Virus record (IMG/VR): IMGVR_UViG_3300042515_001753
Coordinates: 124,001-188,000 of that record
Length of the DNA stretch: 64,000 nucleotides
From: a virus
Direction: 5' to 3' (one strand)
The notes below the pieces were generated by a model, which worked only from the letters and a program-made list of their open reading frames with translations, was not told where the DNA came from and made no database searches. A program made the translations under genes and the position numbers. How positions within the stretch are numbered: position 1 is the stretch's first letter; each line of letters opens with the position of its first letter. This document shows, in pieces, positions 1 to 64,000 of the stretch.

Positions 1-59
1 CTCTAAAAGGAGATGAGTTCCCATTGAATACTGTTCCAATTATTATTCTAGTAAAAAGT

Positions 60-67
60 TATTTATT
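60..67 (-). promoter_or_regulatory. T4-type late promoter box
   Basis: On the minus strand this reads AATAAATA, the NATAAATA form of T4-like cyanophage late promoters. It overlaps the stop codon of the gene to its right and points out of the window, so it probably serves a gene cut off by the left edge. No start codon for that gene could be fixed in the remaining 59 bases. Confidence 0.5.
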
Positions 68-698
68 TCTTCTCTAAGTCAACAATTTCGTACATATAAT
101 GATCTGATGTTTCCAGTTTTCTCTTATTTTCTACAGAATAAACTGTCATATCAATCTCATAACCAGGATTTTTATCGATCCTATTGAATGTCCAGGCATT
201 ATCATACCAAATAATGCGATTGTTTGGATATGCATAGTAATTTCCTGTTTCAACTTTAAATAAATGAGCACACTTATGCTCCGGAGTCTCTGAAAAATTT
301 AAATCGGGTACTCCTTTATTCTCCCAAGACCAGTCGAGAGTAAACATGTAAGTTCCTAATACTTTTTTTCCGTCCGGACGAATGAGTTGTGCATCTAAAT
401 TTGCAAGTCTGTGCCTTCTTTGAACATCAATATAAGGTGAAAAGCAGTCCCAATACATAATGTCTTCTAAGGGTTCTATTTCTGCATTCGAATCCCAACA
501 AAAGGCATGTAAAGGTCTTCTAGTCCAATTTACACCATTCTCTAAGAATGCTTCGAAAAGAGGTACACGTTTTTCTATACTTGCCACAGAGTGAACATCA
601 CATTTAGTTACTTCGCCATGACCTTTATTCTGATTATAAAGAAACTCATTACGAATGTAACAAGACCAATCTGGTAAACTATGATTTAAGTAAGCCAA
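63..698 (-). CDS. Hypothetical protein, 211 aa
   Basis: No domain recognised. The protein is soluble, rich in aromatic residues (W, Y, F) and has no signal peptide or membrane segment. The start ATG lies inside the last codons of the upstream SET-domain gene (13-base overlap), so the two are probably translated from one message. It is the last gene of the block running from about 2.1 kb leftwards (glycosyltransferase, two tiny proteins, SET protein). A role in late functions is only inferred from that position. Confidence 0.75.
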   Translation of the reverse strand: MAYLNHSLPDWSCYIRNEFLYNQNKGHGEVTKCDVHSVASIEKRVPLFEAFLENGVNWTRRPLHAFCWDSNAEIEPLEDIMYWDCFSPYIDVQRRHRLANLDAQLIRPDGKKVLGTYMFTLDWSWENKGVPDLNFSETPEHKCAHLFKVETGNYYAYPNNRIIWYDNAWTFNRIDKNPGYEIDMTVYSVENKRKLETSDHYMYEIVDLEKK

Positions 699-1063
699 TT
701 CATTTCCTCTTGTTGGTATGTGTTAAGTAGTTCTTCGTCTTTAGAAATGTCTTTAGATGCGTACCAAGATCCATTTTCATAATTATATTTTACATTTTCA
801 TTATAAAGTGTATGATTAATATAATATGCACCATAAGTTTTGTTGAGATCACAATCAATCCAGAATCCTTCATCATCATTAAGAGTGATTGATTTCACTC
901 TACCGTGAATGTTATCTGAAATCGAATTCCAAGATATTTTTATTTTTTTATTTGATTCAAATATGACTGTTCCTTTTGGAATATCCACTAAAGAAAAAAC
1001 ACCTACTCCAGCACAGACTTTACTAGGTGCTAGGTAGGTGTAGAGTGTTAAATCAGGAGTCAT
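686..1063 (-). CDS. SET-domain protein, 125 aa
   Basis: A compact SET-like fold can be read: an N-terminal GxG segment (AGVGVFSLVDIPKG, about residues 18-31), a central asparagine-histidine motif (INHTLYNENVKY) and a C-terminal DISKDEELLNTY, matching the NHS..N and GEEL..Y motifs of SET methyltransferases. In that family these bind S-adenosylmethionine and the target lysine. At 125 aa it lacks pre- and post-SET regions, as small phage and bacterial SET proteins often do. The substrate is unknown. It overlaps the following gene by 13 bases. Confidence 0.7.
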   Translation of the reverse strand: MTPDLTLYTYLAPSKVCAGVGVFSLVDIPKGTVIFESNKKIKISWNSISDNIHGRVKSITLNDDEGFWIDCDLNKTYGAYYINHTLYNENVKYNYENGSWYASKDISKDEELLNTYQQEEMNWLT

Positions 1064-1066
1064 CCC

Positions 1067-1210
1067 TTATCCCTGACCTCTATATCTTTTACGAGCTTTA
1101 TTACGAGACGTAGCAGAATACTTAGTATGAGCACCACAACCTTGCTTGGTCTTCTTGGGAAGAGATTCGATTACCTGCTTTCCACCACCCGATGATTTTT
1201 TAATTGCCAT
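1067..1210 (-). CDS. Small basic protein, 47 aa
   Basis: Starts MAIKKSSGGGKQ and ends KARKRYRGQG; lysine and arginine make up roughly a quarter of the residues, which suggests nucleic-acid binding, but no family is recognised. Its ATG shares a base with the stop of the upstream 54-aa gene (TAATG), a sign of coupled translation. It ends 3 bases before the SET gene starts. Confidence 0.65.
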   Translation of the reverse strand: MAIKKSSGGGKQVIESLPKKTKQGCGAHTKYSATSRNKARKRYRGQG

Positions 1211-1374
1211 TAATTTTCTCCTATAATTTCAGTTTCAATTTCATTTGGATTTGGAGAACCTGTCTGATAAAATTGTTCCGACAGATCCTCCATAGTATTA
1301 AAGTATTCTTCTTCTGTAAGATTGGAATAAATTTTACGACCCTTACAGATTATATTGTAAGATTCGTTAGACAT
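1210..1374 (-). CDS. Hypothetical protein, 54 aa
   Basis: Begins MSNESYNIICKGRK and is acidic towards the C-terminus (NPNEIETEIIGEN). No motif recognised. Both ends overlap neighbours: TGATG with the glycosyltransferase upstream and TAATG with the basic 47-aa gene downstream. The tight stop/start overlaps are the main evidence that it is a real gene. Confidence 0.65.
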   Translation of the reverse strand: MSNESYNIICKGRKIYSNLTEEEYFNTMEDLSEQFYQTGSPNPNEIETEIIGEN

Positions 1375-2132
1375 CAAATCACTCTTGTCTTTTCGTGACC
1401 GACTCTAATACGAGGATCGCACCAAATTTCAAATCCTGCTTCCTTTGCATCCAAACAGAATGATACATCTTCTCCACACATATCCTGAACTTCTCCGGAT
1501 TCAAAGACTTGCATCTTGGGAGCAAACCAGGGATACTTCATTTCGGAGTGTTCAAATACTCCGTGCTTAATCAGTAACCAACCAAATCCTGCATAATCAA
1601 CGGTGAATGGTTTACGACGCTTTGAGATACTCTCAACAGTTTCGTGATTCATAACTCCACCATTATTACGGAAGTCATCTTCTTCCATCCAGTGAGCGAC
1701 TGATGTGGTGTGCCCATCTTCTGTTGCATACCATCCCGATGCGATATCCCTATCCATCAGAACAAGTTGCCAGAATTTTTCAGTATTAAAGACAATATCA
1801 GAGTCAATCCAAAGTTGCCAATCATACTTAAGTTTTCCATCCCAAGGAAGCTGGTCAGGTCCACGAAGAACATTTGCACCAAGGCACTTGCATCTTGCAA
1901 AGTTTACCATCGATGAATAGTCTTGGGAGATTTGAATACTTGCACCGTTCTGTACAAGATCAAAACATAATTGAACAAAACTCTTTAGGTAGGCATATGA
2001 GACTCCTCTTCCAGGAAGACAAAAGACAATTGATTTGCCTCTCACCATTTCTTTTGCGAGTTCATAATCCCACTCAATTTCTTTATTTGATGCCACGGGG
2101 GCGTTTGCTTTTACGGTAAATCCTTTAGCCAT
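1374..2132 (-). CDS. Glycosyltransferase, GT-A fold
   Basis: 252 aa. A nucleotide-sugar-binding layout is visible: CLPGRGVSYAYLKS near residue 38, the DSD of WQLWIDSDIVF near residue 110 (the DxD metal site of GT-A enzymes), and GEDVSFCLDAKEAGFEIWCDP near the C-terminus, matching the acceptor/catalytic ED region of GT2-like enzymes. It probably transfers a sugar to a phage or host target in the cytoplasm. Donor and acceptor cannot be read from sequence. First gene of a five-gene overlapping block. Confidence 0.8.
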   Translation of the reverse strand: MAKGFTVKANAPVASNKEIEWDYELAKEMVRGKSIVFCLPGRGVSYAYLKSFVQLCFDLVQNGASIQISQDYSSMVNFARCKCLGANVLRGPDQLPWDGKLKYDWQLWIDSDIVFNTEKFWQLVLMDRDIASGWYATEDGHTTSVAHWMEEDDFRNNGGVMNHETVESISKRRKPFTVDYAGFGWLLIKHGVFEHSEMKYPWFAPKMQVFESGEVQDMCGEDVSFCLDAKEAGFEIWCDPRIRVGHEKTRVI

Positions 2133-2183
2133 AATTGAAAGTAGTTACTTCAGTATCATACATCATTATGTATCTATTGTCAA

Positions 2184-2354
2184 TTACTCTTTTTCTGAGA
2201 GAATGACTTCTTCTCCATCTAATGAGAATTTAATTTCAGTATCCTCATACCAAGAAAGTTCATTAATAATTTGCTCGGGAATAATCACAAAATATTTTCC
2301 TGTAATTGGATCAACCTGTACGGACTCAAAAATTTCTCCGGAATTTTTTTTCAT
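2184..2354 (-). CDS. AbrB/SpoVT-like small protein, 56 aa
   Basis: Contains KYFVIIPEQIINELSWYEDT followed by EIKFSLDGEEVILSEKE, the pattern of the swapped-hairpin AbrB/MazE DNA-binding fold (IP, then hydrophobic helix, then GD-type turn and a closing strand). Members are transcription regulators or antitoxins. Here it stands alone, 51 bases upstream of the glycosyltransferase gene, with no toxin beside it. The AT-rich leader (2355-2420) may hold its promoter, but no clear box was found. A longer AbrB-like gene lies at 43.0-43.7 kb. Confidence 0.6.
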   Translation of the reverse strand: MKKNSGEIFESVQVDPITGKYFVIIPEQIINELSWYEDTEIKFSLDGEEVILSEKE

Positions 2355-2566
2355 CTTCGTGTTTATAAAACCTTATTTTATTTTTATATAGCGAAAAAAA
2401 TTTTTATGTTTGGTGTTTATATATCTCTCGCTTCCGTAACACTTTGTAGGTTAGGGTAGTTAGGCGTTTTTATATACGGGGGCGCGGGACCCGGACGCGG
2501 CACCAAGGGGACTGTCCTATCACGAACGACCAGACTGCCCCCACACGAACGACCAAGGGGTAGGGG

Positions 2567-2746
2567 TCAGTACCCCAACCAGACCAGGAACTCACCGGCA
2601 TCGACCCCGCCGAAGGCAGAGGTTACCCCGTACTCAGTCCGGAAGTCATCGAACAGACCGTGCTCCTTTGCTGCCTGACAGGCGGTGCTCCACCTGATTT
2701 GCCCGTTGTCGTCGGCAGCGTTGAGAAGGATTTGGGAGAAGGTCAT
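2567..2746 (-). CDS. Hypothetical protein, 59 aa
   Basis: Start chosen at MTFSQILLNAADDNGQ because the repeated leader (TATGAT box, then AGTTCCAAAGCAACC) ends directly in front of it; longer reading would translate the promoter. The C-terminal part is rich in G, F and W. No family recognised. Last gene of the GC-rich block. Confidence 0.6.
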   Translation of the reverse strand: MTFSQILLNAADDNGQIRWSTACQAAKEHGLFDDFRTEYGVTSAFGGVDAGEFLVWLGY

Positions 2747-2823
2747 CAGGGTCGGTTGCTTTGGAACTGAGAGAATCATACCACGAATCGGGGGGCAGGG
2801 AACGAACCCCACCCCCACGAATC

Positions 2824-3090
2824 TCACCCCACCCAGGTCAGACGCTTCGCTTCGGGGTTGCACCAGTGCTGATGCCCCGGACCCTGCCAACCCACGAACG
2901 GGGTGTGAAGGTCTGCCAACTCAACAGCGGACAGACCATCATTCTCCCATCCCCGCGTATGGGAGTTTGCCTGATGCCCCTGCTTTACTTCCCATTCTGT
3001 GCCATTGAACTTAGGAAGGTTGCTGACCTTAGTTCCGACCCATACGGTGCTGCGGGTCTGGAGGTCGGATGCTTGGTTGTAGAGTGCCAT
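2824..3090 (-). CDS. Hypothetical protein, 88 aa
   Basis: Start chosen at MALYNQASDLQT, right after a copy of the family A leader. The protein is polar, with several tryptophans and histidines, and ends in CNPEAKRLTWVG. No motif known. Both flanking intergenic spaces hold the same promoter repeat, so it is probably transcribed as a single gene. Confidence 0.6.
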   Translation of the reverse strand: MALYNQASDLQTRSTVWVGTKVSNLPKFNGTEWEVKQGHQANSHTRGWENDGLSAVELADLHTPFVGWQGPGHQHWCNPEAKRLTWVG

Positions 3091-3136
3091 TAGGTGGGTT
3101 GCTTTGGAACTGAGAGAATCATAGCACGGAATGGGG

Positions 3137-3301
3137 TCAGAGGGAAACCCACCCCTGCTTGATGCGGCGCTCAAGATGGCGGGCAGCAAGGTCCTCTTTA
3201 CGGGTCATCGCTGCCTGACCGGGACGGGGACCACGGCGGGGCAGGCGGGTGACCTTCATTTCACCAGAGGCAATGGCAGCGTTCAGTTCGGCAGAGGTCA
3301 T
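3137..3301 (-). CDS. Small basic protein, 54 aa
   Basis: Begins MTSAELNAAIASGEMKV; the second half (TRLPRRGPRPGQAAMTRKED and on to the end) is strongly basic. Start chosen at the first ATG after a diverged leader repeat (TATACT box). Possibly nucleic-acid binding from composition alone. GC-rich codons set it apart from the AT-rich genes elsewhere. Confidence 0.55.
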   Translation of the reverse strand: MTSAELNAAIASGEMKVTRLPRRGPRPGQAAMTRKEDLAARHLERRIKQGWVSL

Positions 3302-3372
3302 CGGGTCAGGTGTCGGTTGCTTTGGAATTCTACAGTATAGAGGGGGCACCGGTCAAGGTCCCCCAGAGGGTC

Positions 3373-3561
3373 TCACCCTAGGTGGTAGCGCGACCCGTTG
3401 GCATATGCCCCAGAGGTCACCAGATGCCGGTTCATTGAATCAACCCAGAGCTGCATTTGAGCAGGCGACTGGCGTAGGTCATCATTGGCAATAACCGTGA
3501 TGGTGCGACCGTTGGTGGGGTCAAACCAGGTCAGCAGAGCACGGTTTAGGTTTGAGTTCAT
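3373..3561 (-). CDS. Hypothetical protein, 62 aa
   Basis: Begins MNSNLNRALLTWFDPTNGRT; start chosen by the preceding family A leader. Mixed alpha/beta composition, no motif recognised. A short GC-rich gene standing alone between two promoter repeats. Confidence 0.55.
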   Translation of the reverse strand: MNSNLNRALLTWFDPTNGRTITVIANDDLRQSPAQMQLWVDSMNRHLVTSGAYANGSRYHLG

Positions 3562-3603
3562 CGGGGTGGGTTGCTTTGGAACTGAGAGAATCATAGCACA
3601 GAA

Positions 3604-3828
3604 TCAGGCGGCATCCCGCGCCGCTAGCAGCAGGGCATGAAACTTGTGGAATTTATGGGTCATTCCGATAGAGAGGGTCGGTCTCCCGTTGCTGCCCCCA
3701 TGAGGCAGAGTGAAGGTCTGGGCGATGGTGGGATGGGTGACCTTAAGATGCTTGCTACCGGGGGTGATGGTGGCGCCTGCCTTGCAGAGTTGGCGTTGAG
3801 CGTCACGAATCTTGACTGGTGATGCCAT
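3604..3828 (-). CDS. HicA-like small protein, 74 aa
   Basis: The order KIRDAQRQLCKAGATITPGS, then KHLKVTHP, then TFTLPHGG resembles the double-stranded RNA-binding fold of HicA mRNA interferases: helix, GS(H/K)H strand with the active histidine, then a P-H strand. The C-terminal half (THKFHKFHALLLAARDAA) does not match and no HicB-like partner lies next to it. It could equally be an unrelated small RNA-binding protein. Its promoter is the family B leader. Confidence 0.4.
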   Translation of the reverse strand: MASPVKIRDAQRQLCKAGATITPGSKHLKVTHPTIAQTFTLPHGGSNGRPTLSIGMTHKFHKFHALLLAARDAA

Positions 3829-3835
3829 CGGGGGG

Positions 3836-4103
3836 TTGCGGTTGATAGTATTGTAGCAGGTCAGCGGTCGTTTAGGTGCTGGTCAAACCCCCGTGCCATT
3901 CCCTCCAGAAAAGCGGCACCGATACCCTGCCAGAAGGTCGGGTCCTTGACGCTAGCGCCCAGGGCATCCATCCATTCCTGAGTGGTGGTATCAGCGATCT
4001 GCTGCCGCTGCTCTGGGGTCAGGTCATCCAGGAACTGCTGCAGGTCGTCGGTTGCGTTGCGGGTCATCAGAAGCGGTTGCGGTTGATAGTATTGTAGCAG
4101 GTC
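3836..4103 (-). repeat. Repeated promoter leader, family B
   Basis: The 27-base plus-strand segment starting TTGCGGTTGATAGTATTG is present identically at 3836-3862 and 4077-4103. On the minus strand it supplies a TACAAT box about 12 bases before the leader of the genes at 3604-3828 and 3861-4067. No -35 box is seen. Confidence 0.6.
3861..4067 (-). CDS. Hypothetical helical protein, 68 aa
   Basis: Begins MTRNATDDLQQFLDDLTPEQ and is predicted mostly helical and acidic at the N-terminus, with a glycine/aromatic middle (FWQGIGAAFLEGMARGF). No signal peptide. Preceded by the family B leader. Function unknown. Confidence 0.6.
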   Translation of the reverse strand: MTRNATDDLQQFLDDLTPEQRQQIADTTTQEWMDALGASVKDPTFWQGIGAAFLEGMARGFDQHLNDR

Positions 4104-4117
4104 GGGGGTCAGACCCC

Positions 4118-4297
4118 TCAGATTCCGTTGAGGAAGTCTGCCAGTGCCTCATCGTATTCTGCTTTGGTTTGGAAGGTCCTCCCGTGGATGGTTCGGGGAT
4201 AGGTGGCATCCAAACCAGCGGCAGCGACGTTCCGGCAGTCCTGCTCATCGTATCCCATTTCAATCAGGGTTGCGACGTAGGGGTTGAAGGCGGTCAT
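4118..4297 (-). CDS. Hypothetical protein, 59 aa
   Basis: Start chosen at MTAFNPYVATLIEMGYDEQD after a diverged leader repeat. The segment EMGYDEQDCRNVAAAGLDAT recalls the MGF/Y-loop helix of three-helix UBA-like domains, but the rest does not support that and no such role is claimed. The C-terminus (AEYDEALADFLNGI) is helical. Confidence 0.55.
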   Translation of the reverse strand: MTAFNPYVATLIEMGYDEQDCRNVAAAGLDATYPRTIHGRTFQTKAEYDEALADFLNGI

Positions 4298-4349
4298 TCG
4301 GGTCGGTGTCGGTGGAACTGATGAAATCATAGCACGGAATGGGGGCAGA

Positions 4350-4466
4350 TTACCACCACCACTCGCCAAAGTTTTTGCCGTTGTGGGGGAGTCCTACGGC
4401 AACCCATAGGATGGGGATGATGAATGCGGCGGCGAGCAGGAGTCCGGCAGCGACATAGTGGTTCAT
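4350..4466 (-). CDS. Single-span membrane peptide, 38 aa
   Basis: MNHYVAAGLLLAAAFIIPIL forms one hydrophobic helix, followed by WVAVGLPHNGKNFGEWWW, a tryptophan-rich polar tail. A promoter-like leader lies directly upstream. Probably inserted in the inner membrane. Several similar one-span peptides occur in this window. Confidence 0.5.
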   Translation of the reverse strand: MNHYVAAGLLLAAAFIIPILWVAVGLPHNGKNFGEWWW

Positions 4467-4554
4467 CGGGTCGGTTCGTTTGGTATGCTTTAGTCTACAG
4501 GGTCATCGGCGCCGGTCTGGGGCAGCGTGTGCCAGTCTGGCAATTGGTTAGGTA

Positions 4555-4704
4555 TCAGAACTGAATCTCACTTAGAGTAGGATTAGCAGCGGAATCAGGA
4601 CCGACACTATCAGAAACCCCATCAACAATTGAATCAAGAATTTGGAGAATTTGCTCACCATTCGAACCTTTAGCAAGGAGTGAGAGAAGGACATCGCGGG
4701 ACAT
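4555..4704 (-). CDS. Small conserved-type phage protein, 49 aa
   Basis: MSRDVLLSLLAKGSNGEQIL followed by QILDSIVDGVSDS reads as two short amphipathic helices. I recognise the MSRD-LLSLLAKG opening as recurring in marine phage genomes, but without a known function. The stop and start are clean; a longer reading on the same strand (4572-4754) in another frame is a shadow of it. Confidence 0.6.
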   Translation of the reverse strand: MSRDVLLSLLAKGSNGEQILQILDSIVDGVSDSVGPDSAANPTLSEIQF

Positions 4705-4771
4705 AATGTAGAATGAAAAATGTTAATGAAAGTGTGGGAGAAGTTTAGAGTCATTCCCCAGGACTTGAGAT

Positions 4772-5032
4772 TTAGAAGTCGAAAACGTCGCCGTTGATTT
4801 CTGCGCGGTTGATTTTAGGGTCAGTCCATTTCACACCGTCGCGGGTTTCTTTGGCACCACAATCATACATCAATTCCAGCAGTTCTTCATAGCAGCAGAT
4901 ATCACGTTCTTCGATAGCATCCTGAACGTAAGCATCATTCTGAATCCAGAGAGCTACGTTCCAGGTTTCATAATTGGTCCAACCGTTGTAGGTTTGGTCG
5001 GTCAGGCAGGTCTGGTAGGTGGTGACGGTCAT
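4772..5032 (-). CDS. TNYETWNVALW-type phage protein, 86 aa
   Basis: Carries GWTNYETWNVALWIQNDAYV around residues 18-37, a signature I know from many small phage and cyanobacterial proteins of unknown function. Start chosen at MTVTTYQTCLTDQ, after the TATAATTGATTCATACC leader; a longer start would run into the promoter. Acidic C-terminus. Confidence 0.7.
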   Translation of the reverse strand: MTVTTYQTCLTDQTYNGWTNYETWNVALWIQNDAYVQDAIEERDICCYEELLELMYDCGAKETRDGVKWTDPKINRAEINGDVFDF

Positions 5033-5058
5033 TTGCTTGGGTTGGTTGGTATGAATCA

Positions 5059-5118
5059 ATTATAAGGGGTGGAGAGGGTGCCATGGGCACCCGATGTGCC
5101 AGTTCCTCAGGCGGCACA
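5059..5118 (-). promoter_or_regulatory. Palindrome/hairpin/TATAAT cassette
   Basis: TATAAT at 5064-5059 stands about 27 bases before the start of the 86-aa gene. Upstream is a perfect hairpin (GGGTGCC, loop, GGCACCC) and then the diverged palindrome TGTGCCAGTTCCTCAGGCGG over the end of the previous gene. Confidence 0.7.
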
Positions 5119-5304
5119 CATCAGGGCGGATTCCATACTCACCTCCCGAACATCCATCTTGGAGTAATCATAACCCTCCTGCTCCTCAAGATACACAAGG
5201 TAAGCATTTGCGGTGGAGAAGCAGTCAAACAAGCGGAGCGATTTGAAGTCCTCACCTTCATAATCCCAACCACCGATGACAGCGTAGACTTTAGTGATTT
5301 GCAT
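5107..5304 (-). CDS. Hypothetical protein, 65 aa
   Basis: Begins MQITKVYAVIGGWDYEGEDF; the YAVIGGWDYEG opening is a recurring motif in small cyanobacterial and phage proteins. Start chosen after the TATAATTGATTCATACC leader, which is almost identical to that of the next gene. The stop codon lies inside the palindrome of the following cassette. Confidence 0.65.
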   Translation of the reverse strand: MQITKVYAVIGGWDYEGEDFKSLRLFDCFSTANAYLVYLEEQEGYDYSKMDVREVSMESALMCAA

Positions 5305-5330
5305 TTGCTTGGGTTGCGTGGTATGAATCA

Positions 5331-5390
5331 ATTATAAGGGGTGGAGAGGGTGCCAGAGGCACCCGGTGTGCCACTATGCCAGGTGGGCGA
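5331..5390 (-). promoter_or_regulatory. Palindrome/hairpin/TATAAT cassette
   Basis: TATAAT at 5336-5331, hairpin GGGTGCC-AGA-GGCACCC just upstream, then a diverged palindrome copy beginning TGTGCCACTATGCC that covers the end of the 55-aa gene. Leader nearly identical to the cassettes at 5059 and 7779. Confidence 0.7.
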
Positions 5391-5541
5391 ACTGTGCCAG
5401 ACTGCTGGGGGCGATGTGGGAGGGGGACCCGCAGGACTTGTAGAAGTCTACCATCCTCTCCGCCTCGTCAAGGGTGCCGAAGAACTGGGAGCGCCACTCG
5501 GTCTGGTTGTAGGGGGTCTGGTAGCGGACTTCGATTCGCAT
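5374..5541 (-). CDS. Hypothetical protein, 55 aa
   Basis: MRIEVRYQTPYNQTEWRSQF, then a helical GTLDEAERMVDFYKSCG. Compact alpha/beta, no motif known. The last codons (LAQFAHLA) come from the palindromic element of the next cassette. Confidence 0.55.
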   Translation of the reverse strand: MRIEVRYQTPYNQTEWRSQFFGTLDEAERMVDFYKSCGSPSHIAPSSLAQFAHLA

Positions 5542-5746
5542 CGGTTGGGTTGCTTGGTATGGGATAATTCTACAGGGTCTGGGGGGTCTGGGGGCAGGTG
5601 GTGGACGGTTCGGAAAGTGGCACAGCAGCGGCAGCAGGGTGCTTCTGGGGCATTATGATAATGGGACAAGGGAGAGAGGGGCAAGGTCGCCCTGATGACG
5701 CAAACGGTCGGTACTGGGGCAGCTCTAAAATAAAAAAAGAAAAGTA

Positions 5747-5772
5747 TAAAAAAAGGGGCTAAGTTGCCCCCC
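5747..5772 (-). terminator. Intrinsic terminator
   Basis: On the minus strand: stem GGGGC, loop AACTTA, stem GCCCC, then seven T residues. It sits 5 bases past the stop of the MutH-like gene and is among the clearest terminators in the window. Confidence 0.85.
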
Positions 5773-5776
5773 TGAT

Positions 5777-6364
5777 TCAGATAACCTCCTTGCCGAACTT
5801 ACCACAGAGGTAGAATGCCATACCCTTATCTTTGAGGGTGCAACCTGCAAACATCAGAGGAACATAACGACCATTAGTTTTAGATGCTTTGGTGCGGATT
5901 TGCAGGAGTCCGTTAGGTCCGGTGATGGTGCTCAGTTGCTTTCCAGCGTTGAAAAGAGTTCGGATGGTATCACAAATGAAGGTGTAATCCTCTGCCAATT
6001 CTTGATAGTGCTCAGGGTGAGTCTCAGGATTCAGAACCTCGGTGCCCACATAATCGTTGGCACGGGTGAAACCAACGTAGATGGTTTGAGAGAGTTTTTC
6101 TCCAACCTTACTGTCGGCAAAGGTTACACCGTCCTCCAGAATCTCAGAGAGGCAGTGCTTCAACTGTGTGACGGCGATAGACTCACCAACCGTGAAAGTC
6201 TTAAGTTCACCGTCCACCAAATCTTTGAGGTTGGAACTGTTAGGAATGCCCAGAGCAGTTTCAATCAGTTGACCCCGTGAACCTTTGTTTTTAGCAGGTT
6301 TGGCAAATGCGGAAAAGTTGGTGACCTTCAGTTGGGCAGCGACTTGAAGAACGTTCAGGGTCAT
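5777..6364 (-). CDS. MutH/Sau3AI-like endonuclease
   Basis: 195 aa from MTLNVLQVAAQLKV, chosen because the longer frame runs through the upstream leader. The stretch KGSRGQLIETALGI followed by LKDLVDGELKTFTV matches the MutH/Sau3AI active site: E of the IE-LG helix, D of DLVDG, and the ELK pair. Later, LLQIRTKAS resembles the basic strand that contacts DNA in that family. Members nick or cut GATC sites in DNA; methylation state decides cutting. A strong terminator follows. A Dam-type methylase is encoded at 40.8-41.7 kb, which makes a methyl-directed role attractive but unproven. Confidence 0.65.
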   Translation of the reverse strand: MTLNVLQVAAQLKVTNFSAFAKPAKNKGSRGQLIETALGIPNSSNLKDLVDGELKTFTVGESIAVTQLKHCLSEILEDGVTFADSKVGEKLSQTIYVGFTRANDYVGTEVLNPETHPEHYQELAEDYTFICDTIRTLFNAGKQLSTITGPNGLLQIRTKASKTNGRYVPLMFAGCTLKDKGMAFYLCGKFGKEVI

Positions 6365-6442
6365 TTGCTTGGGTGGGTTGCTTATGAACATAGTATGACA
6401 CGGCACGGGGGGCAGGTCAACCCCCCGAACCATCAGCGTTGC

Positions 6443-7345
6443 TTATGCGACCTGAAACCTCCCGTTGTTGAAGTTAGCATAACTGAAGACCTCACGATTG
6501 ACCAGTTTGAACATACCAAACTGATTGGACATTACATAACCTTCGGCATCAATTCGGTCATAACCAAGATAAGCAGCAGGACCCGAATTGCGACAGATAA
6601 AGAGGCAATCTTCCTTGATGGACTTCACTAGTGCCCACAGTCCAATCAGGTTAGGGTCACAATTAAAATCCTCAAACTCTTGGGCAATGATAGCATCACC
6701 GGCACGAATACAGGCATTCAGTTGTTGCTTAATCTTTGCTGCTTGCTTGTCAGAAACAAACTCTACTGTGGTTGCAACTTGCCGGGCAAAGGATACAACC
6801 TCCTCAACATCAGCGAAGGACTCCTGATTGTGGGCGATGTATGCATCAGGTTTGACAAACTTTACGCTGTCGGTGTCATTCCAGATGGCACGATCAGGCA
6901 TCGCCACAGCATCACGCAAATCAGATTCTGCAAAGTAGCAGGTATGCGGAGCAACGATGATTTGCTGAGAAACTACTTCAGGAAACTTGTAAGTGATCGT
7001 GTTGGGAGTATACTCATCAGAACCACCAAACCCAATAAAATCACATTGGTAGACAGTATCTGTGCGAGGAAGATAATCAAAACAAGCGTGAAGAATACGC
7101 GCAACTTCACCCTGATGGTTTGCATCAATTTCTTCATGAGAGTGATTGATTTTGATTTTAACTTTGTTGAATACACTTTTGGTTCCCACGAAATACTTTC
7201 CCGTGGCAGGATTGGTGCCCCAAACAATAGCAGGACTTCCATCAATCTTTACACTCAGGGGTCCGGGATTCACGAACCAATCCAACACGGTCAGGTCGCC
7301 GGTCAGGATAGAATCTTCGGGGTGTTCGAGGTGGGTGTTTTTCAT
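6443..7345 (-). CDS. Nucleotidyltransferase/ligase-like protein, 300 aa
   Basis: The segment LSVKIDGSPAIVWGTNPATG (about residues 30-49) has the K-x-DG motif of covalent nucleotidyltransferases (DNA and RNA ligases, capping enzymes), where the lysine takes AMP. It is followed by YFVGTKSVFNK, like ligase motif III regions. The C-terminal motif SVKFVKPDAY may be the motif V region. I know similar proteins from large cyanophages as unassigned ligase-like proteins; substrate unknown. A TACAAT box stands about 10 bases before the ATG, so the leader is very short. Confidence 0.6.
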   Translation of the reverse strand: MKNTHLEHPEDSILTGDLTVLDWFVNPGPLSVKIDGSPAIVWGTNPATGKYFVGTKSVFNKVKIKINHSHEEIDANHQGEVARILHACFDYLPRTDTVYQCDFIGFGGSDEYTPNTITYKFPEVVSQQIIVAPHTCYFAESDLRDAVAMPDRAIWNDTDSVKFVKPDAYIAHNQESFADVEEVVSFARQVATTVEFVSDKQAAKIKQQLNACIRAGDAIIAQEFEDFNCDPNLIGLWALVKSIKEDCLFICRNSGPAAYLGYDRIDAEGYVMSNQFGMFKLVNREVFSYANFNNGRFQVA

Positions 7346-7411
7346 ACTGCTATTGTAAGGGGTCAGGAGGGGGTCTGGGGGGAACCGTGTGCCAGTTCCC
7401 CAAGTGTCGCA

Positions 7412-7753
7412 CTATACCAGAACCATTCCATTTACAAAGTCACACTCATTAAACACGGGGGAAGATCCTGCCTGCCCGATGAACTTGTGGATGAACCATT
7501 TAAAGTTCTTTTGGAATACACATTCACCCTGAATCCCGTGAACACGAAGAATAGCATTCAGGCGGGATTTGGTGGTAGCAGACTGCCAACCGCCATCAAA
7601 CAGAGTGACGAAATTATCACCAACTTCGGCAATCTTGTTGCCGTGAAGAGTAACAATTGCCACGCCATCTTCGTGAGTGACAGTAGTATTGCCGCTGCTG
7701 AAGTTGCGACCGTTGGTGATGGCAGCGTTCATCATCTTTTCAATCTTCCGCAT
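7412..7753 (-). CDS. Hypothetical protein, 113 aa
   Basis: Begins MRKIEKMMNAAITNGRNFSS; a beta-rich middle (VAIVTLHGNKIAEVGDN) and CVFQKNFKWFIHKF follow. The opening and the W-Q-S-TTKSRLNA stretch recur in small phage proteins of unknown function. Start chosen just after the TATAATTGATTCATACC leader. Confidence 0.65.
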   Translation of the reverse strand: MRKIEKMMNAAITNGRNFSSGNTTVTHEDGVAIVTLHGNKIAEVGDNFVTLFDGGWQSATTKSRLNAILRVHGIQGECVFQKNFKWFIHKFIGQAGSSPVFNECDFVNGMVLV

Positions 7754-7778
7754 TGGTTGGGTTGCGTGGTATGAATCA

Positions 7779-7838
7779 ATTATAAGGGGTCGGAGGGGGC
7801 AGCGGAACCCCCTCTGTGCCACTAGTCAGACTGGCACA
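7779..7838 (-). promoter_or_regulatory. Palindrome/TATAAT cassette
   Basis: TATAAT at 7784-7779. The palindrome at 7815-7838 is perfect in its outer arms (TGTGCCA and TGGCACA) and contains the last codons and stop of the 73-aa gene. Confidence 0.75.
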
Positions 7839-8047
7839 GCAGTTGCAGATTCTAACAAATCTATGGCAAACTCCTCACCATAAATCTCTGTAATCTCATT
7901 CACAATCTGCTCCTCAGTATAGTCTGCATACTCTGAGGTGATTAAATCAAAGAGCATAATCTCCATAGAATCATTATCTAAACCTTCGATAATATGGTTG
8001 GCATAATTATCAATGAATTGTTGAAATTGTGCTTTGTTGAGTGTCAT
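7826..8047 (-). CDS. Hypothetical acidic protein, 73 aa
   Basis: MTLNKAQFQQFIDNYANHII, then DYTEEQIVNEITEIYGEEFA. It is a paralogue of the 63-aa protein at 9428-9619 (shared DYT-EE-I-E-TE pattern). Mostly helical and acidic. The last codons (TAVPV, stop) are part of the palindromic cassette. Confidence 0.65.
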   Translation of the reverse strand: MTLNKAQFQQFIDNYANHIIEGLDNDSMEIMLFDLITSEYADYTEEQIVNEITEIYGEEFAIDLLESATAVPV

Positions 8048-8056
8048 TTTGTTTGA

Positions 8057-8293
8057 TTAGTGAGTGTTAAGAACGTGAACGAAATCCAGAGAACAGACAC
8101 ACCAACCGGCATAATCTGTCACCTCTTCAACTAAAGCATCGGCAACAACTTCATCATCATAACCATCATCAACTTCAACCTCAAAGACATTACCAAGCAC
8201 ATCATCTAGCACTGCTTGTTGTTCTTCGGGGGTGAAGTCTAAGTCATCAAAATCAAAGGAAACTTCAGTAACTTGGAGGGTGAGGGTTGTCAT
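8057..8293 (-). CDS. Hypothetical acidic protein, 78 aa
   Basis: Begins MTTLTLQVTEVSFDFDDLDF and is very acidic in the middle (FEVEVDDGYDDEVVADALVE). Its ATG overlaps the stop of the upstream membrane peptide by ATGA. Highly acidic small phage proteins can mimic DNA, but nothing specific supports that here. Confidence 0.65.
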   Translation of the reverse strand: MTTLTLQVTEVSFDFDDLDFTPEEQQAVLDDVLGNVFEVEVDDGYDDEVVADALVEEVTDYAGWCVCSLDFVHVLNTH

Positions 8294-8415
8294 TTACGCA
8301 GGGGAGAATTGAAGTAGGAACGAAACACCGAAACCACGATGATTGCGGTGCTGATGACACCAATCAAACCCAGATAGGTTACGGCGTCACCAGTGAATGT
8401 CATAATCTCAGGCAT
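8290..8415 (-). CDS. Single-span membrane peptide, 41 aa
   Basis: MPEIMTFTGDAVTYLGLIGV, then ISTAIIVVSVFRSYFNSPLRK: one hydrophobic helix with a positive C-terminal end. Overlaps the next gene by ATGA, which supports it as a translated gene. Confidence 0.55.
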   Translation of the reverse strand: MPEIMTFTGDAVTYLGLIGVISTAIIVVSVFRSYFNSPLRK

Positions 8416-8417
8416 AA

Positions 8418-8564
8418 TCAATAGGTACGAATGGACTTAATTTTGTCATAGAGTTTGGAAATGTCTATGCAAAGAACTTCACTCACTTCCTCATAATCAT
8501 CATGAAACTCAATGAGTGCCAGCAGCGCACGAATCTCATTTTGGTTGAGTTCTAGAACTTCCAT
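8418..8564 (-). CDS. Hypothetical helical protein, 48 aa
   Basis: MEVLELNQNEIRALLALIEF, then HDDYEEVSEVLCIDISKLYD: two probable helices. Lies 2 bases from the membrane peptide gene in one operon. No motif recognised. Confidence 0.55.
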   Translation of the reverse strand: MEVLELNQNEIRALLALIEFHDDYEEVSEVLCIDISKLYDKIKSIRTY

Positions 8565-8568
8565 AGTT

Positions 8569-8697
8569 TTAGTAATCAATGTTAGAGTTTAGGTAGTCAT
8601 TTAGATTGAACTTTTCTTCATCAAGTTCACGAAGTTCGGGCAGGTCAAATATCTCACCGGGAGCATCTTGAATCTCGCTCCAGAGTTCTTCAAACAT
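8569..8697 (-). CDS. Hypothetical acidic peptide, 42 aa
   Basis: MFEELWSEIQDAPGEIFDLP, then ELRELDEEKFNLNDYLNSN: acidic and helical. First gene of the operon that includes the three genes to its left; a TATATT box lies in the leader at about 8722-8732. Confidence 0.5.
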   Translation of the reverse strand: MFEELWSEIQDAPGEIFDLPELRELDEEKFNLNDYLNSNIDY

Positions 8698-8811
8698 CGG
8701 GTTGGTGTCTCAGGTACGAATGTAATATAACAGGGTTTGTGGGGTCTCACAAGGGGGTCTGTGACACTCTACGAACTGGCATAGGAGACCTTGACAAAAC
8801 TAGGATTATAT

Positions 8812-8845
8812 AAAAAAAATGAGGAAGGTCACCACACCCTCCTCA
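8812..8845 (-). terminator. Intrinsic terminator
   Basis: On the minus strand TGAGGA pairs with TCCTCA across an inner GGT/ACC pairing and is followed by eight T residues. A second hairpin (AGAGAGG / CCTCTCT) lies at about 8916-8939 between this and the ArdA-like gene. No gene is seen between 8698 and 8937. Confidence 0.7.
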
Positions 8846-8937
8846 CATACAACACCCATAACCCTATTAATATGATATCACCACAGGAGTAACTTTTGCT
8901 TATAGAGAGGCAAACTCATTCCTCTCTGTATTATACT

Positions 8938-9357
8938 CTAGAACGAAGAACTAAACACATAACCATTCACGAAGTCAAAGTCATATGATAGATTCTGCTG
9001 CCAAGTTGCCTCCCAATCAATTACCAAACCAGAAGGAACATCACCGAGGTCACTATAGAATTCTTCAGCGAAGTCAGCACCATCAGCATAACACCCACGA
9101 TAAGCATCTTCTACGTGCTCAACATACGAAACACTACCTTGATATTCAATAAAGGCATCAACTACATCATAACCAATATTCTCACCAACACGAACATACT
9201 CATCATAATATGCCACGAAGTCATCCTCATTGTGCTCATCAATAAACTTGAGAGCATCATCTAAATCATACTCACCTTCAACACAGTTCTCCTCAATGAA
9301 CTCAACAGTTTCCAGTTTCAGAACTTCTTTGTAGTTGGCAGTCATCGTGATAGTCAT
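8938..9357 (-). CDS. ardA: ArdA-like antirestriction protein
   Basis: 139 aa from MTITMTANYKEVLKLE, chosen after the conserved leader. The C-terminal half (AYRGCYADGADFAEEFYSDL, then VIDWEATWQQNLSYDFDFVN and GYVFSS) follows the ArdA pattern: Y-G-Y-S-E-FAEE, then D-EA---L---F-V-GYVF. ArdA proteins are acidic DNA mimics that block type I restriction enzymes in the cytoplasm. This protein is strongly acidic, as expected. The usual N-terminal ArdA domain is short or diverged, so partial activity or a changed target is possible. Confidence 0.65.
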   Translation of the reverse strand: MTITMTANYKEVLKLETVEFIEENCVEGEYDLDDALKFIDEHNEDDFVAYYDEYVRVGENIGYDVVDAFIEYQGSVSYVEHVEDAYRGCYADGADFAEEFYSDLGDVPSGLVIDWEATWQQNLSYDFDFVNGYVFSSSF

Positions 9358-9419
9358 TTGGTGAATTGCTTGAGTACGAATGTAGAATAACAGGATTGAG
9401 GCAGGAAGTCTAGGGGTCT

Positions 9420-9443
9420 TGTGCCACTTATGCCACTGGCACA
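9420..9443 (-). promoter_or_regulatory. 24-bp palindromic element
   Basis: TGTGCCA, ten bases, TGGCACA with an extra inner palindromic character. It overlaps the last codons of the 63-aa gene and lies upstream of the ArdA-like gene leader, whose -10-like box is TATTCT at about 9385. Confidence 0.7.
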
Positions 9444-9619
9444 TCCTCCAACAGTTCTGGACTGTATTCTGTAACCTCTGTAATCAGTTCTTCATCAGTA
9501 TAATCGGTAAGATTTTCTACCATAGTATCATAAACAAAACGTTCCATAGTTTTGTAATCCATACTCTCAATCATTTGCTGGACGTAATCTTCAACGAGTT
9601 GGTCACGGTCGAATGTCAT
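9428..9619 (-). CDS. Hypothetical acidic protein, 63 aa
   Basis: MTFDRDQLVEDYVQQMIESM, then TDYTDEELITEVTEYSPELL; paralogue of the 73-aa protein at 7826-8047. The final codons (DVPVA, stop) are contributed by the palindrome at 9420-9443. The leader matches that of the ArdA-like gene. Confidence 0.65.
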   Translation of the reverse strand: MTFDRDQLVEDYVQQMIESMDYKTMERFVYDTMVENLTDYTDEELITEVTEYSPELLEDVPVA

Positions 9620-9680
9620 TTGGTGAATTGCTTGAGTACGAATGTAGAATAACAGGTTTTGGGGGATTAATCAACCCCCT

Positions 9681-9704
9681 TGTGACACTTCCTAGACTGT
9701 CACA
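9681..9704 (-). promoter_or_regulatory. 24-bp palindromic element with hairpin
   Basis: TGTGACA, ten bases, TGTCACA, perfect 7-bp arms, covering the last codons and stop of the 70-aa gene. Directly downstream on the minus strand is a hairpin GGGGG / CCCCC (9661-9679). The arms differ from other copies at the same base on both sides (C to A against G to T), so symmetry is kept. Confidence 0.7.
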
Positions 9705-9904
9705 AACATCGTCTTGTCAGGGTTGCGGTAGATGTTATCACCATACCACACTTCCAACTTCAAAGTGTTACCATAGAAGTTGCTCGGGATGCCATAACGA
9801 AGAAACCCTGAAGTTGTCTTGTAGTGACTAGTCAAACGCTGATTATTCATTCCACACTGATCATAACTGCCATCGGCATTCTGTCGGGTGTAGATAATCT
9901 TCAT
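9692..9904 (-). CDS. Hypothetical protein, 70 aa
   Basis: MKIIYTRQNADGSYDQCGMN opening, then GIPSNFYGNTLKLEVWYGDN: beta-rich and polar. Start chosen after the leader TATTCTACATTCATACC. Ends within a palindromic element (VTV, stop). Confidence 0.6.
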   Translation of the reverse strand: MKIIYTRQNADGSYDQCGMNNQRLTSHYKTTSGFLRYGIPSNFYGNTLKLEVWYGDNIYRNPDKTMFVTV

Positions 9905-9953
9905 TTGGATTTGTTTGGTATGAATGTAGAATAACAGGATTGAGGCAGGAAGT

Positions 9954-10139
9954 CTAGGGGTCTTGTGACAGTTCCTCAAGTGGCACAGTATCAATTCTCC
10001 TTGGTGTGTTGGGTGTATACTCTGGATGAGAATTCTCCCATTTGACTAGTTCATTAACCCAATCTTCCTGCCCTAATACATTAACCCAATCTTCCTGCCC
10101 TAATACATTCTTCCAGAAATTATCGTAGTTCATAATCAT
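9954..10139 (-). CDS. Hypothetical protein with tandem 9-residue repeat
   Basis: 61 aa. The unit VLGQEDWVN occurs twice in a row through a 27-bp tandem duplication in the DNA. The C-terminus (LEELSQDP) is written by the cassette palindrome. Start at the ATG that overlaps the upstream stop (ATGA). Function unknown. Confidence 0.6.
   Translation of the reverse strand: MIMNYDNFWKNVLGQEDWVNVLGQEDWVNELVKWENSHPEYTPNTPRRIDTVPLEELSQDP
9964..9987 (-). promoter_or_regulatory. 24-bp palindromic element
   Basis: TGTGACAGTTCCTCAAGTGG then CACA. It encodes the last residues of the 61-aa gene and precedes the leader of the 70-aa gene. Confidence 0.65.
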
Positions 10140-10342
10140 ACCTCTGCCAGCAACAGTTTGTGAATACGGTCTGCTTCTTCTAGAACATCAGGGTCTAAAC
10201 GGTCCCATTCTACCCAATCATATGCAGACCCTGCAGTTTCATATGAACCATCAGATAGCAGCGGAGCATACATTAGGACCCGCTGATTGTTTGCATCCAG
10301 TTTGTAAGTGCAACCGTTGAGTTCGGAAATGACGAAAACCAT
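10136..10342 (-). CDS. Hypothetical protein, 68 aa
   Basis: MVFVISELNGCTYKLDANNQ opening; ends RIHKLLLAEV. Start chosen just after the leader; upstream codons would be promoter. ATGA overlap with the next gene. No motif recognised. Confidence 0.6.
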   Translation of the reverse strand: MVFVISELNGCTYKLDANNQRVLMYAPLLSDGSYETAGSAYDWVEWDRLDPDVLEEADRIHKLLLAEV

Positions 10343-10400
10343 TTGGTGTCTCAGGTATGAATGTAATATATCAGGGATTGTGGAGAACCGCAACCCCCCT

Positions 10401-10424
10401 TGTGCCAGTTCTCAGAGTGTCACA
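10401..10424 (-). promoter_or_regulatory. 24-bp palindromic element
   Basis: TGTGCCAGTTCTCAGAGTGT then CACA. It overlaps the end of the 63-aa gene; a TATATT-type -10 box for the next gene follows at about 10367-10373. Confidence 0.6.
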
Positions 10425-10611
10425 TCACAACTCTGGAAGTATAAGGATTAGTCCTAACTTCCCAACGTTTCGCTGTAGGATACTGACGAAAGATAATCTC
10501 ATCAATCTTCTTCTCTATCCATTTGTTATACTTTTTATAATTGCCAATCTCTTGATTGAGTAGTAGAACATTATACTCTGAATCTTGGACTTGCAGATAC
10601 CAAGTTTGCAT
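10420..10611 (-). CDS. Hypothetical basic protein, 63 aa
   Basis: MQTWYLQVQDSEYNVLLLNQ, then IGNYKKYNKWIEKKIDEIIF and a basic tail. Leader and palindrome like its neighbours. Function unknown. Confidence 0.6.
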   Translation of the reverse strand: MQTWYLQVQDSEYNVLLLNQEIGNYKKYNKWIEKKIDEIIFRQYPTAKRWEVRTNPYTSRVVM

Positions 10612-10689
10612 CGGTGAATTCCTCAGGTATGAATGTAGAATATCAGGGTTTAGGCAGGAAGTCTAGGGGTCTTGTGCCAGTTCGAGAAT

Positions 10690-10940
10690 TGTCACATCAT
10701 TATATCCGGATACTAAAAAATCCTCCTATTCTTGATATCGTTTCAAGAACACGAGATAACTATATTCAGTTCGGTAATCTTCGTTTGTTCGCTATATTCG
10801 GCGCCGTGGGAAACCTATAGTTAAACCCTGTCCGCCTAGATGATATTTAAGGGATACTTAGTTTCTTATATTCTGTCAGATTGACTCTGTATCCCGCAGG
10901 AGAGTTCAAGTGCTGCTCTATGATATAAGAACTCAAGTGA
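10690..10940 (-). ncRNA. Candidate late noncoding RNA, about 250 nt
   Basis: No open frame of note. A late promoter box (10951-10944) points into it. Going down the minus strand it holds GAGTTC/GAACTC (10934-10902), a 7-bp pairing GGGATAC/GTATCCC closing 10895-10851, a possible long-range AACTATA/TATAGTT pairing, and near the end a 7-bp hairpin TTCTTGA/TCAAGAA (10749-10729) followed by GGAGGATTTTTT, like a terminator. It does not match tmRNA, 6S RNA, RNase P or a riboswitch that I know. RNA status is inferred. Confidence 0.4.
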
Positions 10941-10943
10941 TTT

Positions 10944-10951
10944 TATTTATA
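10944..10951 (-). promoter_or_regulatory. T4-type late promoter box
   Basis: Minus strand TATAAATA. Just upstream is the palindromic element TGTGCCAATTAATGAAGTGG plus CACA at 10958-10981, which can fold as a 7-bp hairpin after the stop codon of the 50-aa gene. No start codon follows closely, so the product may be RNA only. Confidence 0.65.
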
Positions 10952-10981
10952 TAAGTTTGTGCCAATTAATGAAGTGGCACA

Positions 10982-11134
10982 TTACACCCACGGTTCGAGT
11001 TCCTTTATGCTAGCATAGACATCTTCGTCACCTTCGAGGTCTAGAAGGTCCTTCCAGTCGGTTGTTTCTATATCTAGGTCATCATAGCACATAATGTCTA
11101 ATGTAACCCGTACAAGGCGCTTCTGGGCAATCAT
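10982..11134 (-). CDS. Hypothetical acidic peptide, 50 aa
   Basis: MIAQKRLVRVTLDIMCYDDL, then DIETTDWKDLLDLEGDEDVY; an acidic second half after a basic start. A promoter TTGCAT, 17 bases, TATAAT lies at 11186-11158, directly upstream. The stop abuts a palindromic element. Confidence 0.6.
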   Translation of the reverse strand: MIAQKRLVRVTLDIMCYDDLDIETTDWKDLLDLEGDEDVYASIKELEPWV

Positions 11135-11157
11135 AGGAGTCTCGTTGTGTGTGTACT

Positions 11158-11186
11158 AGATTATATCATGCATAGTGACGATATGC
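11158..11186 (-). promoter_or_regulatory. Sigma-70-type promoter
   Basis: Minus strand TTGCAT, 17-base spacer, TATAAT. The -10 box directly follows the stop codon of the 46-aa gene, so that gene and the 50-aa gene are organised as successive single units. Confidence 0.6.
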
Positions 11187-11306
11187 AAGTGATTCGTAAT
11201 CATGTGCATCTCGCGCATAATCCTCGTCGAGATCTAGTGTATACCCGTCGAGATCATATGATGCATCGATGGTGTATGTATAGTCGAGATCGTAGTCGTC
11301 GTACAT
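11166..11306 (-). CDS. Acidic repeat-like peptide, 46 aa
   Basis: Reads MYDDYDLDYTYTIDASYDLD then GYTLDLDEDYARDAHDYESL. Asp and Tyr dominate because the palindromic CTCGAC units of this region fall in frame as Leu-Asp. It follows a promoter TTGCAG, 17 bases, TACAAT. It may be a real acidic peptide or a by-product of the operator array; no other copy was seen. Confidence 0.45.
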   Translation of the reverse strand: MYDDYDLDYTYTIDASYDLDGYTLDLDEDYARDAHDYESLAYRHYA

Positions 11307-11340
11307 AGCTCTTCGAGATGTGTATGTGTACTAGATGATT

Positions 11341-11374
11341 GTAGCACATATCTCGACGAGCTGCAAGTGTGTTC
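11341..11374 (-). promoter_or_regulatory. Sigma-70-type promoter with operator in spacer
   Basis: Minus strand TTGCAG, 17 bases, TACAAT; the spacer contains the palindrome at 11351-11360. It would transcribe the 46-aa gene and those beyond. Bound protein would block polymerase directly. Confidence 0.5.
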
Positions 11375-11433
11375 TCGACGAGATTGTTGTATGTATATAT
11401 GCGTTCTCGACTAGATTTTGTGTGCTTATGAGT

Positions 11434-11462
11434 ATTCTAGACTAGATTATGAGATTTGTCAA
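11434..11462 (-). promoter_or_regulatory. Sigma-70-type promoter with operator on -10
   Basis: Minus strand TTGACA, 17-base spacer, TAGAAT. The palindrome TCTAGACTAGA (11436-11446) overlaps the -10 box, and another copy lies just upstream of the -35 box at 11465-11475. Confidence 0.65.
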
Positions 11463-11514
11463 GGTCTCGTCGAGAATTTGTGTGGGTCTCAGAGTATTTT
11501 GGCGGGGGTGGGGC

Positions 11515-11543
11515 TTGACAAACTGCGATTCTTATGCTATACA
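11515..11543 (+). promoter_or_regulatory. Sigma-70-type promoter, plus strand
   Basis: TTGACA at 11515-11520, 17-base spacer, TATACA at 11538-11543. It points at the plus-strand gene starting at 11816 and is divergent from the minus-strand promoter about 50 bases away, with a palindrome between them. The leader RNA would be about 265 nt. Confidence 0.7.
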
Positions 11544-11556
11544 GGTAAAGGTTGCA

Positions 11557-11807
11557 ATAAGAACACACATTTATAAGCATTTAACTCATAAGAACACACA
11601 TTTATAAGTATTTTATCAGCATTTATAAGTATTTTATAAGTATTCTAACACATTTTCCCCAGAATACACCAGTTTTCCACAGGTTTTTCCACAACACTAT
11701 CAGTAATATAAGCAAATCATAACAAAAGAGTACCCTCACAATACTATAGTCGTTCTTTGCAATACTATAATAACATACATACAATACTATAATCGTTCTT
11801 TGCAATA
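11557..11807. repeat. AT-rich direct repeats in leader
   Basis: Two copies of ATAAGAACACACATTTATAA (from about 11557 and 11588), followed by several TTTATAAGTATT units, then two copies of a 27-base segment CAATACTATAATCGTTCTTT + GCAATAC (11739-11765 and 11781-11807, one mismatch). No gene. The repeats could be part of an origin or of leader control for the plus-strand gene. Confidence 0.55.
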
Positions 11808-11815
11808 CACCACAT

Positions 11816-12547
11816 ATGGCACAGGGTATAGTATACGTCATCATCAACAAAGAAACGGGGCACAAGTACCTGAATGCAACCACACTGTCGATGAATAAAG
11901 AATGGCAGAATCACATTCAGGCATCAAACAGAATGTCCACTCAACTTATACACAGAGCATTCCGTCAATATGGACTACACAAGTTCATGATTAAACAGAT
12001 TGATGAATGTGATGAGAAAATACTGGAAGATAAGGTAACTTATTGGTTTGAACAATATAAACCAGAATATAATGATCCTCTACCCAAAAAGAAACCAGAA
12101 CCTATTATTATTGAAGAACCTGTTGTTGTAATAAAAGAAAAGAAATCAACCTGGAGACAAATTAAACCAGAAGAAAGATCAACCGGTAAATGTTTAAGTA
12201 TCAGAGTTCAGGGTACACATATTGAAACAGGTGAAGTTAAGGAATGGGAGAATGCCAGAGCTGCTGCATTAGAAATTACGGGAGATAAAAAAAGAAACAG
12301 TAACGTATTAAATGCCGCAAAGAAAGGTAATACCTACTATGGATACAGATGGAAAGTATTAGACACAAAAACTCATAAACGATCAGTCAAAGGAGTACAT
12401 AAAGTGACTCACGTTGAAGTTCATTATGAAAGCATTAGTGAGGCAATACGACAGATAGGTGATGGTAGTAATGGAAGTGGTTTGTTAAAGAGTCTACGCA
12501 ATCCCAACAAATATACCTACAAAGGTTTCTTATGGTTTTATGAATAA
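11816..12547 (+). CDS. Degenerate GIY-YIG protein with DNA-binding repeats
   Basis: 243 aa. N-terminus GIVYVIINKETGHKYLNATT aligns with GIY-YIG nucleases, but YIG is KYLN, the catalytic arginine position reads NKEWQNH, and the catalytic glutamate before YW is V (DKVTYWFEQY). The middle is a charged linker (PLPKKKPEPIIIEEPVVVIK). The C-terminal half has two NUMOD1-like modules (WENARAAALEITGDKKRNSN and YESISEAIRQIGDGSNGSGL), typical sequence-specific DNA binders. So it likely binds but does not cut DNA. It is the only complete plus-strand gene, with its own promoter beside the palindrome array, which fits a regulator. Confidence 0.6.
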   Translation: MAQGIVYVIINKETGHKYLNATTLSMNKEWQNHIQASNRMSTQLIHRAFRQYGLHKFMIKQIDECDEKILEDKVTYWFEQYKPEYNDPLPKKKPEPIIIEEPVVVIKEKKSTWRQIKPEERSTGKCLSIRVQGTHIETGEVKEWENARAAALEITGDKKRNSNVLNAAKKGNTYYGYRWKVLDTKTHKRSVKGVHKVTHVEVHYESISEAIRQIGDGSNGSGLLKSLRNPNKYTYKGFLWFYE

Positions 12548-12549
12548 TA

Positions 12550-12840
12550 TTACTCCGATCCACCATAAAGTCGTTGCCCCTCATTATACCCTATTTCGAA
12601 TGCAGTTCGCAACCACCTTTTAATATTTCTTGTATCACCACTTTCTTTGGCATAATCAAAGTCATCCCAGAATCGTTCTGAACGAAAGGAATAACCCTCC
12701 ATCTCATCAAACCATTCATCAAAGAGTTTTTTAATCTCAATACGACGATTGTTTTGTTGCTCTAAGTATTCAAGTTTATCTGGTGCAGGTTCTTCACCTA
12801 ACCAATCCTCTAATGTGCCAGAATCAATTGTGTCAGTCAT
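12550..12840 (-). CDS. Hypothetical acidic protein, 96 aa
   Basis: MTDTIDSGTLEDWLGEEPAP opening, then a helical region and a C-terminal RWLRTAFEIGYNEGQRLYGG. The FE-GYN-G pattern recurs in other small proteins of this window. It converges with the plus-strand GIY-YIG gene (2 bases apart) and overlaps the upstream gene by 8 bases. Confidence 0.7.
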   Translation of the reverse strand: MTDTIDSGTLEDWLGEEPAPDKLEYLEQQNNRRIEIKKLFDEWFDEMEGYSFRSERFWDDFDYAKESGDTRNIKRWLRTAFEIGYNEGQRLYGGSE

Positions 12841-13033
12841 CTCTTTTAATGATTTTAAATATTGTTGGAATTACTTCACTTTTTGGTTTATTAAGTTCAG
12901 TAAATCCAGGTCCCCTAACATCTAAGTGCTTACAATATACACTAGTAAATATTTTAGATGTTGCCCAAGGAACACCATTTCCACTACTCATAGAATGATT
13001 AGTGTGTTTCTTTCTTTTCTGTTGATGTTTCAT
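12833..13033 (-). CDS. Small basic protein, 66 aa
   Basis: MKHQQKRKKHTNHSMSSGNG opening, then SVYCKHLDVRGPGFTELNKP and a basic tail. High positive charge suggests nucleic-acid binding. Overlaps both neighbours by a few bases. Confidence 0.6.
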   Translation of the reverse strand: MKHQQKRKKHTNHSMSSGNGVPWATSKIFTSVYCKHLDVRGPGFTELNKPKSEVIPTIFKIIKRDD

Positions 13034-13248
13034 TTGTTACAATCCAAGAAATAAGTGTATCGTGCAGAATTATCAGGAGTATATCGTACCACATCACATC
13101 CTTTATAAGTATCCACCACCTCAAACTTTTGGTCTGGTTCTACTGGTTTTACATCCTCTCCCGGATTTATCAACACTAATAGAGAAAGGAATCCCATACC
13201 AACTATAACACCAAGTAGCACTGCTCTGTAATAATCTTGTCGGTTCAT
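13030..13248 (-). CDS. Membrane-anchored small protein, 72 aa
   Basis: MNRQDYYRAVLLGVIVGMGF starts a transmembrane helix (about residues 8-29), followed by an outside-type domain FEVVDTYKGCDVVRYTPDNS ending YFLDCNK with two cysteines. Start chosen at the ATG near the upstream stop rather than MGGRRM. The cysteine pair could form a disulfide in the periplasm. Confidence 0.6.
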   Translation of the reverse strand: MNRQDYYRAVLLGVIVGMGFLSLLVLINPGEDVKPVEPDQKFEVVDTYKGCDVVRYTPDNSARYTYFLDCNK

Positions 13249-13625
13249 TCTTCTACCTCCCAAGGGGATTTGCGATTCATAAGTTTTCTCAAAGACTCTA
13301 TTTGTTCTGGGTCTGGATTGTTTATTTTTTCAACCAGTGTATCATATGCTTCTTGAGATACATACATCGTCTCTGGTTTGACACCCTTACCCCATAACTT
13401 CTCAAACCATTTTTTACTCATTACATAAGAATAATAAGGGTCTCTGCCTGATAGATTATAAGGGTCAAAATTTGGTTGAGACATTATGTATTCATCCTGC
13501 ATTTGATAATAACCTATATTCAACTCTTCCCAGAAGGCACAACGGTCTATGCGGTCATTATAATCAAGACGAAAGTGAATACAATTACCCCAGGACCACC
13601 AAGCATCTTCAAACCAAGTCTTCAT
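13245..13625 (-). CDS. Hypothetical protein, 126 aa
   Basis: Tryptophan-rich N-terminus (MKTWFEDAWWSWGNCIHFRL), tyrosine-rich middle, and a C-terminal VSQEAYDTLVEKINNPDPEQ then LRKLMNRKSPWE, a pattern I associate with short phage and bacterial proteins of unknown role. Overlaps both neighbours. Confidence 0.65.
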   Translation of the reverse strand: MKTWFEDAWWSWGNCIHFRLDYNDRIDRCAFWEELNIGYYQMQDEYIMSQPNFDPYNLSGRDPYYSYVMSKKWFEKLWGKGVKPETMYVSQEAYDTLVEKINNPDPEQIESLRKLMNRKSPWEVEE

Positions 13626-13840
13626 TTTCCTTCAAGAATATCAAGTTGTTCAGCAGCATAAGAACCAAAGTCAATCTCACCTAACTCTGTATCACCACAA
13701 TACTCGGGCACATTCTCTATCATAAATTCATCAAGATAAAGAAACACACGAATTGCTCTGCGTTTATCGTGTTCGCAAATTTGTGAATGAGGTTCCGCAA
13801 TAGTGTTCGTAACCATCTCAAAGAATTCTTCCAAAGTCAT
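13622..13840 (-). CDS. Hypothetical protein, 72 aa
   Basis: MTLEEFFEMVTNTIAEPHSQ, then RRAIRVFLYLDEFMIENVPE: helical and acidic. First gene of the five-gene operon that ends at 12550, preceded by a TATAAT cassette. Confidence 0.65.
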   Translation of the reverse strand: MTLEEFFEMVTNTIAEPHSQICEHDKRRAIRVFLYLDEFMIENVPEYCGDTELGEIDFGSYAAEQLDILEGK

Positions 13841-13863
13841 CAGGTTTCTGTGTGTATGAATGT

Positions 13864-13921
13864 ATTATAGCATAAAAAAAGGACCCCGTGAAGAGTCTGG
13901 TGGACAGTTTGAGAAGTGGTT
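13864..13921 (-). promoter_or_regulatory. Hairpin/TATAAT cassette
   Basis: TATAAT at 13869-13864 with seven T residues just upstream (13874-13880) after a weak GACTC/GGGTC hairpin, which would end late transcripts of the LamG gene. The palindromic element is strongly diverged here. Confidence 0.65.
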
Positions 13922-15094
13922 TTAGATACCAAACCTTCCTCTGGTTGCATTATAGTTCTGTTGGACTTCTTGTGCTGTGAGTGCTCTGTTGTGAATATTT
14001 CCAGAATATACTCTCCCATTAAAGTAATAAGCTCCGTAACCACCATCCCATCTACCCAAACAAATTGGATAGTTTGTTGATTTTGGTGTTGCTGAAAGTA
14101 TATAAGAAGAATCTAACTGACCATTTATATACCAATAAATTTTATTCTCCGATGAGTTATAAACTAAAACTGCGTTAAAAATAACATCATTGGTAATAAT
14201 AAAATTTGTCACTTTAGCATCATATTCTCTTGTTCCATTTGTATACCCAATTGAAGGTGCAAGTTTGTTTGCACCTACGTGATTAATTCCAAAATTTGCT
14301 GTTGAAGCATAATTGTGTTGTGTTAAAATTCCCGCAGGAGCATTTGGTCCTCCAGTAACCATTGCCCATACTGAAAAAGTTTGACTTCCAGATATTGTAG
14401 TATTTGCAGTTGTTACAAAATCATTAGTTCCATCAAAACTCAAAGAACCACCATTTGCACTACTATAAGTCGGTCCATTCGTCAGTGTTCCTGTATTCCC
14501 ATTACCAATCAAATCTCTCCAAGTGGTTCCATTTGTATTTGATATGGAATTAAATGAAGATGCAGAACTTGCTTTTTCTAACTGAAATCCATCAACCCAT
14601 AGTGTCACACCATTAACATAACAATCTATTCTAACTTGTACTCCAGCAGTAGTTGCTTGTGTCATAGTATAACTACCAGAAATACGAGTCCATTCTGTAG
14701 TTACACTATAATAAGGTTGTCCATATGCAATATAATTTCCACTTGAGTTGGACTCAAATATTAGCATAGATGCTGAAAATGATGAACTTCCTTTTACCCA
14801 AAAACTAAATGTCCAAGTTTGTCCTTGTGCAGCAGGAGATAAAGTAAATGGGAGTGAATTATATGTATTAGTATATGCAGCAGTTCCTGATGTTATTAGT
14901 TTTAAGGGAGAATTTCCAACTGGACTTGAAGTTGAAGTATCTCTGGATACTGTCATTTGATGCCCACTGGTTCCCCAAGAATATCCATCTAGTGGATAAG
15001 GAAAAACATTTTGACTATAACTTTTTGTATTTGCACCATCAAGTGCTAATACTAAACCACTCTCACTTACATCAGGACCCGCAGCACAAGCCAC
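13922..15094 (-). CDS. LamG-fold adhesin-like protein, 390 aa
   Basis: Start is GTG (MACAAGPDVSESGLVLALDG); a strong GGAGGG lies 8 bases upstream, inside the end of the previous gene. After a carbohydrate-binding-type insert (residues about 30-195) comes a concanavalin/LamG domain with TWRDLIGNGNTGTLTNGPTY, SFDGTNDFV, and the end NRALTAQEVQQNYNATRGRF. That ending is shared with the two proteins to the right. Such domains bind sugars or surface proteins, so a tail-fibre or capsid decoration role in host contact is likely. Confidence 0.75.
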   Translation of the reverse strand: MACAAGPDVSESGLVLALDGANTKSYSQNVFPYPLDGYSWGTSGHQMTVSRDTSTSSPVGNSPLKLITSGTAAYTNTYNSLPFTLSPAAQGQTWTFSFWVKGSSSFSASMLIFESNSSGNYIAYGQPYYSVTTEWTRISGSYTMTQATTAGVQVRIDCYVNGVTLWVDGFQLEKASSASSFNSISNTNGTTWRDLIGNGNTGTLTNGPTYSSANGGSLSFDGTNDFVTTANTTISGSQTFSVWAMVTGGPNAPAGILTQHNYASTANFGINHVGANKLAPSIGYTNGTREYDAKVTNFIITNDVIFNAVLVYNSSENKIYWYINGQLDSSYILSATPKSTNYPICLGRWDGGYGAYYFNGRVYSGNIHNRALTAQEVQQNYNATRGRFGI

Positions 15095-15095
15095 C

Positions 15096-15425
15096 TTACA
15101 TACCCTCCATAATACTCACCCATTCCTCACCACTCAATATCTCTAAAATCTCTGTGTAACTATAAATCCCTTCAAGTGTTGTGAGTTCACTAATAAAACT
15201 TGGTGGTTGTGGTTCTTGTGGTATGATTGTTTCTATTTCGTTTGTCTCTGCGTTTGTGATTTCATAAGGTGTTGGGTCATAAGGTCCTTGGTCCCACTTT
15301 ACGAAAGTTTTAGTACCATCTGTGCTGATGCGAAGTGTTTCTGCGGAAGTTTCGCATACTTGAGAGAAATCAATCTTATCAATTTCTGTTGTTGAGAAGA
15401 TTGCAAAGTTTCTTGATTCGTACAT
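15096..15425 (-). CDS. Fibre-associated hypothetical protein, 109 aa
   Basis: MYESRNFAIFSTTEIDKIDF, a T-F-V-KWD middle and a proline-rich stretch, ending IYSYTEILEILSGEEWVSIM. Proteins of this type sit between fibre genes in cyanophages; a structural or chaperone role is inferred from context only. A weak late box (TCTAAATA, 15445-15438) precedes it. Confidence 0.65.
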   Translation of the reverse strand: MYESRNFAIFSTTEIDKIDFSQVCETSAETLRISTDGTKTFVKWDQGPYDPTPYEITNAETNEIETIIPQEPQPPSFISELTTLEGIYSYTEILEILSGEEWVSIMEGM

Positions 15426-15440
15426 AGTTTTTTTAGATAT

Positions 15441-16202
15441 TTAGATTCCATAACGTGATCGAATAGCACTAAAGTTTTGTCGGACTTCTGCTGCTGTGAG
15501 TGCTCTGTTGTATGCGGACATTGTTGATATTTGTCCAGCAAAAATATCACAACATCCACGATATCCAATTCCAGGTTCATATGTGGGTATGGCAACGTTT
15601 CCGCCAGCACCAGCGGCAATAGCCACACTTCCAGAAACAATACCATCAACATAACCATATATTGTATAACTTCCAAGTTGTGCTGCTCTATCAAAAACTG
15701 CAGTCATCATATGCCAGTTTCCATTATTTAAAGTTGAACCACCCAAACCACCTTCTTGATATCCAAAACCACCAACACCACCAATTAAATAATATACCCC
15801 ACCAGTATCGGTCATACCAAACCTCCACCCATCAGAACTTGAAGTATTACTAAAAATAGTTTCTCTATCCCCTGCTGCTTTTACTGATATGTTTCTTCTA
15901 ACAAATGTATTTAAAGTAAAAGAACCAGTCGTTGGAACAATAACGCTAGACATAGTAAAACCATTACCATCACTAGCAGTAGCATAAGATGTAGGAGTAT
16001 TCATACTAAAATCAAAAAAACCAGAAGAATTATAGGTTACTTGACCTCCATACCCACCAATATTTGTTCTTGTTGCATTATTGCCTCTACCACTCAAATC
16101 AGTCCAAATTTCTCCAGTTCCAGGATAAGACCTAGGGTTCCCAGCATCTAAAGCAAGTACCAATCCCGATGAAACTATGGAAGGATTATAAGATATTCCC
16201 AT
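15441..16202 (-). CDS. LamG-fold adhesin-like protein, 253 aa
   Basis: MGISYNPSIVSSGLVLALDA, then WTDLSGRGNNAT, a beta-sandwich body, and the end AYNRALTAAEVRQNFSAIRS. Paralogue of the LamG genes on both sides; similarity is highest at the two ends and lowest in the middle, as in exchangeable receptor-binding proteins. A late promoter box CATAAATA is at 16236-16229. Confidence 0.75.
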   Translation of the reverse strand: MGISYNPSIVSSGLVLALDAGNPRSYPGTGEIWTDLSGRGNNATRTNIGGYGGQVTYNSSGFFDFSMNTPTSYATASDGNGFTMSSVIVPTTGSFTLNTFVRRNISVKAAGDRETIFSNTSSSDGWRFGMTDTGGVYYLIGGVGGFGYQEGGLGGSTLNNGNWHMMTAVFDRAAQLGSYTIYGYVDGIVSGSVAIAAGAGGNVAIPTYEPGIGYRGCCDIFAGQISTMSAYNRALTAAEVRQNFSAIRSRYGI

Positions 16203-16228
16203 TCTCTCTCAATACCTCTTCGTTTTTA

Positions 16229-16236
16229 TATTTATG
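16229..16236 (-). promoter_or_regulatory. T4-type late promoter box
   Basis: Minus strand CATAAATA, 27 bases before the ATG of the 253-aa LamG gene; it overlaps the last codons and stop of the upstream 234-aa gene region. Confidence 0.6.
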
Positions 16237-16941
16237 TTATACTGAGAACCTGCCTCTAAGGGCATTATAGTTTTGTTGGATTTCTGTTGCGGAGAGTGCT
16301 CTATTATAATAAGAAACATTTGAAATATTTCCATTCCAAAGCTCAGATACTATTGCTTGATTTCCACCAATTCTAAAGTCAACGCTTAAATCTGGTGAAG
16401 AAGATAAAGAACTATAAGAAAAAGTTTGAGAAGAATTATTTAAATATATGGTTACTGATGGAGATGCTATTGACCCAGATACAGTAACTGCATAAAAATT
16501 CCAAACATTGGCAGACGGGGTTAAAGTACCATTAAATTGAAATCCGCCCCCAGAATTTGATGCAAAATATCTTAAATTTCCAGTATCAACTCTTAAAAGA
16601 CTGTACAATTGACCAACTGAAACAGCTTTATAAACTCCCCACAATGTGCTAGATGAAGAAAAAGAATTTGCTTTTGCCCACATAGATATTGTAATCGGAA
16701 CTTGAACTCCATTTAATAAACTTGGTGTTCCCAAAGTTACATAATCATTACTGCCATCAAACACAATAGACCCTAAATTACTACTATTATACCCAACACC
16801 ATTCACAAGAGTTCCATTATTCCCACGACCACTCAAATCAGTCCAAGCAGTTCCAGAACCAGGATAAGACTTTGAGTTCGCAGCATCTAAACAAAGGACA
16901 AGACCATTTGTAATTATGGAGGGACTGTGAGCAAGCGACAT
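16237..16941 (-). CDS. LamG-fold adhesin-like protein, 234 aa
   Basis: MSLAHSPSIITNGLVLCLDA, then YPGSGTAWTDLSGRGNNGTL, IVFDGSNDYV and the end NRALSATEIQQNYNALRGRF: a minimal LamG/concanavalin sandwich. Third member of the tandem set. A late box (AATAAATA, 16970-16963) lies upstream. Confidence 0.75.
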   Translation of the reverse strand: MSLAHSPSIITNGLVLCLDAANSKSYPGSGTAWTDLSGRGNNGTLVNGVGYNSSNLGSIVFDGSNDYVTLGTPSLLNGVQVPITISMWAKANSFSSSSTLWGVYKAVSVGQLYSLLRVDTGNLRYFASNSGGGFQFNGTLTPSANVWNFYAVTVSGSIASPSVTIYLNNSSQTFSYSSLSSSPDLSVDFRIGGNQAIVSELWNGNISNVSYYNRALSATEIQQNYNALRGRFSV

Positions 16942-16962
16942 TTTATAAGTTCTCTGTGTTCT

Positions 16963-16970
16963 TATTTATT
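16963..16970 (-). promoter_or_regulatory. T4-type late promoter box
   Basis: Minus strand AATAAATA, 22 bases before the ATG of the first LamG gene and overlapping the stop codon region of the upstream small gene. It separates the late LamG unit from the early operon upstream. Confidence 0.65.
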
Positions 16971-17139
16971 CTGGTGTCTCATCACTCAAAGAAACCCTGA
17001 GATTATCACCCCCAATATGAAGGTGAAATATCCTTCCATCATTCAAGTATATTCCGCACCAATATACATCTTCCGTCATATTTTCCCAGTGAACCATCTT
17101 CACATCTTCCAACACAAACTCATCAGGATTTTCAGTCAT
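16966..17139 (-). CDS. Hypothetical protein, 57 aa
   Basis: MTENPDEFVLEDVKMVHWEN, then YLNDGRIFHLHIGGDNLRVS. Beta-rich; start chosen by the 4-base ATGA overlap with the upstream zinc-ribbon gene. Confidence 0.6.
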   Translation of the reverse strand: MTENPDEFVLEDVKMVHWENMTEDVYWCGIYLNDGRIFHLHIGGDNLRVSLSDETPE

Positions 17140-17345
17140 TTTGCCTCCCAGAGATTCCCAATGATACCACATTCGTGAAACCTTCTTGTAGTATCACAAT
17201 AACGACCATTAGATTTCCCAGTCACAACATTTCCAGTTACAAGTGGATGAACGCACAAATCAAATGTGTCCCCAGAACCAGTAATATGAGCAGACCAATC
17301 TTTTTTATAGTGCTTACAATCCTTACATAATTTTATTTCAGTCAT
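17136..17345 (-). CDS. Zinc-ribbon-like protein, 69 aa
   Basis: CKDCKHYKK near the start, then DLCVHP, YCDTTRRFHECG and a final IGNLWEAK. The CxxC followed by spaced C/H residues is a metal-binding layout I know from small phage and bacterial proteins. Function unknown. Overlaps both neighbours. Confidence 0.65.
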   Translation of the reverse strand: MTEIKLCKDCKHYKKDWSAHITGSGDTFDLCVHPLVTGNVVTGKSNGRYCDTTRRFHECGIIGNLWEAK

Positions 17346-17608
17346 TGATAAGGATTGGGTAGATTTTTGACTACTTCAGTAAAGAAAGAAAGACGGTCTT
17401 TGGTGTAAGCAACATCTACATTATGTGTCTCACAGAGTTTCATAATCTTCATAGTCTTTTCGTTGTAAAAAGAATATCCCTCAAATTGCCCATACTCAAC
17501 ATTATCAAGAAGTGATTCCTTCATCACCTCAAAGAGTTGAAAAAGTTCTTGTTGAGAGAGTTCTACTTGTCGTTCAGTTTGTTGGTGCCCGTTGAATGTG
17601 ATTTTCAT
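17342..17608 (-). CDS. Hypothetical helical protein, 88 aa
   Basis: MKITFNGHQQTERQVELSQQ opening, then helices through ELFQLFEVMKESLLDN and RLSFFTEVVKNLPN. ATGA overlaps at both ends. No motif recognised. Confidence 0.6.
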   Translation of the reverse strand: MKITFNGHQQTERQVELSQQELFQLFEVMKESLLDNVEYGQFEGYSFYNEKTMKIMKLCETHNVDVAYTKDRLSFFTEVVKNLPNPYQ

Positions 17609-17769
17609 AGTGTTTCAGCAAAAGATTTAGCATACTCATCATTCACCAGTTTACAGAGTCCCATAATGTCCTGTTTCATTTCAGGTGTTGTTCCTGTCTT
17701 ACAAACCTCATCATAGAAGTTAGTAAGTGAGACTGTGAGAATATTCAGTTGTCGTTGAGTGAGGTTCAT
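17605..17769 (-). CDS. Hypothetical helical protein, 54 aa
   Basis: MNLTQRQLNILTVSLTNFYD, then KQDIMGLCKLVNDEYAKSFA. Similar in layout to the 88-aa neighbour. ATGA overlaps both sides. Confidence 0.55.
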   Translation of the reverse strand: MNLTQRQLNILTVSLTNFYDEVCKTGTTPEMKQDIMGLCKLVNDEYAKSFAETL

Positions 17770-17924
17770 TTGATGTTCAAATACTTTTTGTTGGAAATCA
17801 TATGGTCCAGAACTTGAGCAAGTTTCTGCTCATAAGTTGGATTATGATACTTCAAACATTCAACATAAGCATCGTGAAGACGAGCATACAAATCATCCCA
17901 GTGCTGTTTGTTAATGGTGGTCAT
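17766..17924 (-). CDS. Hypothetical helical protein, 52 aa
   Basis: MTTINKQHWDDLYARLHDAY, then YEQKLAQVLDHMISNKKY. All-helical. ATGA overlap downstream. Confidence 0.55.
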   Translation of the reverse strand: MTTINKQHWDDLYARLHDAYVECLKYHNPTYEQKLAQVLDHMISNKKYLNIK

Positions 17925-17925
17925 T

Positions 17926-18186
17926 TCAATTTACTCCATACAATTCCAAAATCCTTTTCGCAACAACAATAGAAAGTTCTTTGTTGCCGATAGACATATC
18001 TTCGGTGATGTTTTTAGAACCTTCTTCAAGTGCTTTCTCACTTGAACGGATGTAAACTCCCGAATTGTCTGCGTTTAGTTCTACACGATAAACCATTTCC
18101 TCTGCTTCATCGGTGAATTCATAAACATCGGTCAAACTATGAACAATTTGAGTTCCGGAAACGATATTGTAAGGTTGAAAAGTCAT
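17926..18186 (-). CDS. Hypothetical protein, 86 aa
   Basis: MTFQPYNIVSGTQIVHSLTD, a beta-hairpin region (MVYRVELNADNSGVYIRSSE) and a C-terminal helix. It has the strongest Shine-Dalgarno sequence of its operon (AGGAGGTTCTCC before ATG) and is the first gene after the cassette at 18215. Confidence 0.65.
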   Translation of the reverse strand: MTFQPYNIVSGTQIVHSLTDVYEFTDEAEEMVYRVELNADNSGVYIRSSEKALEEGSKNITEDMSIGNKELSIVVAKRILELYGVN

Positions 18187-18214
18187 TTGGAGAACCTCCT
18201 TTGTGTATAAAAGT

Positions 18215-18274
18215 ATTATAAGGCATCAAAGGGCACCTGTGAAGTGCCCTTGTGCCGGTTTCTCAAGTGTCCTC
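18215..18274 (-). promoter_or_regulatory. Palindrome/hairpin/TATAAT cassette
   Basis: TATAAT at 18220-18215; hairpin GGGCAC, loop, GTGCCC followed by TTT; palindrome copy TGTGCCGGTTTCTCAAGTGT at 18251-18274. Drives the operon from 17926 leftwards. Confidence 0.75.
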
Positions 18275-18623
18275 AAGTCCAAGTTCTAACATTTGCCTTT
18301 GGGTGTTCCTTACAAGCATCCAACACCTCTTCCACAAAGGGAACAAAGTCTTTGTAAGTTCCCCAACCATTAGAAGCATCAAACTGCTTATAGTGTTCTG
18401 GATGAGATTTGAGTTTTAGAAGTCCTGCCTCAAGATGTGGAATAAGTTTATCAGCAGTTGGATTTTCATAAAGGTCATCAGGACGCCACAGACACTTATA
18501 GATGCCTGCTTCTTCTGCCATCGTATTCAGGTTGTGAGTGATGTTTCCAGAATACAACTCAACCTTATGAGGTTCAGGTGCTCCCGTATCAACTTCAATT
18601 TCCAACGAAATATCAAGAGACAT
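18273..18623 (-). CDS. Conserved-type hypothetical protein, 116 aa
   Basis: MSLDISLEIEVDTGAPEPHK, NITHNLNTMAEEAGIYKCLW, HLEAGLLKLKSHPEHYKQFD, ASNGWGTYKDFVPFVEEVLD. The NITHNL--MA--AG-Y--LW and NGWG-Y--F--FV patterns recur in bacterial and phage proteins of unknown function. Stop lies within the palindrome of the cassette downstream. Confidence 0.7.
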   Translation of the reverse strand: MSLDISLEIEVDTGAPEPHKVELYSGNITHNLNTMAEEAGIYKCLWRPDDLYENPTADKLIPHLEAGLLKLKSHPEHYKQFDASNGWGTYKDFVPFVEEVLDACKEHPKANVRTWT

Positions 18624-18646
18624 AATGTGTTTGTGCTTATGAGACT

Positions 18647-18705
18647 ATTATAAGGCATCCACAGGGGGATTGGTGAGGTCTTGTGCCGGTTCTTCAATCG
18701 TCTCT
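18647..18705 (-). promoter_or_regulatory. Palindrome/TATAAT cassette
   Basis: TATAAT at 18652-18647, which also supplies the stop codon of the upstream gene. Palindrome copy TGTGCCGGTTCTTCAATCGT from 18682. Drives the 116-aa gene. Confidence 0.65.
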
Positions 18706-18905
18706 GTGTCTTCCAGTTCGTGTATAAGTTCCCAAAGGTCTCTACAACTCACTACCATATCACCACATCCAAATTCACGATATTCTTCAAACTCTTCAAT
18801 CACAAACCGAAGTGCGGCGGAGATTACTTTTTCCCTATCGTTCTTTTTGGGACGAAGAGTACAACACATCGTTGCTTCTACAATTCTATCTGCGGGTGAT
18901 AACAT
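18648..18905 (-). CDS. Hypothetical protein, 85 aa
   Basis: MLSPADRIVEATMCCTLRPK opening; helical core (ALRFVIEEFEEYREFGCG). The C-terminal residues ETIEEPAQDLTNPPVDAL are translated from the whole cassette, and the stop is inside its TATAAT box. Confidence 0.65.
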   Translation of the reverse strand: MLSPADRIVEATMCCTLRPKKNDREKVISAALRFVIEEFEEYREFGCGDMVVSCRDLWELIHELEDTETIEEPAQDLTNPPVDAL

Positions 18906-19225
18906 TATGCTACACCCTCCGCACTATCTTTGAATTCTTTTACTTTTTTAAGGAATGAAATTGATTGTTGATAAAGTGCCTCAATCAAGTCCTCAATATC
19001 AGCAATCGCAATCTCATTATACTCCCTGTTTAGGTTCTCACAACGCAGAGCATCAATCATAGACTGAAATGCGATAATTTGTTGCTGTTCTGGTGTGATA
19101 GGAGTTCCGTGAGGAAGTCCAGAACATTCAAGATTATGGAAATCATTATACCTTTGAAGCACACGATTACTCTTTTCTCTGCGTTCTGCTTCCTCAAACA
19201 TTTCGTCAGGATAAGGTTCAGTCAT
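18905..19225 (-). CDS. Hypothetical helical protein, 106 aa
   Basis: MTEPYPDEMFEEAERREKSN, then long helices with ENLNREYNEIAIADIEDLIE. Shares a base between stop and next start (TAATG). Possibly a coiled-coil protein. Confidence 0.65.
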   Translation of the reverse strand: MTEPYPDEMFEEAERREKSNRVLQRYNDFHNLECSGLPHGTPITPEQQQIIAFQSMIDALRCENLNREYNEIAIADIEDLIEALYQQSISFLKKVKEFKDSAEGVA

Positions 19226-19599
19226 AATGCCTCCAGCACCTCAATAATACCCAGTATATCACGAACATTCACAACAAGCAACCCGTGGTCTCCATCTACA
19301 TTATAATTATCATAACCACACTGATTGATTAGTTCTCTCAAAAGAGCAGCATACTCATATCTCACTCTTGCAACCATCGGGTCGTCGTGTCCCTCACGAA
19401 TAAGTTTTCCCAGAGGAACACCACCATCAGAGACCCGGTGTGCGGCATTTAGAAGTTCTTGAGTTTGTTGTTGTGCTTTCAGTTTGCGGAGTTTCTGTGT
19501 TGCTCGTGCCGTGAGATACCTTTTGTTTTCTCGTAAGTTTTGGATTTCTTCTGGATTAAGTAGAAACCCGTCTGATATATTCCCGTATTCTTCAGTCAT
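19222..19599 (-). CDS. Hypothetical protein, 125 aa
   Basis: MTEEYGNISDGFLLNPEEIQ, a basic helix (RATQKLRKLKAQQQTQELLN) and VRYEYAALLRELINQCGYDN. Helical; overlaps both neighbours. No motif recognised. Confidence 0.65.
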   Translation of the reverse strand: MTEEYGNISDGFLLNPEEIQNLRENKRYLTARATQKLRKLKAQQQTQELLNAAHRVSDGGVPLGKLIREGHDDPMVARVRYEYAALLRELINQCGYDNYNVDGDHGLLVVNVRDILGIIEVLEAL

Positions 19600-19771
19600 C
19601 TCTTATATCCTTGAACCATTGGGAAAATTCAATCCACTTTTCATCATTTACTTTTTTTTGAAGTTCAGCAGCAGGGTAGTTTTTGTTTATTTTATGACAC
19701 CAAGCAGTCATCTCATCAATAATAAGAACCCGATGCCTATTAAGCATTTCGCAGATTTGAGCATCAGTCAT
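19592..19771 (-). CDS. Hypothetical protein, 59 aa
   Basis: MTDAQICEMLNRHRVLIIDE, then WIEFSQWFKDIRDD. Confidence 0.55.
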   Translation of the reverse strand: MTDAQICEMLNRHRVLIIDEMTAWCHKINKNYPAAELQKKVNDEKWIEFSQWFKDIRDD

Positions 19772-19919
19772 TCAGTTTTGCCTCAAGTTCGGCAATCTTC
19801 AGGTAGAGTTCCTCCAAGTGTGATGTGAGTTTATATGCGTTGATTTCACACATCTCATAGACACCATCGGTTGTGAGGTCTCCAAAGATGGTTCTCCAGT
19901 CGTCGGTTCTCTCAGTCAT
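19764..19919 (-). CDS. Hypothetical protein, 51 aa
   Basis: MTERTDDWRTIFGDLTTDGV, then a coiled-coil-like end (HLEELYLKIAELEAKLND). Overlaps both neighbours by 8 bases. Confidence 0.55.
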   Translation of the reverse strand: MTERTDDWRTIFGDLTTDGVYEMCEINAYKLTSHLEELYLKIAELEAKLND

Positions 19920-20091
19920 TTTCAGTTCCTCCATAAGGTTTCATACCAGCATTATAACCCATTTCGTGGATTTTTAGGGCAAACTCAACCATTTGTTTTT
20001 TGGTTGAAGAAAAATACTCTATTCCCTCATAATCATCAACCAATACTTCAAGATGCTTTTCAGCAAGGTCAAGCATTTCTTCTTCAGTCAT
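19912..20091 (-). CDS. Hypothetical protein, 59 aa
   Basis: MTEEEMLDLAEKHLEVLVDD, then QMVEFALKIHEMGYNAGMKP. First gene after the cassette at 20115; the K--E-GYNAG pattern is shared with other small proteins here. Confidence 0.55.
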   Translation of the reverse strand: MTEEEMLDLAEKHLEVLVDDYEGIEYFSSTKKQMVEFALKIHEMGYNAGMKPYGGTEND

Positions 20092-20114
20092 CAGGTGTCT
20101 GTGTGTATGAAAGT

Positions 20115-20172
20115 ATTATACGACAAAGGGCACCCGTTTTCAAGTGCCCGTGTTCCAGTTCGTAAAGTGTCC
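20115..20172 (-). promoter_or_regulatory. Palindrome/hairpin/TATAAT cassette
   Basis: TATAAT at 20120-20115; hairpin GGGCAC(T), loop, GGTGCCC then TTT; palindrome copy diverged on the left arm (GTTCCAGTTCGTAAAGTGTCC). It would also end late transcripts of the GIY-YIG gene. Confidence 0.7.
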
Positions 20173-20994
20173 TTATGCTATTCGTTTTCTTTTAGAAGTA
20201 TCAATACCTTTTGCTTTCTGGTATTTTGATAAACCACCAGAGTTAGAAACATAACCAGTTTCAAGGCACATCCATCTTTGTGCGTTATTTCTTTTTGATA
20301 ATTCACTTTTTTGTTCTGGTGTTAATGAAAAACAACCTGTACCCTCTTCATATCTTTTTCTCCCATTTCTTCTACCAATTTCACTTCTTACTTCTTTTGG
20401 TAATTTTCCAAGTCCATTTGCATATGCTTTTTTAGCAGAGGCAGATAATTCTTCACTTGTTAGTGCAAATATTCCGATACCAAGTTCTTGGACTTTTTGT
20501 GCTCCCTTTTTACCATCTTCGGTCATTTGCTCTTTGGTTCTACCAAACACTCCAGTTTTATTTTGCATTTGTGTTTTTGCTCCCATTTTACCACCTTTTC
20601 TACCTGCTTTGGATAGTTCTTCTTGCGTCATAGAAAATATACCAATATTTTCTTCTTTTATTTTTTTCACAAGTTTTTTACCATTTTCTTTCAAAACTTT
20701 CAAAGATACTTTTCCACCACAACCTTCATTAAGACACCACTTATCGGCATTAAAGAATGGTTTAATCAATCTTGTTTCAACTTCTTGTGCTTCTAACCAA
20801 CCTTCATCTGTGAAGTCAAAGAATTGAACTATTTGTTTCTTTGGTGTATAAAGTTTCCAACACCATCGGTTTGTCTTTGGAGAACCCATATAATACTCAT
20901 TATATGTTTTTTCTTTATGAACTCCATAATAGTAATATGGAACTTCTTCAAAGGTAATCTTATACAAGTATATTCTTGGACTTTGTGAAGTCAT
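20173..20994 (-). CDS. GIY-YIG-like homing endonuclease, 273 aa
   Basis: N-terminus IYLYKITFEEVPYYYYGVHK is a diverged GIY-YIG opening. The C-terminal two thirds hold repeated DNA-binding units: GIFSMTQEELSKAGRKGGKM, GVFGRTKEQMTEDGKKGA, GIFALTSEELSASAKKAY and GCFSLTPEQKSELSKRNN. Free-standing and inserted between two small-gene operons. Its own late promoter (21027-21020), hairpin terminator and an inverted repeat precede it. It is likely a selfish gene that cuts a site in related phages that lack it. Confidence 0.7.
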   Translation of the reverse strand: MTSQSPRIYLYKITFEEVPYYYYGVHKEKTYNEYYMGSPKTNRWCWKLYTPKKQIVQFFDFTDEGWLEAQEVETRLIKPFFNADKWCLNEGCGGKVSLKVLKENGKKLVKKIKEENIGIFSMTQEELSKAGRKGGKMGAKTQMQNKTGVFGRTKEQMTEDGKKGAQKVQELGIGIFALTSEELSASAKKAYANGLGKLPKEVRSEIGRRNGRKRYEEGTGCFSLTPEQKSELSKRNNAQRWMCLETGYVSNSGGLSKYQKAKGIDTSKRKRIA

Positions 20995-21005
20995 TTCTAT
21001 TCTAC

Positions 21006-21092
21006 TGGTACTGCATTAGTATTTATAAGAGTTTATAATAGAAAAGGTGCCCCGAAGAGCACCTAATCTGTCCGTAGAGAATTGCAGTACCA
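21006..21092 (-). promoter_or_regulatory. Late promoter inside inverted repeat, with terminator
   Basis: Arms TGGTACTGCA (21006-21015) and TGCAGTACCA (21083-21092) are perfect complements. Between them, on the minus strand, come a hairpin terminator with a UUCG loop (21063-21046, then TTTT) and late box TATAAATA (21027-21020). RNA started at the late box lacks one arm; read-through RNA has both and can fold over the leader of the endonuclease gene. Confidence 0.75.
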
Positions 21093-21102
21093 ACAGACAT
21101 TC

Positions 21103-21357
21103 TTATTTATTATCGTTCTCTACCTCTTCTTCCAGTTGCTTATAAAGCGCACATTCGTATCCACACAAAAATGCACTTTCAACCCAACTAATAAGTATTT
21201 GTTTCCTTTGGTTCTCATCCTCAATTTTTATGTCGTCCATAAAGTATTCATACCGATATGTAAATCTACCGTAAAAATCTTCATAAAACCATTTGTTAAA
21301 TGAAAGTTGAGCGTCTTTTTGAGGGTCAAAATATTCATTTGCAGGATGTTTAGTCAT
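21103..21357 (-). CDS. Hypothetical protein, 84 aa
   Basis: MTKHPANEYFDPQKDAQLSF, then WVESAFLCGYECALYKQLEE. Start by ATGA overlap with the upstream gene. Last gene of its operon, directly followed by the endonuclease control region. Confidence 0.6.
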   Translation of the reverse strand: MTKHPANEYFDPQKDAQLSFNKWFYEDFYGRFTYRYEYFMDDIKIEDENQRKQILISWVESAFLCGYECALYKQLEEEVENDNK

Positions 21358-21662
21358 CGTAGTTTCCTCTTGATTTTGGTGAGACAATCATTAAATCCTT
21401 CTACACTACACTCCACATAAATATTTTGACTTCCTGCTGCTGATTGTTCTTTCGGCAACCATTCTTTCTCAATTCTATCTACCAAACTTTCAATAGTCTC
21501 TGCTGCCTCATTATTATTGAGAAAGATTTCATCCCACCAATCAGCAATAATACCATAAAGAGTTTCTGGTTTCTTTGGTTCTTCCACTCTCTTATACTTC
21601 ACACCCATAATGGTTGCGTAGTCTCCTTCTATGAGAACTTTTGAGATGTCGGTTTCAGTCAT
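21354..21662 (-). CDS. Hypothetical protein, 102 aa
   Basis: MTETDISKVLIEGDYATIMG, YGIIADWWDEIFLNNNEAAE, IEKEWLPKEQ and GFNDCLTKIKRKLR. The ADWW-E--L-----AA---DRIE-WLP pattern is one I have seen in cyanophage small proteins. Function unknown. Confidence 0.65.
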   Translation of the reverse strand: MTETDISKVLIEGDYATIMGVKYKRVEEPKKPETLYGIIADWWDEIFLNNNEAAETIESLVDRIEKEWLPKEQSAAGSQNIYVECSVEGFNDCLTKIKRKLR

Positions 21663-21882
21663 TTTCTTTCATACAAGGGTATTCAAACTTTTCACCAATA
21701 CATTCTAACATAGTGCGGGCAAAGGTAATCTCACCATAAGCACAACCATCTTCAAAGGCATCATCATAACTACCAGCACTTGGAGTATAATCATCTCCAA
21801 ATAGACCTTCATAGCAGTGTTTTACCTCTGCTACTTCTTTGAGAACCTTGAGGAGAAGATTGAGTTTTTCTTCGTTAGTCAT
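21655..21882 (-). CDS. Hypothetical acidic protein, 75 aa
   Basis: MTNEEKLNLLLKVLKEVAEV, then YDDAFEDGCAYGEITFARTM. Helical. Overlaps the next gene by 8 bases. Confidence 0.6.
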   Translation of the reverse strand: MTNEEKLNLLLKVLKEVAEVKHCYEGLFGDDYTPSAGSYDDAFEDGCAYGEITFARTMLECIGEKFEYPCMKEND

Positions 21883-22028
21883 TGTAGAACATCAATAAGT
21901 TTGTTAAACATCCAAGAGATTATGAGTGCCTGTCCCCAAGTAAGAGGAAAGAAAGACACAAGTGCCCAACCCAATAATCCCACAACAATATAAAATCCAA
22001 TTGTTGCTCCAATCTCGTGTTTAGTCAT
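21879..22028 (-). CDS. Two-span membrane peptide, 49 aa, copy 1
   Basis: MTKHEIGATIGFYIVVGLLG, then WALVSFFPLTWGQALIISWM: two hydrophobic segments. A near-identical second copy lies at 29926-30075; only the last two codons and flanks differ. Role in the membrane unknown. Confidence 0.65.
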   Translation of the reverse strand: MTKHEIGATIGFYIVVGLLGWALVSFFPLTWGQALIISWMFNKLIDVLQ

Positions 22029-22192
22029 TTTATGTTCCCCGTGAGAAATACTTTGAGTGTCTTCCCATCATTATGAAAACTTACCTGAACTTTAGAACAC
22101 TCATCCCATTCATCCCAAAAAAGGTCTCCATCATCATTTGAAATTACTTCAACACGATTTACATTTGGATACTTTTGAATGTTTTCAGTCAT
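22025..22192 (-). CDS. Hypothetical protein, 55 aa
   Basis: MTENIQKYPNVNRVEVISND, then a beta-rich SFHNDGKTLKVFLTGNIK. ATGA overlaps both ends. Confidence 0.55.
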   Translation of the reverse strand: MTENIQKYPNVNRVEVISNDDGDLFWDEWDECSKVQVSFHNDGKTLKVFLTGNIK

Positions 22193-22398
22193 TTGAGGTT
22201 CCTCATAATGAATTCTTTGTATTCTCTTTGCCCCAACTTATAAGCATTCATAGAATAGTCGGTGTCTGGATATCCAATAGTATTAGGCAACCATTCTTTG
22301 AGTGCTTCAATCATAAACTCTATACTTCTTGGGTCAATTTTTCCACCACCTTCTTTGAGGACATAAAAGAAAAATGAGTTCTTGTTTGCTTGGTTCAT
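22189..22398 (-). CDS. Hypothetical protein, 69 aa
   Basis: Start chosen at MNQANKNSFFFYVLKEGGGK, overlapping the upstream stop; then FMIEALKEWLPNTIGYPDTD and AYKLGQREYKEFIM. The ALKEWLP and A-KLG-REY patterns recur in neighbouring small proteins. Confidence 0.6.
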   Translation of the reverse strand: MNQANKNSFFFYVLKEGGGKIDPRSIEFMIEALKEWLPNTIGYPDTDYSMNAYKLGQREYKEFIMRNLK

Positions 22399-22502
22399 TT
22401 CAATACCTCCAAGCAAATAGAACAGAGACAATCATCAGTGAATTGGTAGAACCAACCATCCTCGTGGTGAATGCGAAACTCTTTTGTGATTTGGTAAGTC
22501 AT
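22395..22502 (-). CDS. Mosaic small protein, 35 aa
   Basis: MTYQITKEFRIHHEDGWFYQ matches the start of the 67-aa protein at 23830-24033, while the end (TDDCLCSICLEVLK) matches the end of the 61-aa protein at 29744-29929. It looks like a recombinant or deletion product of the two families, still intact as a reading frame and first in its operon. Confidence 0.5.
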   Translation of the reverse strand: MTYQITKEFRIHHEDGWFYQFTDDCLCSICLEVLK

Positions 22503-22525
22503 CAGGTCTTTGTGTGTATGAGTGT

Positions 22526-22582
22526 ATTATAAGGCATCCTGTGGGTCTGTGGAGGGGTCTTGTGCCAGTTCTTCAAGTGTCC
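22526..22582 (-). promoter_or_regulatory. Palindrome/TATAAT cassette
   Basis: TATAAT at 22531-22526 and the consensus-like element TGTGCCAGTTCTTCAAGTGT from 22561. The stretch between is GC-rich (CACAGACCCACAGG) with only a weak hairpin. Confidence 0.7.
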
Positions 22583-22923
22583 TACAGACCCAAATGTTTT
22601 CTATCAGTATCACTCAAAGAAGCAAGGTCTTTCTTGAGTTGTTGTAGTTTTCGTTCCTTTGCTTTTACTTTCTCTGCCTTTTCTTTCTCCAGTTGTTTCA
22701 TCCGTTTATCATATTCCTTGTCGGTTTCTTCACGATGCTTGTAGAGATAATATTCAGTGTATTTTTCACCACCATAATCCCATTCATATTCACTCTCAAT
22801 CCCCTCCCAACCAGCATCTAATTCTGCTTGAAGTGAGGAAATAATGTCTTCAAGTTTTCCATCAATGTCCCCATAATACTTTTGAGTTTCTTTGACTTGA
22901 ATTTTTTTAGGTTGGTTAGTCAT
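22582..22923 (-). CDS. Hypothetical coiled-coil protein, 113 aa
   Basis: MTNQPKKIQVKETQKYYGDI, an acidic aromatic middle, and a long basic/acidic helix (EYDKRMKQLEKEKAEKVKAK) typical of a coiled coil. Function unknown. Confidence 0.65.
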   Translation of the reverse strand: MTNQPKKIQVKETQKYYGDIDGKLEDIISSLQAELDAGWEGIESEYEWDYGGEKYTEYYLYKHREETDKEYDKRMKQLEKEKAEKVKAKERKLQQLKKDLASLSDTDRKHLGL

Positions 22924-23243
22924 TTCAGTTCTCCATAAGAAAGTGTTTTGATTTCTTCTACATTCAAGGTTTTGACATAACCACGAGGATAATCATTATC
23001 ATAAGCATTAAAGACAAAAACAGGAATGTTTCGTTCCTTACAGATTTGTTTGAACTTGTCTTCATTCAGTTCAAACTTACCAACATACTCAACATTTGGA
23101 TACATATCCCAAGATGCTACAAGTCCTCCTGTATAATACCCCCACTCAAACTCATCAAGTTCTTGAATGATGTTTTCTACATCTTGAATGTTTTCTGGAT
23201 TAGTGTAGATGCGTCCGTATCCTTTGTAATTGAAGGCAGTCAT
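22920..23243 (-). CDS. Hypothetical protein, 107 aa
   Basis: MTAFNYKGYGRIYTNPENIQ, then WDMYPNVEYVGKFELNEDKF; mixed alpha/beta. ATGA overlaps with both neighbours. Confidence 0.65.
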   Translation of the reverse strand: MTAFNYKGYGRIYTNPENIQDVENIIQELDEFEWGYYTGGLVASWDMYPNVEYVGKFELNEDKFKQICKERNIPVFVFNAYDNDYPRGYVKTLNVEEIKTLSYGELK

Positions 23244-23437
23244 TTCAGTTCCTCCAGTTCATTCGCAAGTTCAAGAATGTTCTTTTCAGTAATACCAATC
23301 CACTTGAGTTCTTCTACAACTTTACGAAGAGTAGCAACAGCAATAGTATGAGGATGAGATTGTTCCATATCACCCCAGTCAAATCTCACTTCTTCAATAG
23401 CATCTGCGACTGCTTGTGCCTCTTTAGTCATTTTCAT
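23240..23437 (-). CDS. Hypothetical helical protein, 65 aa
   Basis: MKMTKEAQAVADAIEEVRFD, then TIAVATLRKVVEELKWIGIT. Start at the first ATG, 9 bases after AGAGG. Helical. Confidence 0.6.
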   Translation of the reverse strand: MKMTKEAQAVADAIEEVRFDWGDMEQSHPHTIAVATLRKVVEELKWIGITEKNILELANELEELK

Positions 23438-23438
23438 T

Positions 23439-23651
23439 TCAGTTGTCCTCTATCAAACGAATGTTGTTTTCAATCTCACCTCTCATATCATAAAAATATG
23501 CTTTAGCAGCATCAAGACACCATTTATCGTAGTCATCTTGTGTAGGATAGTCTACATCTTCCAGTTCTCCCCACATTGAAATAAACTCATCTACGGAAAG
23601 TGTGTATTCCAGAGGAATGTATGCGACTTTGGGAATGATGTGGTTAGTCAT
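23439..23651 (-). CDS. Hypothetical protein, 70 aa
   Basis: MTNHIIPKVAYIPLEYTLSV, then acidic helices. ATGA overlap upstream. No motif. Confidence 0.6.
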   Translation of the reverse strand: MTNHIIPKVAYIPLEYTLSVDEFISMWGELEDVDYPTQDDYDKWCLDAAKAYFYDMRGEIENNIRLIEDN

Positions 23652-23833
23652 TTCAGTCCAATCAGTTTAGCAAATTCAGGAGTAATGATGAGGTTTTGTT
23701 CTCTTACAAGATTACGAACTTCTTTACGAAGATTTATCCACTTGTTGTAGTAATCTTGTGATGCTTTTTGTGCTCTGTTTTTAGCATCAAAGTCGCACTG
23801 GTGTTCGTAGGTTCTACTTTCGTAGTATCTCAT
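23648..23833 (-). CDS. Hypothetical basic protein, 61 aa
   Basis: MRYYESRTYEHQCDFDAKNR, then KASQDYYNKWINLRKEVRNL. Helical and basic; overlaps both neighbours. Confidence 0.6.
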   Translation of the reverse strand: MRYYESRTYEHQCDFDAKNRAQKASQDYYNKWINLRKEVRNLVREQNLIITPEFAKLIGLK

Positions 23834-24033
23834 TTCAGTTCTTGGAGGACAGAGATAAAGGTTTCAAGGCAATCTTTGGGAATGTGAAAAGGTTCCCCCG
23901 TTTTAGTTTCTTCAATTCCGTGAGATGTGTATTGATTAATCTCTACAAGACCTTGACCATCATCAGTAAGTTGGTAGAACCAATCATCTTCAATGTTGTG
24001 AATACGAAGTTGTCGGGTGATTTGGTAAGTCAT
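23830..24033 (-). CDS. MTYQIT-family hypothetical protein, 67 aa
   Basis: MTYQITRQLRIHNIEDDWFY, then TSHGIEETKTGEPFHIPKDC. Related at its start to the 35-aa mosaic gene (22395) and more distantly to the 75-aa gene (30072). Start chosen by ATGA overlap. Confidence 0.6.
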   Translation of the reverse strand: MTYQITRQLRIHNIEDDWFYQLTDDGQGLVEINQYTSHGIEETKTGEPFHIPKDCLETFISVLQELK

Positions 24034-24260
24034 TTGATAGTCACCGTTTGATTTTTGATTTGGCAAAGACGGGAAAGATTATCACCCGCAGTAGCAACTT
24101 GAAGGAAGTTGTAGTTAGTTCCACATTGCTCGTTGAGTGCTTTCTGAGTTGTGAGGACCTGCATGACCCCTGTGATGGGGGCAGCAAGAAGAACCAAAAC
24201 AATACCACCAGTAATCACAGCAATCCAAGCATCCGTAAAATCAAAGTTGTTGCGTTTCAT
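24030..24260 (-). CDS. Single-span membrane protein, 76 aa
   Basis: MKRNNFDFTDAWIAVITGGI, VLVLLAAPITGVMQVLTTQK: one transmembrane helix, then a polar domain with two cysteines (EQCGTNYN, SRLCQIKN). Probably anchored in the inner membrane with the cysteines outside. Confidence 0.65.
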   Translation of the reverse strand: MKRNNFDFTDAWIAVITGGIVLVLLAAPITGVMQVLTTQKALNEQCGTNYNFLQVATAGDNLSRLCQIKNQTVTIK

Positions 24261-24269
24261 TTCAGTTCC

Positions 24270-24599
24270 TCAAAATTGATGTTTAATTTCTTCTTCTGTT
24301 GCTATCTCCACAATAGGATAACTCATATCTTCATAAGCACCAAAATCAAAATCAGTACTCAATCTTGAGGCAACATTATCGCACAGATAATCAGCAAAAA
24401 TTCCTGGGTCAAGTTCTCCATCATCTGTAAGCATATCATCATCCTTATGCTTTTCGGGGTCAAACCTCACATAAAAAGTTACTTTATAACCTTTTAGATT
24501 TTCCAAAGCATCATTTACCTTCTGCTGTTCCTTATGCTTTTGGATTTGAAGTTCAAGTTCGTTGAGTTGTTCTTTGGTCAGTTGTGAAAGGTCAATCAT
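24270..24599 (-). CDS. Hypothetical protein, 109 aa
   Basis: An N-terminal coiled-coil-like helix (LTKEQLNELELQIQKHKEQQ) and an acidic alpha/beta domain (VTFYVRFDPEKHKDDDMLTD). First gene of the operon after the cassette at 24623. Confidence 0.65.
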   Translation of the reverse strand: MIDLSQLTKEQLNELELQIQKHKEQQKVNDALENLKGYKVTFYVRFDPEKHKDDDMLTDDGELDPGIFADYLCDNVASRLSTDFDFGAYEDMSYPIVEIATEEEIKHQF

Positions 24600-24622
24600 C
24601 AGGTGTCTGTGTGTATAAGAGT

Positions 24623-24680
24623 ATTATAGGGCATCCAGAGGCACCCAGAGCATCCCCTGTGCCAGTTCTTCAAGTGTCCT
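24623..24680 (-). promoter_or_regulatory. Palindrome/TATAAT cassette
   Basis: TATAAT at 24628-24623 and TGTGCCAGTTCTTCAAGTGT at 24658. Its TTGAAG segment supplies the stop codon (TGA) of the upstream zinc-ribbon gene. Confidence 0.7.
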
Positions 24681-24777
24681 TACACCGATGTAATGGAATA
24701 CGAAGAAACTGAAAGAACCTTCCAATATATCCTATCGGTTCTCCGCATTTAGGACAACAATAAGATGGATAAGTCAT
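24670..24777 (-). CDS. Small zinc-ribbon protein, 35 aa
   Basis: MTYPSYCCPKCGEPIGYIGR, then FFQFLRIPLHRCKDT: a CxxC knuckle plus a late cysteine. The stop codon is in the cassette palindrome, so the last residues may have been shaped by it. ATGA overlap upstream. Confidence 0.5.
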   Translation of the reverse strand: MTYPSYCCPKCGEPIGYIGRFFQFLRIPLHRCKDT

Positions 24778-25346
24778 TTATCTTTCCAAGTAAAGTCAAA
24801 AAAGATTTTAGCACAATTCCTCACCAACCAGTTAGGTTTCTTATCCAGATACATTTTGATGTTTGGTTGAATAGACCAATAACCTACCTTATTTGTACCA
24901 ATTCTATACTCTGTATTCCAAGATACAGTATTATTGGCAACAAGATAAGAACCATCTGTTCCTACTGTAAGTGTTACTGGAAAACTACCATATTTTTTTG
25001 CGGATTCAAAGTCCTCATCCTGTTTCTTACAGAACTCATCATACCTTTTCAACTTATACAACCAGTTGTGCCCAATCCTATATTCAAGATGAGTTTTCTC
25101 AATCAGTTTCTCAAACTTCTCTTCCAGTTCTTGTGAGATTTCTTCTAATGACTTGCGTGGTAATTGAAATGAACCTTTGATTTCAGGATGCTTATAAGGA
25201 ATGGTGAAGTATTCCTTTGCGACTTCATATTGTTCATTATCTTCACCCATAGAAGCAATCAAACCCATAGTATCAAAGACATTTTTTATATCTTTGATGG
25301 TTTTGAGTTTGCTTGTATCAAGTTTGTGATTTAGTCGTTCAGTCAT
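24774..25346 (-). CDS. Hypothetical protein, 190 aa
   Basis: MTERLNHKLDTSKLKTIKDI, a long central helix (RKSLEEISQELEEKFEKLIE) and a beta-rich C-terminus with NIKMYLDKKPNWLVRNCAKI. The end (tail of the form P---VR---K--FD--W) is shared with the 107-aa protein at 26907, so a small common C-terminal module may exist. Function unknown. Confidence 0.65.
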   Translation of the reverse strand: MTERLNHKLDTSKLKTIKDIKNVFDTMGLIASMGEDNEQYEVAKEYFTIPYKHPEIKGSFQLPRKSLEEISQELEEKFEKLIEKTHLEYRIGHNWLYKLKRYDEFCKKQDEDFESAKKYGSFPVTLTVGTDGSYLVANNTVSWNTEYRIGTNKVGYWSIQPNIKMYLDKKPNWLVRNCAKIFFDFTWKDK

Positions 25347-25573
25347 TTTACAGCATCCACAAATACAGGAACTTGACCACAAATCTCATTTGCCGCAGTA
25401 TCATTCACACCATAAGATTTTCTACATTCTATCACAATCTCATAAGATTTCAAGAACATCTCTCTGTCCTTTTGAGTATTGTAAGTGTTTAGTAGTTCCA
25501 TAGAAAGGAAATAACCAGTAATGATAAGAAGTGGAATAATGAGAGTAAAGATAAAAAGTTTCATTTCAGTCAT
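25343..25573 (-). CDS. Membrane-anchored protein, 76 aa
   Basis: MTEMKLFIFTLIIPLLIITG is an N-terminal anchor or signal; the rest (ECRKSYGVNDTAANEICGQV) has two cysteines and is polar. Overlaps both neighbours by ATGA. Confidence 0.6.
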   Translation of the reverse strand: MTEMKLFIFTLIIPLLIITGYFLSMELLNTYNTQKDREMFLKSYEIVIECRKSYGVNDTAANEICGQVPVFVDAVK

Positions 25574-25782
25574 AATCCTTTGCGTGATACTTCTTCATTT
25601 AATTCCCAACCAGCATCGTGCCCCACTTTGAAACCTTTAGTATAACCTTCATCATAAAGTTCTCGGGCAAACTTCAAGAGGTCTTCTTCATCACATTCCC
25701 AGTAAATGTCGTTTGTTGTTTTACTTATGTGTCTATCAAACCCATAGGATTTAGCAAGTTCAATAATTTCAGGATTAGTCAT
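25570..25782 (-). CDS. Hypothetical protein, 70 aa, paralogue 1
   Basis: MTNPEIIELAKSYGFDRHIS, then KFARELYDEGYTKGFKVGHD. Nearly identical to the 70-aa protein at 27834-28046, with differences mostly in the first 15 residues. A recent duplication. Confidence 0.65.
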   Translation of the reverse strand: MTNPEIIELAKSYGFDRHISKTTNDIYWECDEEDLLKFARELYDEGYTKGFKVGHDAGWELNEEVSRKGL

Positions 25783-25785
25783 TCT

Positions 25786-25992
25786 TCAATCTCCAAGAAC
25801 ACCAGACCTTACACTATCCACACCTTCTCCATAACCATCACTATAACCCTTATTATATGCCTTATAAGTAGATATAAGAGCAAACTTTACAGCAACCTCA
25901 CGGAAGGCATTATTGAGAGCACCAATCATTTCAGTATTCATTCCAAACTGGGTTCCATCTCCCCAGAGTTCAATAAGTTCTTGTTCAGTCAT
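25786..25992 (-). CDS. Hypothetical protein, 68 aa
   Basis: MTEQELIELWGDGTQFGMNT, then YKAYNKGYSDGYGEGVDSVR. Shares the ELI-L-G and YNKGY-DG layout with the 70-aa paralogues. TGATG overlap upstream. Confidence 0.6.
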   Translation of the reverse strand: MTEQELIELWGDGTQFGMNTEMIGALNNAFREVAVKFALISTYKAYNKGYSDGYGEGVDSVRSGVLGD

Positions 25993-26183
25993 CAGTTTGC
26001 CTCCAACTTGTAGTAATCATACTTCACCTTACACCCCTTTGGTTGTTCCATACAATACACAATTACTTTTTCTTCTGTTTCTTGTCGTGCGGTGACTGTT
26101 CCCAAGAGAAGTCCTGGAAAAAATCCTATCACAATACCACTAAGGATAATACCAAGAGTTGGTGTAAGATTGTCGTCAGTCAT
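25992..26183 (-). CDS. Single-span membrane peptide, 63 aa
   Basis: TLGIILSGIVIGFFPGLLLG is a transmembrane helix; the tail has two cysteines (VYCMEQPKGCKVKYDYYK). TGATG overlaps with both neighbours. Confidence 0.6.
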   Translation of the reverse strand: MTDDNLTPTLGIILSGIVIGFFPGLLLGTVTARQETEEKVIVYCMEQPKGCKVKYDYYKLEAN

Positions 26184-26422
26184 CAGTTTGCCTCCAATTC
26201 AGTAGCAATATCTAAAATTGCCTCACGAATACTTTCATTTCTTGTTTCAAGTGCTTCATCCCATTCTCTATGCCCTGAAAAACAGGCATAATTTTCAGGG
26301 GCAACATTATCAGCAAGAACACGAAGAGCAGCAGCAAAACCCTCTCGGATTGTTCCTCCGTTAGAAAATACTTCATCGGCAGCATCTATGATTGCTTGTG
26401 TTTGGGGTGAAAGGTTAGTCAT
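26183..26422 (-). CDS. Hypothetical helical protein, 79 aa
   Basis: MTNLSPQTQAIIDAADEVFS, REGFAAALRVLADNVAPENY. The LSPQ-QA--DA opening recurs in small cyanobacterial/phage proteins. Start chosen just after the cassette at 26444; the longer frame would read the promoter. Confidence 0.65.
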   Translation of the reverse strand: MTNLSPQTQAIIDAADEVFSNGGTIREGFAAALRVLADNVAPENYACFSGHREWDEALETRNESIREAILDIATELEAN

Positions 26423-26443
26423 CGGTTGGTTGCTTATGAGTGT

Positions 26444-26502
26444 ATTATAGGGCATCACAGGAGCATTTGGAGTGTCCTTGTGCCAGTTCGTCAAGTGTCC
26501 CT
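26444..26502 (-). promoter_or_regulatory. Palindrome/TATAAT cassette
   Basis: TATAAT at 26449-26444; TGTGCCAGTTCGTCAAGTGT from about 26479. Drives the five-gene group from 26422 leftwards. Confidence 0.7.
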
Positions 26503-26747
26503 CACAATACCTCACAAAGCCCTTGAATACTATACCTTGTAATAAATCCTTTGGTTGTGTATTTTTTCTTATAATTCTCAATAAACTCTTTTGCTTCTTT
26601 TTTGGTTTCAAATGTACCGAAGTTGCGATAGAATTCTTCAATAGTACCATCATAACTATCAATATAAGTTCTCACAATCCACTTATGAGAATGCTCTGGG
26701 TAAAAATCATTTTCTTCTATGTGTTTATAGTATTCTTCTTTACTCAT
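26502..26747 (-). CDS. Hypothetical protein, 81 aa
   Basis: MSKEEYYKHIEENDFYPEHS, WIVRTYIDSYDGTIEEFYRN, then a basic helix. Overlaps upstream gene by 8 bases. No motif. Confidence 0.6.
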   Translation of the reverse strand: MSKEEYYKHIEENDFYPEHSHKWIVRTYIDSYDGTIEEFYRNFGTFETKKEAKEFIENYKKKYTTKGFITRYSIQGLCEVL

Positions 26748-26910
26748 AATACATATCCTCCTCATACTTCACATAATCACTTTGAAGATAATTGAAGAAC
26801 TCTCCATCATCGTGGGTCATAGTCCAGCACCATTCATCAAAACATTCACCAATCCAATACCAACCAGATTGGAGTTTCTCAAAGACATTCATAGGTCTGT
26901 TGTATTTCAT
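26740..26910 (-). CDS. Hypothetical aromatic protein, 56 aa
   Basis: MKYNRPMNVFEKLQSGWYWI, then WCWTMTHDDGEFFNYLQSDY. Rich in W and Y. ATGA overlap upstream. Confidence 0.6.
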   Translation of the reverse strand: MKYNRPMNVFEKLQSGWYWIGECFDEWCWTMTHDDGEFFNYLQSDYVKYEEDMYYE

Positions 26911-27230
26911 TTCTCCTCTACCCAAGTACAATCAAAACAAAGTTTCATCATAAACCTCACAAACCTATTAGGAACGTGTCCTTCTTGTGGAGTATAAGCA
27001 ATTCCACAACCAGGACTACCACCAAACATATAACAAGTCCAATTAGATTGTTTTGGATTATGAATGTAGGAAGATATATAAGGATACGGTAGATTATCCC
27101 CAGAAGGTTTTACTGGTTGTCCTATGTTATACTCCATCGCATCAACATCCCAACCACAACATTCCACAGCACTATGAAGTGTAGAAAGAAACTCTGGGGT
27201 GATAAGTTCTTTGAGTTCTTGTTTCGTCAT
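26907..27230 (-). CDS. Hypothetical protein, 107 aa
   Basis: MTKQELKELITPEFLSTLHS, then a cysteine-containing middle and RFVRFMMKLCFDCTWVEEK. The tail resembles that of the 190-aa protein at 24774. ATGA overlaps both sides. Confidence 0.6.
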   Translation of the reverse strand: MTKQELKELITPEFLSTLHSAVECCGWDVDAMEYNIGQPVKPSGDNLPYPYISSYIHNPKQSNWTCYMFGGSPGCGIAYTPQEGHVPNRFVRFMMKLCFDCTWVEEK

Positions 27231-27646
27231 TTCAAATTTTCTCCCAAAACAGTAAGACATTCTTCATATCCTTTCAAGTATTCTCCAGTCATCACATTAT
27301 GAGTGTATTGAGACATCCATTCTTTTACAATTTCACAAAACTCATCACAATCAGGTACAATCCATACTGTTTCATGAAATAATTGATGAAGAGTTTTGAG
27401 TTCTTCTGGTTCTTCTTCTGGTTCTTGTGATACTTTCTCTTCATAAGCAGCATTATAACCCTGCTCAAAATTCGTCCAAGTTGAACCATCCCAACAAGTA
27501 TCGGCAATATCAGTCACAGGATACCTACCATAAACTCTTTTGAATGCTTCTTCTACTGGTGATTTTGTTTTTTCCAGTTCCTCCAAGAATGAGAGTTTCT
27601 TCTCAAGCATTTTGATTTCTGCTTTTACTTTTTGAATTTCAGTCAT
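27227..27646 (-). CDS. Hypothetical protein, 139 aa
   Basis: A coiled-coil start (KVKAEIKMLEKKLSFLEELE), an acidic linker (SQEPEEEPEELKTL) and VKEWMSQYTHNVMTGEYLKG. Contains the FEQGYNAAYEEK variant of the recurrent GYN-A motif. Function unknown. Confidence 0.65.
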   Translation of the reverse strand: MTEIQKVKAEIKMLEKKLSFLEELEKTKSPVEEAFKRVYGRYPVTDIADTCWDGSTWTNFEQGYNAAYEEKVSQEPEEEPEELKTLHQLFHETVWIVPDCDEFCEIVKEWMSQYTHNVMTGEYLKGYEECLTVLGENLK

Positions 27647-27837
27647 TTTAGTTCCTCAATAATGGATTTGATTTGTTTGAGATTATCATAGTTTTCTTTA
27701 TGAAAATCATAAAGTTCAGACAAACTCTCTATGTTATTTTCGGTATAATTAGTTTCCTCACGGATTTCCCAAGAAAGACTTTCCATCTCTCCTGATGCTT
27801 CTTCAAGATAATAGTTGAGAGTATCAAGTAAAGTCAT
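27643..27837 (-). CDS. Hypothetical protein, 64 aa
   Basis: MTLLDTLNYYLEEASGEMES, then LSWEIREETNYTENNIESLS. Paralogue of the first half of the 119-aa protein at 29221-29580. ATGA overlaps both sides. Confidence 0.65.
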   Translation of the reverse strand: MTLLDTLNYYLEEASGEMESLSWEIREETNYTENNIESLSELYDFHKENYDNLKQIKSIIEELK

Positions 27838-28046
27838 AACCCTCTGCGTGATACTTCTTCATTTAGTTCCCAACCAGCATCGTGCCCTACTTTGAAACCT
27901 TTAGTATAACCCTCATCATAGAGTTCTCGGGCAAACTTCAAGAGGTCTTCTTCATCACATTCCCAGTAAATGTCGTGTGTTGTTTTACTTATGTGTCTAT
28001 CAAACCCATAGGTTTCAGCAAGTTTTAGAAGTTCTTCGTTAGTCAT
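27834..28046 (-). CDS. Hypothetical protein, 70 aa, paralogue 2
   Basis: MTNEELLKLAETYGFDRHIS, then the same 55-residue body as the protein at 25570-25782 with two changes. The duplicated DNA also shares most silent positions, so the copy is recent. Confidence 0.65.
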   Translation of the reverse strand: MTNEELLKLAETYGFDRHISKTTHDIYWECDEEDLLKFARELYDEGYTKGFKVGHDAGWELNEEVSRRGL

Positions 28047-28249
28047 TTTCTAAAAAGTCGTTCAAGTTTTTCTTTGTTCTTGAAGAGTTCATAAGATTTG
28101 ATTTGCTCTCCATAATACTTACTGATGTGCCTACACAAATCTTCTTCTTGTTTAGTAATATCCAGATTATGTTTGTCTTTCATGATAAGGATAGTTTCAA
28201 TATCTTTGAGAGCACTAACTGGAATATCTAAAAACTCTTCGTAGGTCAT
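28043..28249 (-). CDS. Hypothetical helical protein, 68 aa
   Basis: MTYEEFLDIPVSALKDIETI, then long charged helices. ATG chosen over an upstream GTG because GGAG sits 8 bases before the ATG. Confidence 0.6.
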   Translation of the reverse strand: MTYEEFLDIPVSALKDIETILIMKDKHNLDITKQEEDLCRHISKYYGEQIKSYELFKNKEKLERLFRK

Positions 28250-28251
28250 AA

Positions 28252-28542
28252 TTACCACTCCAATTCAACATACACATAATCCCTCAAATAATCAGGAAGG
28301 TTTTCTTTCAGGTATTCTACCATATATTCTTGAAGTTCATAAGCAGTTGGAGAGCACTCTTCAATCAACACACCATACTCCGCATCCTCATCGTGAATAC
28401 TATACTTCACATATACATCAACCACTCGCAGGTCAGCATAATTTACACCACTAAATCGTTCGGTGGAGTTCTTATGTTCTTCAAGTGCCTTTGTAGCAAC
28501 TTCTTGAATTTGAAATAGATTGTCTTTGATGTTGGAGTTCAT
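28252..28542 (-). CDS. Hypothetical protein, 96 aa
   Basis: MNSNIKDNLFQIQEVATKAL, RVVDVYVKYSIHDEDAEYGV, LPDYLRDYVYVELEW. Alpha/beta, no motif. ATGA overlap upstream. Confidence 0.6.
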   Translation of the reverse strand: MNSNIKDNLFQIQEVATKALEEHKNSTERFSGVNYADLRVVDVYVKYSIHDEDAEYGVLIEECSPTAYELQEYMVEYLKENLPDYLRDYVYVELEW

Positions 28543-28862
28543 TTGTTGTATTTCAGTAGCATTTTGAGTGTTGTTGATGGTTCCATACTCTCATCAATCT
28601 TATGAGGTTCCAGAAGTTCTACAAGTTCCTCATACTTCTTCTTATAGTCAATACCCAAATCAACTTCATCCCCAGAAAGAGCATCCCTGATGATTTCTAT
28701 GGATGTGAATATATTATGCCCTTCCCGTATATTTGGTGGAAATATACCATACACAAAATCATAGGTATGTCCTCGTTTATGAAGATATTTTCTAATTTCA
28801 TCTTCAGTCAAAGAAAAGTTGAAAGTATAACCAAATTTTTCACTACAATAATCAAATTTCAT
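28539..28862 (-). CDS. Hypothetical protein, 107 aa
   Basis: MKFDYCSEKFGYTFNFSLTE, then DYKKKYEELVELLEPHKIDE. Function unknown. Confidence 0.6.
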   Translation of the reverse strand: MKFDYCSEKFGYTFNFSLTEDEIRKYLHKRGHTYDFVYGIFPPNIREGHNIFTSIEIIRDALSGDEVDLGIDYKKKYEELVELLEPHKIDESMEPSTTLKMLLKYNK

Positions 28863-28866
28863 TTTT

Positions 28867-29055
28867 TCACTCCTGTAAGTTCATTTCGTTTCCAGTCATA
28901 CCATAATTCAAATAGTAAAAGAACTGTATTCTCAATCTATCTGGATTTTTGAAACCATCCAAATGAGGATACATAGTTCCTCTCCAAGTGTATAAACAAT
29001 ATTCAAAAACACTTATGGATGTTTGAATAGTCCATTTATGTTTCATCGGTTTCAT
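28867..29055 (-). CDS. Hypothetical protein, 62 aa
   Basis: MKPMKHKWTIQTSISVFEYC, then FQ-type aromatic tail (RIQFFYYLNYGMTGNEMN). Start by ATGA overlap. No motif. Confidence 0.6.
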   Translation of the reverse strand: MKPMKHKWTIQTSISVFEYCLYTWRGTMYPHLDGFKNPDRLRIQFFYYLNYGMTGNEMNLQE

Positions 29056-29228
29056 TTTGCCCTCATCGCAGTAATCACAGCATTTCTTACGGTTTTTCCT
29101 TTTAGATGGTTCATACGAGACCCACCATTCATAAACACCCAATCACTTTCACCATTCATTTGGAGATTGTGTGGATGAAATTGATTGAGTAGAAATTCAA
29201 GGATTTCTGTGTCTGTTGGTTCAGTCAT
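29052..29228 (-). CDS. Hypothetical protein, 58 aa
   Basis: MTEPTDTEILEFLLNQFHPH, then WVFMNGGSRMNHLKGKTVRN. Start at the ATG that overlaps the upstream gene by 8 bases. Confidence 0.6.
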   Translation of the reverse strand: MTEPTDTEILEFLLNQFHPHNLQMNGESDWVFMNGGSRMNHLKGKTVRNAVITAMRAK

Positions 29229-29580
29229 TTTCTTCATCGGGTAGTTTTTCATTCAAATCAATACCATCTAAAACTTTATCAGACCATTTTAGCACATTCT
29301 CAATCAGTTTATCATTAACTTCTTTTTTCTTTTCCACAAACTTTTCAATCAGTTCATCATTAGGGTCGTTGAGGATTTGTTTTACTGGGTCTTTCTCTTC
29401 AATCATCAGTTTGATTTGTTTGAGATTATCATAAAGTTCTTTATTGAAGTCATAACATTCAGTCAAATGGTCTATGTTGTTGTCCTCATAGTTAGTTTCC
29501 TCACGGATTTCCCAAGACAAACCATCCATATCTGCTGCGGTTTCTGTGAGAAAGTATTCAAGTGTTTCAAGTAAATTCAT
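29221..29580 (-). CDS. Hypothetical protein, 119 aa
   Basis: First 60 residues (MNLLETLEYFLTETAADMDG, LSWEIREETNYEDNN) are paralogous to the protein at 27643; a charged helical extension (VEKKKEVNDKLIENVLKWSD) follows. Function unknown. Confidence 0.65.
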   Translation of the reverse strand: MNLLETLEYFLTETAADMDGLSWEIREETNYEDNNIDHLTECYDFNKELYDNLKQIKLMIEEKDPVKQILNDPNDELIEKFVEKKKEVNDKLIENVLKWSDKVLDGIDLNEKLPDEEND

Positions 29581-29723
29581 TTTCTAATCACAGCAATTAC
29601 TTTACGGTTTGGATACTTCTCTACAATTATATCACGAGCATTCTCATAATCAATAGCATCCTTTACGGTTTCATAATACACAGTTTTATCTGCGTCATCC
29701 CAAGTTTGAACTTCGTAAGTCAT
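29577..29723 (-). CDS. Hypothetical protein, 48 aa
   Basis: MTYEVQTWDDADKTVYYETV, then NARDIIVEKYPNRKVIAVIR. A GGGAGG sits 6 bases before this ATG and decides the start; an earlier in-frame ATG (29747) has no such site, although it overlaps the upstream stop. Repeat-type beta-alpha fold. Confidence 0.6.
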   Translation of the reverse strand: MTYEVQTWDDADKTVYYETVKDAIDYENARDIIVEKYPNRKVIAVIRK

Positions 29724-29743
29724 TTTTCCTCCCAAAAAGGGTT

Positions 29744-29929
29744 TCATTTCAATCCACTCATACAAATAGAACAAAGACAATCATCAGTTTTAGGAACTCT
29801 AAACATAATGTGATTTCCAGAGCAACAATCTCTATCACCACATTTCATACAATTATCGCAAACCCACTCTTTTTGATTACGACATTTGACGAAATCTTCA
29901 AGAGTGTATTGTTGGAGAATAGAAGTCAT
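29744..29929 (-). CDS. Cysteine-rich zinc-binding-type protein, 61 aa
   Basis: Eight cysteines: KCRNQKEWVCDNCMKCGDRD CC in the middle and CLCSIC near the end, an arrangement suited to two metal sites. The end (TDDCLCSICMSGLK) is the apparent source of the tail of the 35-aa mosaic gene. Confidence 0.6.
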   Translation of the reverse strand: MTSILQQYTLEDFVKCRNQKEWVCDNCMKCGDRDCCSGNHIMFRVPKTDDCLCSICMSGLK

Positions 29930-30075
29930 TCTAATACATCAATAAGTTTGTTAAACATCCAAGAGATTATGAGTGCCTGTCCCCAAGTAAGAGGAAAGAA
30001 AGACACAAGTGCCCAACCCAATAATCCCACAACAATATAAAATCCAATTGTTGCTCCAATCTCGTGTTTAGTCAT
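29926..30075 (-). CDS. Two-span membrane peptide, 49 aa, copy 2
   Basis: Protein identical to copy 1 (21879-22028) except for the last residues (DVLE here, DVLQ there), and DNA identical across about 145 bases including silent sites and the bases just before the ATG. So the duplication is very young or kept equal by gene conversion. Confidence 0.65.
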   Translation of the reverse strand: MTKHEIGATIGFYIVVGLLGWALVSFFPLTWGQALIISWMFNKLIDVLE

Positions 30076-30299
30076 TTTATGTTCACCTTGAAGAGTTTGT
30101 AGATGGCATCAGCAACAGCAAGTGCTTCTACATTTCCCATACAAATATGTTGAATTCGTTTATCTCCTTTTTCTTTATCAAACTGCCAATAAGAAATGGT
30201 GCATCCATCGCATCCCACATCAATATGAGTGTCTTCTACCGTATACCAATAATCTCCGTATTCTTGAATACGAACTTGGTTTGTGATTTCAATAGTCAT
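30072..30299 (-). CDS. Hypothetical protein, 75 aa
   Basis: MTIEITNQVRIQEYGDYWYT, then DVGCDGCTISYWQFDKEKGD and a C-terminal helix. Distant relative of the MTYQIT family. First gene after the cassette at 30325. Confidence 0.6.
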   Translation of the reverse strand: MTIEITNQVRIQEYGDYWYTVEDTHIDVGCDGCTISYWQFDKEKGDKRIQHICMGNVEALAVADAIYKLFKVNIK

Positions 30300-30324
30300 T
30301 TGGAGTTCCTTTGGTTATGAGACT

Positions 30325-30383
30325 ATTATAAGGCATCTGGTGCCCCTGTGGAGGGGTCTTGTGCCAGTTCGTCAAGTGTCCTC
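30325..30383 (-). promoter_or_regulatory. Palindrome/TATAAT cassette
   Basis: TATAAT at 30330-30325 and TGTGCCAGTTCGTCAAGTGT from 30360. The whole cassette is translated as the end of the upstream 51-aa gene, whose stop is in the TATAAT box. Confidence 0.7.
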
Positions 30384-30481
30384 TGTTCTTCAAGGATTGT
30401 TTCAAAAATCATTCTGGTATAGGTTTCTGTTGCTCCCGACTGTCTTGCTAATCTTATAATGTCTTTATCTTTATTAGTCAT
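30326..30481 (-). CDS. Hypothetical protein, 51 aa
   Basis: MTNKDKDIIRLARQSGATET, YTRMIFETILEEQRTLDELA then QDPSTGAPDAL. The last 15 residues come from the regulatory cassette. Start by overlap with the upstream gene. Confidence 0.6.
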   Translation of the reverse strand: MTNKDKDIIRLARQSGATETYTRMIFETILEEQRTLDELAQDPSTGAPDAL

Positions 30482-30728
30482 CCACATAAACCTCAAAGAT
30501 AATTTTATTACGCACAATACCCATTATATCCCTTTCCATACTCATACTCGCAACCTGTGCTTTTCCTTGTTGGATTTTATCTACTACTTGTTGAAAAGAT
30601 ACATTCAAGTCATCAGGGTCATAACATTTTGCGAGTTTTCGTGGTTTTGATTTCTCTACTGGTTTTGGAGGTTCTGGTGGTTTTGGATTGTGGATTTCAT
30701 TATATTTTTCAATTAGTGGATTAGTCAT
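30474..30728 (-). CDS. Hypothetical proline/lysine-rich protein, 84 aa
   Basis: MTNPLIEKYNEIHNPKPPEP, PKPVEKSKPRKLAKCYDPDD, then a compact domain ending NKIIFEVYVDD. The P-K-rich part is a likely flexible linker. Function unknown. Confidence 0.6.
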   Translation of the reverse strand: MTNPLIEKYNEIHNPKPPEPPKPVEKSKPRKLAKCYDPDDLNVSFQQVVDKIQQGKAQVASMSMERDIMGIVRNKIIFEVYVDD

Positions 30729-30733
30729 TTTCT

Positions 30734-30862
30734 TTACAATACCTTTGATATTCCCAATGATGAACCATTTCTACAAGGAAGAACACTTTGAGGTGCTCCT
30801 TTGAGTTTCTCTGGGTTGAGTTTATATCCCGTTGTTCCTATTTTTAGTGTTGGTTCAATCAT
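30734..30862 (-). CDS. Hypothetical peptide, 42 aa
   Basis: MIEPTLKIGTTGYKLNPEKL, then KGAPQSVLPCRNGSSLGISK. Overlaps the upstream gene by 8 bases; 5 bases separate it from the next start. Supported mainly by position. Confidence 0.45.
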   Translation of the reverse strand: MIEPTLKIGTTGYKLNPEKLKGAPQSVLPCRNGSSLGISKVL

Positions 30863-31325
30863 AAGGTATCCATTCGGCAAAACTAAAGATATAAGCAAGT
30901 CCCCATTCTAATGTATGAGGTGGTAGTTCGTCAATATGATTAAACGCAAGTCGTCTTGCTTCCAAGATGCGTTCTCTACCTACCGCAAGTAGATTTGCTT
31001 TAGAACCTTTGAGAAACTCATTATAATCTGCCTGATTATTCTGTTTCGCACCAGAGATATACAATCGTCTCATTTCAGTAAAAAGTTCTGCGGTTTCGGG
31101 GGCAAATGTAATCACTTCTTCCCCCAAAGGGATTTCCATAGTTTTCATCGCACTCATAGAAAACTTCATAGCATCTCTGGTTTCTTCTACTGATAAGGCA
31201 TCTTCATCCTCATCACGAAACTTATACTGAATAATACCATTTGAACATTCAATCACTCTCAACAGAGCAATCTTGCCCTTCTCTGCGTCAGGTAGTGCTT
31301 GAAATCTTGTGTCCCAGTCAATCAT
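30855..31325 (-). CDS. Hypothetical protein, 156 aa
   Basis: MIDWDTRFQALPDAEKGKIA opening, then helices through RILEARRLAFNHIDELPPHT and YIFSFAEWIPYD. Start chosen at the ATG overlapping the stop of the GIY-YIG gene (ATGA). No motif known. Confidence 0.65.
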   Translation of the reverse strand: MIDWDTRFQALPDAEKGKIALLRVIECSNGIIQYKFRDEDEDALSVEETRDAMKFSMSAMKTMEIPLGEEVITFAPETAELFTEMRRLYISGAKQNNQADYNEFLKGSKANLLAVGRERILEARRLAFNHIDELPPHTLEWGLAYIFSFAEWIPYD

Positions 31326-31924
31326 TTTTTTCCAAGTCTCCAACCATCACCGGGACATTCTAGCATCATTTTACAATTTCCGCAACCATCATTCCACCAC
31401 TTTTTACCTTTTCGTGCCTCACTCATTTTTCTTCTGGTTTCTTCTGAATGATTTTTACCTTTTTGCGATTCACTTAATTTTCTTTTGGTTTCTTCGGAAA
31501 AAGTTTTACCTTTTTGCGATTCACTCATATTTCTTCTGGATTCTTCTGAATGAGTTTTACCTTTATGTGATTCACTTATTTTTCTTCTTATTTCTTTTGA
31601 ACGAGGTTTGCCTTTAAGTGCTTCACTCATTTTTCTTCTGGTTTCATCACTTACAACAGCACCAGAAACTCCATCTCCACCATTAGTTTTATTATGAAGA
31701 ATACCAGTTCCCAAATCTTTTCTACCGAACACCGCAATCATATAAACCTCGTGCCTAAACGATTCTTCTTCGGTTAAGTTTTGTTTTAGAATAAGTATTT
31801 TTGATTTATCTTTTGGTGGTTTGATGCCTTTATCTCTTCTTCTATATGCCCTATTACCTTTACCTTTTCCTATGTAATAAGGTGTCTTATCTTCACGCAA
31901 ATATGCGTAAGTGTAGTAATACAT
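31322..31924 (-). CDS. GIY-YIG homing endonuclease with NUMOD3 repeats
   Basis: 200 aa. YYYTYAYLREDKTPYYIGKG keeps the GIY-YIG tyrosines and glycine, the arginine follows in KGNRAYRRR, and the glutamate is in SFRHEVYMIAVFG, so it should be active. Five NUMOD3-type units (such as SEETRRKMSEARKGK) form the DNA-recognition tail, and WWNDGCGNCKMMLECPGDGW ends the protein. This is the Seg-like layout of T4 free-standing endonucleases. Late promoter and inverted repeat upstream. Confidence 0.85.
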   Translation of the reverse strand: MYYYTYAYLREDKTPYYIGKGKGNRAYRRRDKGIKPPKDKSKILILKQNLTEEESFRHEVYMIAVFGRKDLGTGILHNKTNGGDGVSGAVVSDETRRKMSEALKGKPRSKEIRRKISESHKGKTHSEESRRNMSESQKGKTFSEETKRKLSESQKGKNHSEETRRKMSEARKGKKWWNDGCGNCKMMLECPGDGWRLGKK

Positions 31925-31934
31925 CTGCTTTATA

Positions 31935-32016
31935 GTGTGTCGTAATACTATTTATACAAGTTATACAAGAAAAGGTGCCCGAAAGCACCCAATCTTTGCT
32001 TCTGGTTACGACACAC
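31935..32016 (-). promoter_or_regulatory. Late promoter inside inverted repeat, with terminator
   Basis: Perfect 11-bp arms GTGTGTCGTAA (31935-31945) and TTACGACACAC (32006-32016). Inside, on the minus strand: hairpin GGTGC...GCACC with TTCG loop (31989-31974) plus TTTT, then late box TATAAATA (31956-31949). Confidence 0.75.
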
Positions 32017-32030
32017 ATAAGCATCATTAT

Positions 32031-32195
32031 TTATTTATTTTGTTCCCAGACCATTTGGTGCGAGAGTTTGTCTCTCAAGGAATTAATTCTTTCGTCATCA
32101 TACTGCTGAAAGTTTCCTTTCTTCTCTATTTTTTTGTAATAGTGTAGAGCATTTATAATTATACCATAATCTTCTATTGTAATATCAATTTTCAT
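32031..32195 (-). CDS. Hypothetical protein, 54 aa
   Basis: MKIDITIEDYGIIINALHYY, then RINSLRDKLSHQMVWEQNK: a helical hairpin. Ends 14 bases before the inverted repeat of the endonuclease unit. Confidence 0.55.
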   Translation of the reverse strand: MKIDITIEDYGIIINALHYYKKIEKKGNFQQYDDERINSLRDKLSHQMVWEQNK

Positions 32196-32418
32196 AACTC
32201 AATTGAATAATCTTTGATATATCTATTGTTGCGAAGAATGTCTGTAATCCTACAATATCCCAAGTTTTAATTTTAACACAGAACGGAACCATTGCCAATC
32301 CACCAATCAAACGAAAATAACACCCCAACTTTACATCCACATAAAGAAGAATGAAGTATCCAACCAATAACAGAATACTACCAATAATACGAAGAGATGT
32401 TGCTGTTAATTTAATCAC
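32185..32418 (-). CDS. Two- or three-span membrane protein, 77 aa
   Basis: SLRIIGSILLLVGYFILLYV and YFRLIGGLAMVPFCVKI are hydrophobic segments; the tail (FFATIDISKIIQLS) may be amphipathic. Similar small membrane proteins occur in cyanophages. Overlaps both neighbours. Confidence 0.65.
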   Translation of the reverse strand: MIKLTATSLRIIGSILLLVGYFILLYVDVKLGCYFRLIGGLAMVPFCVKIKTWDIVGLQTFFATIDISKIIQLSYEN

Positions 32419-32600
32419 ATTCTCATTTTTAATACTTCTGCCGTTACTTCTTGTTGTTTCATATACAACTTTAGCATACCTTTGAGTGAAATCTGTAGTT
32501 CTTCTACATTCTCACAATTATCAATATTTCTTGCTAATTTTTCATACTCAAACATCTTTGAGGGATTTGTGAGTATAATATCATCTGGATGTCCCATCAT
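32415..32600 (-). CDS. Hypothetical helical protein, 61 aa
   Basis: MMGHPDDIILTNPSKMFEYE, then LQISLKGMLKLYMKQQEVTA. The NPSKMFEYEKLARDID pattern is one I recognise from T4-like cyanophages without a function. Overlaps upstream gene by 20 bases. Confidence 0.65.
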   Translation of the reverse strand: MMGHPDDIILTNPSKMFEYEKLARNIDNCENVEELQISLKGMLKLYMKQQEVTAEVLKMRM

Positions 32601-32781
32601 TTTTCTTATAAAACTCTATTTTAAGTTGAGTAATGAGTAAATCAACTTTATCTTCAATACGAGTAAGTCGTTCCTCAATAGTATCTATAAGATACTCATC
32701 AATTGCTTCTTTTTTAACTGAATAAGGGTCAATCGTTGCCATAGTTCCTTGTAGTGAATTGAGTAGTTGTTCGTCAGTCAT
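32581..32781 (-). CDS. Hypothetical helical protein, 66 aa
   Basis: MTDEQLLNSLQGTMATIDPY, then YLIDTIEERLTRIEDKVDLL: a likely coiled coil. Confidence 0.6.
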   Translation of the reverse strand: MTDEQLLNSLQGTMATIDPYSVKKEAIDEYLIDTIEERLTRIEDKVDLLITQLKIEFYKKNDGTSR

Positions 32782-33046
32782 TTTGCGTCTCCGTTACTGG
32801 TGGAAGTGGTGTTACTGGAGGTAGTATAACAGGTTCTGGTGCTGGTAGTTGTAGTGGTTGTGCCACTTCTACAACTGGTTTTTGTGATGTCACTTCTTCC
32901 AGTTGTTTCTCAAGTTGCATAATCCTCTCATCAAGTGCTGATGGTGGAGTATTCGCAGAACTTTCGGCAAGTTTATAACCAGCAACACTCACACCAAAGA
33001 TACTTGCGAGTGCTGCAACAGCGGAAATAGTTTTAGTGAAACTCAT
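32774..33046 (-). CDS. Membrane-anchored proline-rich protein, 90 aa
   Basis: N-terminal hydrophobic segment (TISAVAALASIFGVSVAGYK), a short coiled coil (DERIMQLEKQLEEV) and a proline-rich tail (PLQLPAPEPVILPPVTPLPP). Suits an inner-membrane anchor spanning the periplasm; a role in lysis is possible but unproven. Confidence 0.6.
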   Translation of the reverse strand: MSFTKTISAVAALASIFGVSVAGYKLAESSANTPPSALDERIMQLEKQLEEVTSQKPVVEVAQPLQLPAPEPVILPPVTPLPPVTETQND

Positions 33047-33048
33047 AA

Positions 33049-33321
33049 TCAGTCGGCATTTTCGGTGTAGTATTCATCACGATAAGTATTCAAATTTCTA
33101 CAGTACCAAGAAAGAACATCAACAGAAACACTATACTTCCAGATATGAAGGTCAAATCCAAACAAGGAAGAATGTCCGACATTTACAAGCAAACCAGAAC
33201 TTCCTGCATATTCATTAAGGTCAACATTCAACTGAAGCAAGCAAAGTCGTTTGATTTGTAGAATATTCAGGTAATACTCTTTGCCGAAATCATCAACAAA
33301 CAGATAATCAATTAGTTTCAT
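33049..33321 (-). CDS. Hypothetical protein, 90 aa
   Basis: MKLIDYLFVDDFGKEYYLNI, then GLLVNVGHSSLFGFDLHIWK. Beta-rich. Start chosen over an upstream in-frame ATG because the latter lies in the preceding gene. Confidence 0.6.
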   Translation of the reverse strand: MKLIDYLFVDDFGKEYYLNILQIKRLCLLQLNVDLNEYAGSSGLLVNVGHSSLFGFDLHIWKYSVSVDVLSWYCRNLNTYRDEYYTENAD

Positions 33322-33344
33322 TTTCCTCAAAATTAAAGTACATA

Positions 33345-33497
33345 TCAAAATACCGGTAATACTTCTGCTTTTTTACATCCCTGTGATTCTACCATATTCT
33401 TCCAGAAAAAGGCACTCTCAACATCAAGGAAGACCGCAGACTGTTTACTGAACTGACCCTTTTTCTTGGGTTTGAGGTAGACAACGCTGTATTTCAT
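33345..33497 (-). CDS. Hypothetical basic protein, 50 aa
   Basis: MKYSVVYLKPKKKGQFSKQS, then VESAFFWKNMVESQGCKKAE. Alpha/beta, similar to short proteins known from T4-like cyanophages. Its first 53 bases overlap the end of the next gene upstream in another frame. Confidence 0.6.
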   Translation of the reverse strand: MKYSVVYLKPKKKGQFSKQSAVFLDVESAFFWKNMVESQGCKKAEVLPVF

Positions 33498-33678
33498 AAT
33501 TAGGAAAATGGTGAGTACGAAGAGCATTATACACAATAAATGAGTTTGTAATAAAAATGGAGAGGAACGCAATCAGACGAACCACCGCAATTTGGTCCGA
33601 TTCTTTGTCGGTCTTACCGGTCTTCTCCCCCAGAGACTTTGCAATCAGTCTCCATAGATTACTTTGCTTCTGTTTCAT
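33445..33678 (-). CDS. Single-span membrane protein, 77 aa
   Basis: MKQKQSNLWRLIAKSLGEKT, then a helix VVRLIAFLSIFITNSFIVYN. The last 17 residues are read from the start of the downstream gene in another frame, so the true function likely lies in the first 60. An upstream TTG is a less likely start. Confidence 0.6.
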   Translation of the reverse strand: MKQKQSNLWRLIAKSLGEKTGKTDKESDQIAVVRLIAFLSIFITNSFIVYNALRTHHFPNYEIQRCLPQTQEKGSVQ

Positions 33679-33853
33679 AGTCTCCAATAATTTCTATATC
33701 TTTCCATTCATTTGGATAAACAAGCATACAAACACTTCTGAACTTATCATCATAGGTTTCTATACAAACTGTGACATATTCATCACATACGAATTCAATA
33801 ACCCCAGTGCATTTCTTATACTCAACTTGAATTCCTTCGGTGAAAGTCATCAT
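33659..33853 (-). CDS. Hypothetical beta-rich protein, 64 aa
   Basis: MMTFTEGIQVEYKKCTGVIE, FVCDEYVTVCIETYDDKFRS, then MLVYPNEWKDIEII. Barrel-like alternation; pattern G-I-FV-DEY-T-CI known from cyanophages without function. ATGA start. Confidence 0.65.
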   Translation of the reverse strand: MMTFTEGIQVEYKKCTGVIEFVCDEYVTVCIETYDDKFRSVCMLVYPNEWKDIEIIGDYETEAK

Positions 33854-34134
33854 ACGAAACACATCTCCAGAGAAGTTTTCTTAGGTGGCATAGCAGTATA
33901 TGAAGTAGTATTCTCTATATTTACCTCTTTGCCAGCAGTCTTAGAATTCACAGGAGCATAATAGACTTTTTTCTTTGGCGAATAGAAACCCCACACAGTT
34001 TTGGTAGGAGCACCAAGATTATAGTCAAACTTACGAGTACAGCACAACCAAATACGAATCATTCTTGTATTGAATTGTTCGTACTCATAAGAATACTCTT
34101 TTGTGGGTGCCTTATGAGGAAACTCGGGAATCAT
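33850..34134 (-). CDS. Hypothetical protein, 94 aa
   Basis: MIPEFPHKAPTKEYSYEYEQ, IRIWLCCTRKFDYNLGAPTK, WGFYSPKKKVYYAPVNSKTA. Basic and beta-rich. Overlaps both neighbours. Confidence 0.6.
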   Translation of the reverse strand: MIPEFPHKAPTKEYSYEYEQFNTRMIRIWLCCTRKFDYNLGAPTKTVWGFYSPKKKVYYAPVNSKTAGKEVNIENTTSYTAMPPKKTSLEMCFV

Positions 34135-34373
34135 TAGGTTAAGAATGCTTCAATTACTGAACTTTGATAGTCATCTTTTAAGGCAAATTTTTGTGCTTTG
34201 ATGACATTTTCACGAAGTTTATTATAATGTTCTGAATATTGATTGCCGTCCTCAGAAACAATTAAATCAAAACACTCATTATCACTTTTTGCAATTACAT
34301 TCCAGATTCCAGAATATTCTGAGATGGGGAATGGCAAAAAATGCTCCACAAGATACAAATACTTTTGGTCCAT
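34134..34373 (-). CDS. Hypothetical protein, 79 aa
   Basis: MDQKYLYLVEHFLPFPISEY, then IAKSDNECFDLIVSEDGNQY. Alpha/beta. First gene of the small operon after the GIY-YIG gene. Confidence 0.6.
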   Translation of the reverse strand: MDQKYLYLVEHFLPFPISEYSGIWNVIAKSDNECFDLIVSEDGNQYSEHYNKLRENVIKAQKFALKDDYQSSVIEAFLT

Positions 34374-34443
34374 TTACCTTATTTGTTTAACAGATATATC
34401 ATAAGTTATTTTAGAGAAAAAGTCAAGAAGAATGTGACACCTA

Positions 34444-35136
34444 TTAAACTGTCCACAACTTATTTGCAACAATCTTTTCAAATGTTACAAGTTTAATACC
34501 AAACATTTCCGCTATTTGTATATTTTTATATTGTTTTAATGTATGCAATTTTCTAATTTGATTAACTTTATCCCAATTAAGAATTGCTCTTCCATTTCTT
34601 TCCCCAGGAAGACCTTTTCTGCTTGTATCTTCTCTAATTTCCCTTTCTTTTTGATATTTCTCAACTTCTTCTTCAGTTCTTGGAATAATTTTATAACCTT
34701 TATGTTGTAATCTTTTTCCATAAAGAGTTTCGTGAATATGACCCGCATTTAGATTATTATCTCTACAATATTTGGATAGATTTTTTATCAGTTCTCTTTT
34801 TCCATTTGGTTCTTCTACAAGATATTCTTTTATACAATATTCTCTTCCTTGATTTCCACCGGTAGTTGTATTATATCCATTATTAAAAGTATCGTATGTA
34901 TGAATCCAGTATATTTCCATTTCATTTAATAAAGAAATATCATATTCTTCTATTATACCCCAAATAAATCCATCCTTACCATATTTTTTAAGGGCATTTG
35001 CAAACTTGTGATTATAATTGACACAATCTAAAAAATGCTCTCCAATTCTTGAATTTATATATTTTTTAATTGTTTGTCCAATATATTTTTTTCTTGTCGC
35101 AATACAATAGGCACAATAAATCTTACCTTTAGACAT
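34444..35136 (-). CDS. GIY-YIG homing endonuclease, 230 aa
   Basis: Start chosen at MSKGKIYCAYCIATRKKYIG since the longer frame runs through the late promoter. GIY is KIYCAYC, YIG is KYIGQT, the arginine is in NSRIGEH and the glutamate in NEMEIYWIHTYDT, so the catalytic set is complete. The C-terminal half holds DNA-binding segments and a helix-turn-helix (NIQIAEMFGIKLVTFEKIVA). Control region with late promoter and inverted repeat upstream. Confidence 0.85.
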   Translation of the reverse strand: MSKGKIYCAYCIATRKKYIGQTIKKYINSRIGEHFLDCVNYNHKFANALKKYGKDGFIWGIIEEYDISLLNEMEIYWIHTYDTFNNGYNTTTGGNQGREYCIKEYLVEEPNGKRELIKNLSKYCRDNNLNAGHIHETLYGKRLQHKGYKIIPRTEEEVEKYQKEREIREDTSRKGLPGERNGRAILNWDKVNQIRKLHTLKQYKNIQIAEMFGIKLVTFEKIVANKLWTV

Positions 35137-35148
35137 ATCTGCTCTTTT

Positions 35149-35222
35149 GTTGGGTGCAATAGTATTTATACAAGAAAAGGAGCATCTCTGCTCCTCCTCT
35201 ACCTGTGAAGATTGCACCCAAC
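35149..35222 (-). promoter_or_regulatory. Late promoter inside inverted repeat, with terminator
   Basis: Perfect 12-bp arms GTTGGGTGCAAT (35149-35160) and ATTGCACCCAAC (35211-35222). Inside: hairpin GGAGCA-GAGA-TGCTCC (35194-35179) followed by TTTT, then late box TATAAATA (35170-35163). The outer arm starts on the base after the stop codon of the upstream gene. Confidence 0.8.
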
Positions 35223-35399
35223 TCAGGCATCACTATTTAGTTTAGCAGAATGTTGTAGACAAGTCAACTGGCGGCGAAGTTCTGTATGAATCGGTACTAA
35301 GTATGAGTTAAAATAATGCTCGTATTCATTATCTTTCATAAGTTTTCTAATACCCCCCACTTGTTGTAGTGCCAGAAGAATCTTGATTTCATTAGTCAT
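35223..35399 (-). CDS. Hypothetical helical protein, 58 aa
   Basis: MTNEIKILLALQQVGGIRKL, YFNSYLVPIHTELRRQLTCL. ATGA overlap upstream, and directly followed by the endonuclease control region. Confidence 0.6.
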   Translation of the reverse strand: MTNEIKILLALQQVGGIRKLMKDNEYEHYFNSYLVPIHTELRRQLTCLQHSAKLNSDA

Positions 35400-35539
35400 A
35401 GAAACTCCGCAACAAAGTAATCAACCGTCAATTCCAGTTTTGCGGCAGTGCTTTCAATATATTCATCTAAAATCTCAGGAGAATCTTGCTGAATAATGGC
35501 ATAGTAATTATACCAGAGAGGGGAAAGAACTTCATTCAT
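35396..35539 (-). CDS. Hypothetical protein, 47 aa
   Basis: MNEVLSPLWYNYYAIIQQDS, then LDEYIESTAAKLELTVDYFV. I recognise this type from cyanophages; function unknown. Start at the ATG overlapping the upstream stop. Confidence 0.6.
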   Translation of the reverse strand: MNEVLSPLWYNYYAIIQQDSPEILDEYIESTAAKLELTVDYFVAEFL

Positions 35540-35685
35540 TTGGAGTAACGGCAATTGGGGTGAGATTCTGGAAGTGAGGCACATACAGTATCATATGCCT
35601 TGAACAGTTTTGCATCACGATGAGCAAGTGCTGCATTATACATCAGAATGCCGATGAATGCCAGAAAGATGTAAGTAACTTTCAT
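35536..35685 (-). CDS. Small secreted-type protein, 49 aa
   Basis: MKVTYIFLAFIGILMYNAAL then AHRDAKLFKAYDTVCASLPE: a clear signal peptide with cleavage likely after A-L-A, then a 28-residue domain with two cysteines (TVCASLPESHPNCRY) that could form a disulfide in the periplasm. Confidence 0.6.
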   Translation of the reverse strand: MKVTYIFLAFIGILMYNAALAHRDAKLFKAYDTVCASLPESHPNCRYSK

Positions 35686-35918
35686 CAGCAGGCACCCATC
35701 ATAGGATTGACATTAGCAGGTTGAGTATTGAATCCGGTCACTTTATAACCAAGACCGATACGCTCATCACACTCACGCTCAAAGTCACTTTTGGTGATAC
35801 ATTTAGTGCTCATCGTATCCACACCTTGAAACTTGAGAACCTTGTAGATAAACTGAGTATCACCGGCAACGGGGAAATAGTCAACAACCATTGTGCCGGT
35901 GGTAGAAGTGAGTTGCAT
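35685..35918 (-). CDS. Hypothetical protein, 77 aa
   Basis: MQLTSTTGTMVVDYFPVAGD, TQFIYKVLKFQGVDTMSTKC, then ERIGLGYKVTGFNTQPANVN. Beta-rich with cysteines. TGATG overlap with the next gene; cassette at 35944 upstream. Confidence 0.6.
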   Translation of the reverse strand: MQLTSTTGTMVVDYFPVAGDTQFIYKVLKFQGVDTMSTKCITKSDFERECDERIGLGYKVTGFNTQPANVNPMMGAC

Positions 35919-35943
35919 GGGGTGTTCCGTTGATTACCTTGTA

Positions 35944-36002
35944 ATTATAGGGCATTACCAGCACCACAGTAGTGCCGCTGTGCCAGTTTGGAAATTGGTT
36001 TT
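35944..36002 (-). promoter_or_regulatory. Palindrome/TATAAT cassette
   Basis: TATAAT at 35949-35944 with the leader TACAAGGTAATCAACGGAAC, a leader shared with the cassettes at 36836, 39279 and (in part) 63456. Palindrome copy from 35979. Confidence 0.65.
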
Positions 36003-36157
36003 GAGTGTCTGGGATACCATAGGCAGCGGTCGGTGCTTGGAGAGGCACCCAGAACCCTTGCAAACACTAGGGTCAAAACCTGATTTTTTGCGATTTTCAC
36101 CCTTTAGGTGCTATGCTTGGTCTGGTGCGGGCAGAATCTGCTGTTTTTTGAAGTTCC

Positions 36158-36367
36158 TCATCCTTGTTTGAGACAGATACGATCCATTATACACATAGCA
36201 AGGTCAAATTGCAAGTCCTCATCAACTTCTCCAAGTTTTTCTTTCAGAGCATCAGGGACAACTTGCTGCATAAATTCACACCAACGCTCATCCTCATAGA
36301 TGTAATCAATCACTTCAGGAACCAGTGCCGATGCCAGATTGCTGATTGTTTGACTAGAGAGTGCCAT
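36158..36367 (-). CDS. Hypothetical helical protein, 69 aa
   Basis: MALSSQTISNLASALVPEVI, DYIYEDERWCEFMQQVVPDA, then FDLAMCIMDRICLKQG. Helical, pattern known from small phage proteins. 36003-36157 downstream holds no gene that I can support. Confidence 0.65.
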   Translation of the reverse strand: MALSSQTISNLASALVPEVIDYIYEDERWCEFMQQVVPDALKEKLGEVDEDLQFDLAMCIMDRICLKQG

Positions 36368-36369
36368 AA

Positions 36370-36606
36370 TTAGTTAGTAGGAAACTTGAGATTGTATTTG
36401 GAAATGAGAAGGTCTCTTACAAGTTCGCGGTCAATACTATCACCACAGAACTCTTCATTCTTGATTTGAAGAATCTGAATCAAATCATCAGTTGCTTTTT
36501 GAATCAGAGGAAGAGTTGCATCCATAGGATAGATTCCACCTTCACCATAGAAGGAGAAAACATAATCCACAAACTCATCAAGTTGTTGGTCGGTTTGAAT
36601 TGTCAT
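36370..36606 (-). CDS. Hypothetical helical protein, 78 aa
   Basis: MTIQTDQQLDEFVDYVFSFY, IDRELVRDLLISKYNLKFPT. Start chosen next to the upstream stop. Function unknown. Confidence 0.6.
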   Translation of the reverse strand: MTIQTDQQLDEFVDYVFSFYGEGGIYPMDATLPLIQKATDDLIQILQIKNEEFCGDSIDRELVRDLLISKYNLKFPTN

Positions 36607-36607
36607 T

Positions 36608-36808
36608 TCAGTTACCCTCACCAATAGAGTTAAGAATGTGACGGGCAAACTTCATAAAATCATATGAAGTCACGCCGTAAGGGTCAAAACCATCAAGCAT
36701 ATCAGTCTGATTGTAGGTATTCACAATCAGCAGGCAGGCATCATAGAGTGCCGCTTGGTGCTCCTCCTTGGAGTGAAAAGAGATGGCGCTGTATGCGGGC
36801 AGAGTCAC
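36608..36808 (-). CDS. Hypothetical protein, 66 aa, GTG start
   Basis: The frame is open further up, but those codons are the TATAAT cassette. The first sensible start is the GTG before TLPAYSAISFHSKEEHQAAL, 6-12 bases after AGGGAACGGA. The rest is helical (YDFMKFARHILNSIGEGN). Confidence 0.55.
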   Translation of the reverse strand: MTLPAYSAISFHSKEEHQAALYDACLLIVNTYNQTDMLDGFDPYGVTSYDFMKFARHILNSIGEGN

Positions 36809-36835
36809 GGGTTCCGTTCCCTTGATTACCTTGTT

Positions 36836-36841
36836 ATTATA
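36836..36841 (-). promoter_or_regulatory. TATAAT box of cassette family
   Basis: Minus strand TATAAT followed by the AACAAGGTAATCAAGGGAAC leader. It overlaps the last codons (NRLMNAL, stop) of the SprT-like gene; no palindrome copy is seen. Confidence 0.55.
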
Positions 36842-37313
36842 GGGCATTCATCAGGCGGTTGGGGAACCACCATGCCACTTTGGGAGCTGGCACACCCTGT
36901 TTCTCAATTAAGTACTCCAGATATAGGGTTTCTTCTTGCTCCCGTGCCTCAATTTCGTGCCCTTGATACCAATATTCATAATCTTCCATGCAATCTTTAC
37001 CATAATACATTTTTCCGCGTTTCTGGCGGAGAGAACCTACTACCCACTGCCTCAGGTGAGTCAGTTCATGAAAAAGAGTTTTTATATACAACTCTTCTGA
37101 CATATGAGTATTCAGTTCAATCAGGAACTCTCTGGGGCGATAGGTTTCACCCAGAACATCACACCAACCATAAACGTGCTCACGCCTCAATCCACGATGA
37201 ACAATCTCCACATAGATTTTGTGGCGTGGGAGGAACTTATTCAGAAACCAAGAGGCAACATCCTCACAGGTCCGCTTGCGATAACCGTATCCACTGTGAA
37301 AAATGGTACTCAT
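36837..37313 (-). CDS. SprT-like zinc metalloprotease
   Basis: 158 aa. IKTLFHELTHLRQWVVGSLR contains HExxH (HELTH), the zinc site of SprT/SPRTN-type proteases; a third ligand may be in GHEIEAREQEETLY downstream. The N-terminus has a WFLN-F segment and beta-strands typical of the family. Such proteins act on DNA-bound proteins in the cytoplasm; the phage target is unknown. Its last residues lie in a promoter cassette. Confidence 0.7.
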   Translation of the reverse strand: MSTIFHSGYGYRKRTCEDVASWFLNKFLPRHKIYVEIVHRGLRREHVYGWCDVLGETYRPREFLIELNTHMSEELYIKTLFHELTHLRQWVVGSLRQKRGKMYYGKDCMEDYEYWYQGHEIEAREQEETLYLEYLIEKQGVPAPKVAWWFPNRLMNAL

Positions 37314-37408
37314 AGCAAGTTCTCAAAAATTACAGAAGTCAATCGTGTTCCCCAATTCATAAAAACGATGAATGAAGAGATAAAAATCAGTTTATCAGTC
37401 TTGGTCAT
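37310..37408 (-). CDS. Membrane peptide, 32 aa
   Basis: MTKTDKLIFISSFIVFMNWG, then TRLTSVIFENLL: hydrophobic, one span. Overlaps the SprT-like gene by ATGA and the 29-aa gene by 14 bases, which supports it as coding. Confidence 0.45.
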   Translation of the reverse strand: MTKTDKLIFISSFIVFMNWGTRLTSVIFENLL

Positions 37409-37484
37409 TATTTGAATGTAGACAATAATTAAAGAACAGAGCAAATGATGCCAACCCTAACCACCAAAAGAAAATCGTAAGCAT
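37395..37484 (-). CDS. Membrane peptide, 29 aa
   Basis: MLTIFFWWLGLASFALFFNY, then CLHSNNDQD: a single hydrophobic helix with a polar tail. Very short; supported by overlap and position in the operon. Confidence 0.4.
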   Translation of the reverse strand: MLTIFFWWLGLASFALFFNYCLHSNNDQD

Positions 37485-37486
37485 AA

Positions 37487-37912
37487 TCAGCAACCAAACA
37501 TTAGTGCTCCAATACCTGCACCAAAAATACCCCACGAATTACTTCTCTTATTTCCATAAGAATAATTGTAACTACCAGAGTTACGGTTGCGAGTATAGTT
37601 GGAATTGTAGTTGTATCCCGTTTGACCTGAGAGAGCAGTTGCTAGTCCATAACCAACGGCAGCACCAGCAGCAGGATTGCAGACTCTCTGGCGCTGATAT
37701 GTGGGATTCCAATTGCCACCACTCACCTGATTACAAGGAACATTATAGGATTGAGTCTGAACTCCACCCGGATAGTAGTTTCCGTACTGGTCATAACCAC
37801 CGCGAACATAGACCTCCTGATATTGAGTACAGACACCAAATTGATTCACCTGTTGTGCCATTACTGGTGCGGGTAGGAATACCAGTGGAAGAAGGAGAAG
37901 AAGTTTTTTCAT
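37487..37912 (-). CDS. Secreted glycine/tyrosine/asparagine-rich protein, 141 aa
   Basis: MKKLLLLLPLVFLPAPVMAQ is a textbook signal peptide (cut after MAQ or A-Q). Then a YG/NY-rich region (GGYDQYGNYYPGGVQTQSYN, then TRNRNSGSYNYSYG) and a hydrophobic glycine-zipper end (SWGIFGAGIGALMFGC). It probably acts in the periplasm or outer membrane; the zipper could insert in a membrane. Confidence 0.65.
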   Translation of the reverse strand: MKKLLLLLPLVFLPAPVMAQQVNQFGVCTQYQEVYVRGGYDQYGNYYPGGVQTQSYNVPCNQVSGGNWNPTYQRQRVCNPAAGAAVGYGLATALSGQTGYNYNSNYTRNRNSGSYNYSYGNKRSNSWGIFGAGIGALMFGC

Positions 37913-38154
37913 TTTACTCCGTAAATTGTATCTATTTGGGTTTTTACTATAAGTCCAGATGCCTTTGCCTTTCTAACTGCCATTCGGACTGCGGTTTGCT
38001 CTGCTTTTGATTCTGCCCCAAGAATATCATACAAATCATCATGAAGACGAATGTATTTTGCTCCTTTTTTAATAAGAGAGTTGATAATCACGGTTGCGGC
38101 AACATCAAAAGCGGCAACATAGTCACCAGAGGCAGAAGGTTTGAATGAGTACAT
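37909..38154 (-). CDS. Hypothetical protein, 81 aa
   Basis: MYSFKPSASGDYVAAFDVAA, then EQTAVRMAVRKAKASGLIVK, a winged-helix-like ending. Start chosen because GAGG lies 10 bases upstream; an earlier in-frame ATG would overlap the previous gene more deeply. Confidence 0.6.
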   Translation of the reverse strand: MYSFKPSASGDYVAAFDVAATVIINSLIKKGAKYIRLHDDLYDILGAESKAEQTAVRMAVRKAKASGLIVKTQIDTIYGVK

Positions 38155-38164
38155 GATAAAATCC

Positions 38165-38623
38165 TCAGCGAGCATAAAGATAAGAAGATGCCCAGTCGGC
38201 ATTCTGCAGCAACCACTCCCTCTGCTCAATAATGCGGAGATCGTAGCGAACACCTTTGGCAGGAGATTTCCAACTGGCACTTTTATAAATTTGTCCAGTC
38301 TTCTTTTCTATGAATGCATGAACAGAACGGGAAGGAGAACGATTAGGACCGTTATCAATTACCATAATGATTTTGTGATACTTGCGACCACTCTCAATAA
38401 TAAACTCATAATTACAAATACCTTCTTTCAGATTGGCAATCTGCTTCTGGTGATACTCATGAGTATCAGCATCATCAACAAACTTCTGGTGAGACTTAAT
38501 GCTGTAATCAATAAAGTTCTGCTTGAGAGCATCACACAGCATCAGAGTCCATTTCGTAACATTCAACTGGATGGTGTTACGGGCGTCTTGCTGGGCAGCG
38601 TAGTCAGCGAAGGTGGTCGTCAT
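38165..38623 (-). CDS. Hypothetical protein, 152 aa
   Basis: Contains GRKYHKIIMVIDNGPNRSPS and AFIEKKTGQIYKSASWKSPA, KGVRYDLR; the KKTG-IYK-ASW--PAKG-RY-L pattern is one I recognise from many phages without function. First gene after the cassette at 38646. Confidence 0.7.
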   Translation of the reverse strand: MTTTFADYAAQQDARNTIQLNVTKWTLMLCDALKQNFIDYSIKSHQKFVDDADTHEYHQKQIANLKEGICNYEFIIESGRKYHKIIMVIDNGPNRSPSRSVHAFIEKKTGQIYKSASWKSPAKGVRYDLRIIEQREWLLQNADWASSYLYAR

Positions 38624-38645
38624 CGGTTTGCTTGCTTATGAGGTT

Positions 38646-38704
38646 ATTATAGGGCATCCAGAGGGGTCTGGGGTCCCCTGTGTGCCAGTTCTTAACGTGA
38701 CACA
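38646..38704 (-). promoter_or_regulatory. Palindrome/TATAAT cassette
   Basis: TATAAT at 38651-38646; GC-rich hairpin GGGGACCCCAGACCCC-type upstream; palindrome copy from 38681 overlapping the stop of the 51-aa gene. Confidence 0.65.
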
Positions 38705-38847
38705 GGCGGCGGAAGCTTCGGAGCATTCATTTCTACAGTAGTTTTCTGTAGATTAAGCATCATACCATCTAGGGCACCGGCAACTGGACTGAATCCAATC
38801 GTTGCAACAATAATACCGAAGATGGTTCCGGAAATGAAGTTAATCAT
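38692..38847 (-). CDS. Membrane-anchored protein, 51 aa
   Basis: MINFISGTIFGIIVATIGFS is a hydrophobic N-terminal helix; then PVAGALDGMMLNLQKTTVEM. I know similar openings (MINFISG) from phage membrane proteins. ATGA overlap upstream. Confidence 0.55.
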   Translation of the reverse strand: MINFISGTIFGIIVATIGFSPVAGALDGMMLNLQKTTVEMNAPKLPPPVSR

Positions 38848-39251
38848 ACGGCAAGAGCGGCAGGATGAATAGGAACTTCTTTTACCATATTGAGACCACG
38901 GGAGTCGTTAGCATAGCATACCCACTCACCATTAGTAAAGAGATACCAATACTCTTCACCGTCAGACAGATATTCATTCAAGTTAGCATCAAGGCGAGGA
39001 GGGCAATCTTCGTTCCTTTGCGAATAATATTGGGGACCATAAACACCCTGCACGACACTATCATCCCAACGTTCATCAGTCCAGCAGGAACTCATATCAC
39101 CACCATCAATCAGTTCTTCAGCAAGAGATTTTGCGTTGTAGTGAGTGTTGAGAATACGACCCAACCACTCAGGATAACCATCCCAGTGATGATAGGCAGA
39201 GAGCACAGAACCATCAGAGAGTTCAATACCAATTCGTGAGCGGGTTGCCAT
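38844..39251 (-). CDS. Hypothetical protein, 135 aa
   Basis: Start at MATRSRIGIELSDGSVLSAY. The MATRSRIGIEL-DGSV-SAYHHWDGYPEWLG opening is widespread in phage and bacterial proteins of unknown function. Later WYLFTNGEWVCYANDSRG. The longer frame runs through the cassette. Confidence 0.7.
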   Translation of the reverse strand: MATRSRIGIELSDGSVLSAYHHWDGYPEWLGRILNTHYNAKSLAEELIDGGDMSSCWTDERWDDSVVQGVYGPQYYSQRNEDCPPRLDANLNEYLSDGEEYWYLFTNGEWVCYANDSRGLNMVKEVPIHPAALAV

Positions 39252-39276
39252 CGGAGGCGTTTCGTTGATTACCTTG

Positions 39277-40146
39277 TTAGTATAGGGCATCCAGCAGCGG
39301 CGTGGAGGGGTCTTGTACCACTTCCTGAACTGGCACAGAATTCTTGATTCGTTCTTCGGCAATCTTATAGTAGTTCTCATCCATTTCAATACCAATAAAG
39401 TTTCTGTTAGTGTTCATACAGGCAACGCCAGTTGTACCAGAACCCATACAATTATCCAAGATAGTTTCTCCCTCGTTACTGTATGTTTTTATGAGATATT
39501 CCATCAAAGCAACTGGTTTTTGTGTGGGGTGAACAACATTTCTATCCAATCCAAACTCAATAATTTCTGATGGATAGTTAGTGTATTTTTGCTCATATTC
39601 AGTCTCATGAAGTAACTTATTGTTCTTACCCATGTGCTCTGGATTATGTAAGAAATTACCAAGACGCTTTGCGTTGTTTTTTTTCTTGACGTTCTTTTCA
39701 ATCAATCCCTGCGGATTGTATGTCATATTTTTTCCATTTTTTGATGCTGCGGCAGCTCCACCAGAAGAGAATACAACAACGTCTTCAGTACATTTCATAG
39801 GACGATAGTTGGCAAGAAGAAATCCAGTTGTCTTCTTCTTTTTCCAAATCCATTCATACTTAAACCATTCTAGATTACTCAAGATGAGTTGACTGGTGAA
39901 AGGTTGATCTGCTGTCAATACAACAGTTCCTAACGGTTTTAGAATGCGTTTGTATTGTTCCCACAATTGATCAAGTGGAATTACAGTATCCCAACCCAAG
40001 AGTCGATTACTTCCTTTACTTTCTACACCCCTTCTATCGCTAGTTCCATAGGGAAGATCGCAGAGGATCAGATCAACCGACCCATCTGCGATCTTGTTCA
40101 TTTCAACCAGACAATCACCGAACAGGAGTTGTGGAGATAATTGCAT
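39277..40146 (-). CDS. Adenine-N6 DNA methyltransferase
   Basis: 289 aa. Motif IV is DLILCDLPYGTSDRRG (DLPY), motif I comes later as DNCMGSGTTGVACMNTNRNF, with IGIEMDENYYKIAEERI, an order of beta-class amino methyltransferases. HPTQKPVALMEYLI precedes motif I as usual. Acts on DNA with S-adenosylmethionine. It overlaps the 209-aa gene (possible nuclease) by 32 bases. Its last 15 residues (VVQDPSTPLLDALY) are encoded by the promoter cassette. Confidence 0.85.
   Translation of the reverse strand: MQLSPQLLFGDCLVEMNKIADGSVDLILCDLPYGTSDRRGVESKGSNRLLGWDTVIPLDQLWEQYKRILKPLGTVVLTADQPFTSQLILSNLEWFKYEWIWKKKKTTGFLLANYRPMKCTEDVVVFSSGGAAAASKNGKNMTYNPQGLIEKNVKKKNNAKRLGNFLHNPEHMGKNNKLLHETEYEQKYTNYPSEIIEFGLDRNVVHPTQKPVALMEYLIKTYSNEGETILDNCMGSGTTGVACMNTNRNFIGIEMDENYYKIAEERIKNSVPVQEVVQDPSTPLLDALY
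39279..39337 (-). promoter_or_regulatory. Palindrome/TATACT cassette
   Basis: -10 box TATACT at 39284-39279 and palindrome TGTACCACTTCCTGAACTGG plus CACA (39314-39337), the copy closest to full symmetry. Both are inside the methyltransferase coding sequence. Confidence 0.7.
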
Positions 40147-40744
40147 TCTTGAGAGTCTCATAAACATAATTGAGATAGTTTACTACAGTCTCTTGATTAA
40201 AACCAGTTTCATACCAGTTTACTGCTTTGCCGTTCACTTTCTTAGAACGACGACGACCAGTAAGGGAGAACATCTGGATACGATCACCGTAACCTTGAGT
40301 GTAGTTGCAAGTGTTGACCAAATCCTCACGAATGTCGATGCAATATCCAACAACACCAAACTTACAGTCAGGGTACAGTTGTTCTGCACAAGACATAATG
40401 ATGTTGCGAATAACTGCTCGCTTAAGAGTATAGAAGGGTTTGTCAACCCAAGCACGGTCTTCCTGAAGATAGGCATACTTACCATTTACCTTAACGTGCT
40501 GATCAAGACGTTCCTTACCAAATCCCTTGAAATCAGATTTGATATAGTCTTTACTATGCTCAATCTCGGTCTCAGGAAACTCTTCCTTCAAAAGAGTAAT
40601 CACAGAACTGAGAGCAAACTCAGACCAGGTTTCAAGTGCAGGACCAGAGTAATTTTTCAGAGGAACAGCAGTTAACCCCTGCCCCTTCTCAAACTGTTCG
40701 GTCAAGAGACCAACAACGTTTTCAGTAATGTTAGCGAGTGTCAT
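40115..40744 (-). CDS. Putative restriction-endonuclease-like protein, 209 aa
   Basis: GFGKERLDQHVKVNGKYAYL, QEDRAWVDKPFYTLKRAVIR: a D followed ten or so residues later by LQEDR resembles the PD-(D/E)xK core of type II restriction enzymes, and the gene directly precedes and overlaps a DNA methyltransferase, the usual restriction-modification pairing. The family name could not be fixed. It could also be an unrelated DNA-processing protein. Confidence 0.5.
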   Translation of the reverse strand: MTLANITENVVGLLTEQFEKGQGLTAVPLKNYSGPALETWSEFALSSVITLLKEEFPETEIEHSKDYIKSDFKGFGKERLDQHVKVNGKYAYLQEDRAWVDKPFYTLKRAVIRNIIMSCAEQLYPDCKFGVVGYCIDIREDLVNTCNYTQGYGDRIQMFSLTGRRRSKKVNGKAVNWYETGFNQETVVNYLNYVYETLKNAIISTTPVR

Positions 40745-40789
40745 TTTTTAAAAATCCTCTACGTGGAGGGTTTGATGTTTGACTCCCAT

Positions 40790-40851
40790 ATTATAGACCC
40801 TCCATCAACCAAAGTCAAGGGGGGTCTTGTGTCAGTTTCAGGACTGCCACA
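40790..40851 (-). promoter_or_regulatory. Sigma-70 promoter within palindrome cassette
   Basis: TTGACT (40818-40813), 17-base spacer, TATAAT (40795-40790): a near-consensus promoter. Element copy TGTGTCAGTTTCAGGACTGC from 40828, at the end of the Dam-type gene. A small hairpin (CCTC / GAGG) lies in the leader. Confidence 0.8.
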
Positions 40852-41683
40852 CGGCAATCAGTTCATTTGCCTTTTTTCTGCTAGAACTGTTTGCAGAAAT
40901 GGACCTTGACACCTGAATTGAATGGATTTCGGCATTTTTATAAAGTTCTCTTGTAACGGGAACATCGTGATTAGAAAGTATCACTTTAATTCCACGATTT
41001 ACCAGAGTTTCTGCTAAATCTCTCAATTCAATCTGCTGTTCGTGAGTAAATCCATCTGTTGCATAATTGGTAAAGTTAGAAGTCTCAGATGCAGGAACAT
41101 ATGGAGGGTCAAAGTAAACAACATCACCTTCGCCTAAAGATTCATACAGCAATTCGTTAGAGAATGTGGTATTGGTGAACTCAACACATCTATTATTAAA
41201 TGTGGCAATAAAGTCCAACATTTCTTTTTCAGGAAAGTGTGCCTTTGTATTTTCTATCTTCCCAGTCTTTGAGTTCTTATTCTCTTTACCATAGGGAACA
41301 TTAAACTCATTCTTGGAATTATAACGACAAAGACCATTAAAGGCGTGTTTATTCAAGTACAGGAACAGTTTAGCTCGCTCTCTGGCATCAGTTTCAGAAT
41401 TAAACCGATTTCTCATTTCAATATACTTTTGTCTGCTATTATTATCATCAACAAATATCTGGGTACAGTCAGATACAAACTCAATATCAATATTTGTGTA
41501 AAGAAAATACAAATCCGAATTAATATCATTCAGAATATATTCATCTGCATGTACATTTAGTGCTACAGACAGACTTCCACCAAAAGGCTCACAATATCTG
41601 GTGGGAGTTCCAATTAGAGGTAAAAGATGGGGCAGGACCCTAAACTTATTTCCTGCCCACTTTAATGGAGATTTAATCATCAT
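40838..41683 (-). CDS. dam: Dam-type adenine DNA methyltransferase
   Basis: 281 aa from MMIKSPLKWAGNKFRVLPHL. Motif I (PLKWAGNK and YCEPFGGSLSVALN), the ILNDINSDLYFLY segment, and motif IV DVVYFDPPYVPASETSNFTN define the D12 (Dam) class, which methylates adenine in short sites, classically GATC. Size is normal for the class. Late-type context (downstream of the CP12 gene), but no promoter of its own was found. Confidence 0.85.
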   Translation of the reverse strand: MMIKSPLKWAGNKFRVLPHLLPLIGTPTRYCEPFGGSLSVALNVHADEYILNDINSDLYFLYTNIDIEFVSDCTQIFVDDNNSRQKYIEMRNRFNSETDARERAKLFLYLNKHAFNGLCRYNSKNEFNVPYGKENKNSKTGKIENTKAHFPEKEMLDFIATFNNRCVEFTNTTFSNELLYESLGEGDVVYFDPPYVPASETSNFTNYATDGFTHEQQIELRDLAETLVNRGIKVILSNHDVPVTRELYKNAEIHSIQVSRSISANSSSRKKANELIAVWQS

Positions 41684-41741
41684 ATCCCAATATATGAATA
41701 CAACTATAACATAAAAAAGAGGGTTGTCAACCCCCTCACAA

Positions 41742-41954
41742 TCAATCATCATACATTCTACATTCTAGTGCATCAGGATGGGAATCACAATACAATTCAA
41801 GTGGTGTTGGATCGTGAGAATCTTCTGGATGATGTTCTTTATATGATTCTAATGCCTGTAGTTCTTCTGCTGTGTGTCTGCGGGTTTGTGGGGAGATTGT
41901 AGGATCATCAAGAACTTTCTTATCCTTTTCAATATGCTGATCGATTGTACTCAT
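41742..41954 (-). CDS. cp12: CP12-like Calvin-cycle inhibitor
   Basis: 70 aa. The C-terminal LELYCDSHPDALECRMYDD is the CP12 signature (two cysteines 9 residues apart, then CR-YDD), preceded by a helical AEELQALESYKEHHPED. CP12 binds GAPDH and phosphoribulokinase and shuts carbon fixation; cyanophages use it to send host carbon to the pentose phosphate pathway. The N-terminal cysteine pair of host CP12 is absent, as in phage versions. A late-type box AATAAATA lies at 41985-41978. Confidence 0.8.
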   Translation of the reverse strand: MSTIDQHIEKDKKVLDDPTISPQTRRHTAEELQALESYKEHHPEDSHDPTPLELYCDSHPDALECRMYDD

Positions 41955-41977
41955 AATACTCGGTAAATTAGATACAA

Positions 41978-41985
41978 TATTTATT
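41978..41985 (-). promoter_or_regulatory. T4-type late promoter box
   Basis: Minus strand AATAAATA, 24 bases before the cp12 ATG and overlapping the stop of the upstream gene. Confidence 0.5.
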
Positions 41986-42166
41986 TTGTTTGTGAAGATA
42001 CAAAGTTTCCTTTACCATAGAGAGACCTTACAAATAATGCAGTAAATTCCTCCATCTTTTGGGGGCATACTTGACTTGGATCGTAATTAATTGCTTCTCT
42101 CAGAGCATTCAGTTCTCTCCACTCTTCTTGACTGAGATATTCTGAGTTTGTTTTGGGAAGTGTCAT
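41981..42166 (-). CDS. Hypothetical protein, 61 aa
   Basis: MTLPKTNSEYLSQEEWRELN, ALREAINYDPSQVCPQKMEE, FTALFVRSLYGKG. Recognised as a recurrent cyanophage/bacterial small protein; function unknown. Confidence 0.65.
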   Translation of the reverse strand: MTLPKTNSEYLSQEEWRELNALREAINYDPSQVCPQKMEEFTALFVRSLYGKGNFVSSQTK

Positions 42167-42221
42167 AGGTTTAATAAGAATGTTAGGATTCTAACACAAA
42201 TCCTTTATATTATGTAGAAAT

Positions 42222-42644
42222 TTAACATTCTCTTTTGTTTTCGATAAATTCATCTAAAGCATCCAAATCATCTTTGAGTTCTTTTTCTTGCTTTTGATCG
42301 TGATAATAAGACCACAGGGCATTATGAACCTCCATAAGGTGATCCACCCAGAAACCAGTAGGATAGATTCCCAAAGCATCTTGCAGTCCTCTGTGACTGG
42401 TTCCTTCACTTTCTGCCTTACACATAATATAGCAGATTGCCTGAACCATATCAAGTTTATCAGACTCAGAGAGCATAAAGTACTTACCTACTGCTCGTTG
42501 CTTTGCTTCTTCATTTGCCTTTTGCATTTCTTTGCAGGCATCAGAGTCCCACCATTCTTTCAAACTCTCCCCTAGAGTATTTGGTTTTTGTAATTCTTCT
42601 GGACTTATTAGAGGATTTTCTTCAGTATTAGGTTCGGTCATCAT
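42222..42644 (-). CDS. Hypothetical protein, 140 aa
   Basis: MMTEPNTEENPLISPEELQK, KYFMLSESDKLDMVQAICYI, HRGLQDALGIYPTGFWVDHL, then an acidic coiled tail. Pattern seen in T4-like cyanophages. Overlaps upstream gene by 17 bases. Confidence 0.65.
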   Translation of the reverse strand: MMTEPNTEENPLISPEELQKPNTLGESLKEWWDSDACKEMQKANEEAKQRAVGKYFMLSESDKLDMVQAICYIMCKAESEGTSHRGLQDALGIYPTGFWVDHLMEVHNALWSYYHDQKQEKELKDDLDALDEFIENKREC

Positions 42645-42867
42645 CTGCTCCAAATATGGTTCCGAAAAATCCAGTATCACCGAATTTACGGTTTTCCAGT
42701 TTATCCAGAATTGAATCAGTATTTTGAACTGATTCAATACGACTAATCATATCAGAAATCACCAAACATACCATAGGTCGTTCTTGTCGTGCCGCAAATG
42801 CCAGTGCTGCTCTCAAAGATTGTTCTGCATCTTTTAAATTTTCTTCAACTGATTTTGATAGTGCCAT
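42628..42867 (-). CDS. Hypothetical helical protein, 79 aa
   Basis: MALSKSVEENLKDAEQSLRA, ALAFAARQERPMVCLVISDM, ISRIESVQNTDSILDKLENR. Helical, known type in cyanophages. Confidence 0.65.
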   Translation of the reverse strand: MALSKSVEENLKDAEQSLRAALAFAARQERPMVCLVISDMISRIESVQNTDSILDKLENRKFGDTGFFGTIFGADDDRT

Positions 42868-43024
42868 CGTTTTCCTCCTCAAATAACATACAATCAATAC
42901 AGGACTTTATTTCCAACATATCATCCTTAGAAAGTCCATCTAAGGTAATTGCTTGCTTCTCAAACGCAACGGTGATATTATAAACTTCACCATCAAATCC
43001 ACCACAGGTTTGTATAGTTCTCAT
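42845..43024 (-). CDS. Hypothetical protein, 59 aa
   Basis: MRTIQTCGGFDGEVYNITVA, EIKSCIDCMLFEEENDGTIK: three cysteines with CIDC. ATGA overlap upstream, 23-base overlap downstream. Confidence 0.55.
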   Translation of the reverse strand: MRTIQTCGGFDGEVYNITVAFEKQAITLDGLSKDDMLEIKSCIDCMLFEEENDGTIKIS

Positions 43025-43704
43025 TCTTTAATCCAGAAACCATCATCAGTCATAGTCCAACCAGCAGCAATTGCCTCATCGTGATTTAAGGTCTTTTCAA
43101 TCTTTCGCAGAAGAAAAGTACCATCATTCCTATCCACCCATTCTACATCATCACCTTGTTTAAGATTTGCTGCTTCCAACAAGTCATCGGGGAAGGTGAT
43201 AAAGTATTCAGTTTCTCCAGTATCACCATTCTCCACTTCTTCTACAGGAAGTTGCCACTTGACTACTTTATCTTTCTTTGAATTTGCAATAAGATACTCC
43301 AAGTCACTATGTCCCCAAGGTGGCATACAATCATCCTTTACTTCTTCTGAGTCCCAAAAGTTATTCCAAGCACCTTTACACTCTGGTGATGAGTCATCTT
43401 TATCGCAGGTGACTGGAGAAATATAAGAAGGAGTCATATTTCCTGCCGTATCAACATTAAAAAAGGCAGTATTCTCTTCTTTACCGGCAACAACAGTCTC
43501 TTGCCAGGCAAGTTTGAACTTTTCATCAAACTCATTCAGATAGTATTCAAGAAACTCATAAGCAGCAGACATCATAGTTTCTGCTTTATCGTATTGATGT
43601 TCTTGAATCCTATCTATTGCAGCATCAATAATCTCACGGGCAGAACAAATCTTGGATGTAATCATCTCAAGTTCGTTCATCGTTTCCCAGACTTTATTTA
43701 CCAT
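43021..43704 (-). CDS. AbrB-like protein with helical domain, 227 aa
   Basis: Residues 1-70 are helical (MVNKVWETMNELEMITSKIC and on). Residues about 140-195 carry the AbrB/MazE hairpin: EYFITFPDDLLEAANLKQGD then DVEWVDRNDGTFLLRKI. The end (GWTMTDDGFWIKE) is a short tail. AbrB-type domains bind DNA as dimers; similar proteins occur in cyanophages. A transcription role is inferred. Confidence 0.7.
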   Translation of the reverse strand: MVNKVWETMNELEMITSKICSAREIIDAAIDRIQEHQYDKAETMMSAAYEFLEYYLNEFDEKFKLAWQETVVAGKEENTAFFNVDTAGNMTPSYISPVTCDKDDSSPECKGAWNNFWDSEEVKDDCMPPWGHSDLEYLIANSKKDKVVKWQLPVEEVENGDTGETEYFITFPDDLLEAANLKQGDDVEWVDRNDGTFLLRKIEKTLNHDEAIAAGWTMTDDGFWIKE

Positions 43705-43882
43705 GTCGTTTGAGTTCCTCCTCAACTGCTTGCTGTACTATAACCTGAATCTCAGCAGAAGTCAACCCATTTAACCACTTCCAGTTCGGGTCTTCCTTGT
43801 CCCAGTCCATCGTAAATGAACCATCGGCATTTTCAGTAATCTTAAGAGTATCAATCTCTTGGTTTGGGTTTGTTACACTCAT
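43694..43882 (-). CDS. Hypothetical protein, 62 aa
   Basis: MSVTNPNQEIDTLKITENAD, GSFTMDWDKEDPNWKWLNGL, TSAEIQVIVQQAVEEELKRH. A conserved cyanophage type. Overlaps the AbrB-like gene by 11 bases. Confidence 0.65.
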   Translation of the reverse strand: MSVTNPNQEIDTLKITENADGSFTMDWDKEDPNWKWLNGLTSAEIQVIVQQAVEEELKRHGK

Positions 43883-43979
43883 TACAATAAAAACTAAATC
43901 CTTCTTTAAAGTATTTTACCACCTGATAGTGCTCTGCGTCAAGTGGTTTCTCTTCACCACACTTAGAGCAGACTCTAGT
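43851..43979 (-). pseudogene. Zinc-ribbon frame without a start codon
   Basis: TRVCSKCGEEKPLDAEHYQV, then SFYCNECNKPKPRD: two CxxC knuckles, a clear zinc ribbon. No ATG, GTG or TTG opens this part of the frame. It begins exactly where the upstream gene stops, in the +1 frame across TCCCCAAAC. Either a frameshift mutation split a longer gene, or a +1 slip fuses both parts, or an unusual start is used. Confidence 0.45.
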
Positions 43980-44163
43980 TTGGGGACTCCCAGTCGGACT
44001 TTTCTTCCTTACGGAGAGTCTTAAGTTCTTTGTAAAGTTCCTTGATTTGCTGGTAAGCGTCTTCTGGCGACATTTTATCTGCGATTTCAAGTCCTGCAAT
44101 GAGACCCACTTTATCACCAAACCGAGCGAGTGCCCGTTCAAAAACTGTAAGCGATTCATACAT
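43975..44163 (-). CDS. Hypothetical helical protein, 62 aa
   Basis: MYESLTVFERALARFGDKVG, ADKMSPEDAYQQIKELYKEL. Start at the ATG overlapping the upstream stop by 8 bases. May be fused by frameshift to the zinc ribbon downstream. Confidence 0.6.
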   Translation of the reverse strand: MYESLTVFERALARFGDKVGLIAGLEIADKMSPEDAYQQIKELYKELKTLRKEEKSDWESPN

Positions 44164-44476
44164 CTTCGGTAATTCCACAATGTTCGGCAAGAATATCTAT
44201 ACGGGCATCAACCGCATCTATAGAGTTGGCATTTTCATATAAGCAATTGGTAGTTTCTATATTCTCTTCTTCAAGACGCTTAATGTCTATAAGAGCACCT
44301 TCGTACTTTTGTTCCAGAGTAGTAATGCGTTCTGCAAGTAGTAGAACTTGTTTGGCAAGAGAAGAACAAAGTCCCACAAGACAATATTCATTATCATATT
44401 CATCAAAAACGATAAGTTTGTGCTTGTCAGGCATCTCATAATCTTTGAGAAACCAATCAAATAATCTAAATCTCAT
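44156..44476 (-). CDS. Coiled-coil protein, 106 aa
   Basis: MRFRLFDWFLKDYEMPDKHK, then a heptad-rich middle (AERITTLEQKYEGALIDIKR) and IDILAEHCGITEDV. TAATG overlap upstream. Function unknown. Confidence 0.65.
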   Translation of the reverse strand: MRFRLFDWFLKDYEMPDKHKLIVFDEYDNEYCLVGLCSSLAKQVLLLAERITTLEQKYEGALIDIKRLEEENIETTNCLYENANSIDAVDARIDILAEHCGITEDV

Positions 44477-44640
44477 TACAGCACTCCAATTTCTTTAAGA
44501 TAATTCCTATACCTCATAAATCTACCCACACTTGGTTGATTAGGAACATTCAGTTGATGGCAAATCTCTGCATATGCCAAAAATTCCGCCCAAGGTGTGG
44601 TGTAATCCAGAGTATGATATGGATAATCAGAGTTTTCCAT
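44476..44640 (-). CDS. Hypothetical protein, 54 aa
   Basis: MENSDYPYHTLDYTTPWAEF, LAYAEICHQLNVPNQPSVGR, FMRYRNYLKEIGVL. Helical. Overlaps both neighbours. Confidence 0.55.
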   Translation of the reverse strand: MENSDYPYHTLDYTTPWAEFLAYAEICHQLNVPNQPSVGRFMRYRNYLKEIGVL

Positions 44641-44836
44641 CCACACTTCCCTGATGAGTAATTACTTCCATAAATCCTTCTTGAAGACCTTTCATATAGT
44701 ACCTAGTAGCATTAATACAACCTTCTTCAGTCAGTGATGTAATAAGTCGTTTTTCTTCTTTATTATAGGAGTGATATACATCCCATCTTGCTTTTTCAAT
44801 ATAAAAGCAATCATCAATCAGTTTCTTTTCATCCAT
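44627..44836 (-). CDS. Hypothetical protein, 69 aa
   Basis: MDEKKLIDDCFYIEKARWDV, YHSYNKEEKRLITSLTEEGC, YYMKGLQEGFMEVITHQGS. The MKGLQEGF pattern parallels the GYN-G motif of other small proteins. Start chosen by 8-base overlap. Confidence 0.6.
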   Translation of the reverse strand: MDEKKLIDDCFYIEKARWDVYHSYNKEEKRLITSLTEEGCINATRYYMKGLQEGFMEVITHQGSVDGKL

Positions 44837-45017
44837 TTTTATAGGTGATTGTATAATCTTTTTTCTTAAAGTTGTTGCGGGCAATGTACTTTTGAGCGTG
44901 GTCTTCGGTCTGGAAATAACAGGTCTTGACATCCTTTAGTTCTTTACCATCCTTATGAGTAATTTTAATAGGAAATCCATCTCCGTGAGGAAACTCTTCT
45001 TTAATGGGTTTGATCAT
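44829..45017 (-). CDS. Hypothetical basic protein, 62 aa
   Basis: MIKPIKEEFPHGDGFPIKIT, HKDGKELKDVKTCYFQTEDH, then ARNNFKKKDYTITYKNG. Small alpha/beta, basic. Function unknown. Confidence 0.6.
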   Translation of the reverse strand: MIKPIKEEFPHGDGFPIKITHKDGKELKDVKTCYFQTEDHAQKYIARNNFKKKDYTITYKNG

Positions 45018-45065
45018 ATGTTGGCAAAGTGTTCCAGATACTCAGTCATCATAGCAAGACTTTGA

Positions 45066-45263
45066 CTATTCGTCAAGTTCCTGTGCGAGTTGTAGCATAT
45101 CATTTTTATCCAGAACAATCAAATTGTCTTGAGCAGTATAAAACCTTACAGTTTCTGCGGCAACTTGTAGAATTGCAGAAACCAATTTCTCTTCAGTATC
45201 GGCACCTTGATTGTTCCTACAATCCCATACTGCGTTCATAAATGCTTGTGAGCGTTCAGACAT
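45066..45263 (-). CDS. Hypothetical helical protein, 65 aa
   Basis: MSERSQAFMNAVWDCRNNQG, ADTEEKLVSAILQVAAETVR. The NAVWDCRNNQGADTEEKLV pattern is recurrent in phages. Start by overlap with the upstream stop. Confidence 0.6.
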   Translation of the reverse strand: MSERSQAFMNAVWDCRNNQGADTEEKLVSAILQVAAETVRFYTAQDNLIVLDKNDMLQLAQELDE

Positions 45264-45438
45264 AAGTTTCGTCCTCAAAGGTAAAGTATTCGTAAATTTG
45301 TGCCATTACACACTCTTCAAGATGTGCCATGATTGACCCTTCATTAGGATTTTCTACATGCTTATGAGCACGTTGCCAACCACGACGCACACCCTCCTCG
45401 ATTGCTTGTTCTAGTATCACAAGTGTTTTTACTTTCAT
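45256..45438 (-). CDS. Hypothetical helical protein, 60 aa
   Basis: MKVKTLVILEQAIEEGVRRG, WQRAHKHVENPNEGSIMAHL. ATGA overlap with the phosphoesterase gene. The I-EGV--GW-RAHKH pattern is recurrent in small phage proteins. Confidence 0.6.
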   Translation of the reverse strand: MKVKTLVILEQAIEEGVRRGWQRAHKHVENPNEGSIMAHLEECVMAQIYEYFTFEDETYV

Positions 45439-46235
45439 AGTTCCACCTCAAAGTTAGGATCAAAGTTAATGTTCAGGTCTGCATTATTATATCCGTTGTA
45501 GTAACCACGAGGATTACATACAACTCTACAATTACCAATTTTGTAATCTAGACTCTCGTGAGTATGACCGTGACTCCAGTATTTGATTTGAGGATTATTC
45601 AAAATCAAATCATCGAGGTCACTTACATAAGCACCATTCGCAATTCCAGAACTTCTATATTTTGGATGAACGGATTCATAAGAAGGTCCGTGATGTGTAA
45701 GAACCCAGACCTTTTGGTTCTCAAATATAGGTAGAGTGTCCAGAAGAAACTGTTTAGATTTCTTATGAAACTTGAGAGTATCATCGGGAGTTAGTTTGCG
45801 GTAGTTAGAACCAATACGAATGACCTTATAATCATTCATACATTGGGAAGCTTCCATCATCTCCAGAGCATTCTCATTACGAAAATCAGTCCAAAGTGTG
45901 GAACCTATGAAATTCCAATCTTGGATTTTCACCACACTATTTTCCATCAGGTGAATACCATCAGGTAGATGCTCTGCAAGAACATTCCAAGTTCCTTCGT
46001 AGTTGTATCCATATGCTTCGTGGTTTCCTGCAAGATACAGAACCCAATCAAAGTTATCTACACACCTTTGTAGAAAGTCCTTATAAACTTTCTTAAGAGG
46101 TCCGTCCTTCTTAAAATGACGAGCACATAGAATGTCCCCACCAAGAATTAGGACTTCACCTTCTCCCAGATCAGGAACACCGTGACCGTGCTCGCAACAC
46201 TCTAAATGTAAATCCGAAATCACGCGCACTCTCAT
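45435..46235 (-). CDS. Calcineurin-type metallophosphoesterase
   Basis: 266 aa. All metal motifs in order: VISDLHLE (residues 5-12), ILGGDIL, LAGNHEAYGY, TLWTDF, VLTHHGPS and WSHGHTHESLDY. These bind two metal ions and cut phosphoesters; members act on nucleotides, RNA or proteins. It sits in an operon with two small genes and starts by ATGA overlap. Substrate unknown. Confidence 0.85.
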   Translation of the reverse strand: MRVRVISDLHLECCEHGHGVPDLGEGEVLILGGDILCARHFKKDGPLKKVYKDFLQRCVDNFDWVLYLAGNHEAYGYNYEGTWNVLAEHLPDGIHLMENSVVKIQDWNFIGSTLWTDFRNENALEMMEASQCMNDYKVIRIGSNYRKLTPDDTLKFHKKSKQFLLDTLPIFENQKVWVLTHHGPSYESVHPKYRSSGIANGAYVSDLDDLILNNPQIKYWSHGHTHESLDYKIGNCRVVCNPRGYYNGYNNADLNINFDPNFEVEL

Positions 46236-46450
46236 AATACCTCCCAGTGTGCGTCAGCTTTGTCACCAAAACGATTTACACCCTCACGAGTTGATACCCA
46301 AAAAAAGTATTTGCGATTTGCTGATGCGAGAAACAACTCACCACCAGTATCCTGTTCTACAACACACAGAGGATTACCCTCCATCGTGTTAGCAAGACGG
46401 TTCTTTGCCTTACTGGATTTGGGTTTGACTGTGACTAATCGGCGGTTCAT
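46232..46450 (-). CDS. Hypothetical basic protein, 72 aa
   Basis: MNRRLVTVKPKSSKAKNRLA, NTMEGNPLCVVEQDTGGELF, LASANRKYFFWVSTREGVNR. Basic start and beta-rich body. First gene after the cassette at 46472. Confidence 0.6.
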   Translation of the reverse strand: MNRRLVTVKPKSSKAKNRLANTMEGNPLCVVEQDTGGELFLASANRKYFFWVSTREGVNRFGDKADAHWEVL

Positions 46451-46471
46451 CGGTCTGTTTTAGATATACTC

Positions 46472-46531
46472 ATTATAGGGGTAGTTTCACCCATTTTGGG
46501 GGTGGTTGTGCCAGTTCTTCAATTGGATTAG
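46472..46531 (-). promoter_or_regulatory. Palindrome/TATAAT cassette
   Basis: TATAAT at 46477-46472; element TGTGCCAGTTCTTCAATTGG from 46508, which covers the end of the 65-aa gene. GC-rich spacer without a clear hairpin. Confidence 0.65.
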
Positions 46532-46729
46532 TCATTCCGATTTTAGCATAGAAAAATACATCTTATAGTATTTTTTCTTGAGTTGAGTTATGATCTCAAA
46601 GTCTTCTTCATCAATACAATCAAGTAAGTATGAAACTCCCTCAAGCTCACTCAATAATCTTGCTATTGTTGTTGAGTTCAGTTGCTTTACATTCCATTTC
46701 TGCCTGAAGTTCTCTTGCGAGTTTTTCAT
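46532..46729 (-). CDS. Hypothetical helical protein, up to 65 aa
   Basis: Core TIARLLSELEGVSYLLDCID, EEDFEIITQLKKKYYKMYFS. The only ATG gives an 83-base overlap with the upstream membrane gene, so a later alternative start (TTG near LLSELEG) is possible. Start uncertain. Confidence 0.5.
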   Translation of the reverse strand: MKNSQENFRQKWNVKQLNSTTIARLLSELEGVSYLLDCIDEEDFEIITQLKKKYYKMYFSMLKSE

Positions 46730-46919
46730 ACTTCCATTTCATCATCAGGTTTGTAATAGGATTTTTTGGATGAAGTCTTATCATCCATAACATTCTTTCG
46801 GTATTGATTTTTATAATTTTGAAAATAAGAGTCAAATATACTGCTATATTTTCATCTACCCATATAAGGTATGCAAGTATTCCAAATATTACCACACAGG
46901 CAGATTGAAATGGAGTCAT
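46647..46919 (-). CDS. Single-span membrane protein, 90 aa
   Basis: MTPFQSACVVIFGILAYLIW is a transmembrane helix, then VDENIAVYLTLIFKIIKINT and a charged tail (KWKYEKLARELQAEMECKAT). A type I recognise from T4-like cyanophages. Function unknown. Confidence 0.65.
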   Translation of the reverse strand: MTPFQSACVVIFGILAYLIWVDENIAVYLTLIFKIIKINTERMLWMIRLHPKNPITNLMMKWKYEKLARELQAEMECKATELNNNSKIIE

Positions 46920-46920
46920 T

Positions 46921-47487
46921 TTAGTCCCAAAAAATTTCTAGTGATTTGAGAGCACGAAAGAATTGCCCTGCATAATATGTATCAGGATTAGACATCTGCT
47001 GTAATTCTTTGATGTATGCAATGATACCTTCTGTGGCAGGATTTATCTCAAAATACTCATAAAACCGAAAGACATCAAACTTCTCATTATATTGGAACAT
47101 CGTATTCCAGTTTTCTTGATATCCTTTGGTATAAACATCTTCTCTTTCAATATTATTGAGATTTATGAATTCAAGAGGAATCAGTTTTGAATCATCTTCA
47201 CTTCCTTCTGGTTCATCATACTTCATTTCATCAAATAAATCCTTCCCTGTCCTTTTGTTAATCATACGAAGACCATCAGAATACTTTTGATGAAGGTCTA
47301 AATCCTGAACAATCTCAGACTTTTTCCATTCTTTAGACTCATTCAGAAATCTCTGCTTTGTGCTGTAGTATTCATCATCAGTATCAGATGCACGAAAAAC
47401 AAGGTTGATACGATAGCAACCTTGTTCGTGATATGATTTCCACTTTCTTTGAGAAAAGTGAAGTATTTCAAATGAGGATTGAGTCAT
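46921..47487 (-). CDS. Hypothetical acidic protein, 188 aa
   Basis: MTQSSFEILHFSQRKWKSYH opening; acidic middle (DEPEGSEDDSKLIPLEFINL) and YYAGQFFRALKSLEIFWD at the end. Alpha/beta. No motif recognised. Confidence 0.65.
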   Translation of the reverse strand: MTQSSFEILHFSQRKWKSYHEQGCYRINLVFRASDTDDEYYSTKQRFLNESKEWKKSEIVQDLDLHQKYSDGLRMINKRTGKDLFDEMKYDEPEGSEDDSKLIPLEFINLNNIEREDVYTKGYQENWNTMFQYNEKFDVFRFYEYFEINPATEGIIAYIKELQQMSNPDTYYAGQFFRALKSLEIFWD

Positions 47488-47512
47488 TATTCCATTTTAT
47501 AAGCGAGTATAT

Positions 47513-47719
47513 TTAGAACCCGACTGCCTTAGATTTCTTTTTAGGTTTATCAAGGGCATTTACATAATCCAAATAATCGGGGATTTGATTGTGAACGAAC
47601 CAATACCCCTGAACGCCCTCCCAATCGTCAAAAAATACGGTTTTGCCACTTTTCAGGACAAGTTCGTAGTTATGACGGTCATATGGGACATCAGAGGTTT
47701 GTTGAAATACTTCCATCAC
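47513..47719 (-). CDS. Hypothetical protein, 68 aa
   Basis: MMEVFQQTSDVPYDRHNYEL, VLKSGKTVFFDDWEGVQGYW, FVHNQIPDYLDYVNALDKPK. A well-known cyanophage type (YELVL-SGK-VFFDDWE-VQ-YWF) of unknown role. ATGA overlap upstream. Confidence 0.7.
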   Translation of the reverse strand: MMEVFQQTSDVPYDRHNYELVLKSGKTVFFDDWEGVQGYWFVHNQIPDYLDYVNALDKPKKKSKAVGF

Positions 47720-47916
47720 TGAACTCCATCAAACTGACGAACGAACCGAAGACACTGTTTAAATTTTTGGAATTCAGCATCCGAAAAATTATCAGAAGCA
47801 TAAGGAATGCCCACAATTGCGGCACAAACCCGATTCACATTCACAGTAATCATCATCTCATTTGCCGATGCCGGTTGAATGAACAGAAGAGGCAGAAGAA
47901 AGACAATCTTTTTCAT
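47716..47916 (-). CDS. Small secreted-type protein, 66 aa
   Basis: MKKIVFLLPLLFIQPASANE: signal peptide with cleavage likely after A-S-A. Mature part VNVNRVCAAIVGIPYASDNF ... KQCLRFVRQFD has two cysteines. Probably periplasmic. Confidence 0.6.
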   Translation of the reverse strand: MKKIVFLLPLLFIQPASANEMMITVNVNRVCAAIVGIPYASDNFSDAEFQKFKQCLRFVRQFDGVQ

Positions 47917-48167
47917 AGATAGTTCTCAAGACTGGATGATGAACTCCGCTTTCGTGGAGTCTGTTTGACTTTTTTCTGAATGTAATCCTTGGCAGTTGTG
48001 AGATTGTTTGAGGTATGAACCTGTTCACCATTACAGATAATGACGAACTTATTACCCCAAGGAACTGCTGCCCATTTTCCGTCTTTAGTTACATAACCGG
48101 CAGGGTCTGAAGGTTTATTATTCAGAATATCATAATTAGGAGTATTTGGTATTTTAGGGGTCAGCAT
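47913..48167 (-). CDS. Hypothetical protein, 84 aa
   Basis: MLTPKIPNTPNYDILNNKPS, GYVTKDGKWAAVPWGNKFVI, then a basic serine-rich end (TPRKRSSSSSLENYL). Overlaps both neighbours. Confidence 0.6.
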   Translation of the reverse strand: MLTPKIPNTPNYDILNNKPSDPAGYVTKDGKWAAVPWGNKFVIICNGEQVHTSNNLTTAKDYIQKKVKQTPRKRSSSSSLENYL

Positions 48168-48295
48168 GTGACATTCACAACTCTGGCGTTTGGATTTCGT
48201 GCCTCAATAACTCTTTTTGCCTCAGCAGGATTGTTAGCATATACTTCTTCTGTTTGGCGTTGATTACCGGCAATAAAAATCACCCGATACTTCAT
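48161..48295 (-). CDS. Hypothetical protein, 44 aa
   Basis: MKYRVIFIAGNQRQTEEVYA, NNPAEAKRVIEARNPNARVV: beta-alpha-beta, a short common phage type. First gene after the cassette at 48324. Confidence 0.55.
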   Translation of the reverse strand: MKYRVIFIAGNQRQTEEVYANNPAEAKRVIEARNPNARVVNVTC

Positions 48296-48323
48296 TTGAG
48301 TTTCCTCTTTTGGTTACTTGTGT

Positions 48324-48381
48324 ATTATAGCAGGAAAGGGGTCCGTTGAGAACCCCCTGTGCCAGTTTGAAAAGTGTCTTA
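48324..48381 (-). promoter_or_regulatory. Palindrome/hairpin/TATAAT cassette
   Basis: TATAAT at 48329-48324; hairpin GGGGT...ACCCC followed by TTT; element TGTGCCAGTTTGAAAAGTGT from 48358. Leader and hairpin almost identical to the cassette at 48944. Confidence 0.75.
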
Positions 48382-48385
48382 AGGT

Positions 48386-48922
48386 TTAAGGAATAAGATC
48401 AGAATTACCTCCATCAATCCAAAGATTATCATCTACTTGAATATAACCAATTTCATTTACATTTTCATAATGTTCTTGGAGACGGGCAACCTTATTTTTC
48501 AATCCAATACTTTCGATAACATATCCTTCAAGTGTTTGAGTCGTAACATCCGGATCATCACTAAGTTCTTCCAAATGATGACGTTCGTTATTATCTACAA
48601 GAGGTGCAAGAGTTTCCCAAGTGTTACCAAAACCATTTGCAAGACAAGGATTACAGTTCAACTTATACATTAAATTAGATACCATCACCATAATATTTTT
48701 AGCATTTGGATTATCAAGTGTATATTCAAATGCTTCAGAAAATCCAAGTCCAGATTGACCCGTTCGAATTACATCAATTTGATTACCATCATCATCATAG
48801 TTATCACTATAATCAATTGATTGCTCACAAAGTTCTGGTTCGTTGCGAAGTAATTCCCAACAAAACTCAAGAATATTGCAAAGTGTATCATATTCAGTTG
48901 GAGACAAAATTGGTTTAGTCAT
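48386..48922 (-). CDS. Hypothetical acidic protein, 178 aa
   Basis: MTKPILSPTEYDTLCNILEF, an acidic stretch (SIDYSDNYDDDGNQIDVIRT), NLMYKLNCNPCLANGFGNTW and YIQVDDNLWIDGGNSDLIP. Stands alone between two cassettes. No motif recognised. Confidence 0.65.
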   Translation of the reverse strand: MTKPILSPTEYDTLCNILEFCWELLRNEPELCEQSIDYSDNYDDDGNQIDVIRTGQSGLGFSEAFEYTLDNPNAKNIMVMVSNLMYKLNCNPCLANGFGNTWETLAPLVDNNERHHLEELSDDPDVTTQTLEGYVIESIGLKNKVARLQEHYENVNEIGYIQVDDNLWIDGGNSDLIP

Positions 48923-48943
48923 AATGTTTTGAAGTGCCTGGAT

Positions 48944-49001
48944 ATTATAGCAGGAAAGGGGTCCCTTGAGAACCCCCTGTGCCAGTTTTTAATCTGGACA
49001 C
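48944..49001 (-). promoter_or_regulatory. Palindrome/hairpin/TATAAT cassette
   Basis: TATAAT at 48949-48944; hairpin GGGGT...ACCCC then TTT; element TGTGCCAGTTTTTAATCTGG from 48978, over the last codons of the oxygenase gene. Confidence 0.7.
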
Positions 49002-49474
49002 CCAGCACCATATTTTATGGCAACTGAAAAACGGTGTCTATCATAAAAAGATGTTGCTTTATGAAGTAAACTTGCATTAAAAGCAACTAGACGATTTGGA
49101 ATAGGCAGAATTCCATAAAGTCTTTCATCAATAAAAAATTGAGTTTCTCCACCATCATCCAAATCCCAAGTTTCATTTGGATAATATAAAAATGTAACTT
49201 CTTCACTACTTCCATCAGTATGAAAATAAGGATTTTCTGATGGAGCAAAACAATTTATGTACATCCTGTACAATTTGAGATTTGTAACAAACTCTTTAGT
49301 TTTAGTTTTAAATAAATTATAAATTGGTTCGGTTTCTGAAATGTTATGAACCATTCCAGTAGGCGGATGATTTTCATCATCTGCTTCACCATAGGTATAC
49401 ACAGAAGATTTACAATATTCCAAAACAAAATCAAATTGTTCTTGTGATAGAAAATTATCGGTCACTTCAATCAT
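48989..49474 (-). CDS. 2-oxoglutarate/Fe(II) oxygenase, prolyl-hydroxylase type
   Basis: 161 aa from MIEVTDNFLSQEQFDFVLEY; AGGAG lies 5 bases before this ATG. Iron ligands: YFHTDGSS (HxD) and LLHKATSF, with RHRFSVAIK supplying the 2-oxoglutarate arginine. Family members hydroxylate protein or small-molecule targets in the cytoplasm. Close paralogue of the next gene upstream; both share YYPNETWDLDDGGET. Confidence 0.8.
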   Translation of the reverse strand: MIEVTDNFLSQEQFDFVLEYCKSSVYTYGEADDENHPPTGMVHNISETEPIYNLFKTKTKEFVTNLKLYRMYINCFAPSENPYFHTDGSSEEVTFLYYPNETWDLDDGGETQFFIDERLYGILPIPNRLVAFNASLLHKATSFYDRHRFSVAIKYGAGCPD

Positions 49475-50061
49475 ATACACTCCTCATAATGAATACCGTA
49501 CTTTATGGCAATTGAAAAGCGATGCCGATTACGAAAAGGTGTTGCCGTATGTTCTAAATTAGCATCAAATGAAATTAAACGATTTGGAATGGGTGGAATT
49601 CCATAAAATCCCCCATCAATAAAAAACTTGGTTTCTCCACCATCATCTAAGTCCCAAGTTTCATTTGGATAATATAGAAATGTAGTTCCAACCTCTCCAT
49701 CAGTATGAAAATAAGACTTTTCTAATGCGGCAAAACAATTGATGTAAATTCTTGTAATATCTTTTGTTTTATACTGTGTAAATTGAGTTTCTATTGAACT
49801 TGAAAATAGATCAAACAATTTTTTTTGATTAACAATTTTTGAAGGGTCTCCTCCAATTAAATGTGATTCATCTGATAATGGATTATCCTCAGTGTGATGA
49901 TAAACTTCGTGAACTAATCCAGTACAGTATTTAAAATTAGTTGGAGAATTAGAATCTGAACCGCCACCTTCTCCATAAAAATAAGATGCTTTGATACAAT
50001 AGTCAAGAATAAAAAGATGTTCTTCTTCAGTAAAAAAATTATCATAAACATCAATACTCAT
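49471..50061 (-). CDS. 2-oxoglutarate/Fe(II) oxygenase, prolyl-hydroxylase type
   Basis: 196 aa. Ligands YFHTDGEVG (HxD) and LEHTATPF, arginine in RNRHRFSIAIK. Paralogue of the 161-aa protein with a 30-residue insert near residues 40-75. ATGA overlaps at both ends. A tandem duplication in an oxygenase operon. Confidence 0.8.
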   Translation of the reverse strand: MSIDVYDNFFTEEEHLFILDYCIKASYFYGEGGGSDSNSPTNFKYCTGLVHEVYHHTEDNPLSDESHLIGGDPSKIVNQKKLFDLFSSSIETQFTQYKTKDITRIYINCFAALEKSYFHTDGEVGTTFLYYPNETWDLDDGGETKFFIDGGFYGIPPIPNRLISFDANLEHTATPFRNRHRFSIAIKYGIHYEECI

Positions 50062-50714
50062 ATTGATTCATCTCCGTACTGCAAAACCTTAATATTCATA
50101 GCAATTGTTATACGAGGATAATCTTCAGTATAAGCACAAGGTTCTACCGAATGTCTAAGATACGATGGAAACATTATAAAATCTCCCTCTTGAATTTTTG
50201 GTTTATATTTACTATCATATTGATTTCTATTAAACTCTAGTGAAAAACATCTTAATTGCTCTAAAGGGTCTCTAAAAATAGGAGGTTTATGTCTAGTTTT
50301 ATCAAATGAAAGAAAATGAATGCAAGAGAAGTGAGTGCTTCTAAAAATATTTCCCAGATGATCATGGTCTTCCTGATATTCTCCATTAGTATAGCAATTG
50401 TACCATATCTCATCAATCATAATTTGATATGTTGAGTCAAAAAAACTGTCAAGACATTTGGCATATTTTTTTTCTAAAATTGATTGATATGTATTGTCTT
50501 CTCCAAAAAATATTTCTTCTCCTGGTTTTTCCCCAGAAAAAGATGTTTTAAGTTTATTAGTAAACCATCCTTCGGGAATTGAAAGTTCCTCAGAATCCTT
50601 AAGAATCTTTGGTACTAACATTTCTTTTATTTCATCATTATTTTCAATTTTACTGTGAAAAAATGATACTGGAAAAATAGGAATCCTACTTTGGTTATCA
50701 AAATCTTTACCCAT
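50058..50714 (-). CDS. 2-oxoglutarate/Fe(II) oxygenase-like, 218 aa
   Basis: YQEDHDHLGNIFRSTHFSCI gives H-x-H/D type ligands and EGDFIMFPSYLRHSVEPCAY the second histidine, with YPRITIAMNI for the arginine strand. This is the large cyanophage family of hypothetical 2OG oxygenases. Substrate unknown. Confidence 0.7.
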   Translation of the reverse strand: MGKDFDNQSRIPIFPVSFFHSKIENNDEIKEMLVPKILKDSEELSIPEGWFTNKLKTSFSGEKPGEEIFFGEDNTYQSILEKKYAKCLDSFFDSTYQIMIDEIWYNCYTNGEYQEDHDHLGNIFRSTHFSCIHFLSFDKTRHKPPIFRDPLEQLRCFSLEFNRNQYDSKYKPKIQEGDFIMFPSYLRHSVEPCAYTEDYPRITIAMNIKVLQYGDESI

Positions 50715-51399
50715 CTATATCATCCTCAATTTTTACTACAATATTTCCAGAAATACTTATCCTATAGTCGTCAGAAGTATAAAATGGATAAACACTATGA
50801 TTTAACCAGGATGGAAACATTACCATAGTTCCCTCCCAAGTTTTATCTATAAACAAAGGCAAAGTCTCCATATTTCCATTTGGGGAAATAAAATGAAATT
50901 CAAATAAAGAATTTAAGGATTCATTTGAATTCCTACAATTTTTATGATCTAATTCATTAGTTAAATCATAAGGAATACGCATCCAAATTACAAATGAATA
51001 ATCTCCTGCGTGAGAATGTCGTGGATTAAACTCATATTTTTTTTGCAAGTTAATCCAAAGACTTTCAAGTTCATAATTAATTTCTCTCTCAAAAAAGTTA
51101 TTATCGTGGTCAAATTTTTTAACGGGATTTAGTTGCTCGTCTTCTACTACCCGAAAATAACTTTTAGCAACATCAATAGAAAAATTCTCAATTAAATGTG
51201 AGGATTCAGTAGAAAGTTTATATTCTTCTTCAATATTTCCTGCCAAATAATGATTCCATTTTATAAGATTAGATTTATTCTCTAAAATAAAATCAATATC
51301 TTCATTTATTTTTTCAAGAATATCTTCTGGAAGTTTTGTTCTAACATAATATAAAGATGTAATTGGTTCGGCATATATTTTAAGTTGTTCTTCATCCAT
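50707..51399 (-). CDS. 2-oxoglutarate/Fe(II) oxygenase-like, 230 aa
   Basis: PRHSHAGDYSFVIWMRIPYD has the first histidine, GTMVMFPSWLNHSVYPFYTS the second, and DYRISISGNIVVK the arginine strand. Same architecture as the previous gene at lower identity. First gene of the four-oxygenase operon; overlap of 8 bases. Confidence 0.7.
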   Translation of the reverse strand: MDEEQLKIYAEPITSLYYVRTKLPEDILEKINEDIDFILENKSNLIKWNHYLAGNIEEEYKLSTESSHLIENFSIDVAKSYFRVVEDEQLNPVKKFDHDNNFFEREINYELESLWINLQKKYEFNPRHSHAGDYSFVIWMRIPYDLTNELDHKNCRNSNESLNSLFEFHFISPNGNMETLPLFIDKTWEGTMVMFPSWLNHSVYPFYTSDDYRISISGNIVVKIEDDIDG

Positions 51400-51432
51400 A
51401 ATTAATTTGTTCTATAAGTTAATTATATCACA

Positions 51433-52668
51433 TCAGCGATTGATTGTGCTGACTGCAACGTCTCCCTGCTTAAAGATGATGTCCACCACGTTCTGGACCT
51501 TCTGTGCGGTGCCCGTAGATGCCTTGTCAAAGGTCGGGCAGATGACCAGACCATAGGATTTGGTGTAGGAGTCCAAAGCACCTGCCTGAAGGGCACCAGA
51601 GCGGATTCCAGCGGCATCTGCAGGGTGAAGGCGCAGCGTCCGCCCAACGGTCTGACCGATGCCCACGATGTCCATAGAGCGCATAAACACGACCGCTTCC
51701 AGAGCAGAGATGTTGATGCCTTCTGCCAAAATGCTGTGATGAAGAACCACAAACTTCTTGTCTGCATCCTTACCCCATTCGTTGAGAGTGTCAAAGAACA
51801 CCTCACGATTCACCTTATCACCATCAATAAATGCACCGTGCTTAGAAGTGATGTGCATCACAGAATAACCTTCCTCTGCCAGTTGTTCGGCAAAGTCAGT
51901 TTCGGAAAGCAAACCAATAATGTGCTTGGTTGCCTTGGCACAAATCAGAATCTTATCAACGGGATTGTCCTGAATGGTCTGAAGAAGATACTCACAGTCA
52001 CGCTGAGCAATATCCTCACCCTTGACAGAAAGGCGCATTTGAGTTGCAATCACCTTAGGAGGAATGATGTAACCGTTCTGAACCAGTTGAGGAGCAGGAA
52101 CCTTAGCGATGATGCTACCGTAGACCTCAGTATCATTCATACCTGCCTTACCAATTACATTACTGTATTTGGGAGTGGCGGTGAAGAAGAAACAACGCTC
52201 TGCCTCTGCACTGAAATACTCTACCGCAGGGAAGAAATGGCGTTGAATGCTATTGTGCGCCTCATCAAACAAAGTAGTGTTGACTTTAATATCAGCACGT
52301 TGAAGTTGCTGTAGAGAATTATAGGTAGTGAAGATAAGTTTGTGACCTTGTGTTTGTTCGTACCAAGTACGAATTACACTAGGTTTCGTGGTGCTAAAAT
52401 GTCTAGTTTCTCCCGAGTGGATATGAAGAACAGAAGCGTTGGTGATGAACTCCAAATATTCACTAGAAAGTTGTTCTGCCAACAAAATACGAGGACTAAC
52501 AACTACAATAGTCTTAGGAGCATCAGACTTGAATTGCTCCATCGCATCAAAGATACCAACGTTGGTCTTACCACCACCGGTAGGAAACACACAGATACCT
52601 TTAGAATGCTGTTGCAGAGCATTCAGGGCATCTTGCTGGTGGGGACGGAGTTGAATCACGTTTCTCAT
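51433..52668 (-). CDS. DEAD/DEAH-box superfamily 2 helicase
   Basis: 411 aa. Q-like LRPHQQDALNAL, motif I FPTGGGKTNVG, motif II LFDEAHNS (DEAH), motif III FFTATPKYS, and motif VI IGQTVGRTLRLHPAD. It unwinds or remodels nucleic acid with ATP; similar to T4 UvsW-type and type I restriction helicases. The compact size suits a phage UvsW-like role in recombination or replication switching. Behind the strong terminator/promoter cassette at 52683. Confidence 0.85.
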   Translation of the reverse strand: MRNVIQLRPHQQDALNALQQHSKGICVFPTGGGKTNVGIFDAMEQFKSDAPKTIVVVSPRILLAEQLSSEYLEFITNASVLHIHSGETRHFSTTKPSVIRTWYEQTQGHKLIFTTYNSLQQLQRADIKVNTTLFDEAHNSIQRHFFPAVEYFSAEAERCFFFTATPKYSNVIGKAGMNDTEVYGSIIAKVPAPQLVQNGYIIPPKVIATQMRLSVKGEDIAQRDCEYLLQTIQDNPVDKILICAKATKHIIGLLSETDFAEQLAEEGYSVMHITSKHGAFIDGDKVNREVFFDTLNEWGKDADKKFVVLHHSILAEGINISALEAVVFMRSMDIVGIGQTVGRTLRLHPADAAGIRSGALQAGALDSYTKSYGLVICPTFDKASTGTAQKVQNVVDIIFKQGDVAVSTINR

Positions 52669-52682
52669 TTGCTTATAGGATT

Positions 52683-52740
52683 ATTATACAGCAAAAAAGG
52701 GGTCTGTGCGGACCCCTGTGCCAGTTCTTAAAGTGTCTTA
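52683..52740 (-). promoter_or_regulatory. Palindrome/terminator/TATAAT cassette
   Basis: Best example of the cassette: element TGTGCCAGTTCTTAAAGTGT at 52717-52740, intrinsic terminator GGGGTC-CGCACA-GACCCC with six T (52716-52693), then TATAAT at 52688-52683, 15 bases before the helicase ATG. It ends late fibre transcription and starts helicase transcription. Confidence 0.85.
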
Positions 52741-52802
52741 GTATCTCATCTTCAACGGAGACAAACCTAGTCTACAGCGATTTAGAGATTATGTCAAGCC
52801 CC

Positions 52803-54803
52803 TTATGGAACTACAACTGTACTAAGAACTCCTGTATTACTTACAAACAATCTATACTTAGTTCCATTAGCAGATGTAAGAATTAAACCAGTAGAAGTGT
52901 TTATACCAACAGAAACATCACCACCAATTACTCTTGCTGGTCCGTTTACCAGTAATCTTGTTCCTAAGGGATTATCTACGTTTGTGGTTCCAATACCAAC
53001 TGTACCAAAAACTGTGTCTACTTCTGAGGCATCAATACCAAGACCAAATCTAATTGAAGTTGTTCCAATTCCTATTCCAGATGAATTAATAACTACTGCA
53101 TCTTCTGGAGTTAATAAATAATTTCCACCAATATGCAAAGGTTCTAATGGAATTGTATTTCCAATACCAACTTTTTGTTCAAAAAATCCATGATTAGTCA
53201 CATTAATGTCATAGAAAGTTGATATTCCAGAAGTTGCATTTACATTTTCATCACCTACACTCATGATTTGATTTCCATTAGCATCAAGAAGTCCAGATTG
53301 ACCGTCTAAAATATAAAGTGTTCGAACACTCGTACTGGTTGCTGCTCCAGTTGCAACAATATCTTGAGATACATTTAAAGAAGAAACACTTACATCTCCA
53401 GAAACCTGAAGTTTACTTGTAGGATTCGTAATACCAATTCCAAGATTTCCTCCATAAGTTAATGTCATCAAAGGATTTGAAGCATCTGGAGCATAAATCC
53501 AGTTAAAATCTCCAATATTTCCACTACCTGCACTATAATTGAGGTAATGATTTAAATTTCCAGTACCATAATTAATAACATCCAAAGTTCTTGAATTACT
53601 GTAGGGATATACTCCAGAAGTATTTCCAAATCTTAGAGCACCATTATTCCCAGTAAGAGTTGTGCTTCTACCTACTGCAACAATTGCCTCTGCAGTATCA
53701 CTCGTAACTTGTAATTTAGATGTGGAACTTCTTCTGATATGAATATCACTTGAAGGAGAGTTTGTACCCACTCCAATTGACTCCGCATAAAGTCTTGTGG
53801 AGACAGTTGAGATTCCTATAGATGATGATTGACTTATAATACTTGAAGAGGTTATAATTCCTATATTATTAATATTTGAGGAAGTTATATTAGATACTGT
53901 AATATTAGGAGATCCACTAATGCTGGTAGCGGTTGTGGCAGTTCCAGTTACATTTCCTACAAATCCTCCAGTTGAGGTTGTAACCCCAGAAACTAAAAGT
54001 CTAGATGCGTTTGCTACACCAAGGGTTGCAATTCCTGTATTATTTAAATTAGTGTTTGTTAATGAAGTAATAACTCCATTACTTGCGGTAATTATTCCAG
54101 TAATACTAATATTTTGAGGTAATCTAGAATTATCTAAGGTTCCATTAGTGATATTGGTGGCATTAAGTCCCTGTAAATTTGTTCCGAATCCACTAAATGA
54201 GTATGCCGTTACAATACCAGAGACATTAATATTTTGTGACAATCTGGCATTATCTAGTGTTCCGGATGCAATATTAGATGCATTTAAATTAGTAATATTA
54301 GTTCCTAAACCACTTAAACTAGATGCGGTTATAATTCCAGTTGTATTTACATTTCCCGTAATCTCATCAACAGATAATCCATTTCCTGTGAGAGGATCTA
54401 GACCAACTTGTAAAGAATAATTTGGAATATCTGTTCCTACACCAACTTTTGATGTTGTAGAAATATTTCCTGCACTAATATACCATCCATCAACAGCAAT
54501 TGCATAAATGTCAGTAAGACCAGAGGCACTTCCATAAAATGCCGTGGCACTTACAATTCCCGTAGAGACATTAAATGTAATTGCAGAACCAACCTTTACA
54601 TCATTATAAAAAGTGGAAACTCCGGTGATTGTTAGATTGGTTGCCGTGACTAATCCAGTAACCTTTGCGGTTCCGTAAACATCCAAAAACTCTGTTGGAA
54701 TTGATGTTCCGATTCCAACCAGACCATTTGCATTTACAATAAAGTTGTCATCATCAACCTGAACTCCATTTCTAAAATTAAATGACTTATTATAATTTGC
54801 CAT
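52803..54803 (-). CDS. Tail-fibre-like repetitive protein, 666 aa
   Basis: MANYNKSFNFRNGVQVDDDN start, then many repeats of the type GIVTATNLTITGVSTFYND and LSGLGTNITNLNASNIASGT, a beta-helix-like trimeric fibre pattern of cyanophages. The end (GTKYRLFVSNTGVLSTVVVP) is a compact tip and no S74 chaperone is present. A late box (AATAAATA, 54830-54823) is 20 bases upstream. Confidence 0.8.
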   Translation of the reverse strand: MANYNKSFNFRNGVQVDDDNFIVNANGLVGIGTSIPTEFLDVYGTAKVTGLVTATNLTITGVSTFYNDVKVGSAITFNVSTGIVSATAFYGSASGLTDIYAIAVDGWYISAGNISTTSKVGVGTDIPNYSLQVGLDPLTGNGLSVDEITGNVNTTGIITASSLSGLGTNITNLNASNIASGTLDNARLSQNINVSGIVTAYSFSGFGTNLQGLNATNITNGTLDNSRLPQNISITGIITASNGVITSLTNTNLNNTGIATLGVANASRLLVSGVTTSTGGFVGNVTGTATTATSISGSPNITVSNITSSNINNIGIITSSSIISQSSSIGISTVSTRLYAESIGVGTNSPSSDIHIRRSSTSKLQVTSDTAEAIVAVGRSTTLTGNNGALRFGNTSGVYPYSNSRTLDVINYGTGNLNHYLNYSAGSGNIGDFNWIYAPDASNPLMTLTYGGNLGIGITNPTSKLQVSGDVSVSSLNVSQDIVATGAATSTSVRTLYILDGQSGLLDANGNQIMSVGDENVNATSGISTFYDINVTNHGFFEQKVGIGNTIPLEPLHIGGNYLLTPEDAVVINSSGIGIGTTSIRFGLGIDASEVDTVFGTVGIGTTNVDNPLGTRLLVNGPARVIGGDVSVGINTSTGLILTSANGTKYRLFVSNTGVLSTVVVP

Positions 54804-54822
54804 CTTCTGGATACTTTTTAGT

Positions 54823-54830
54823 TATTTATT
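54823..54830 (-). promoter_or_regulatory. T4-type late promoter box
   Basis: Minus strand AATAAATA, 20 bases before the ATG of the 666-aa fibre gene. Confidence 0.65.
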
Positions 54831-54842
54831 GACTTTATGAAG

Positions 54843-55817
54843 TTAGGTTGGAGTAGTATTATAAAGTATTGGTCCAGATATGGAACCTCCGACGTTTGAT
54901 ATAGATGTTCCGCTTCCATCGTTGTAGATAATAATTGCTCTTCCTTGCGATCCTCCGGCATTTCCAGTTCCGCTAGCACCATTACCTCCATTAGATCCTC
55001 CGGCACCTGCGGCATTTCCACTTGTTCCTCCAGCACCACCAGTAGTCAACCCACCTGAAGCACCAGCACTTCCATCGTTGCTTGCATTTCCACCACCAGC
55101 ACCCCCGTTACCGCCAGGATATCCAGAACCTCCACCACCCCCAGCTCCTGCTGTGCGTACTTCTGTTCTGCGCCTTGTAATAGACCCTGTTCTTCTAGAT
55201 TGATTAGTCCAAGAACCTCCGCCGCCGCCTCCACCACCGGATTGGATGTATCCTCTATTTGTAACGATTGTTGGATATTGAATTCCTAAGGCACTACTTC
55301 CATCACCACCTACGGTTGAATTGGTAAGAGTACTGTCTGCTCCTTTTCCACCATCTCCCCCAGAACCATAAAGTTGCCCACTTGGTCCAATTTCAAGTTC
55401 TAATTGCGTATTTGCTTCCCATTCGCCAGTTGTTAGTGCCACATTATTAATTGATGCCTTATTAGATCCAATAATTTTATTTACATTAATAATAATTCTT
55501 GTATTTGCACCACTTGCTGGTCTAGTTTTAAATTCACCAATCACAGTCACGTTTTGATTATTATACCTAACACGAGCACTCAAACGTTGAGCAATGAATG
55601 AGGTATCATAAAAACCAACGACAACATTTAATTTTTTAGAATAAAAATCACTAAATGCGATAGGTCCAGATTGAGGAATTCCAGTATCTAAGGGAAGATT
55701 TGATAATGTTCCAACAGTTTGACTAACTCGGTAAGCTCCAAAACTTATATTTGTAGTTGGTCCAAACTCTCTTGAGATATCTGAAGCAGATATTGAACCC
55801 GATGCTTGTAGCGCCAT
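54843..55817 (-). CDS. Glycine-rich adhesin, gp38-like
   Basis: 324 aa. N-terminus MALQASGSISASDISREFGP and SGPIAFSDFY is a fibre-attachment type opening; the middle is a beta-sandwich (TRIIINVNKIIGSNKASINN, then ELEIGPSGQLYGSGGDGGKG), and residues about 190-300 are glycine stretches separated by short variable loops, as in T-even gp38 adhesins that form receptor-binding tips. Located between two fibre genes, 2 bases after the 1853-aa gene. Confidence 0.75.
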   Translation of the reverse strand: MALQASGSISASDISREFGPTTNISFGAYRVSQTVGTLSNLPLDTGIPQSGPIAFSDFYSKKLNVVVGFYDTSFIAQRLSARVRYNNQNVTVIGEFKTRPASGANTRIIINVNKIIGSNKASINNVALTTGEWEANTQLELEIGPSGQLYGSGGDGGKGADSTLTNSTVGGDGSSALGIQYPTIVTNRGYIQSGGGGGGGGSWTNQSRRTGSITRRRTEVRTAGAGGGGGSGYPGGNGGAGGGNASNDGSAGASGGLTTGGAGGTSGNAAGAGGSNGGNGASGTGNAGGSQGRAIIIYNDGSGTSISNVGGSISGPILYNTTPT

Positions 55818-55819
55818 AG

Positions 55820-58800
55820 TTACTTAACTCCTTTGAGTTCGTTGATTTCTGCTTTGAGTTCTTTGATTGCCTCAATCAGTAGAGGAACAAGTTTTTCGTA
55901 TTGAACCGTAATGTAGTTAGAATCTACAGGAGCAGGTTTGACTGCTTCTGGAAGAACTACCTGAACTTGTTGTGCAGATACGCCCACATAACGAACTAAA
56001 CCATCAAAACCAAGTGACTGCCCAATCTCATTAAAGTTATATGTAAATCCGCTCAGAGCAAGAACTTTATCTAGAGCATTTTCTAGTGGTTGAATATTTG
56101 TTTTGAGTCTTTCGTCGGAAGCAAAAGCAGTAATATCTCCACTTACAGATAAATTCGTTCCATCAAAAACTAAACTAGATGAAGTGGTAGCATTATTGGA
56201 ACCATCCTTAAAGACAACTTGATTGGCAGAACCGAAACTTAAATCGGCGGCAGTAGAAGCAGAAGTCGCATTACCAGATAATGTGGCAGTAATGGTTCCA
56301 GCACTAAAGTTGTTAGAAGCATTACGAGCAACAATAGTTGATGCCGTGTTTGCTGAAGTTGCATTAGAAGTTACAGTAAATGTGGCAGCACCGGAATTAT
56401 TAAATGTTGCGGATCCAGATAATCCAGTACCAGAAGTATTAAGTGTTAATAAATTACTAAGAGTACCAACAAATGTAGATGCTGTTAAAGCATTAGTATT
56501 AGCATTATAAGTCAATCCAGAATCAATAAACGGACTTTGATTACCTGTTGATTGATTTGCAACTAATACTATTGAAGTTGTAGTGTCTGATGATGTAGTA
56601 GAGGAAATGTTTATATTATTTGCATTAGTTGCAGTTCCAGTCACATCACCGACTATGTTACCAGTTATATTACCGGTCACATTACCAGTAATAGTTCCAG
56701 TTACATTTAAATTTCCACCTACATTCAGGTTCTGAGCAATACCGACACCACCACTTACAACTAGTGCTCCATTTGCCGTGGTTGTGGACGGAGTATTAGA
56801 ACTTACTTTTAATTGTGATTTAATATTTACAGCATTTGTAAACTTAACTTCCTTATTAAATGTAACCGGACCATCAAATTGAGAAAGAATCGTGCCAGAA
56901 TTACCACCCTCAACAACAAGACGTTCTTTAACGGTTACTTCATCAAATACGGCACTTAATCTAGATGGGTCTTCACCGGTAACCGTTGGAATTGGATTAT
57001 CATATGTAACTTCCTCACCAGTTGATGAAGATGTTTTACGATTACCAATAAAGGAGTCACCATTATTATTCATACCAGTATAAACAACAATACCACCAGA
57101 CCTTTCCTGTGACTGTACCAAGAACTCTTCTCTTTCTGTCAAAGTTACGGTCTGAACCTGAGGCAATCCTGTTGAGTAGTTTCCTGGACCATATCCAAGA
57201 TACTCAAAAGTATGCCCCGAAGCTCTAACAATTGAAGGTCTTCTGAATTCAATTGAGATTGGTTTAATCTTTCTGATAAGTGAACCACTATCGTGAGCGG
57301 TTTGTTTCGTGGATAGAGCACCACGAATCACCGTAATCTCATTTCCTCCACCACCACTCAGAGTGCTACTCGCAACTCTCATAATCTCTTCATCAATCTG
57401 AATATAAGAACCAAGTGGGAATCTCTTGGTGATTGCTGCTGCACTTACAGGGCTTGATACTGCAACTGTGAGAGAAGTGGTGGTAATTCCACTAGCGGCA
57501 ACAAGTGTTTCCTTATCAAATAATGGAATACTTCTGATTCCTAGATTTTCTGCTGTAGAATCAGAACTGGCATTATTTGCAGAAAGCCCGTGCTTCAGTA
57601 CATATCCACCATTCACACTCAGAGAAGGTGTAAGTGCCGTAAATGCATTTACACTAACTCTATCTTTTACAATATAATCTCCTCTATTATTATTTGAGGA
57701 ATCAATCACTCTAAATCTATTACCGGCAACTAATCCGTGAGGTGCAGAACAATTAAAGGTACTTATCCCAGACCCAGAAGAATAACTGGTGGTTGTAATC
57801 CGAACCGAAGGTCCAACGATAAAGGCATATTGATTTGCCGTAACTACAGAGTCTCCTGCTGTCTTGGCAATTGAAATCTGATTGTCTGCCGAAACTGCCG
57901 TAATACGGTGATATGTGTCTGAGGTTGTTCCATCACCCGTAAATTGAACCACATTACCAATTGCCGTTGTAATTCCTGATGTGATAATATTAAATCTTGC
58001 ATTACCATTACCATTACCTATCACAGAGGCATCAAAATATAATGCACCGGCAGAATATCCAGATCCAGAAGAAACAACATCTGCAGAAATTACCGCTCCA
58101 CCAGATACCACAACTTTTGCAGTTGCTCCTCTCCAGGTTCCAGTCTGAGAAGTATTGAGAAGTTTGAGGTTTTGATATGTTCCAGAATTATAAGATGCAC
58201 CAGCAACTAAAGTACTGAAGGTTACAATACCGGCAAGACCGTGCTCTCTTGCAAAGGTAATCGTTGCACTTGATGTAGAGTTAGATACTGAGGATACATC
58301 AAGACCAACTCCTAGATTTGTGAGTAAGGTATCGGTCGATTCTTTTGTAATACTCTTCTTAAGGTCACTTGTTACGACATCACCAATCGGGGACCTCTTT
58401 GCAAATGTTTTGGCAGATGTTGGAGTATCATTAACATTATCTCTGTCTAACTGAGGATAAAGGTCAACAACATTCTGACTATACTTAATGTTTGTGAACT
58501 CCGTTGGAATTGCCTTATTGGCACTTAAAGTATAGATATGATAAACACCATCCTGAATACCACTAATGTATGAAGTAATTACTTCGCTTCTATAATTGTA
58601 AAGATTTGATTGTAAGTTATTTCTTTCAAATCTTGGAGATGAGGTTGTTCTATTGGAGGTTACATTTGTGAATAATGCGGGAGTTCTTGTTGTGGTATGA
58701 GTAAAGGTCATATCATCAACAACTGATGCAACCGTAAAGGTTCCGTTATAACCAAGATTATCTTCACCAGTTGTGTTAGTACTGTCCGTTACATTTTTAA

Positions 58801-61381
58801 TAATAATACTATCACCAACCTGAAGATTGTGTGGAAGTTCAGAAATTACAGTTACGGTTGAGGATGCACGAGAGCAAGTACTAATAAATCTTGAATTTCG
58901 GTTATACTCATAGTCGGATTCCGTAAGACTCGAAAGACTAAAATCACTATTATTACGATACCCAGTTGAACTTGATTCTTGAATTACAAATCCGTCTTCT
59001 GGATTTTTAGAACCCACAAGTTCTTTTGGAATTACAACTCTAATTTTATAAAGTTTTTCATCCAAACTTCTGGTGTCTTCAATTCTTTTTACATAAGAAG
59101 GTTCGGTTCTTTCGGTCAATACAGCAACACCTAATGCAACAATTGCCGTATAAATGTCACTACTTACATTTGTGTTAATGTACCACTGACTATTTGTAGT
59201 ATCATATTGTACTGGATGTCCAACATCTCCGGCAATCTTATCAGATACTCTGCTCAGAATTCTTAGATTAGTTCCTTTATATACATCAATTGCAGTTCCA
59301 CTTACAGCTGCCGACTCTGAAGAAGCAAGTTTAATTTGAGTGGAAGATTGTCTGATTGCATAATAAACTGTATTTTCTACAATATTTTCTGGCAAATCAC
59401 CATCGTCACTTAGAATAATAACTTTTTCACCCGTTTGGATGTTATGAGTACCAAGTGTAAAAATATTAGATGATGGTATGGATGATGTATATTCTTTAAC
59501 AGAACTTGTAATACCATCGGACATTAAAATATTTGCCGAGTATTCTGTTCCGTTTCCAACGAAATATAGTTTGTCACTTACTTTTGCACCAATTCTATAT
59601 CCTTGAGTAAGAATTGGGGGGATATCATCTTGAGAAGTAAATCCAAAGAGATATAATCTGGTGCTGTTTGCGACTGATATAGTCTTTGTAACATCTAATG
59701 AAATCCAATCAATATCTTGCTCATCTTCCACTATTGCTCTTGGAGCAATAATTGAGGTAATGAATGCCTTATTGTCTTTATCAAATGCTTCTTTCTTAAA
59801 TCCAGAAGATGTAAGTGAAATCTGACCGAAGTTGGAGTTTGAGTTGGTGATACTTAGGTCAGCACCAGTTTCTGCATCAAAGTGCTTATTGAATCCAATC
59901 GCAAAGACGGATACAATCTGAATAAAGGCATCATTCGTTGCCTTAATATGACTTGATTCCCATCCACTTCTATAAATTGATAGTGGATCTAGGTGATAAA
60001 CCGTTCCGAGTGAAGATGATTGGGAAGATAAAGTTGCTCCTGCAACTCTGGATATAGTAATATTATCGGAATAATCTCTATTTGTTGGATTGTATTTTAC
60101 AAATGCACGGTCGTCTTTTTGTAGAGATACGCCCGTGAATTGTGCCACAACCATCGAACGGAAACCCGATGCCTTACTACCATCGGCAAGCATTCCGTTC
60201 ATACCATAAACAGAACGCAAGGAAATATTAAAGATATATGGAGATGCTCCAGATACGGTATCAGTTTCAATTGTTACAAATCCACTCGATGCATTTCCTG
60301 GTGTTGCCAGATTGGGTGGAAAACTTGGGAGTAAGTATGTAAATACGGTTGGATCAGTTGCACTAATACTCTGAACTTTTGTTGAGATATTATATTCTAC
60401 TGGAGAAACTCCACTAATCTTGATTGGGGTTCCTGCCGTGAATTCGTGAGCTACTGCAGTTTTGACCGTGACCTGATTAGTTGCGGTTCCACCAGACCCA
60501 GACTCAATTGTAGAAATCTGAAGAGGATCTGCGGCAAAGGCACCTACAATTTCCCATTCTGGTCTCTGCTTCTCAAAACCAAGAGAATCAGCGGGGTACT
60601 TTTGATCAATATCTCTACCAGATGCAAGATTAAATGCATTAGAGAGTTTTGCATAATACATATCAAGGTCAGTCAGACCCGTATCTTCATATAGATTTAC
60701 TCCATCAGCATACTCAAAGCAGGTGAGTTTGTGGTGAGAAAATATTGGAGTTGATTGGTTATTGACGGAGAAATCTGCTGGGTCAGTATAAACAGTACCC
60801 TCTGTGCTACCATCAAAGATACAGAACTGCCAGAAATAGCAGGCACCGGTAATTCTAAAAATTGCCGAGTTTGGAACAGCAGAATCTGTTGGGTTCGGAA
60901 CATATTTTGGGCGAATCTTGGTCTTTCTTAAATCTAGACCAACAATTGAGGTTCCTCTGGGTACAACAACCCCGCCGTTTGCACTATTAAACTTATAAAG
61001 AATATTATCTTCTTGTGTAAGGTCGAATACTGATTCAAGTGTGAGTGATAATGTGCTCGATGCTGGAGATGTTGTTCCACTCGGAGATGTTACTGTTGCT
61101 GTTCCACCAACATCCTTTATAGAAAAACCCGGACGATTATCAACAGTATGCTGCCCAGGCATCAAGAGAATTGTGGTTTTCTCTACTTCATCATTACTAT
61201 TTCCTCTTAGATAGGAAAATCTTGCTGCCTCTAAAAGTGCTCTCTGTAGCGTCTTAAAGGGTTGAGCAAGTGAGTTACCCTGATTACTGATGCTATCTGT
61301 GGAATCAAGGTCACTAGGCGAAACATAAAGAATGCGACCTTCTGTGTTCTTTATGAAATTATCTAATTTGTTCAGACCCAT
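55820..61381 (-). CDS. Giant tail fibre with S74 chaperone domain, 1853 aa
   Basis: N-terminus MGLNKLDNFIKNTEGRILYV and FKTLQRALLEAARFSYLRGN is the typical cyanophage virion-protein opening, followed by a beta-helix region, several immunoglobulin-like and repeat blocks, and GGNLNVTGTITGNVTGNITG stretches. The C-terminus SDERLKTNIQPLENALDKVL ... YVGVSAQQVQVVLPEAVKPA, YEKLVPLLIEAIKELK is the peptidase S74/intramolecular chaperone domain, which trims itself after helping fibre trimerisation. Catalytic Ser and Lys fall in SDERLK. Late box CATAAATA at 61416-61409. Confidence 0.85.
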   Translation of the reverse strand: MGLNKLDNFIKNTEGRILYVSPSDLDSTDSISNQGNSLAQPFKTLQRALLEAARFSYLRGNSNDEVEKTTILLMPGQHTVDNRPGFSIKDVGGTATVTSPSGTTSPASSTLSLTLESVFDLTQEDNILYKFNSANGGVVVPRGTSIVGLDLRKTKIRPKYVPNPTDSAVPNSAIFRITGACYFWQFCIFDGSTEGTVYTDPADFSVNNQSTPIFSHHKLTCFEYADGVNLYEDTGLTDLDMYYAKLSNAFNLASGRDIDQKYPADSLGFEKQRPEWEIVGAFAADPLQISTIESGSGGTATNQVTVKTAVAHEFTAGTPIKISGVSPVEYNISTKVQSISATDPTVFTYLLPSFPPNLATPGNASSGFVTIETDTVSGASPYIFNISLRSVYGMNGMLADGSKASGFRSMVVAQFTGVSLQKDDRAFVKYNPTNRDYSDNITISRVAGATLSSQSSSLGTVYHLDPLSIYRSGWESSHIKATNDAFIQIVSVFAIGFNKHFDAETGADLSITNSNSNFGQISLTSSGFKKEAFDKDNKAFITSIIAPRAIVEDEQDIDWISLDVTKTISVANSTRLYLFGFTSQDDIPPILTQGYRIGAKVSDKLYFVGNGTEYSANILMSDGITSSVKEYTSSIPSSNIFTLGTHNIQTGEKVIILSDDGDLPENIVENTVYYAIRQSSTQIKLASSESAAVSGTAIDVYKGTNLRILSRVSDKIAGDVGHPVQYDTTNSQWYINTNVSSDIYTAIVALGVAVLTERTEPSYVKRIEDTRSLDEKLYKIRVVIPKELVGSKNPEDGFVIQESSSTGYRNNSDFSLSSLTESDYEYNRNSRFISTCSRASSTVTVISELPHNLQVGDSIIIKNVTDSTNTTGEDNLGYNGTFTVASVVDDMTFTHTTTRTPALFTNVTSNRTTSSPRFERNNLQSNLYNYRSEVITSYISGIQDGVYHIYTLSANKAIPTEFTNIKYSQNVVDLYPQLDRDNVNDTPTSAKTFAKRSPIGDVVTSDLKKSITKESTDTLLTNLGVGLDVSSVSNSTSSATITFAREHGLAGIVTFSTLVAGASYNSGTYQNLKLLNTSQTGTWRGATAKVVVSGGAVISADVVSSGSGYSAGALYFDASVIGNGNGNARFNIITSGITTAIGNVVQFTGDGTTSDTYHRITAVSADNQISIAKTAGDSVVTANQYAFIVGPSVRITTTSYSSGSGISTFNCSAPHGLVAGNRFRVIDSSNNNRGDYIVKDRVSVNAFTALTPSLSVNGGYVLKHGLSANNASSDSTAENLGIRSIPLFDKETLVAASGITTTSLTVAVSSPVSAAAITKRFPLGSYIQIDEEIMRVASSTLSGGGGNEITVIRGALSTKQTAHDSGSLIRKIKPISIEFRRPSIVRASGHTFEYLGYGPGNYSTGLPQVQTVTLTEREEFLVQSQERSGGIVVYTGMNNNGDSFIGNRKTSSSTGEEVTYDNPIPTVTGEDPSRLSAVFDEVTVKERLVVEGGNSGTILSQFDGPVTFNKEVKFTNAVNIKSQLKVSSNTPSTTTANGALVVSGGVGIAQNLNVGGNLNVTGTITGNVTGNITGNIVGDVTGTATNANNINISSTTSSDTTTSIVLVANQSTGNQSPFIDSGLTYNANTNALTASTFVGTLSNLLTLNTSGTGLSGSATFNNSGAATFTVTSNATSANTASTIVARNASNNFSAGTITATLSGNATSASTAADLSFGSANQVVFKDGSNNATTSSSLVFDGTNLSVSGDITAFASDERLKTNIQPLENALDKVLALSGFTYNFNEIGQSLGFDGLVRYVGVSAQQVQVVLPEAVKPAPVDSNYITVQYEKLVPLLIEAIKELKAEINELKGVK

Positions 61382-61408
61382 TTTATTATCTATAGACCTA
61401 TTATGTTT

Positions 61409-61416
61409 TATTTATG
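61409..61416 (-). promoter_or_regulatory. T4-type late promoter box
   Basis: Minus strand CATAAATA, 28 bases before the fibre ATG and overlapping the stop codon of the 102-aa gene. Confidence 0.65.
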
Positions 61417-61720
61417 AAGATAAGTCCTGCCGCAAAAACTCATAACCTTCATCTGGAAGGTCTTGGGGGTTTTCTAGGTCCATATCAAAAAGTAATGGGT
61501 GTGCTTCCTCGTCTATAAGATAGAATGAGTTTTTAAATAAATCATCTGGTTCAAATGCACGATACTTATCTGCCGTTCTACAGAGGTCTTCATCGTATAA
61601 GTGCCCATCAGGTAATTCATCGAAGGTAAATGGAATCTCGTTGATGAAGTACATTTTCACAATCATACTTCCGTTATTATACCAACAATATGACTGACTT
61701 ATTTTATACTTGAAAGACAT
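61412..61720 (-). CDS. Hypothetical acidic protein, 102 aa
   Basis: MSFKYKISQSYCWYNNGSMI, VKMYFINEIPFTFDELPDGH, LYDEDLCRTADKYRAFEPDD. Acidic alpha/beta; late box AATAAATA at 61748-61741. A cyanophage type of unknown role, in the structural block. Confidence 0.6.
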   Translation of the reverse strand: MSFKYKISQSYCWYNNGSMIVKMYFINEIPFTFDELPDGHLYDEDLCRTADKYRAFEPDDLFKNSFYLIDEEAHPLLFDMDLENPQDLPDEGYEFLRQDLSS

Positions 61721-61740
61721 TTGAGTATCTCAATATCTTA

Positions 61741-61748
61741 TATTTATT
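61741..61748 (-). promoter_or_regulatory. T4-type late promoter box
   Basis: Minus strand AATAAATA, 21 bases before the ATG of the 102-aa gene, overlapping the stop of the HNH gene. Confidence 0.6.
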
Positions 61749-62457
61749 TTAACCATTTACGAATAGAATTATCACTAACTCCATATTTTTTACCTACAGC
61801 AAGATAAGAACTTTCTTTTACTTCTTGTAATAATTGTTCTTTAGAAGGTCTTTCAACTTTTCTTTGGGATTTTGAATAGCAACTATTACAAAGACCAGTT
61901 TTGCAGTTTGTTTTCAATTCAACCCCACAAGAAGAACATTTATGAATTTTTTTGGTTAGTATTGTTTGGATTTTATTTTTTATTGTTTGTGAGTTTTTAT
62001 TTTTCTTATTTTTACCACGATATGTTGGAGTTTTAGCGTGACAATTTGGGCATAAGATTTTTAAATTTTCTAATATATTGTTATAATGGTCTCCATCAAT
62101 ATGATCTAATTCTAAAGGTATTGGTTCTTCTAACCATTCACTCAATCCGCAGCATTCACATCTATGATTCTTTAATCCCTCTATAATTAATCTTTTTCGC
62201 AATTTGTTAGAATTGTACTCATAATTCTTAACAAGGATTTCACTTAATGGTGTTGTATTAAACTTATGAGTTTTTCCCTTTAGATGTCCTTGACCTGTAA
62301 AATGTGAAGTGTCTATTCCATAAAGTTTTTCAAATTTTTTAAATACTCTATAGTTTCCACCTCTTGGAGATAATCCAAGTTTTGTAAGTGCTTGTGCTAT
62401 GGAATAACTTTCTTCTACTGCTTTTTTAAATTCTTCTATGCTATATGAATGTCTCAT
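61744..62457 (-). CDS. HNH homing endonuclease, 237 aa
   Basis: HRCECCGLSEWLEEPIPLEL, DHIDGDHYNNILENLKILCP then NCHAKTPTYRGKNKKN: a full HNH motif with four zinc cysteines. N-terminal and C-terminal helix-turn-helix segments (KAVEESYSIAQALTKLGLSP and VKESSYLAVGKKYGVSDNSI) likely read DNA. It is free-standing, starts 43 bases after the intron-containing tRNA, and has its own late promoter inside a 14-bp inverted repeat. It may serve homing of itself and of the neighbouring intron. Confidence 0.85.
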   Translation of the reverse strand: MRHSYSIEEFKKAVEESYSIAQALTKLGLSPRGGNYRVFKKFEKLYGIDTSHFTGQGHLKGKTHKFNTTPLSEILVKNYEYNSNKLRKRLIIEGLKNHRCECCGLSEWLEEPIPLELDHIDGDHYNNILENLKILCPNCHAKTPTYRGKNKKNKNSQTIKNKIQTILTKKIHKCSSCGVELKTNCKTGLCNSCYSKSQRKVERPSKEQLLQEVKESSYLAVGKKYGVSDNSIRKWLK

Positions 62458-62500
62458 ACTGGTAAACTTATTGTATAGTTATTTATATAAGTTTACCAGT
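62458..62500 (-). promoter_or_regulatory. Late promoter inside inverted repeat
   Basis: Perfect 14-bp arms ACTGGTAAACTTAT (62458-62471) and ATAAGTTTACCAGT (62487-62500) separated by 15 bases. Late box TATAAATA (62487-62480) overlaps the outer arm by one base. The inner arm abuts the HNH start codon, so RNA from further upstream can fold over the start, while RNA from the late box cannot. Confidence 0.8.
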
Positions 62501-62503
62501 TCA

Positions 62504-62774
62504 TACCCGTGAGTGGATTCGAACCACCGCTTGAGAGATTTTCTTACCACTATAGTTTTCACTACCCTTTCGGTTTGTGGTCTGGACTATACCTTCATCA
62601 TACCTTTCGGTTTAGATGTTCCCCGTCTAGTCTCTACACCTTCATCTTACGATGCTTGGCTCGGTATTGCCATTTTACAGGTTTCACCGAATTTGAGGAA
62701 TTGCACTCATAAGGTTTCCCAAATGAGGCTCAATTTTCATAAGTCTCTTGCCTCTTCCGCTGGGCTACACGGGC
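62504..62774 (-). tRNA. tRNA with UAA anticodon interrupted by a group I intron
   Basis: Exons 62774-62741 and 62542-62504. After joining: acceptor GCCCGTG/CACGGGT (G1 pairs with T72), D arm GCC...GGC with GG in the loop, anticodon stem AGAGA/TCTCT with loop CTTAAAA (anticodon TAA, reading UUA), variable loop CAAGC, T arm GGTGG-TTCGAAT-CCACT, discriminator A. The T-loop is canonical. The anticodon says leucine, but the 5-nt variable loop is class I instead of the long arm of leucine tRNAs. A consensus promoter stands 8 bases upstream of the 5' end. Confidence 0.85.
62543..62740 (-). ncRNA. Group I intron in tRNA, 198 nt
   Basis: Starts after the CUU of the anticodon loop and ends with G before AAAA, the same place as the group I intron of cyanobacterial tRNA-Leu(UAA). 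Early AAAATTGAGCC supplies the GAG guide that pairs with exon CUU (P1). A CTCAT/ATGAG stem (P2) follows, then P4 TCGGT (62690-62686) with ACCGA (62665-62661), the R segment GTGTAGAGACTAGACGGGG and S segment AAGGTATAGTCC; P7 pairs GACTA with TAGTC. No reading frame inside. It is short for the family but the core is complete. Confidence 0.85.
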
Positions 62775-62788
62775 TTGTGTATGAGACT

Positions 62789-62817
62789 ATTATAACTCAA
62801 AGAGTCCTAATAGTCAA
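62789..62817 (-). promoter_or_regulatory. Sigma-70 promoter of tRNA
   Basis: Minus strand TTGACT (62817-62812), 17-base spacer, TATAAT (62794-62789). Start of transcription is expected near 62782, so the transcript would begin a few bases before the mature 5' end of the intron-containing tRNA at 62774. Confidence 0.8.
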
Positions 62818-62818
62818 G

Positions 62819-62892
62819 TGCTCATTGTGGGAATCTAACCCACCTTCGGCGCTTTATGAGAACGCTGCATTCAAACAGATTGCTAAATGAGC
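62819..62892 (-). tRNA. tRNA-Met-like (CAU anticodon)
   Basis: 74 nt. Acceptor GCTCATT/AATGAGC, D stem GCA/TGC with a loop lacking the usual GG, anticodon stem GCGTT/AGCGC with loop CTCATAA (anticodon CAT), variable loop CGAAG, T arm GTGGG-TTAGATT-CCCAC, discriminator A. CAU could mean methionine or, if modified, isoleucine. The diverged D loop lowers confidence. Confidence 0.75.
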
Positions 62893-62896
62893 ATTC

Positions 62897-62919
62897 GCTA
62901 TTCGCAAATGACGAATAGC
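62897..62919 (-). other. Hairpin between tRNA genes
   Basis: GCTATTCG and CGAATAGC form a perfect 8-bp stem with a 7-base loop between the class II tRNA and the Met-type tRNA. No T run follows, so a processing signal is more likely than a terminator. Confidence 0.5.
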
Positions 62920-62921
62920 AA

Positions 62922-63009
62922 TACGAGTGCCTGGATTCGAACCAGGTCAAAGCCGCTAATCTGGCGGAAAGGCGTTATAAGTGCCCTCTGACTACCAAGT
63001 CTCACTCGC
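62922..63009 (-). tRNA. Class II tRNA, anticodon apparently UAU
   Basis: 88 nt. Acceptor GCGAGTG/CACTCGT (G1 with T72), short D arm GAC-TTGGTA-GTC, anticodon stem GGGCA/CGCCT with an A-C mismatch at its top and loop CTTATAA (anticodon TAT), long variable arm CCGC...GCGG, T arm CCTGG-TTCGAAT-CCAGG, discriminator A. A long variable arm points to leucine, serine or tyrosine, which does not fit a UAU (isoleucine) anticodon. Could be a changed leucine tRNA. Confidence 0.65.
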
Positions 63010-63057
63010 ATAAAAGTTGCCTTGAAGCAACATATAAGACCTATAAGTTGCCTTGAC

Positions 63058-63240
63058 TCAACAACCTTCTTCGTGGTCGGTGTGTATTCGTATGAGGTCG
63101 TCTGCTTCTTTGTATTGTCTATAAGGAATCATCATAGCATCTCCGTGTTCGCTAGTAACAATAAAAGACTCTCCATTTTCCACTCTTTCTAGTAGATTAT
63201 CAAAGTCTTCTTGAAATTCTTCTACCGTAAACTTTTCCAT
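63058..63240 (-). CDS. Phd/YefM-like antitoxin-type protein
   Basis: 60 aa. MEKFTVEEFQEDFDNLLERV, ENGESFIVTSEHGDAMMIPY, RQYKEADD: the Phd/YefM pattern of an N-terminal helix, E-G-E--I-T--G---A-M-IPY strand and a following helix. These repress their own operon and neutralise a toxin. No toxin gene is beside it; the partner in the operon is a 61-aa protein upstream. It may act on a host toxin or as a regulator. Confidence 0.7.
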   Translation of the reverse strand: MEKFTVEEFQEDFDNLLERVENGESFIVTSEHGDAMMIPYRQYKEADDLIRIHTDHEEGC

Positions 63241-63243
63241 TTA

Positions 63244-63429
63244 TCAAAGAGGATTTGAGTATGCAAGACAATCATCACTTACCTGAGCACGAACCACTTC
63301 CAGTACATTCATAAACTGGTCTGGAGTTTCACAATTCACAACTCGTTCACCACCCTCACTCGAATACAGATAGAACTTACGAGCAAGCGTATCGACAACA
63401 CAACGGGTCAGGGTCTCTTCGGCAGGCAT
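63244..63429 (-). CDS. Hypothetical protein, 61 aa
   Basis: MPAEETLTRCVVDTLARKFY, LYSSEGGERVVNCETPDQFM, NVLEVVRAQVSDDCLAYSNP. Alpha/beta, a type I know from marine phages. First gene of the operon with the Phd-like gene and the tRNAs. Confidence 0.65.
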   Translation of the reverse strand: MPAEETLTRCVVDTLARKFYLYSSEGGERVVNCETPDQFMNVLEVVRAQVSDDCLAYSNPL

Positions 63430-63455
63430 CAGGCGTTTCGTTTGATTACCTAGGT

Positions 63456-63484
63456 ATTATAGGGCATCTGGGGGCAGGTGTCAA
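63456..63484 (-). promoter_or_regulatory. Consensus sigma-70 promoter
   Basis: Minus strand TTGACA (63484-63479), 17-base spacer, TATAAT (63461-63456): a perfect consensus. It is 27 bases before the ATG of the 61-aa gene and divergent from the plus-strand oxygenase gene. The leader TACCTAGGTAATCAAACG is related to that of the 35944 cassette family. Confidence 0.85.
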
Positions 63485-63539
63485 GGGGTTTTGGGCACCA
63501 AATTGAGTTATAATACATAGTATAGAAAAAATAATAAGT

Positions 63540-64000
63540 ATGAGTGATTTTGTAAAAAAAGGTTGGTATTATCTTCCAAATATTATTACCAAAGAAGAAG
63601 CAATACAAATCAAATATCAAAACTTATGTGGTGCTATAAATGATTTAGGTTCTTTAGAGGGACATTGGGACCCAGAAAGAGGTAGAGTTTTGACTTGTTA
63701 TGCTCCACCTTCTTGCACCTTTGTAATGAAGAGAATTCAACCAGTTCTTGAAGATTTACTAGGTGAAGAACTCATTCCAACATATTGGTTCTCCACAACT
63801 TATCATAATGGTGGATGGATGAACTGCCATACTGATCGTCCTTCTTGTGAAGTATCAATCACTATGAATATCTGTGGTGATGCTTCTTGGCCAATTAAAA
63901 TCAAAGACCTGACTGGTAAAACAATTAAAGCAGTTACACCAGTTGGAGATGGAGTTGCATACTTAGGAACACTTGTAGAGCACTGGAGAAGTCCTCTGAG
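63540..64000 (+). CDS. 2-oxoglutarate/Fe(II) oxygenase, right edge partial
   Basis: Starts MSDFVKKGWYYLPNIITKEE and is cut by the window end. WMNCHTDRPSCEVSITMNIC holds the HxD ligands, GDGVAYLGTLVEHWRSPL the second histidine and, expected just beyond, the arginine. Different family from the 48.9-51.4 kb set. A TATAAT box is at about 63511 but no good -35 box. Opposite strand to nearly all other genes. Confidence 0.75.
   Translation, partial: MSDFVKKGWYYLPNIITKEEAIQIKYQNLCGAINDLGSLEGHWDPERGRVLTCYAPPSCTFVMKRIQPVLEDLLGEELIPTYWFSTTYHNGGWMNCHTDRPSCEVSITMNICGDASWPIKIKDLTGKTIKAVTPVGDGVAYLGTLVEHWRSPL

Follow-up and report, generated by a model that had tools for sequence, protein, structure and literature searches.

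The question raised by this locus is whether a row of short palindromes lying over divergent promoters serves as the operator of a genetic switch, as the preliminary description of the sequence had proposed, or belongs to a replication origin, which was named there as the main alternative. The locus was examined within a window of 64,000 nucleotides, corresponding to bases 124001-188000 of a 233,886-base IMG/VR virus contig. The closest relatives of the tail-fibre gene in the window are found in cyanophages S-SKS1, S-SRM01 and P-SSM2, and on this basis the phage is taken to be a T4-like cyanomyovirus, a virus of photosynthetic bacteria of the sea and of lakes; cyanomyoviruses are abundant in the sea. 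In the open-access literature, most subscription journals being outside the scope of the search, no paper was found that describes the palindrome array, that reports sequence elements for the replication origin of a cyanomyovirus or that identifies any sequence-specific repressor acting on cyanomyovirus early genes.

Megablast of the array region against phages gave no match, and relatives were reached via distant and protein searches. Related loci were gathered through a neighbouring gene and not through the palindrome motif itself: the phrog_12516 gene on the left side of the array was used as the marker, and a total of 73 viral loci were collected. The features of the locus are listed in Table 1.

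Table 1. Features of the array locus and its surroundings in the window
Feature	Position	Strand	Basis
AbrB/MazE-like small protein, candidate array binder	2187..2354	-	co-occurrence, weak profiles, predicted fold
Next gene of leftward cassette, phrog_12516 family, 50 aa	10982..11134	-	locus marker in relatives
Acidic ORF MYDDYDLDYTY...LAYRHYA, 46 aa	11166..11306	-	conserved; codon-position pattern
Array of nine 11-bp palindromes, consensus TCTMGWCKAGA	11222..11475	none	pattern search and conservation in relatives
Leftward promoter P_L, TTGCAG-17-TACAAT	11338..11366	-	conserved geometry in relatives
Second leftward promoter, TTGACA-17-TAGAAT	11434..11462	-	same hexamers readable in loci L010 and L020
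Third promoter-like string, TTGTCA-17-AATACT, weak	11493..11521	-	string match in window
Rightward promoter P_R, TTGACA-17-TATACA	11515..11543	+	conserved in relatives
AT-rich direct repeats of CATTTATAAGTATTTTAT type, candidate unwinding element	11544..11672	+	sequence composition
Two DnaA boxes TTTTCCACA	11673-11681, 11685-11693	+	enrichment at locus in relatives
Homing-endonuclease-like gene, phrog_3404	11816..12547	+	family match

Palindrome array and its conservation

All nine palindromes claimed in the preliminary description were confirmed, with starts on the plus strand at 11222, 11243, 11279, 11308, 11351, 11373, 11405, 11436 and 11465. Four of these match the consensus perfectly, three with one mismatch and two with two mismatches. 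The centre-to-centre distances are 21, 36, 29, 43, 22, 32, 31 and 29 bp, in agreement with the claimed spacing of 20-37 bp for most gaps but not for the one gap of 43 bp. Seven sites with one mismatch or less are packed inside 254 bp; when 20 copies of the window were generated by a first-order Markov model, the maximum was one such site per 300 bp. When up to two mismatches were allowed on both strands, TCTCGACGAGA was matched 21 times in the window, as compared with 8.9 +- 3.4 times in shuffles, and 14 of these 21 matches fall within the array stretch. Outside the array, a pattern search of the whole 233,886-bp contig gave only one more match with one mismatch or less, and no second palindrome cluster was found in it.

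The search of relatives for the motif, which had been proposed as a check, gave a positive answer: in more than 60 of the 73 related loci, a cluster of the same palindromes is located directly upstream of the marker gene. The absence of the motif from close relatives, named beforehand as a ground for refutation, was thus not observed. Perfect matches to the motif in 669 kb of related loci amounted to 318, versus 0-3 for each of five rearranged palindromes. Orthologous arrays are also carried by the named phages S-SRM01, S-T4 and P-SSM2, and S-SKS1 has two perfect palindromes plus many ATCTCGT half-sites. In the loci L035, L039 and L070-L072, rows of half-sites (ATCTCGT, for example) stand in place of the palindromes.

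The variation within the motif bears on the nature of the target. Among 218 distinct contexts, the pair at positions 4 and 8 was CG in 129, AG in 48, CT in 24 and AT in 17, that is, the two positions vary nearly independently (Fisher p=0.09), which indicates that the target is double-stranded DNA half-sites and not an RNA hairpin. Such behaviour is expected if each site is composed of one half-site for each subunit of a DNA-binding dimer. At -1, the base is A in 89% of the sites and the mirror-image T on the other side is absent, indicating that the true site is slightly asymmetric. Should the palindromes act instead in RNA, as repeated hairpins of the leftward transcript, the region might be expected to fold well, and it does fold better than its shuffles (z -3.2), though the same would hold for any sequence rich in palindromes. 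However, positions 4 and 8 are unable to pair in 72 of the 218 sites, the stem would be of only four pairs with a three-base loop, and some of the sites are already upstream of where the leftward transcripts begin. Given this half-site variation together with the absence of Rfam matches, a role as RNA hairpins is for practical purposes ruled out.

Some relatives carry second or third clusters of two to six of the same palindromes, mostly intergenic and 1.3-6.3 kb down the leftward cassette (L064:8457-8580, L064:12050-12098, L059:9522-9619, L027:2540-2698 and L068:4556-4650); the window has none. At most of the downstream clusters inspected, strong sigma-70 promoters were absent. In S-SRM01 (L080:1688-1812), a second row of five near-palindromes, each with one mismatch, is located about 2.5 kb down the cassette.

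Leftward promoters and operator geometry

The leftward cassette around the array is composed of small minus-strand genes. The gene nearest to the leftward promoter, the MYDDY ORF, overlaps part of the array. When its changes were counted by codon position over pairs, third positions (13747) changed about twice as often as the other two (7314 and 6286), from which the ORF is concluded to be real; this excess rules out the view that it is a mere accident of the repeats. The protein is tiny, very acidic, tyrosine-rich and conserved, and is encoded behind the leftward promoter; it could be a DNA mimic. Further down the cassette, the gene at 8938-9357 belongs to a phage anti-restriction family (phrog_36653, E 3e-32).

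The sites at 11222-11289 lie inside the MYDDY ORF and encode its DLD(E) repeats, and one might suppose that the palindromes are no more than the by-product of a repetitive DLDE-coding gene. This supposition deserves hardly any credence, being already contradicted by the noncoding sites: the site at 11308-11318 is upstream of the ATG, five more, including the best ones, are in the noncoding promoter region, and relatives have clusters elsewhere in the cassette.

The preliminary description had listed three minus-strand promoters with 17-bp spacers and had placed palindromes on a -10 box, in a spacer and beside a -35 box; the strings are present and the positions are correct. The palindrome at 11351-11361 is situated at the start of the P_L spacer, and the ATG at 11306 follows P_L at a distance of 31 bp. 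At the second leftward promoter, the site at 11436-11446 overlaps the -10 element and the site at 11465-11475 is immediately upstream of the -35 element. Taken together, promoter-like strings are no more frequent in the region than expected (34 as against 36.7), so that support for any of them must come from conservation, and the conserved ones are the TTGCAG promoter and the plus-strand promoter. Near the MYDDYDLDY ORF, a promoter of the TTGNNN or TTTGCA type with a spacer of 17-18 bp was detected in 48 of 49 distinct upstream regions, the consensus in relatives being TTGNNN-17/18-TAtAaT at about 30 bp upstream of the ORF. A palindrome is placed in a fixed register, five or six bases after the start of the -35 element, in at least 40 of the 49 regions, four of the remaining regions having been scored on an alternative, probably wrong, choice of promoter. 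The array-less phage S-SM2 has a TTGACA-17-TATAAT string at the place corresponding to P_L. Such overlap with core promoter elements, in a register that is conserved, is what is expected of operators, and the proposal that the array works like an operator array has, at the level of sequence comparison, moderate to good support.

As to the repressor-controlled switch proposed earlier, the part that stands is the placement of operator-type sites on a conserved leftward promoter, and the part without support is the temperate style of the switch. For an immunity switch of the temperate-phage type, divergent promoters would be accompanied by a repressor gene on one arm, and no repressor gene was found on either arm of the array. 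Among the first leftward ORFs, no match to a regulator was detected.

Rightward promoter, AT-rich repeats and DnaA boxes

The plus-strand TTGACA-17-TATACA promoter, already noted in the earlier description, is present and conserved. Of 69 loci, close relatives being counted separately, 58 have a TTGACA-type promoter no more than 140 bp to the right of the array, as compared with 276 of 1380 random windows, and the spacer of the promoter at the loci is nearly always 17 bp. Rightward promoters of the same type are also present in the array-less phages Syn1, S-PM2, S-SM2 and S-SCSM1. Downstream of P_R, the AT content of the stretch 11544-11815 is 70.6%, versus 61.3% for the window, and the locus shows one arrangement looked for in an origin, that is, repeated sites of the initiator type beside AT-rich repeats.

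The sequence TTTTCCACA is the cyanobacterial DnaA-box consensus (PMC4674748), and the pair at 11673-11693, a grouping of the kind looked for in an origin, is the only close pair in the contig. With duplicates kept, 50 boxes were counted in 48.7 kb right of the arrays as against 20 in 568 kb elsewhere. After removal of duplicates, 17 of 52 distinct loci had a box in the 450 bp to the right of their arrays, as compared with 13 of 1821 random windows (p ~2e-20 by a statistic that ignores relatedness), and 37 of the 38 boxes right of the arrays were on one strand. A box pair of 23-25 nt identical to that of the window was found in Syn1, S-RIM44, S-CAM1 and S-CAM3, and in Syn1, S-PM2d, Syn9, S-SM2 and S-SKS1 the only tight DnaA-box group of the genome is located at this locus. 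The array-less phages Syn1, S-PM2 and S-SM2 retain the promoter, the AT-rich DNA and the boxes, so that the module of promoter and boxes has a wider distribution than the array. Exact boxes within 450 bp are absent from two thirds of the distinct array-bearing loci, and none is found at the locus in array-bearing S-T4, S-SRM01 and P-SSM2.

From these features, for which the comparative evidence is good, the locus beside the array is a probable replication origin. The origin, put forward earlier as the main alternative to a switch, does have its features flanking the array (DnaA boxes, AT-rich repeats and a rightward promoter), but it is probably an adjoining part of the same locus and not an alternative to it. 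GC skew showed no sharp turn at the array in the window, and in Syn9 it rises without a turn and is uninformative on the origin.

An AT element, TTTTTTAATACCTTTTTTAATT, is present about 210-390 bp right of the array (for example, L034:5250-5450) in about twelve lineages, some having DnaA boxes and others not; no good match to it was found in the window.

The product of the plus-strand gene had been suggested as the protein binding to the array. This suggestion failed, as the gene matches phage homing-endonuclease families and no plus-strand gene is present at the locus in the annotated relatives S-SRM01, S-T4, S-SKS1 and P-SSM2. The gene was probably inserted at a later time next to the origin module. 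Plus-strand frames start beside the DnaA boxes, or beside the place of these, in L046, L035, L039 and L010 as well, and the spot looks as if it were a preferred site of insertion.

With an origin probable at this locus, the palindromes might be purely replication iterons, that is, initiator-binding sites of a plasmid- or lambda-like origin, whose overlap with the promoters is incidental or serves only for autorepression by the initiator. The locus resembles the origins of lambda and the iteron plasmids (lambda O iterons, P1 oriR and R6K) in its row of repeated sites beside AT-rich DNA, in the location of some sites within a small gene (the lambda iterons are located inside gene O) and in transcription alongside the origin. 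P1 oriR also contains DnaA boxes, to which the repeats of the present locus are likewise adjacent, and in L035 half-site repeats are found right of the rightward promoter, too. Such a reading is opposed by the fixed operator register of the array in the spacer of the leftward promoter, by the additional clusters further down the cassette and by the persistence of the promoter and DnaA boxes in Syn1, S-PM2 and S-SM2, in which the array is missing. The phage differs from these systems also in having a T4-type replisome, and no initiator-like gene was recognised among the neighbouring ORFs scanned, a set including small uncharacterised ORFs. Pure iterons are thus possible but clearly the less probable explanation.

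The opposite simplification takes the array as an operator only, and the DnaA boxes as a DnaA-regulated or DnaA-titrating site instead of an origin. Many array-bearing lineages are devoid of exact boxes, T4-like phages have a replisome of their own, and T4 origins are not known to use DnaA, all in line with an operator without an origin. What makes it rather improbable is that across cyanophage genera the boxes occur together with AT-rich DNA and with a promoter that points into a stretch without any conserved plus-strand gene.

A probable origin adjoining an operator array, the reading preferred here, may be compared with the known origins of T4 and of the host. The T4 origins (oriF, oriG and oriE) likewise belong to a T4-type phage and have a promoter directed into AT-rich DNA. 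A promoter of this kind could prime an R-loop, and oriF and oriG use middle promoters; the present locus, unlike these, has a sigma-70 promoter close to the consensus, together with DnaA boxes of the host type. With cyanobacterial oriC the locus shares TTTTCCACA boxes in close groups (PMC4674748), but it is located in a phage, beside an operator array, and no dnaN or dnaA gene was seen in the cassette. A passage of one review gives a single theta origin as predicted for Syn9 (PMC2984593). The only closely spaced DnaA-box pair of Syn9 (52565-52597) is at a place resembling the promoter-box module of Syn1.

A role of the array in packaging (as a pac site), partition or recombination was also considered. 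The density of reads from S-PM2d virions rises 2-3 fold immediately downstream of the deleted ORFanage, an increase that the authors of that work ascribed to terminal redundancy (PMC4503421), and the orthologous locus is about 4 kb from the deletion junction. The rise in read density is ambiguous as evidence. The S-PM2 locus is without the TCTMGWCKAGA array, in Syn9 a long distance separates the locus (52.6 kb) from the terminase genes (102 and 109 kb), and the operator register is left unexplained; a site of this kind is considered very unlikely.

Candidate binding protein and proposed control of the locus

For the protein that might bind the array, three array-bearing isolates were compared with three array-less ones. 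Among the ORFs common to S-T4, P-SSM2 and S-SRM01 and missing in Syn9, Syn1 and S-SM2, one is DNA-binding-like, an AbrB/MazE-like protein of 59 aa. Its counterpart in the window is encoded about 9 kb down the leftward cassette from the array and is present, by protein search, in a single copy in the contig. Among the homologue loci in viral contigs, 14 extend 9 kb or more upstream, and in all 14 of them, about 11 being independent, a site cluster was found upstream. Distant homologues exist in the array-less phages ACG-2014f, S-CAM7 and Sf-CH8.

The profile matches of the protein point consistently, if weakly, to MazE and AbrB. The PF04014 score of the window protein is 15.7 bits versus a cut-off of 24.7; across the members of the family, 16 of 26 fall below E=1, with 0.0017 as the best value. 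The homologue in S-SRM01 is annotated as a DNA-binding domain protein. The structural model is of moderate confidence (pLDDT 75.6), and the top Foldseek matches are MazE (2mrn/1ub4), AbrB (9a4b/1yfb) and SpoVT (2w1t), with a probability for MazE/AbrB of 0.97-0.98 and E of about 0.1. The protein shares with the swapped-hairpin proteins AbrB, MazE and SpoVT the predicted strands, helix and strand pair, but differs from this family in that it stays below the Pfam cut-off, its NCBIfam matches are weak and its binding to the motif is putative. On this correlative evidence, the AbrB/MazE-like protein is the best candidate for the array binder and is offered as a lead only.

A minus-strand protein of 234 aa (43024-43725), with a homologue in S-SRM01, resembles MazE/AbrB in its C-terminal domain (PF04014 E 7e-5, slightly short of the cut-off), and is a possible second regulator.

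Altogether, the locus may be described as the control region of the leftward early cassette adjoining a probable origin, in which a dimer bound to the array would repress transcription and be coupled to origin firing, a description that we hold with a little more than even confidence. The row of 11-bp palindromes would be occupied by a DNA-binding dimer, which is probably a phage product. Bound within the spacer of the principal leftward promoter and over the second -10 element, the dimer would block RNA polymerase, and the leftward early genes would be turned off once the binding protein had accumulated. The rightward promoter is predicted to read into the AT-rich repeats and the host-type DnaA boxes; the rightward transcript and host DnaA would open the DNA, and replication would start with the phage's own replisome. 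In this way, the protein on the array may couple the end of early leftward transcription to the firing of the origin.

A more general scheme, which is tentative and for now well short of probable, is that T4-like cyanophages possess one conserved origin using host DnaA, and that one large branch of them has fused to it the palindrome array; by way of this array, an AbrB/MazE-like protein of the phage would shut off the adjoining early promoters and time the firing. The 11-bp target and the small candidate protein are open to a direct binding test, and the locus provides exact coordinates for the questions of the origin and the early repressor in the cultured phages Syn9, S-PM2, Syn1, P-SSM2 and S-SKS1, being situated, for instance, at 9.7 kb in S-PM2d and at 66 kb in P-SSM2. 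The organization of the locus suggests that a T4-type phage may use the DnaA protein of its host.
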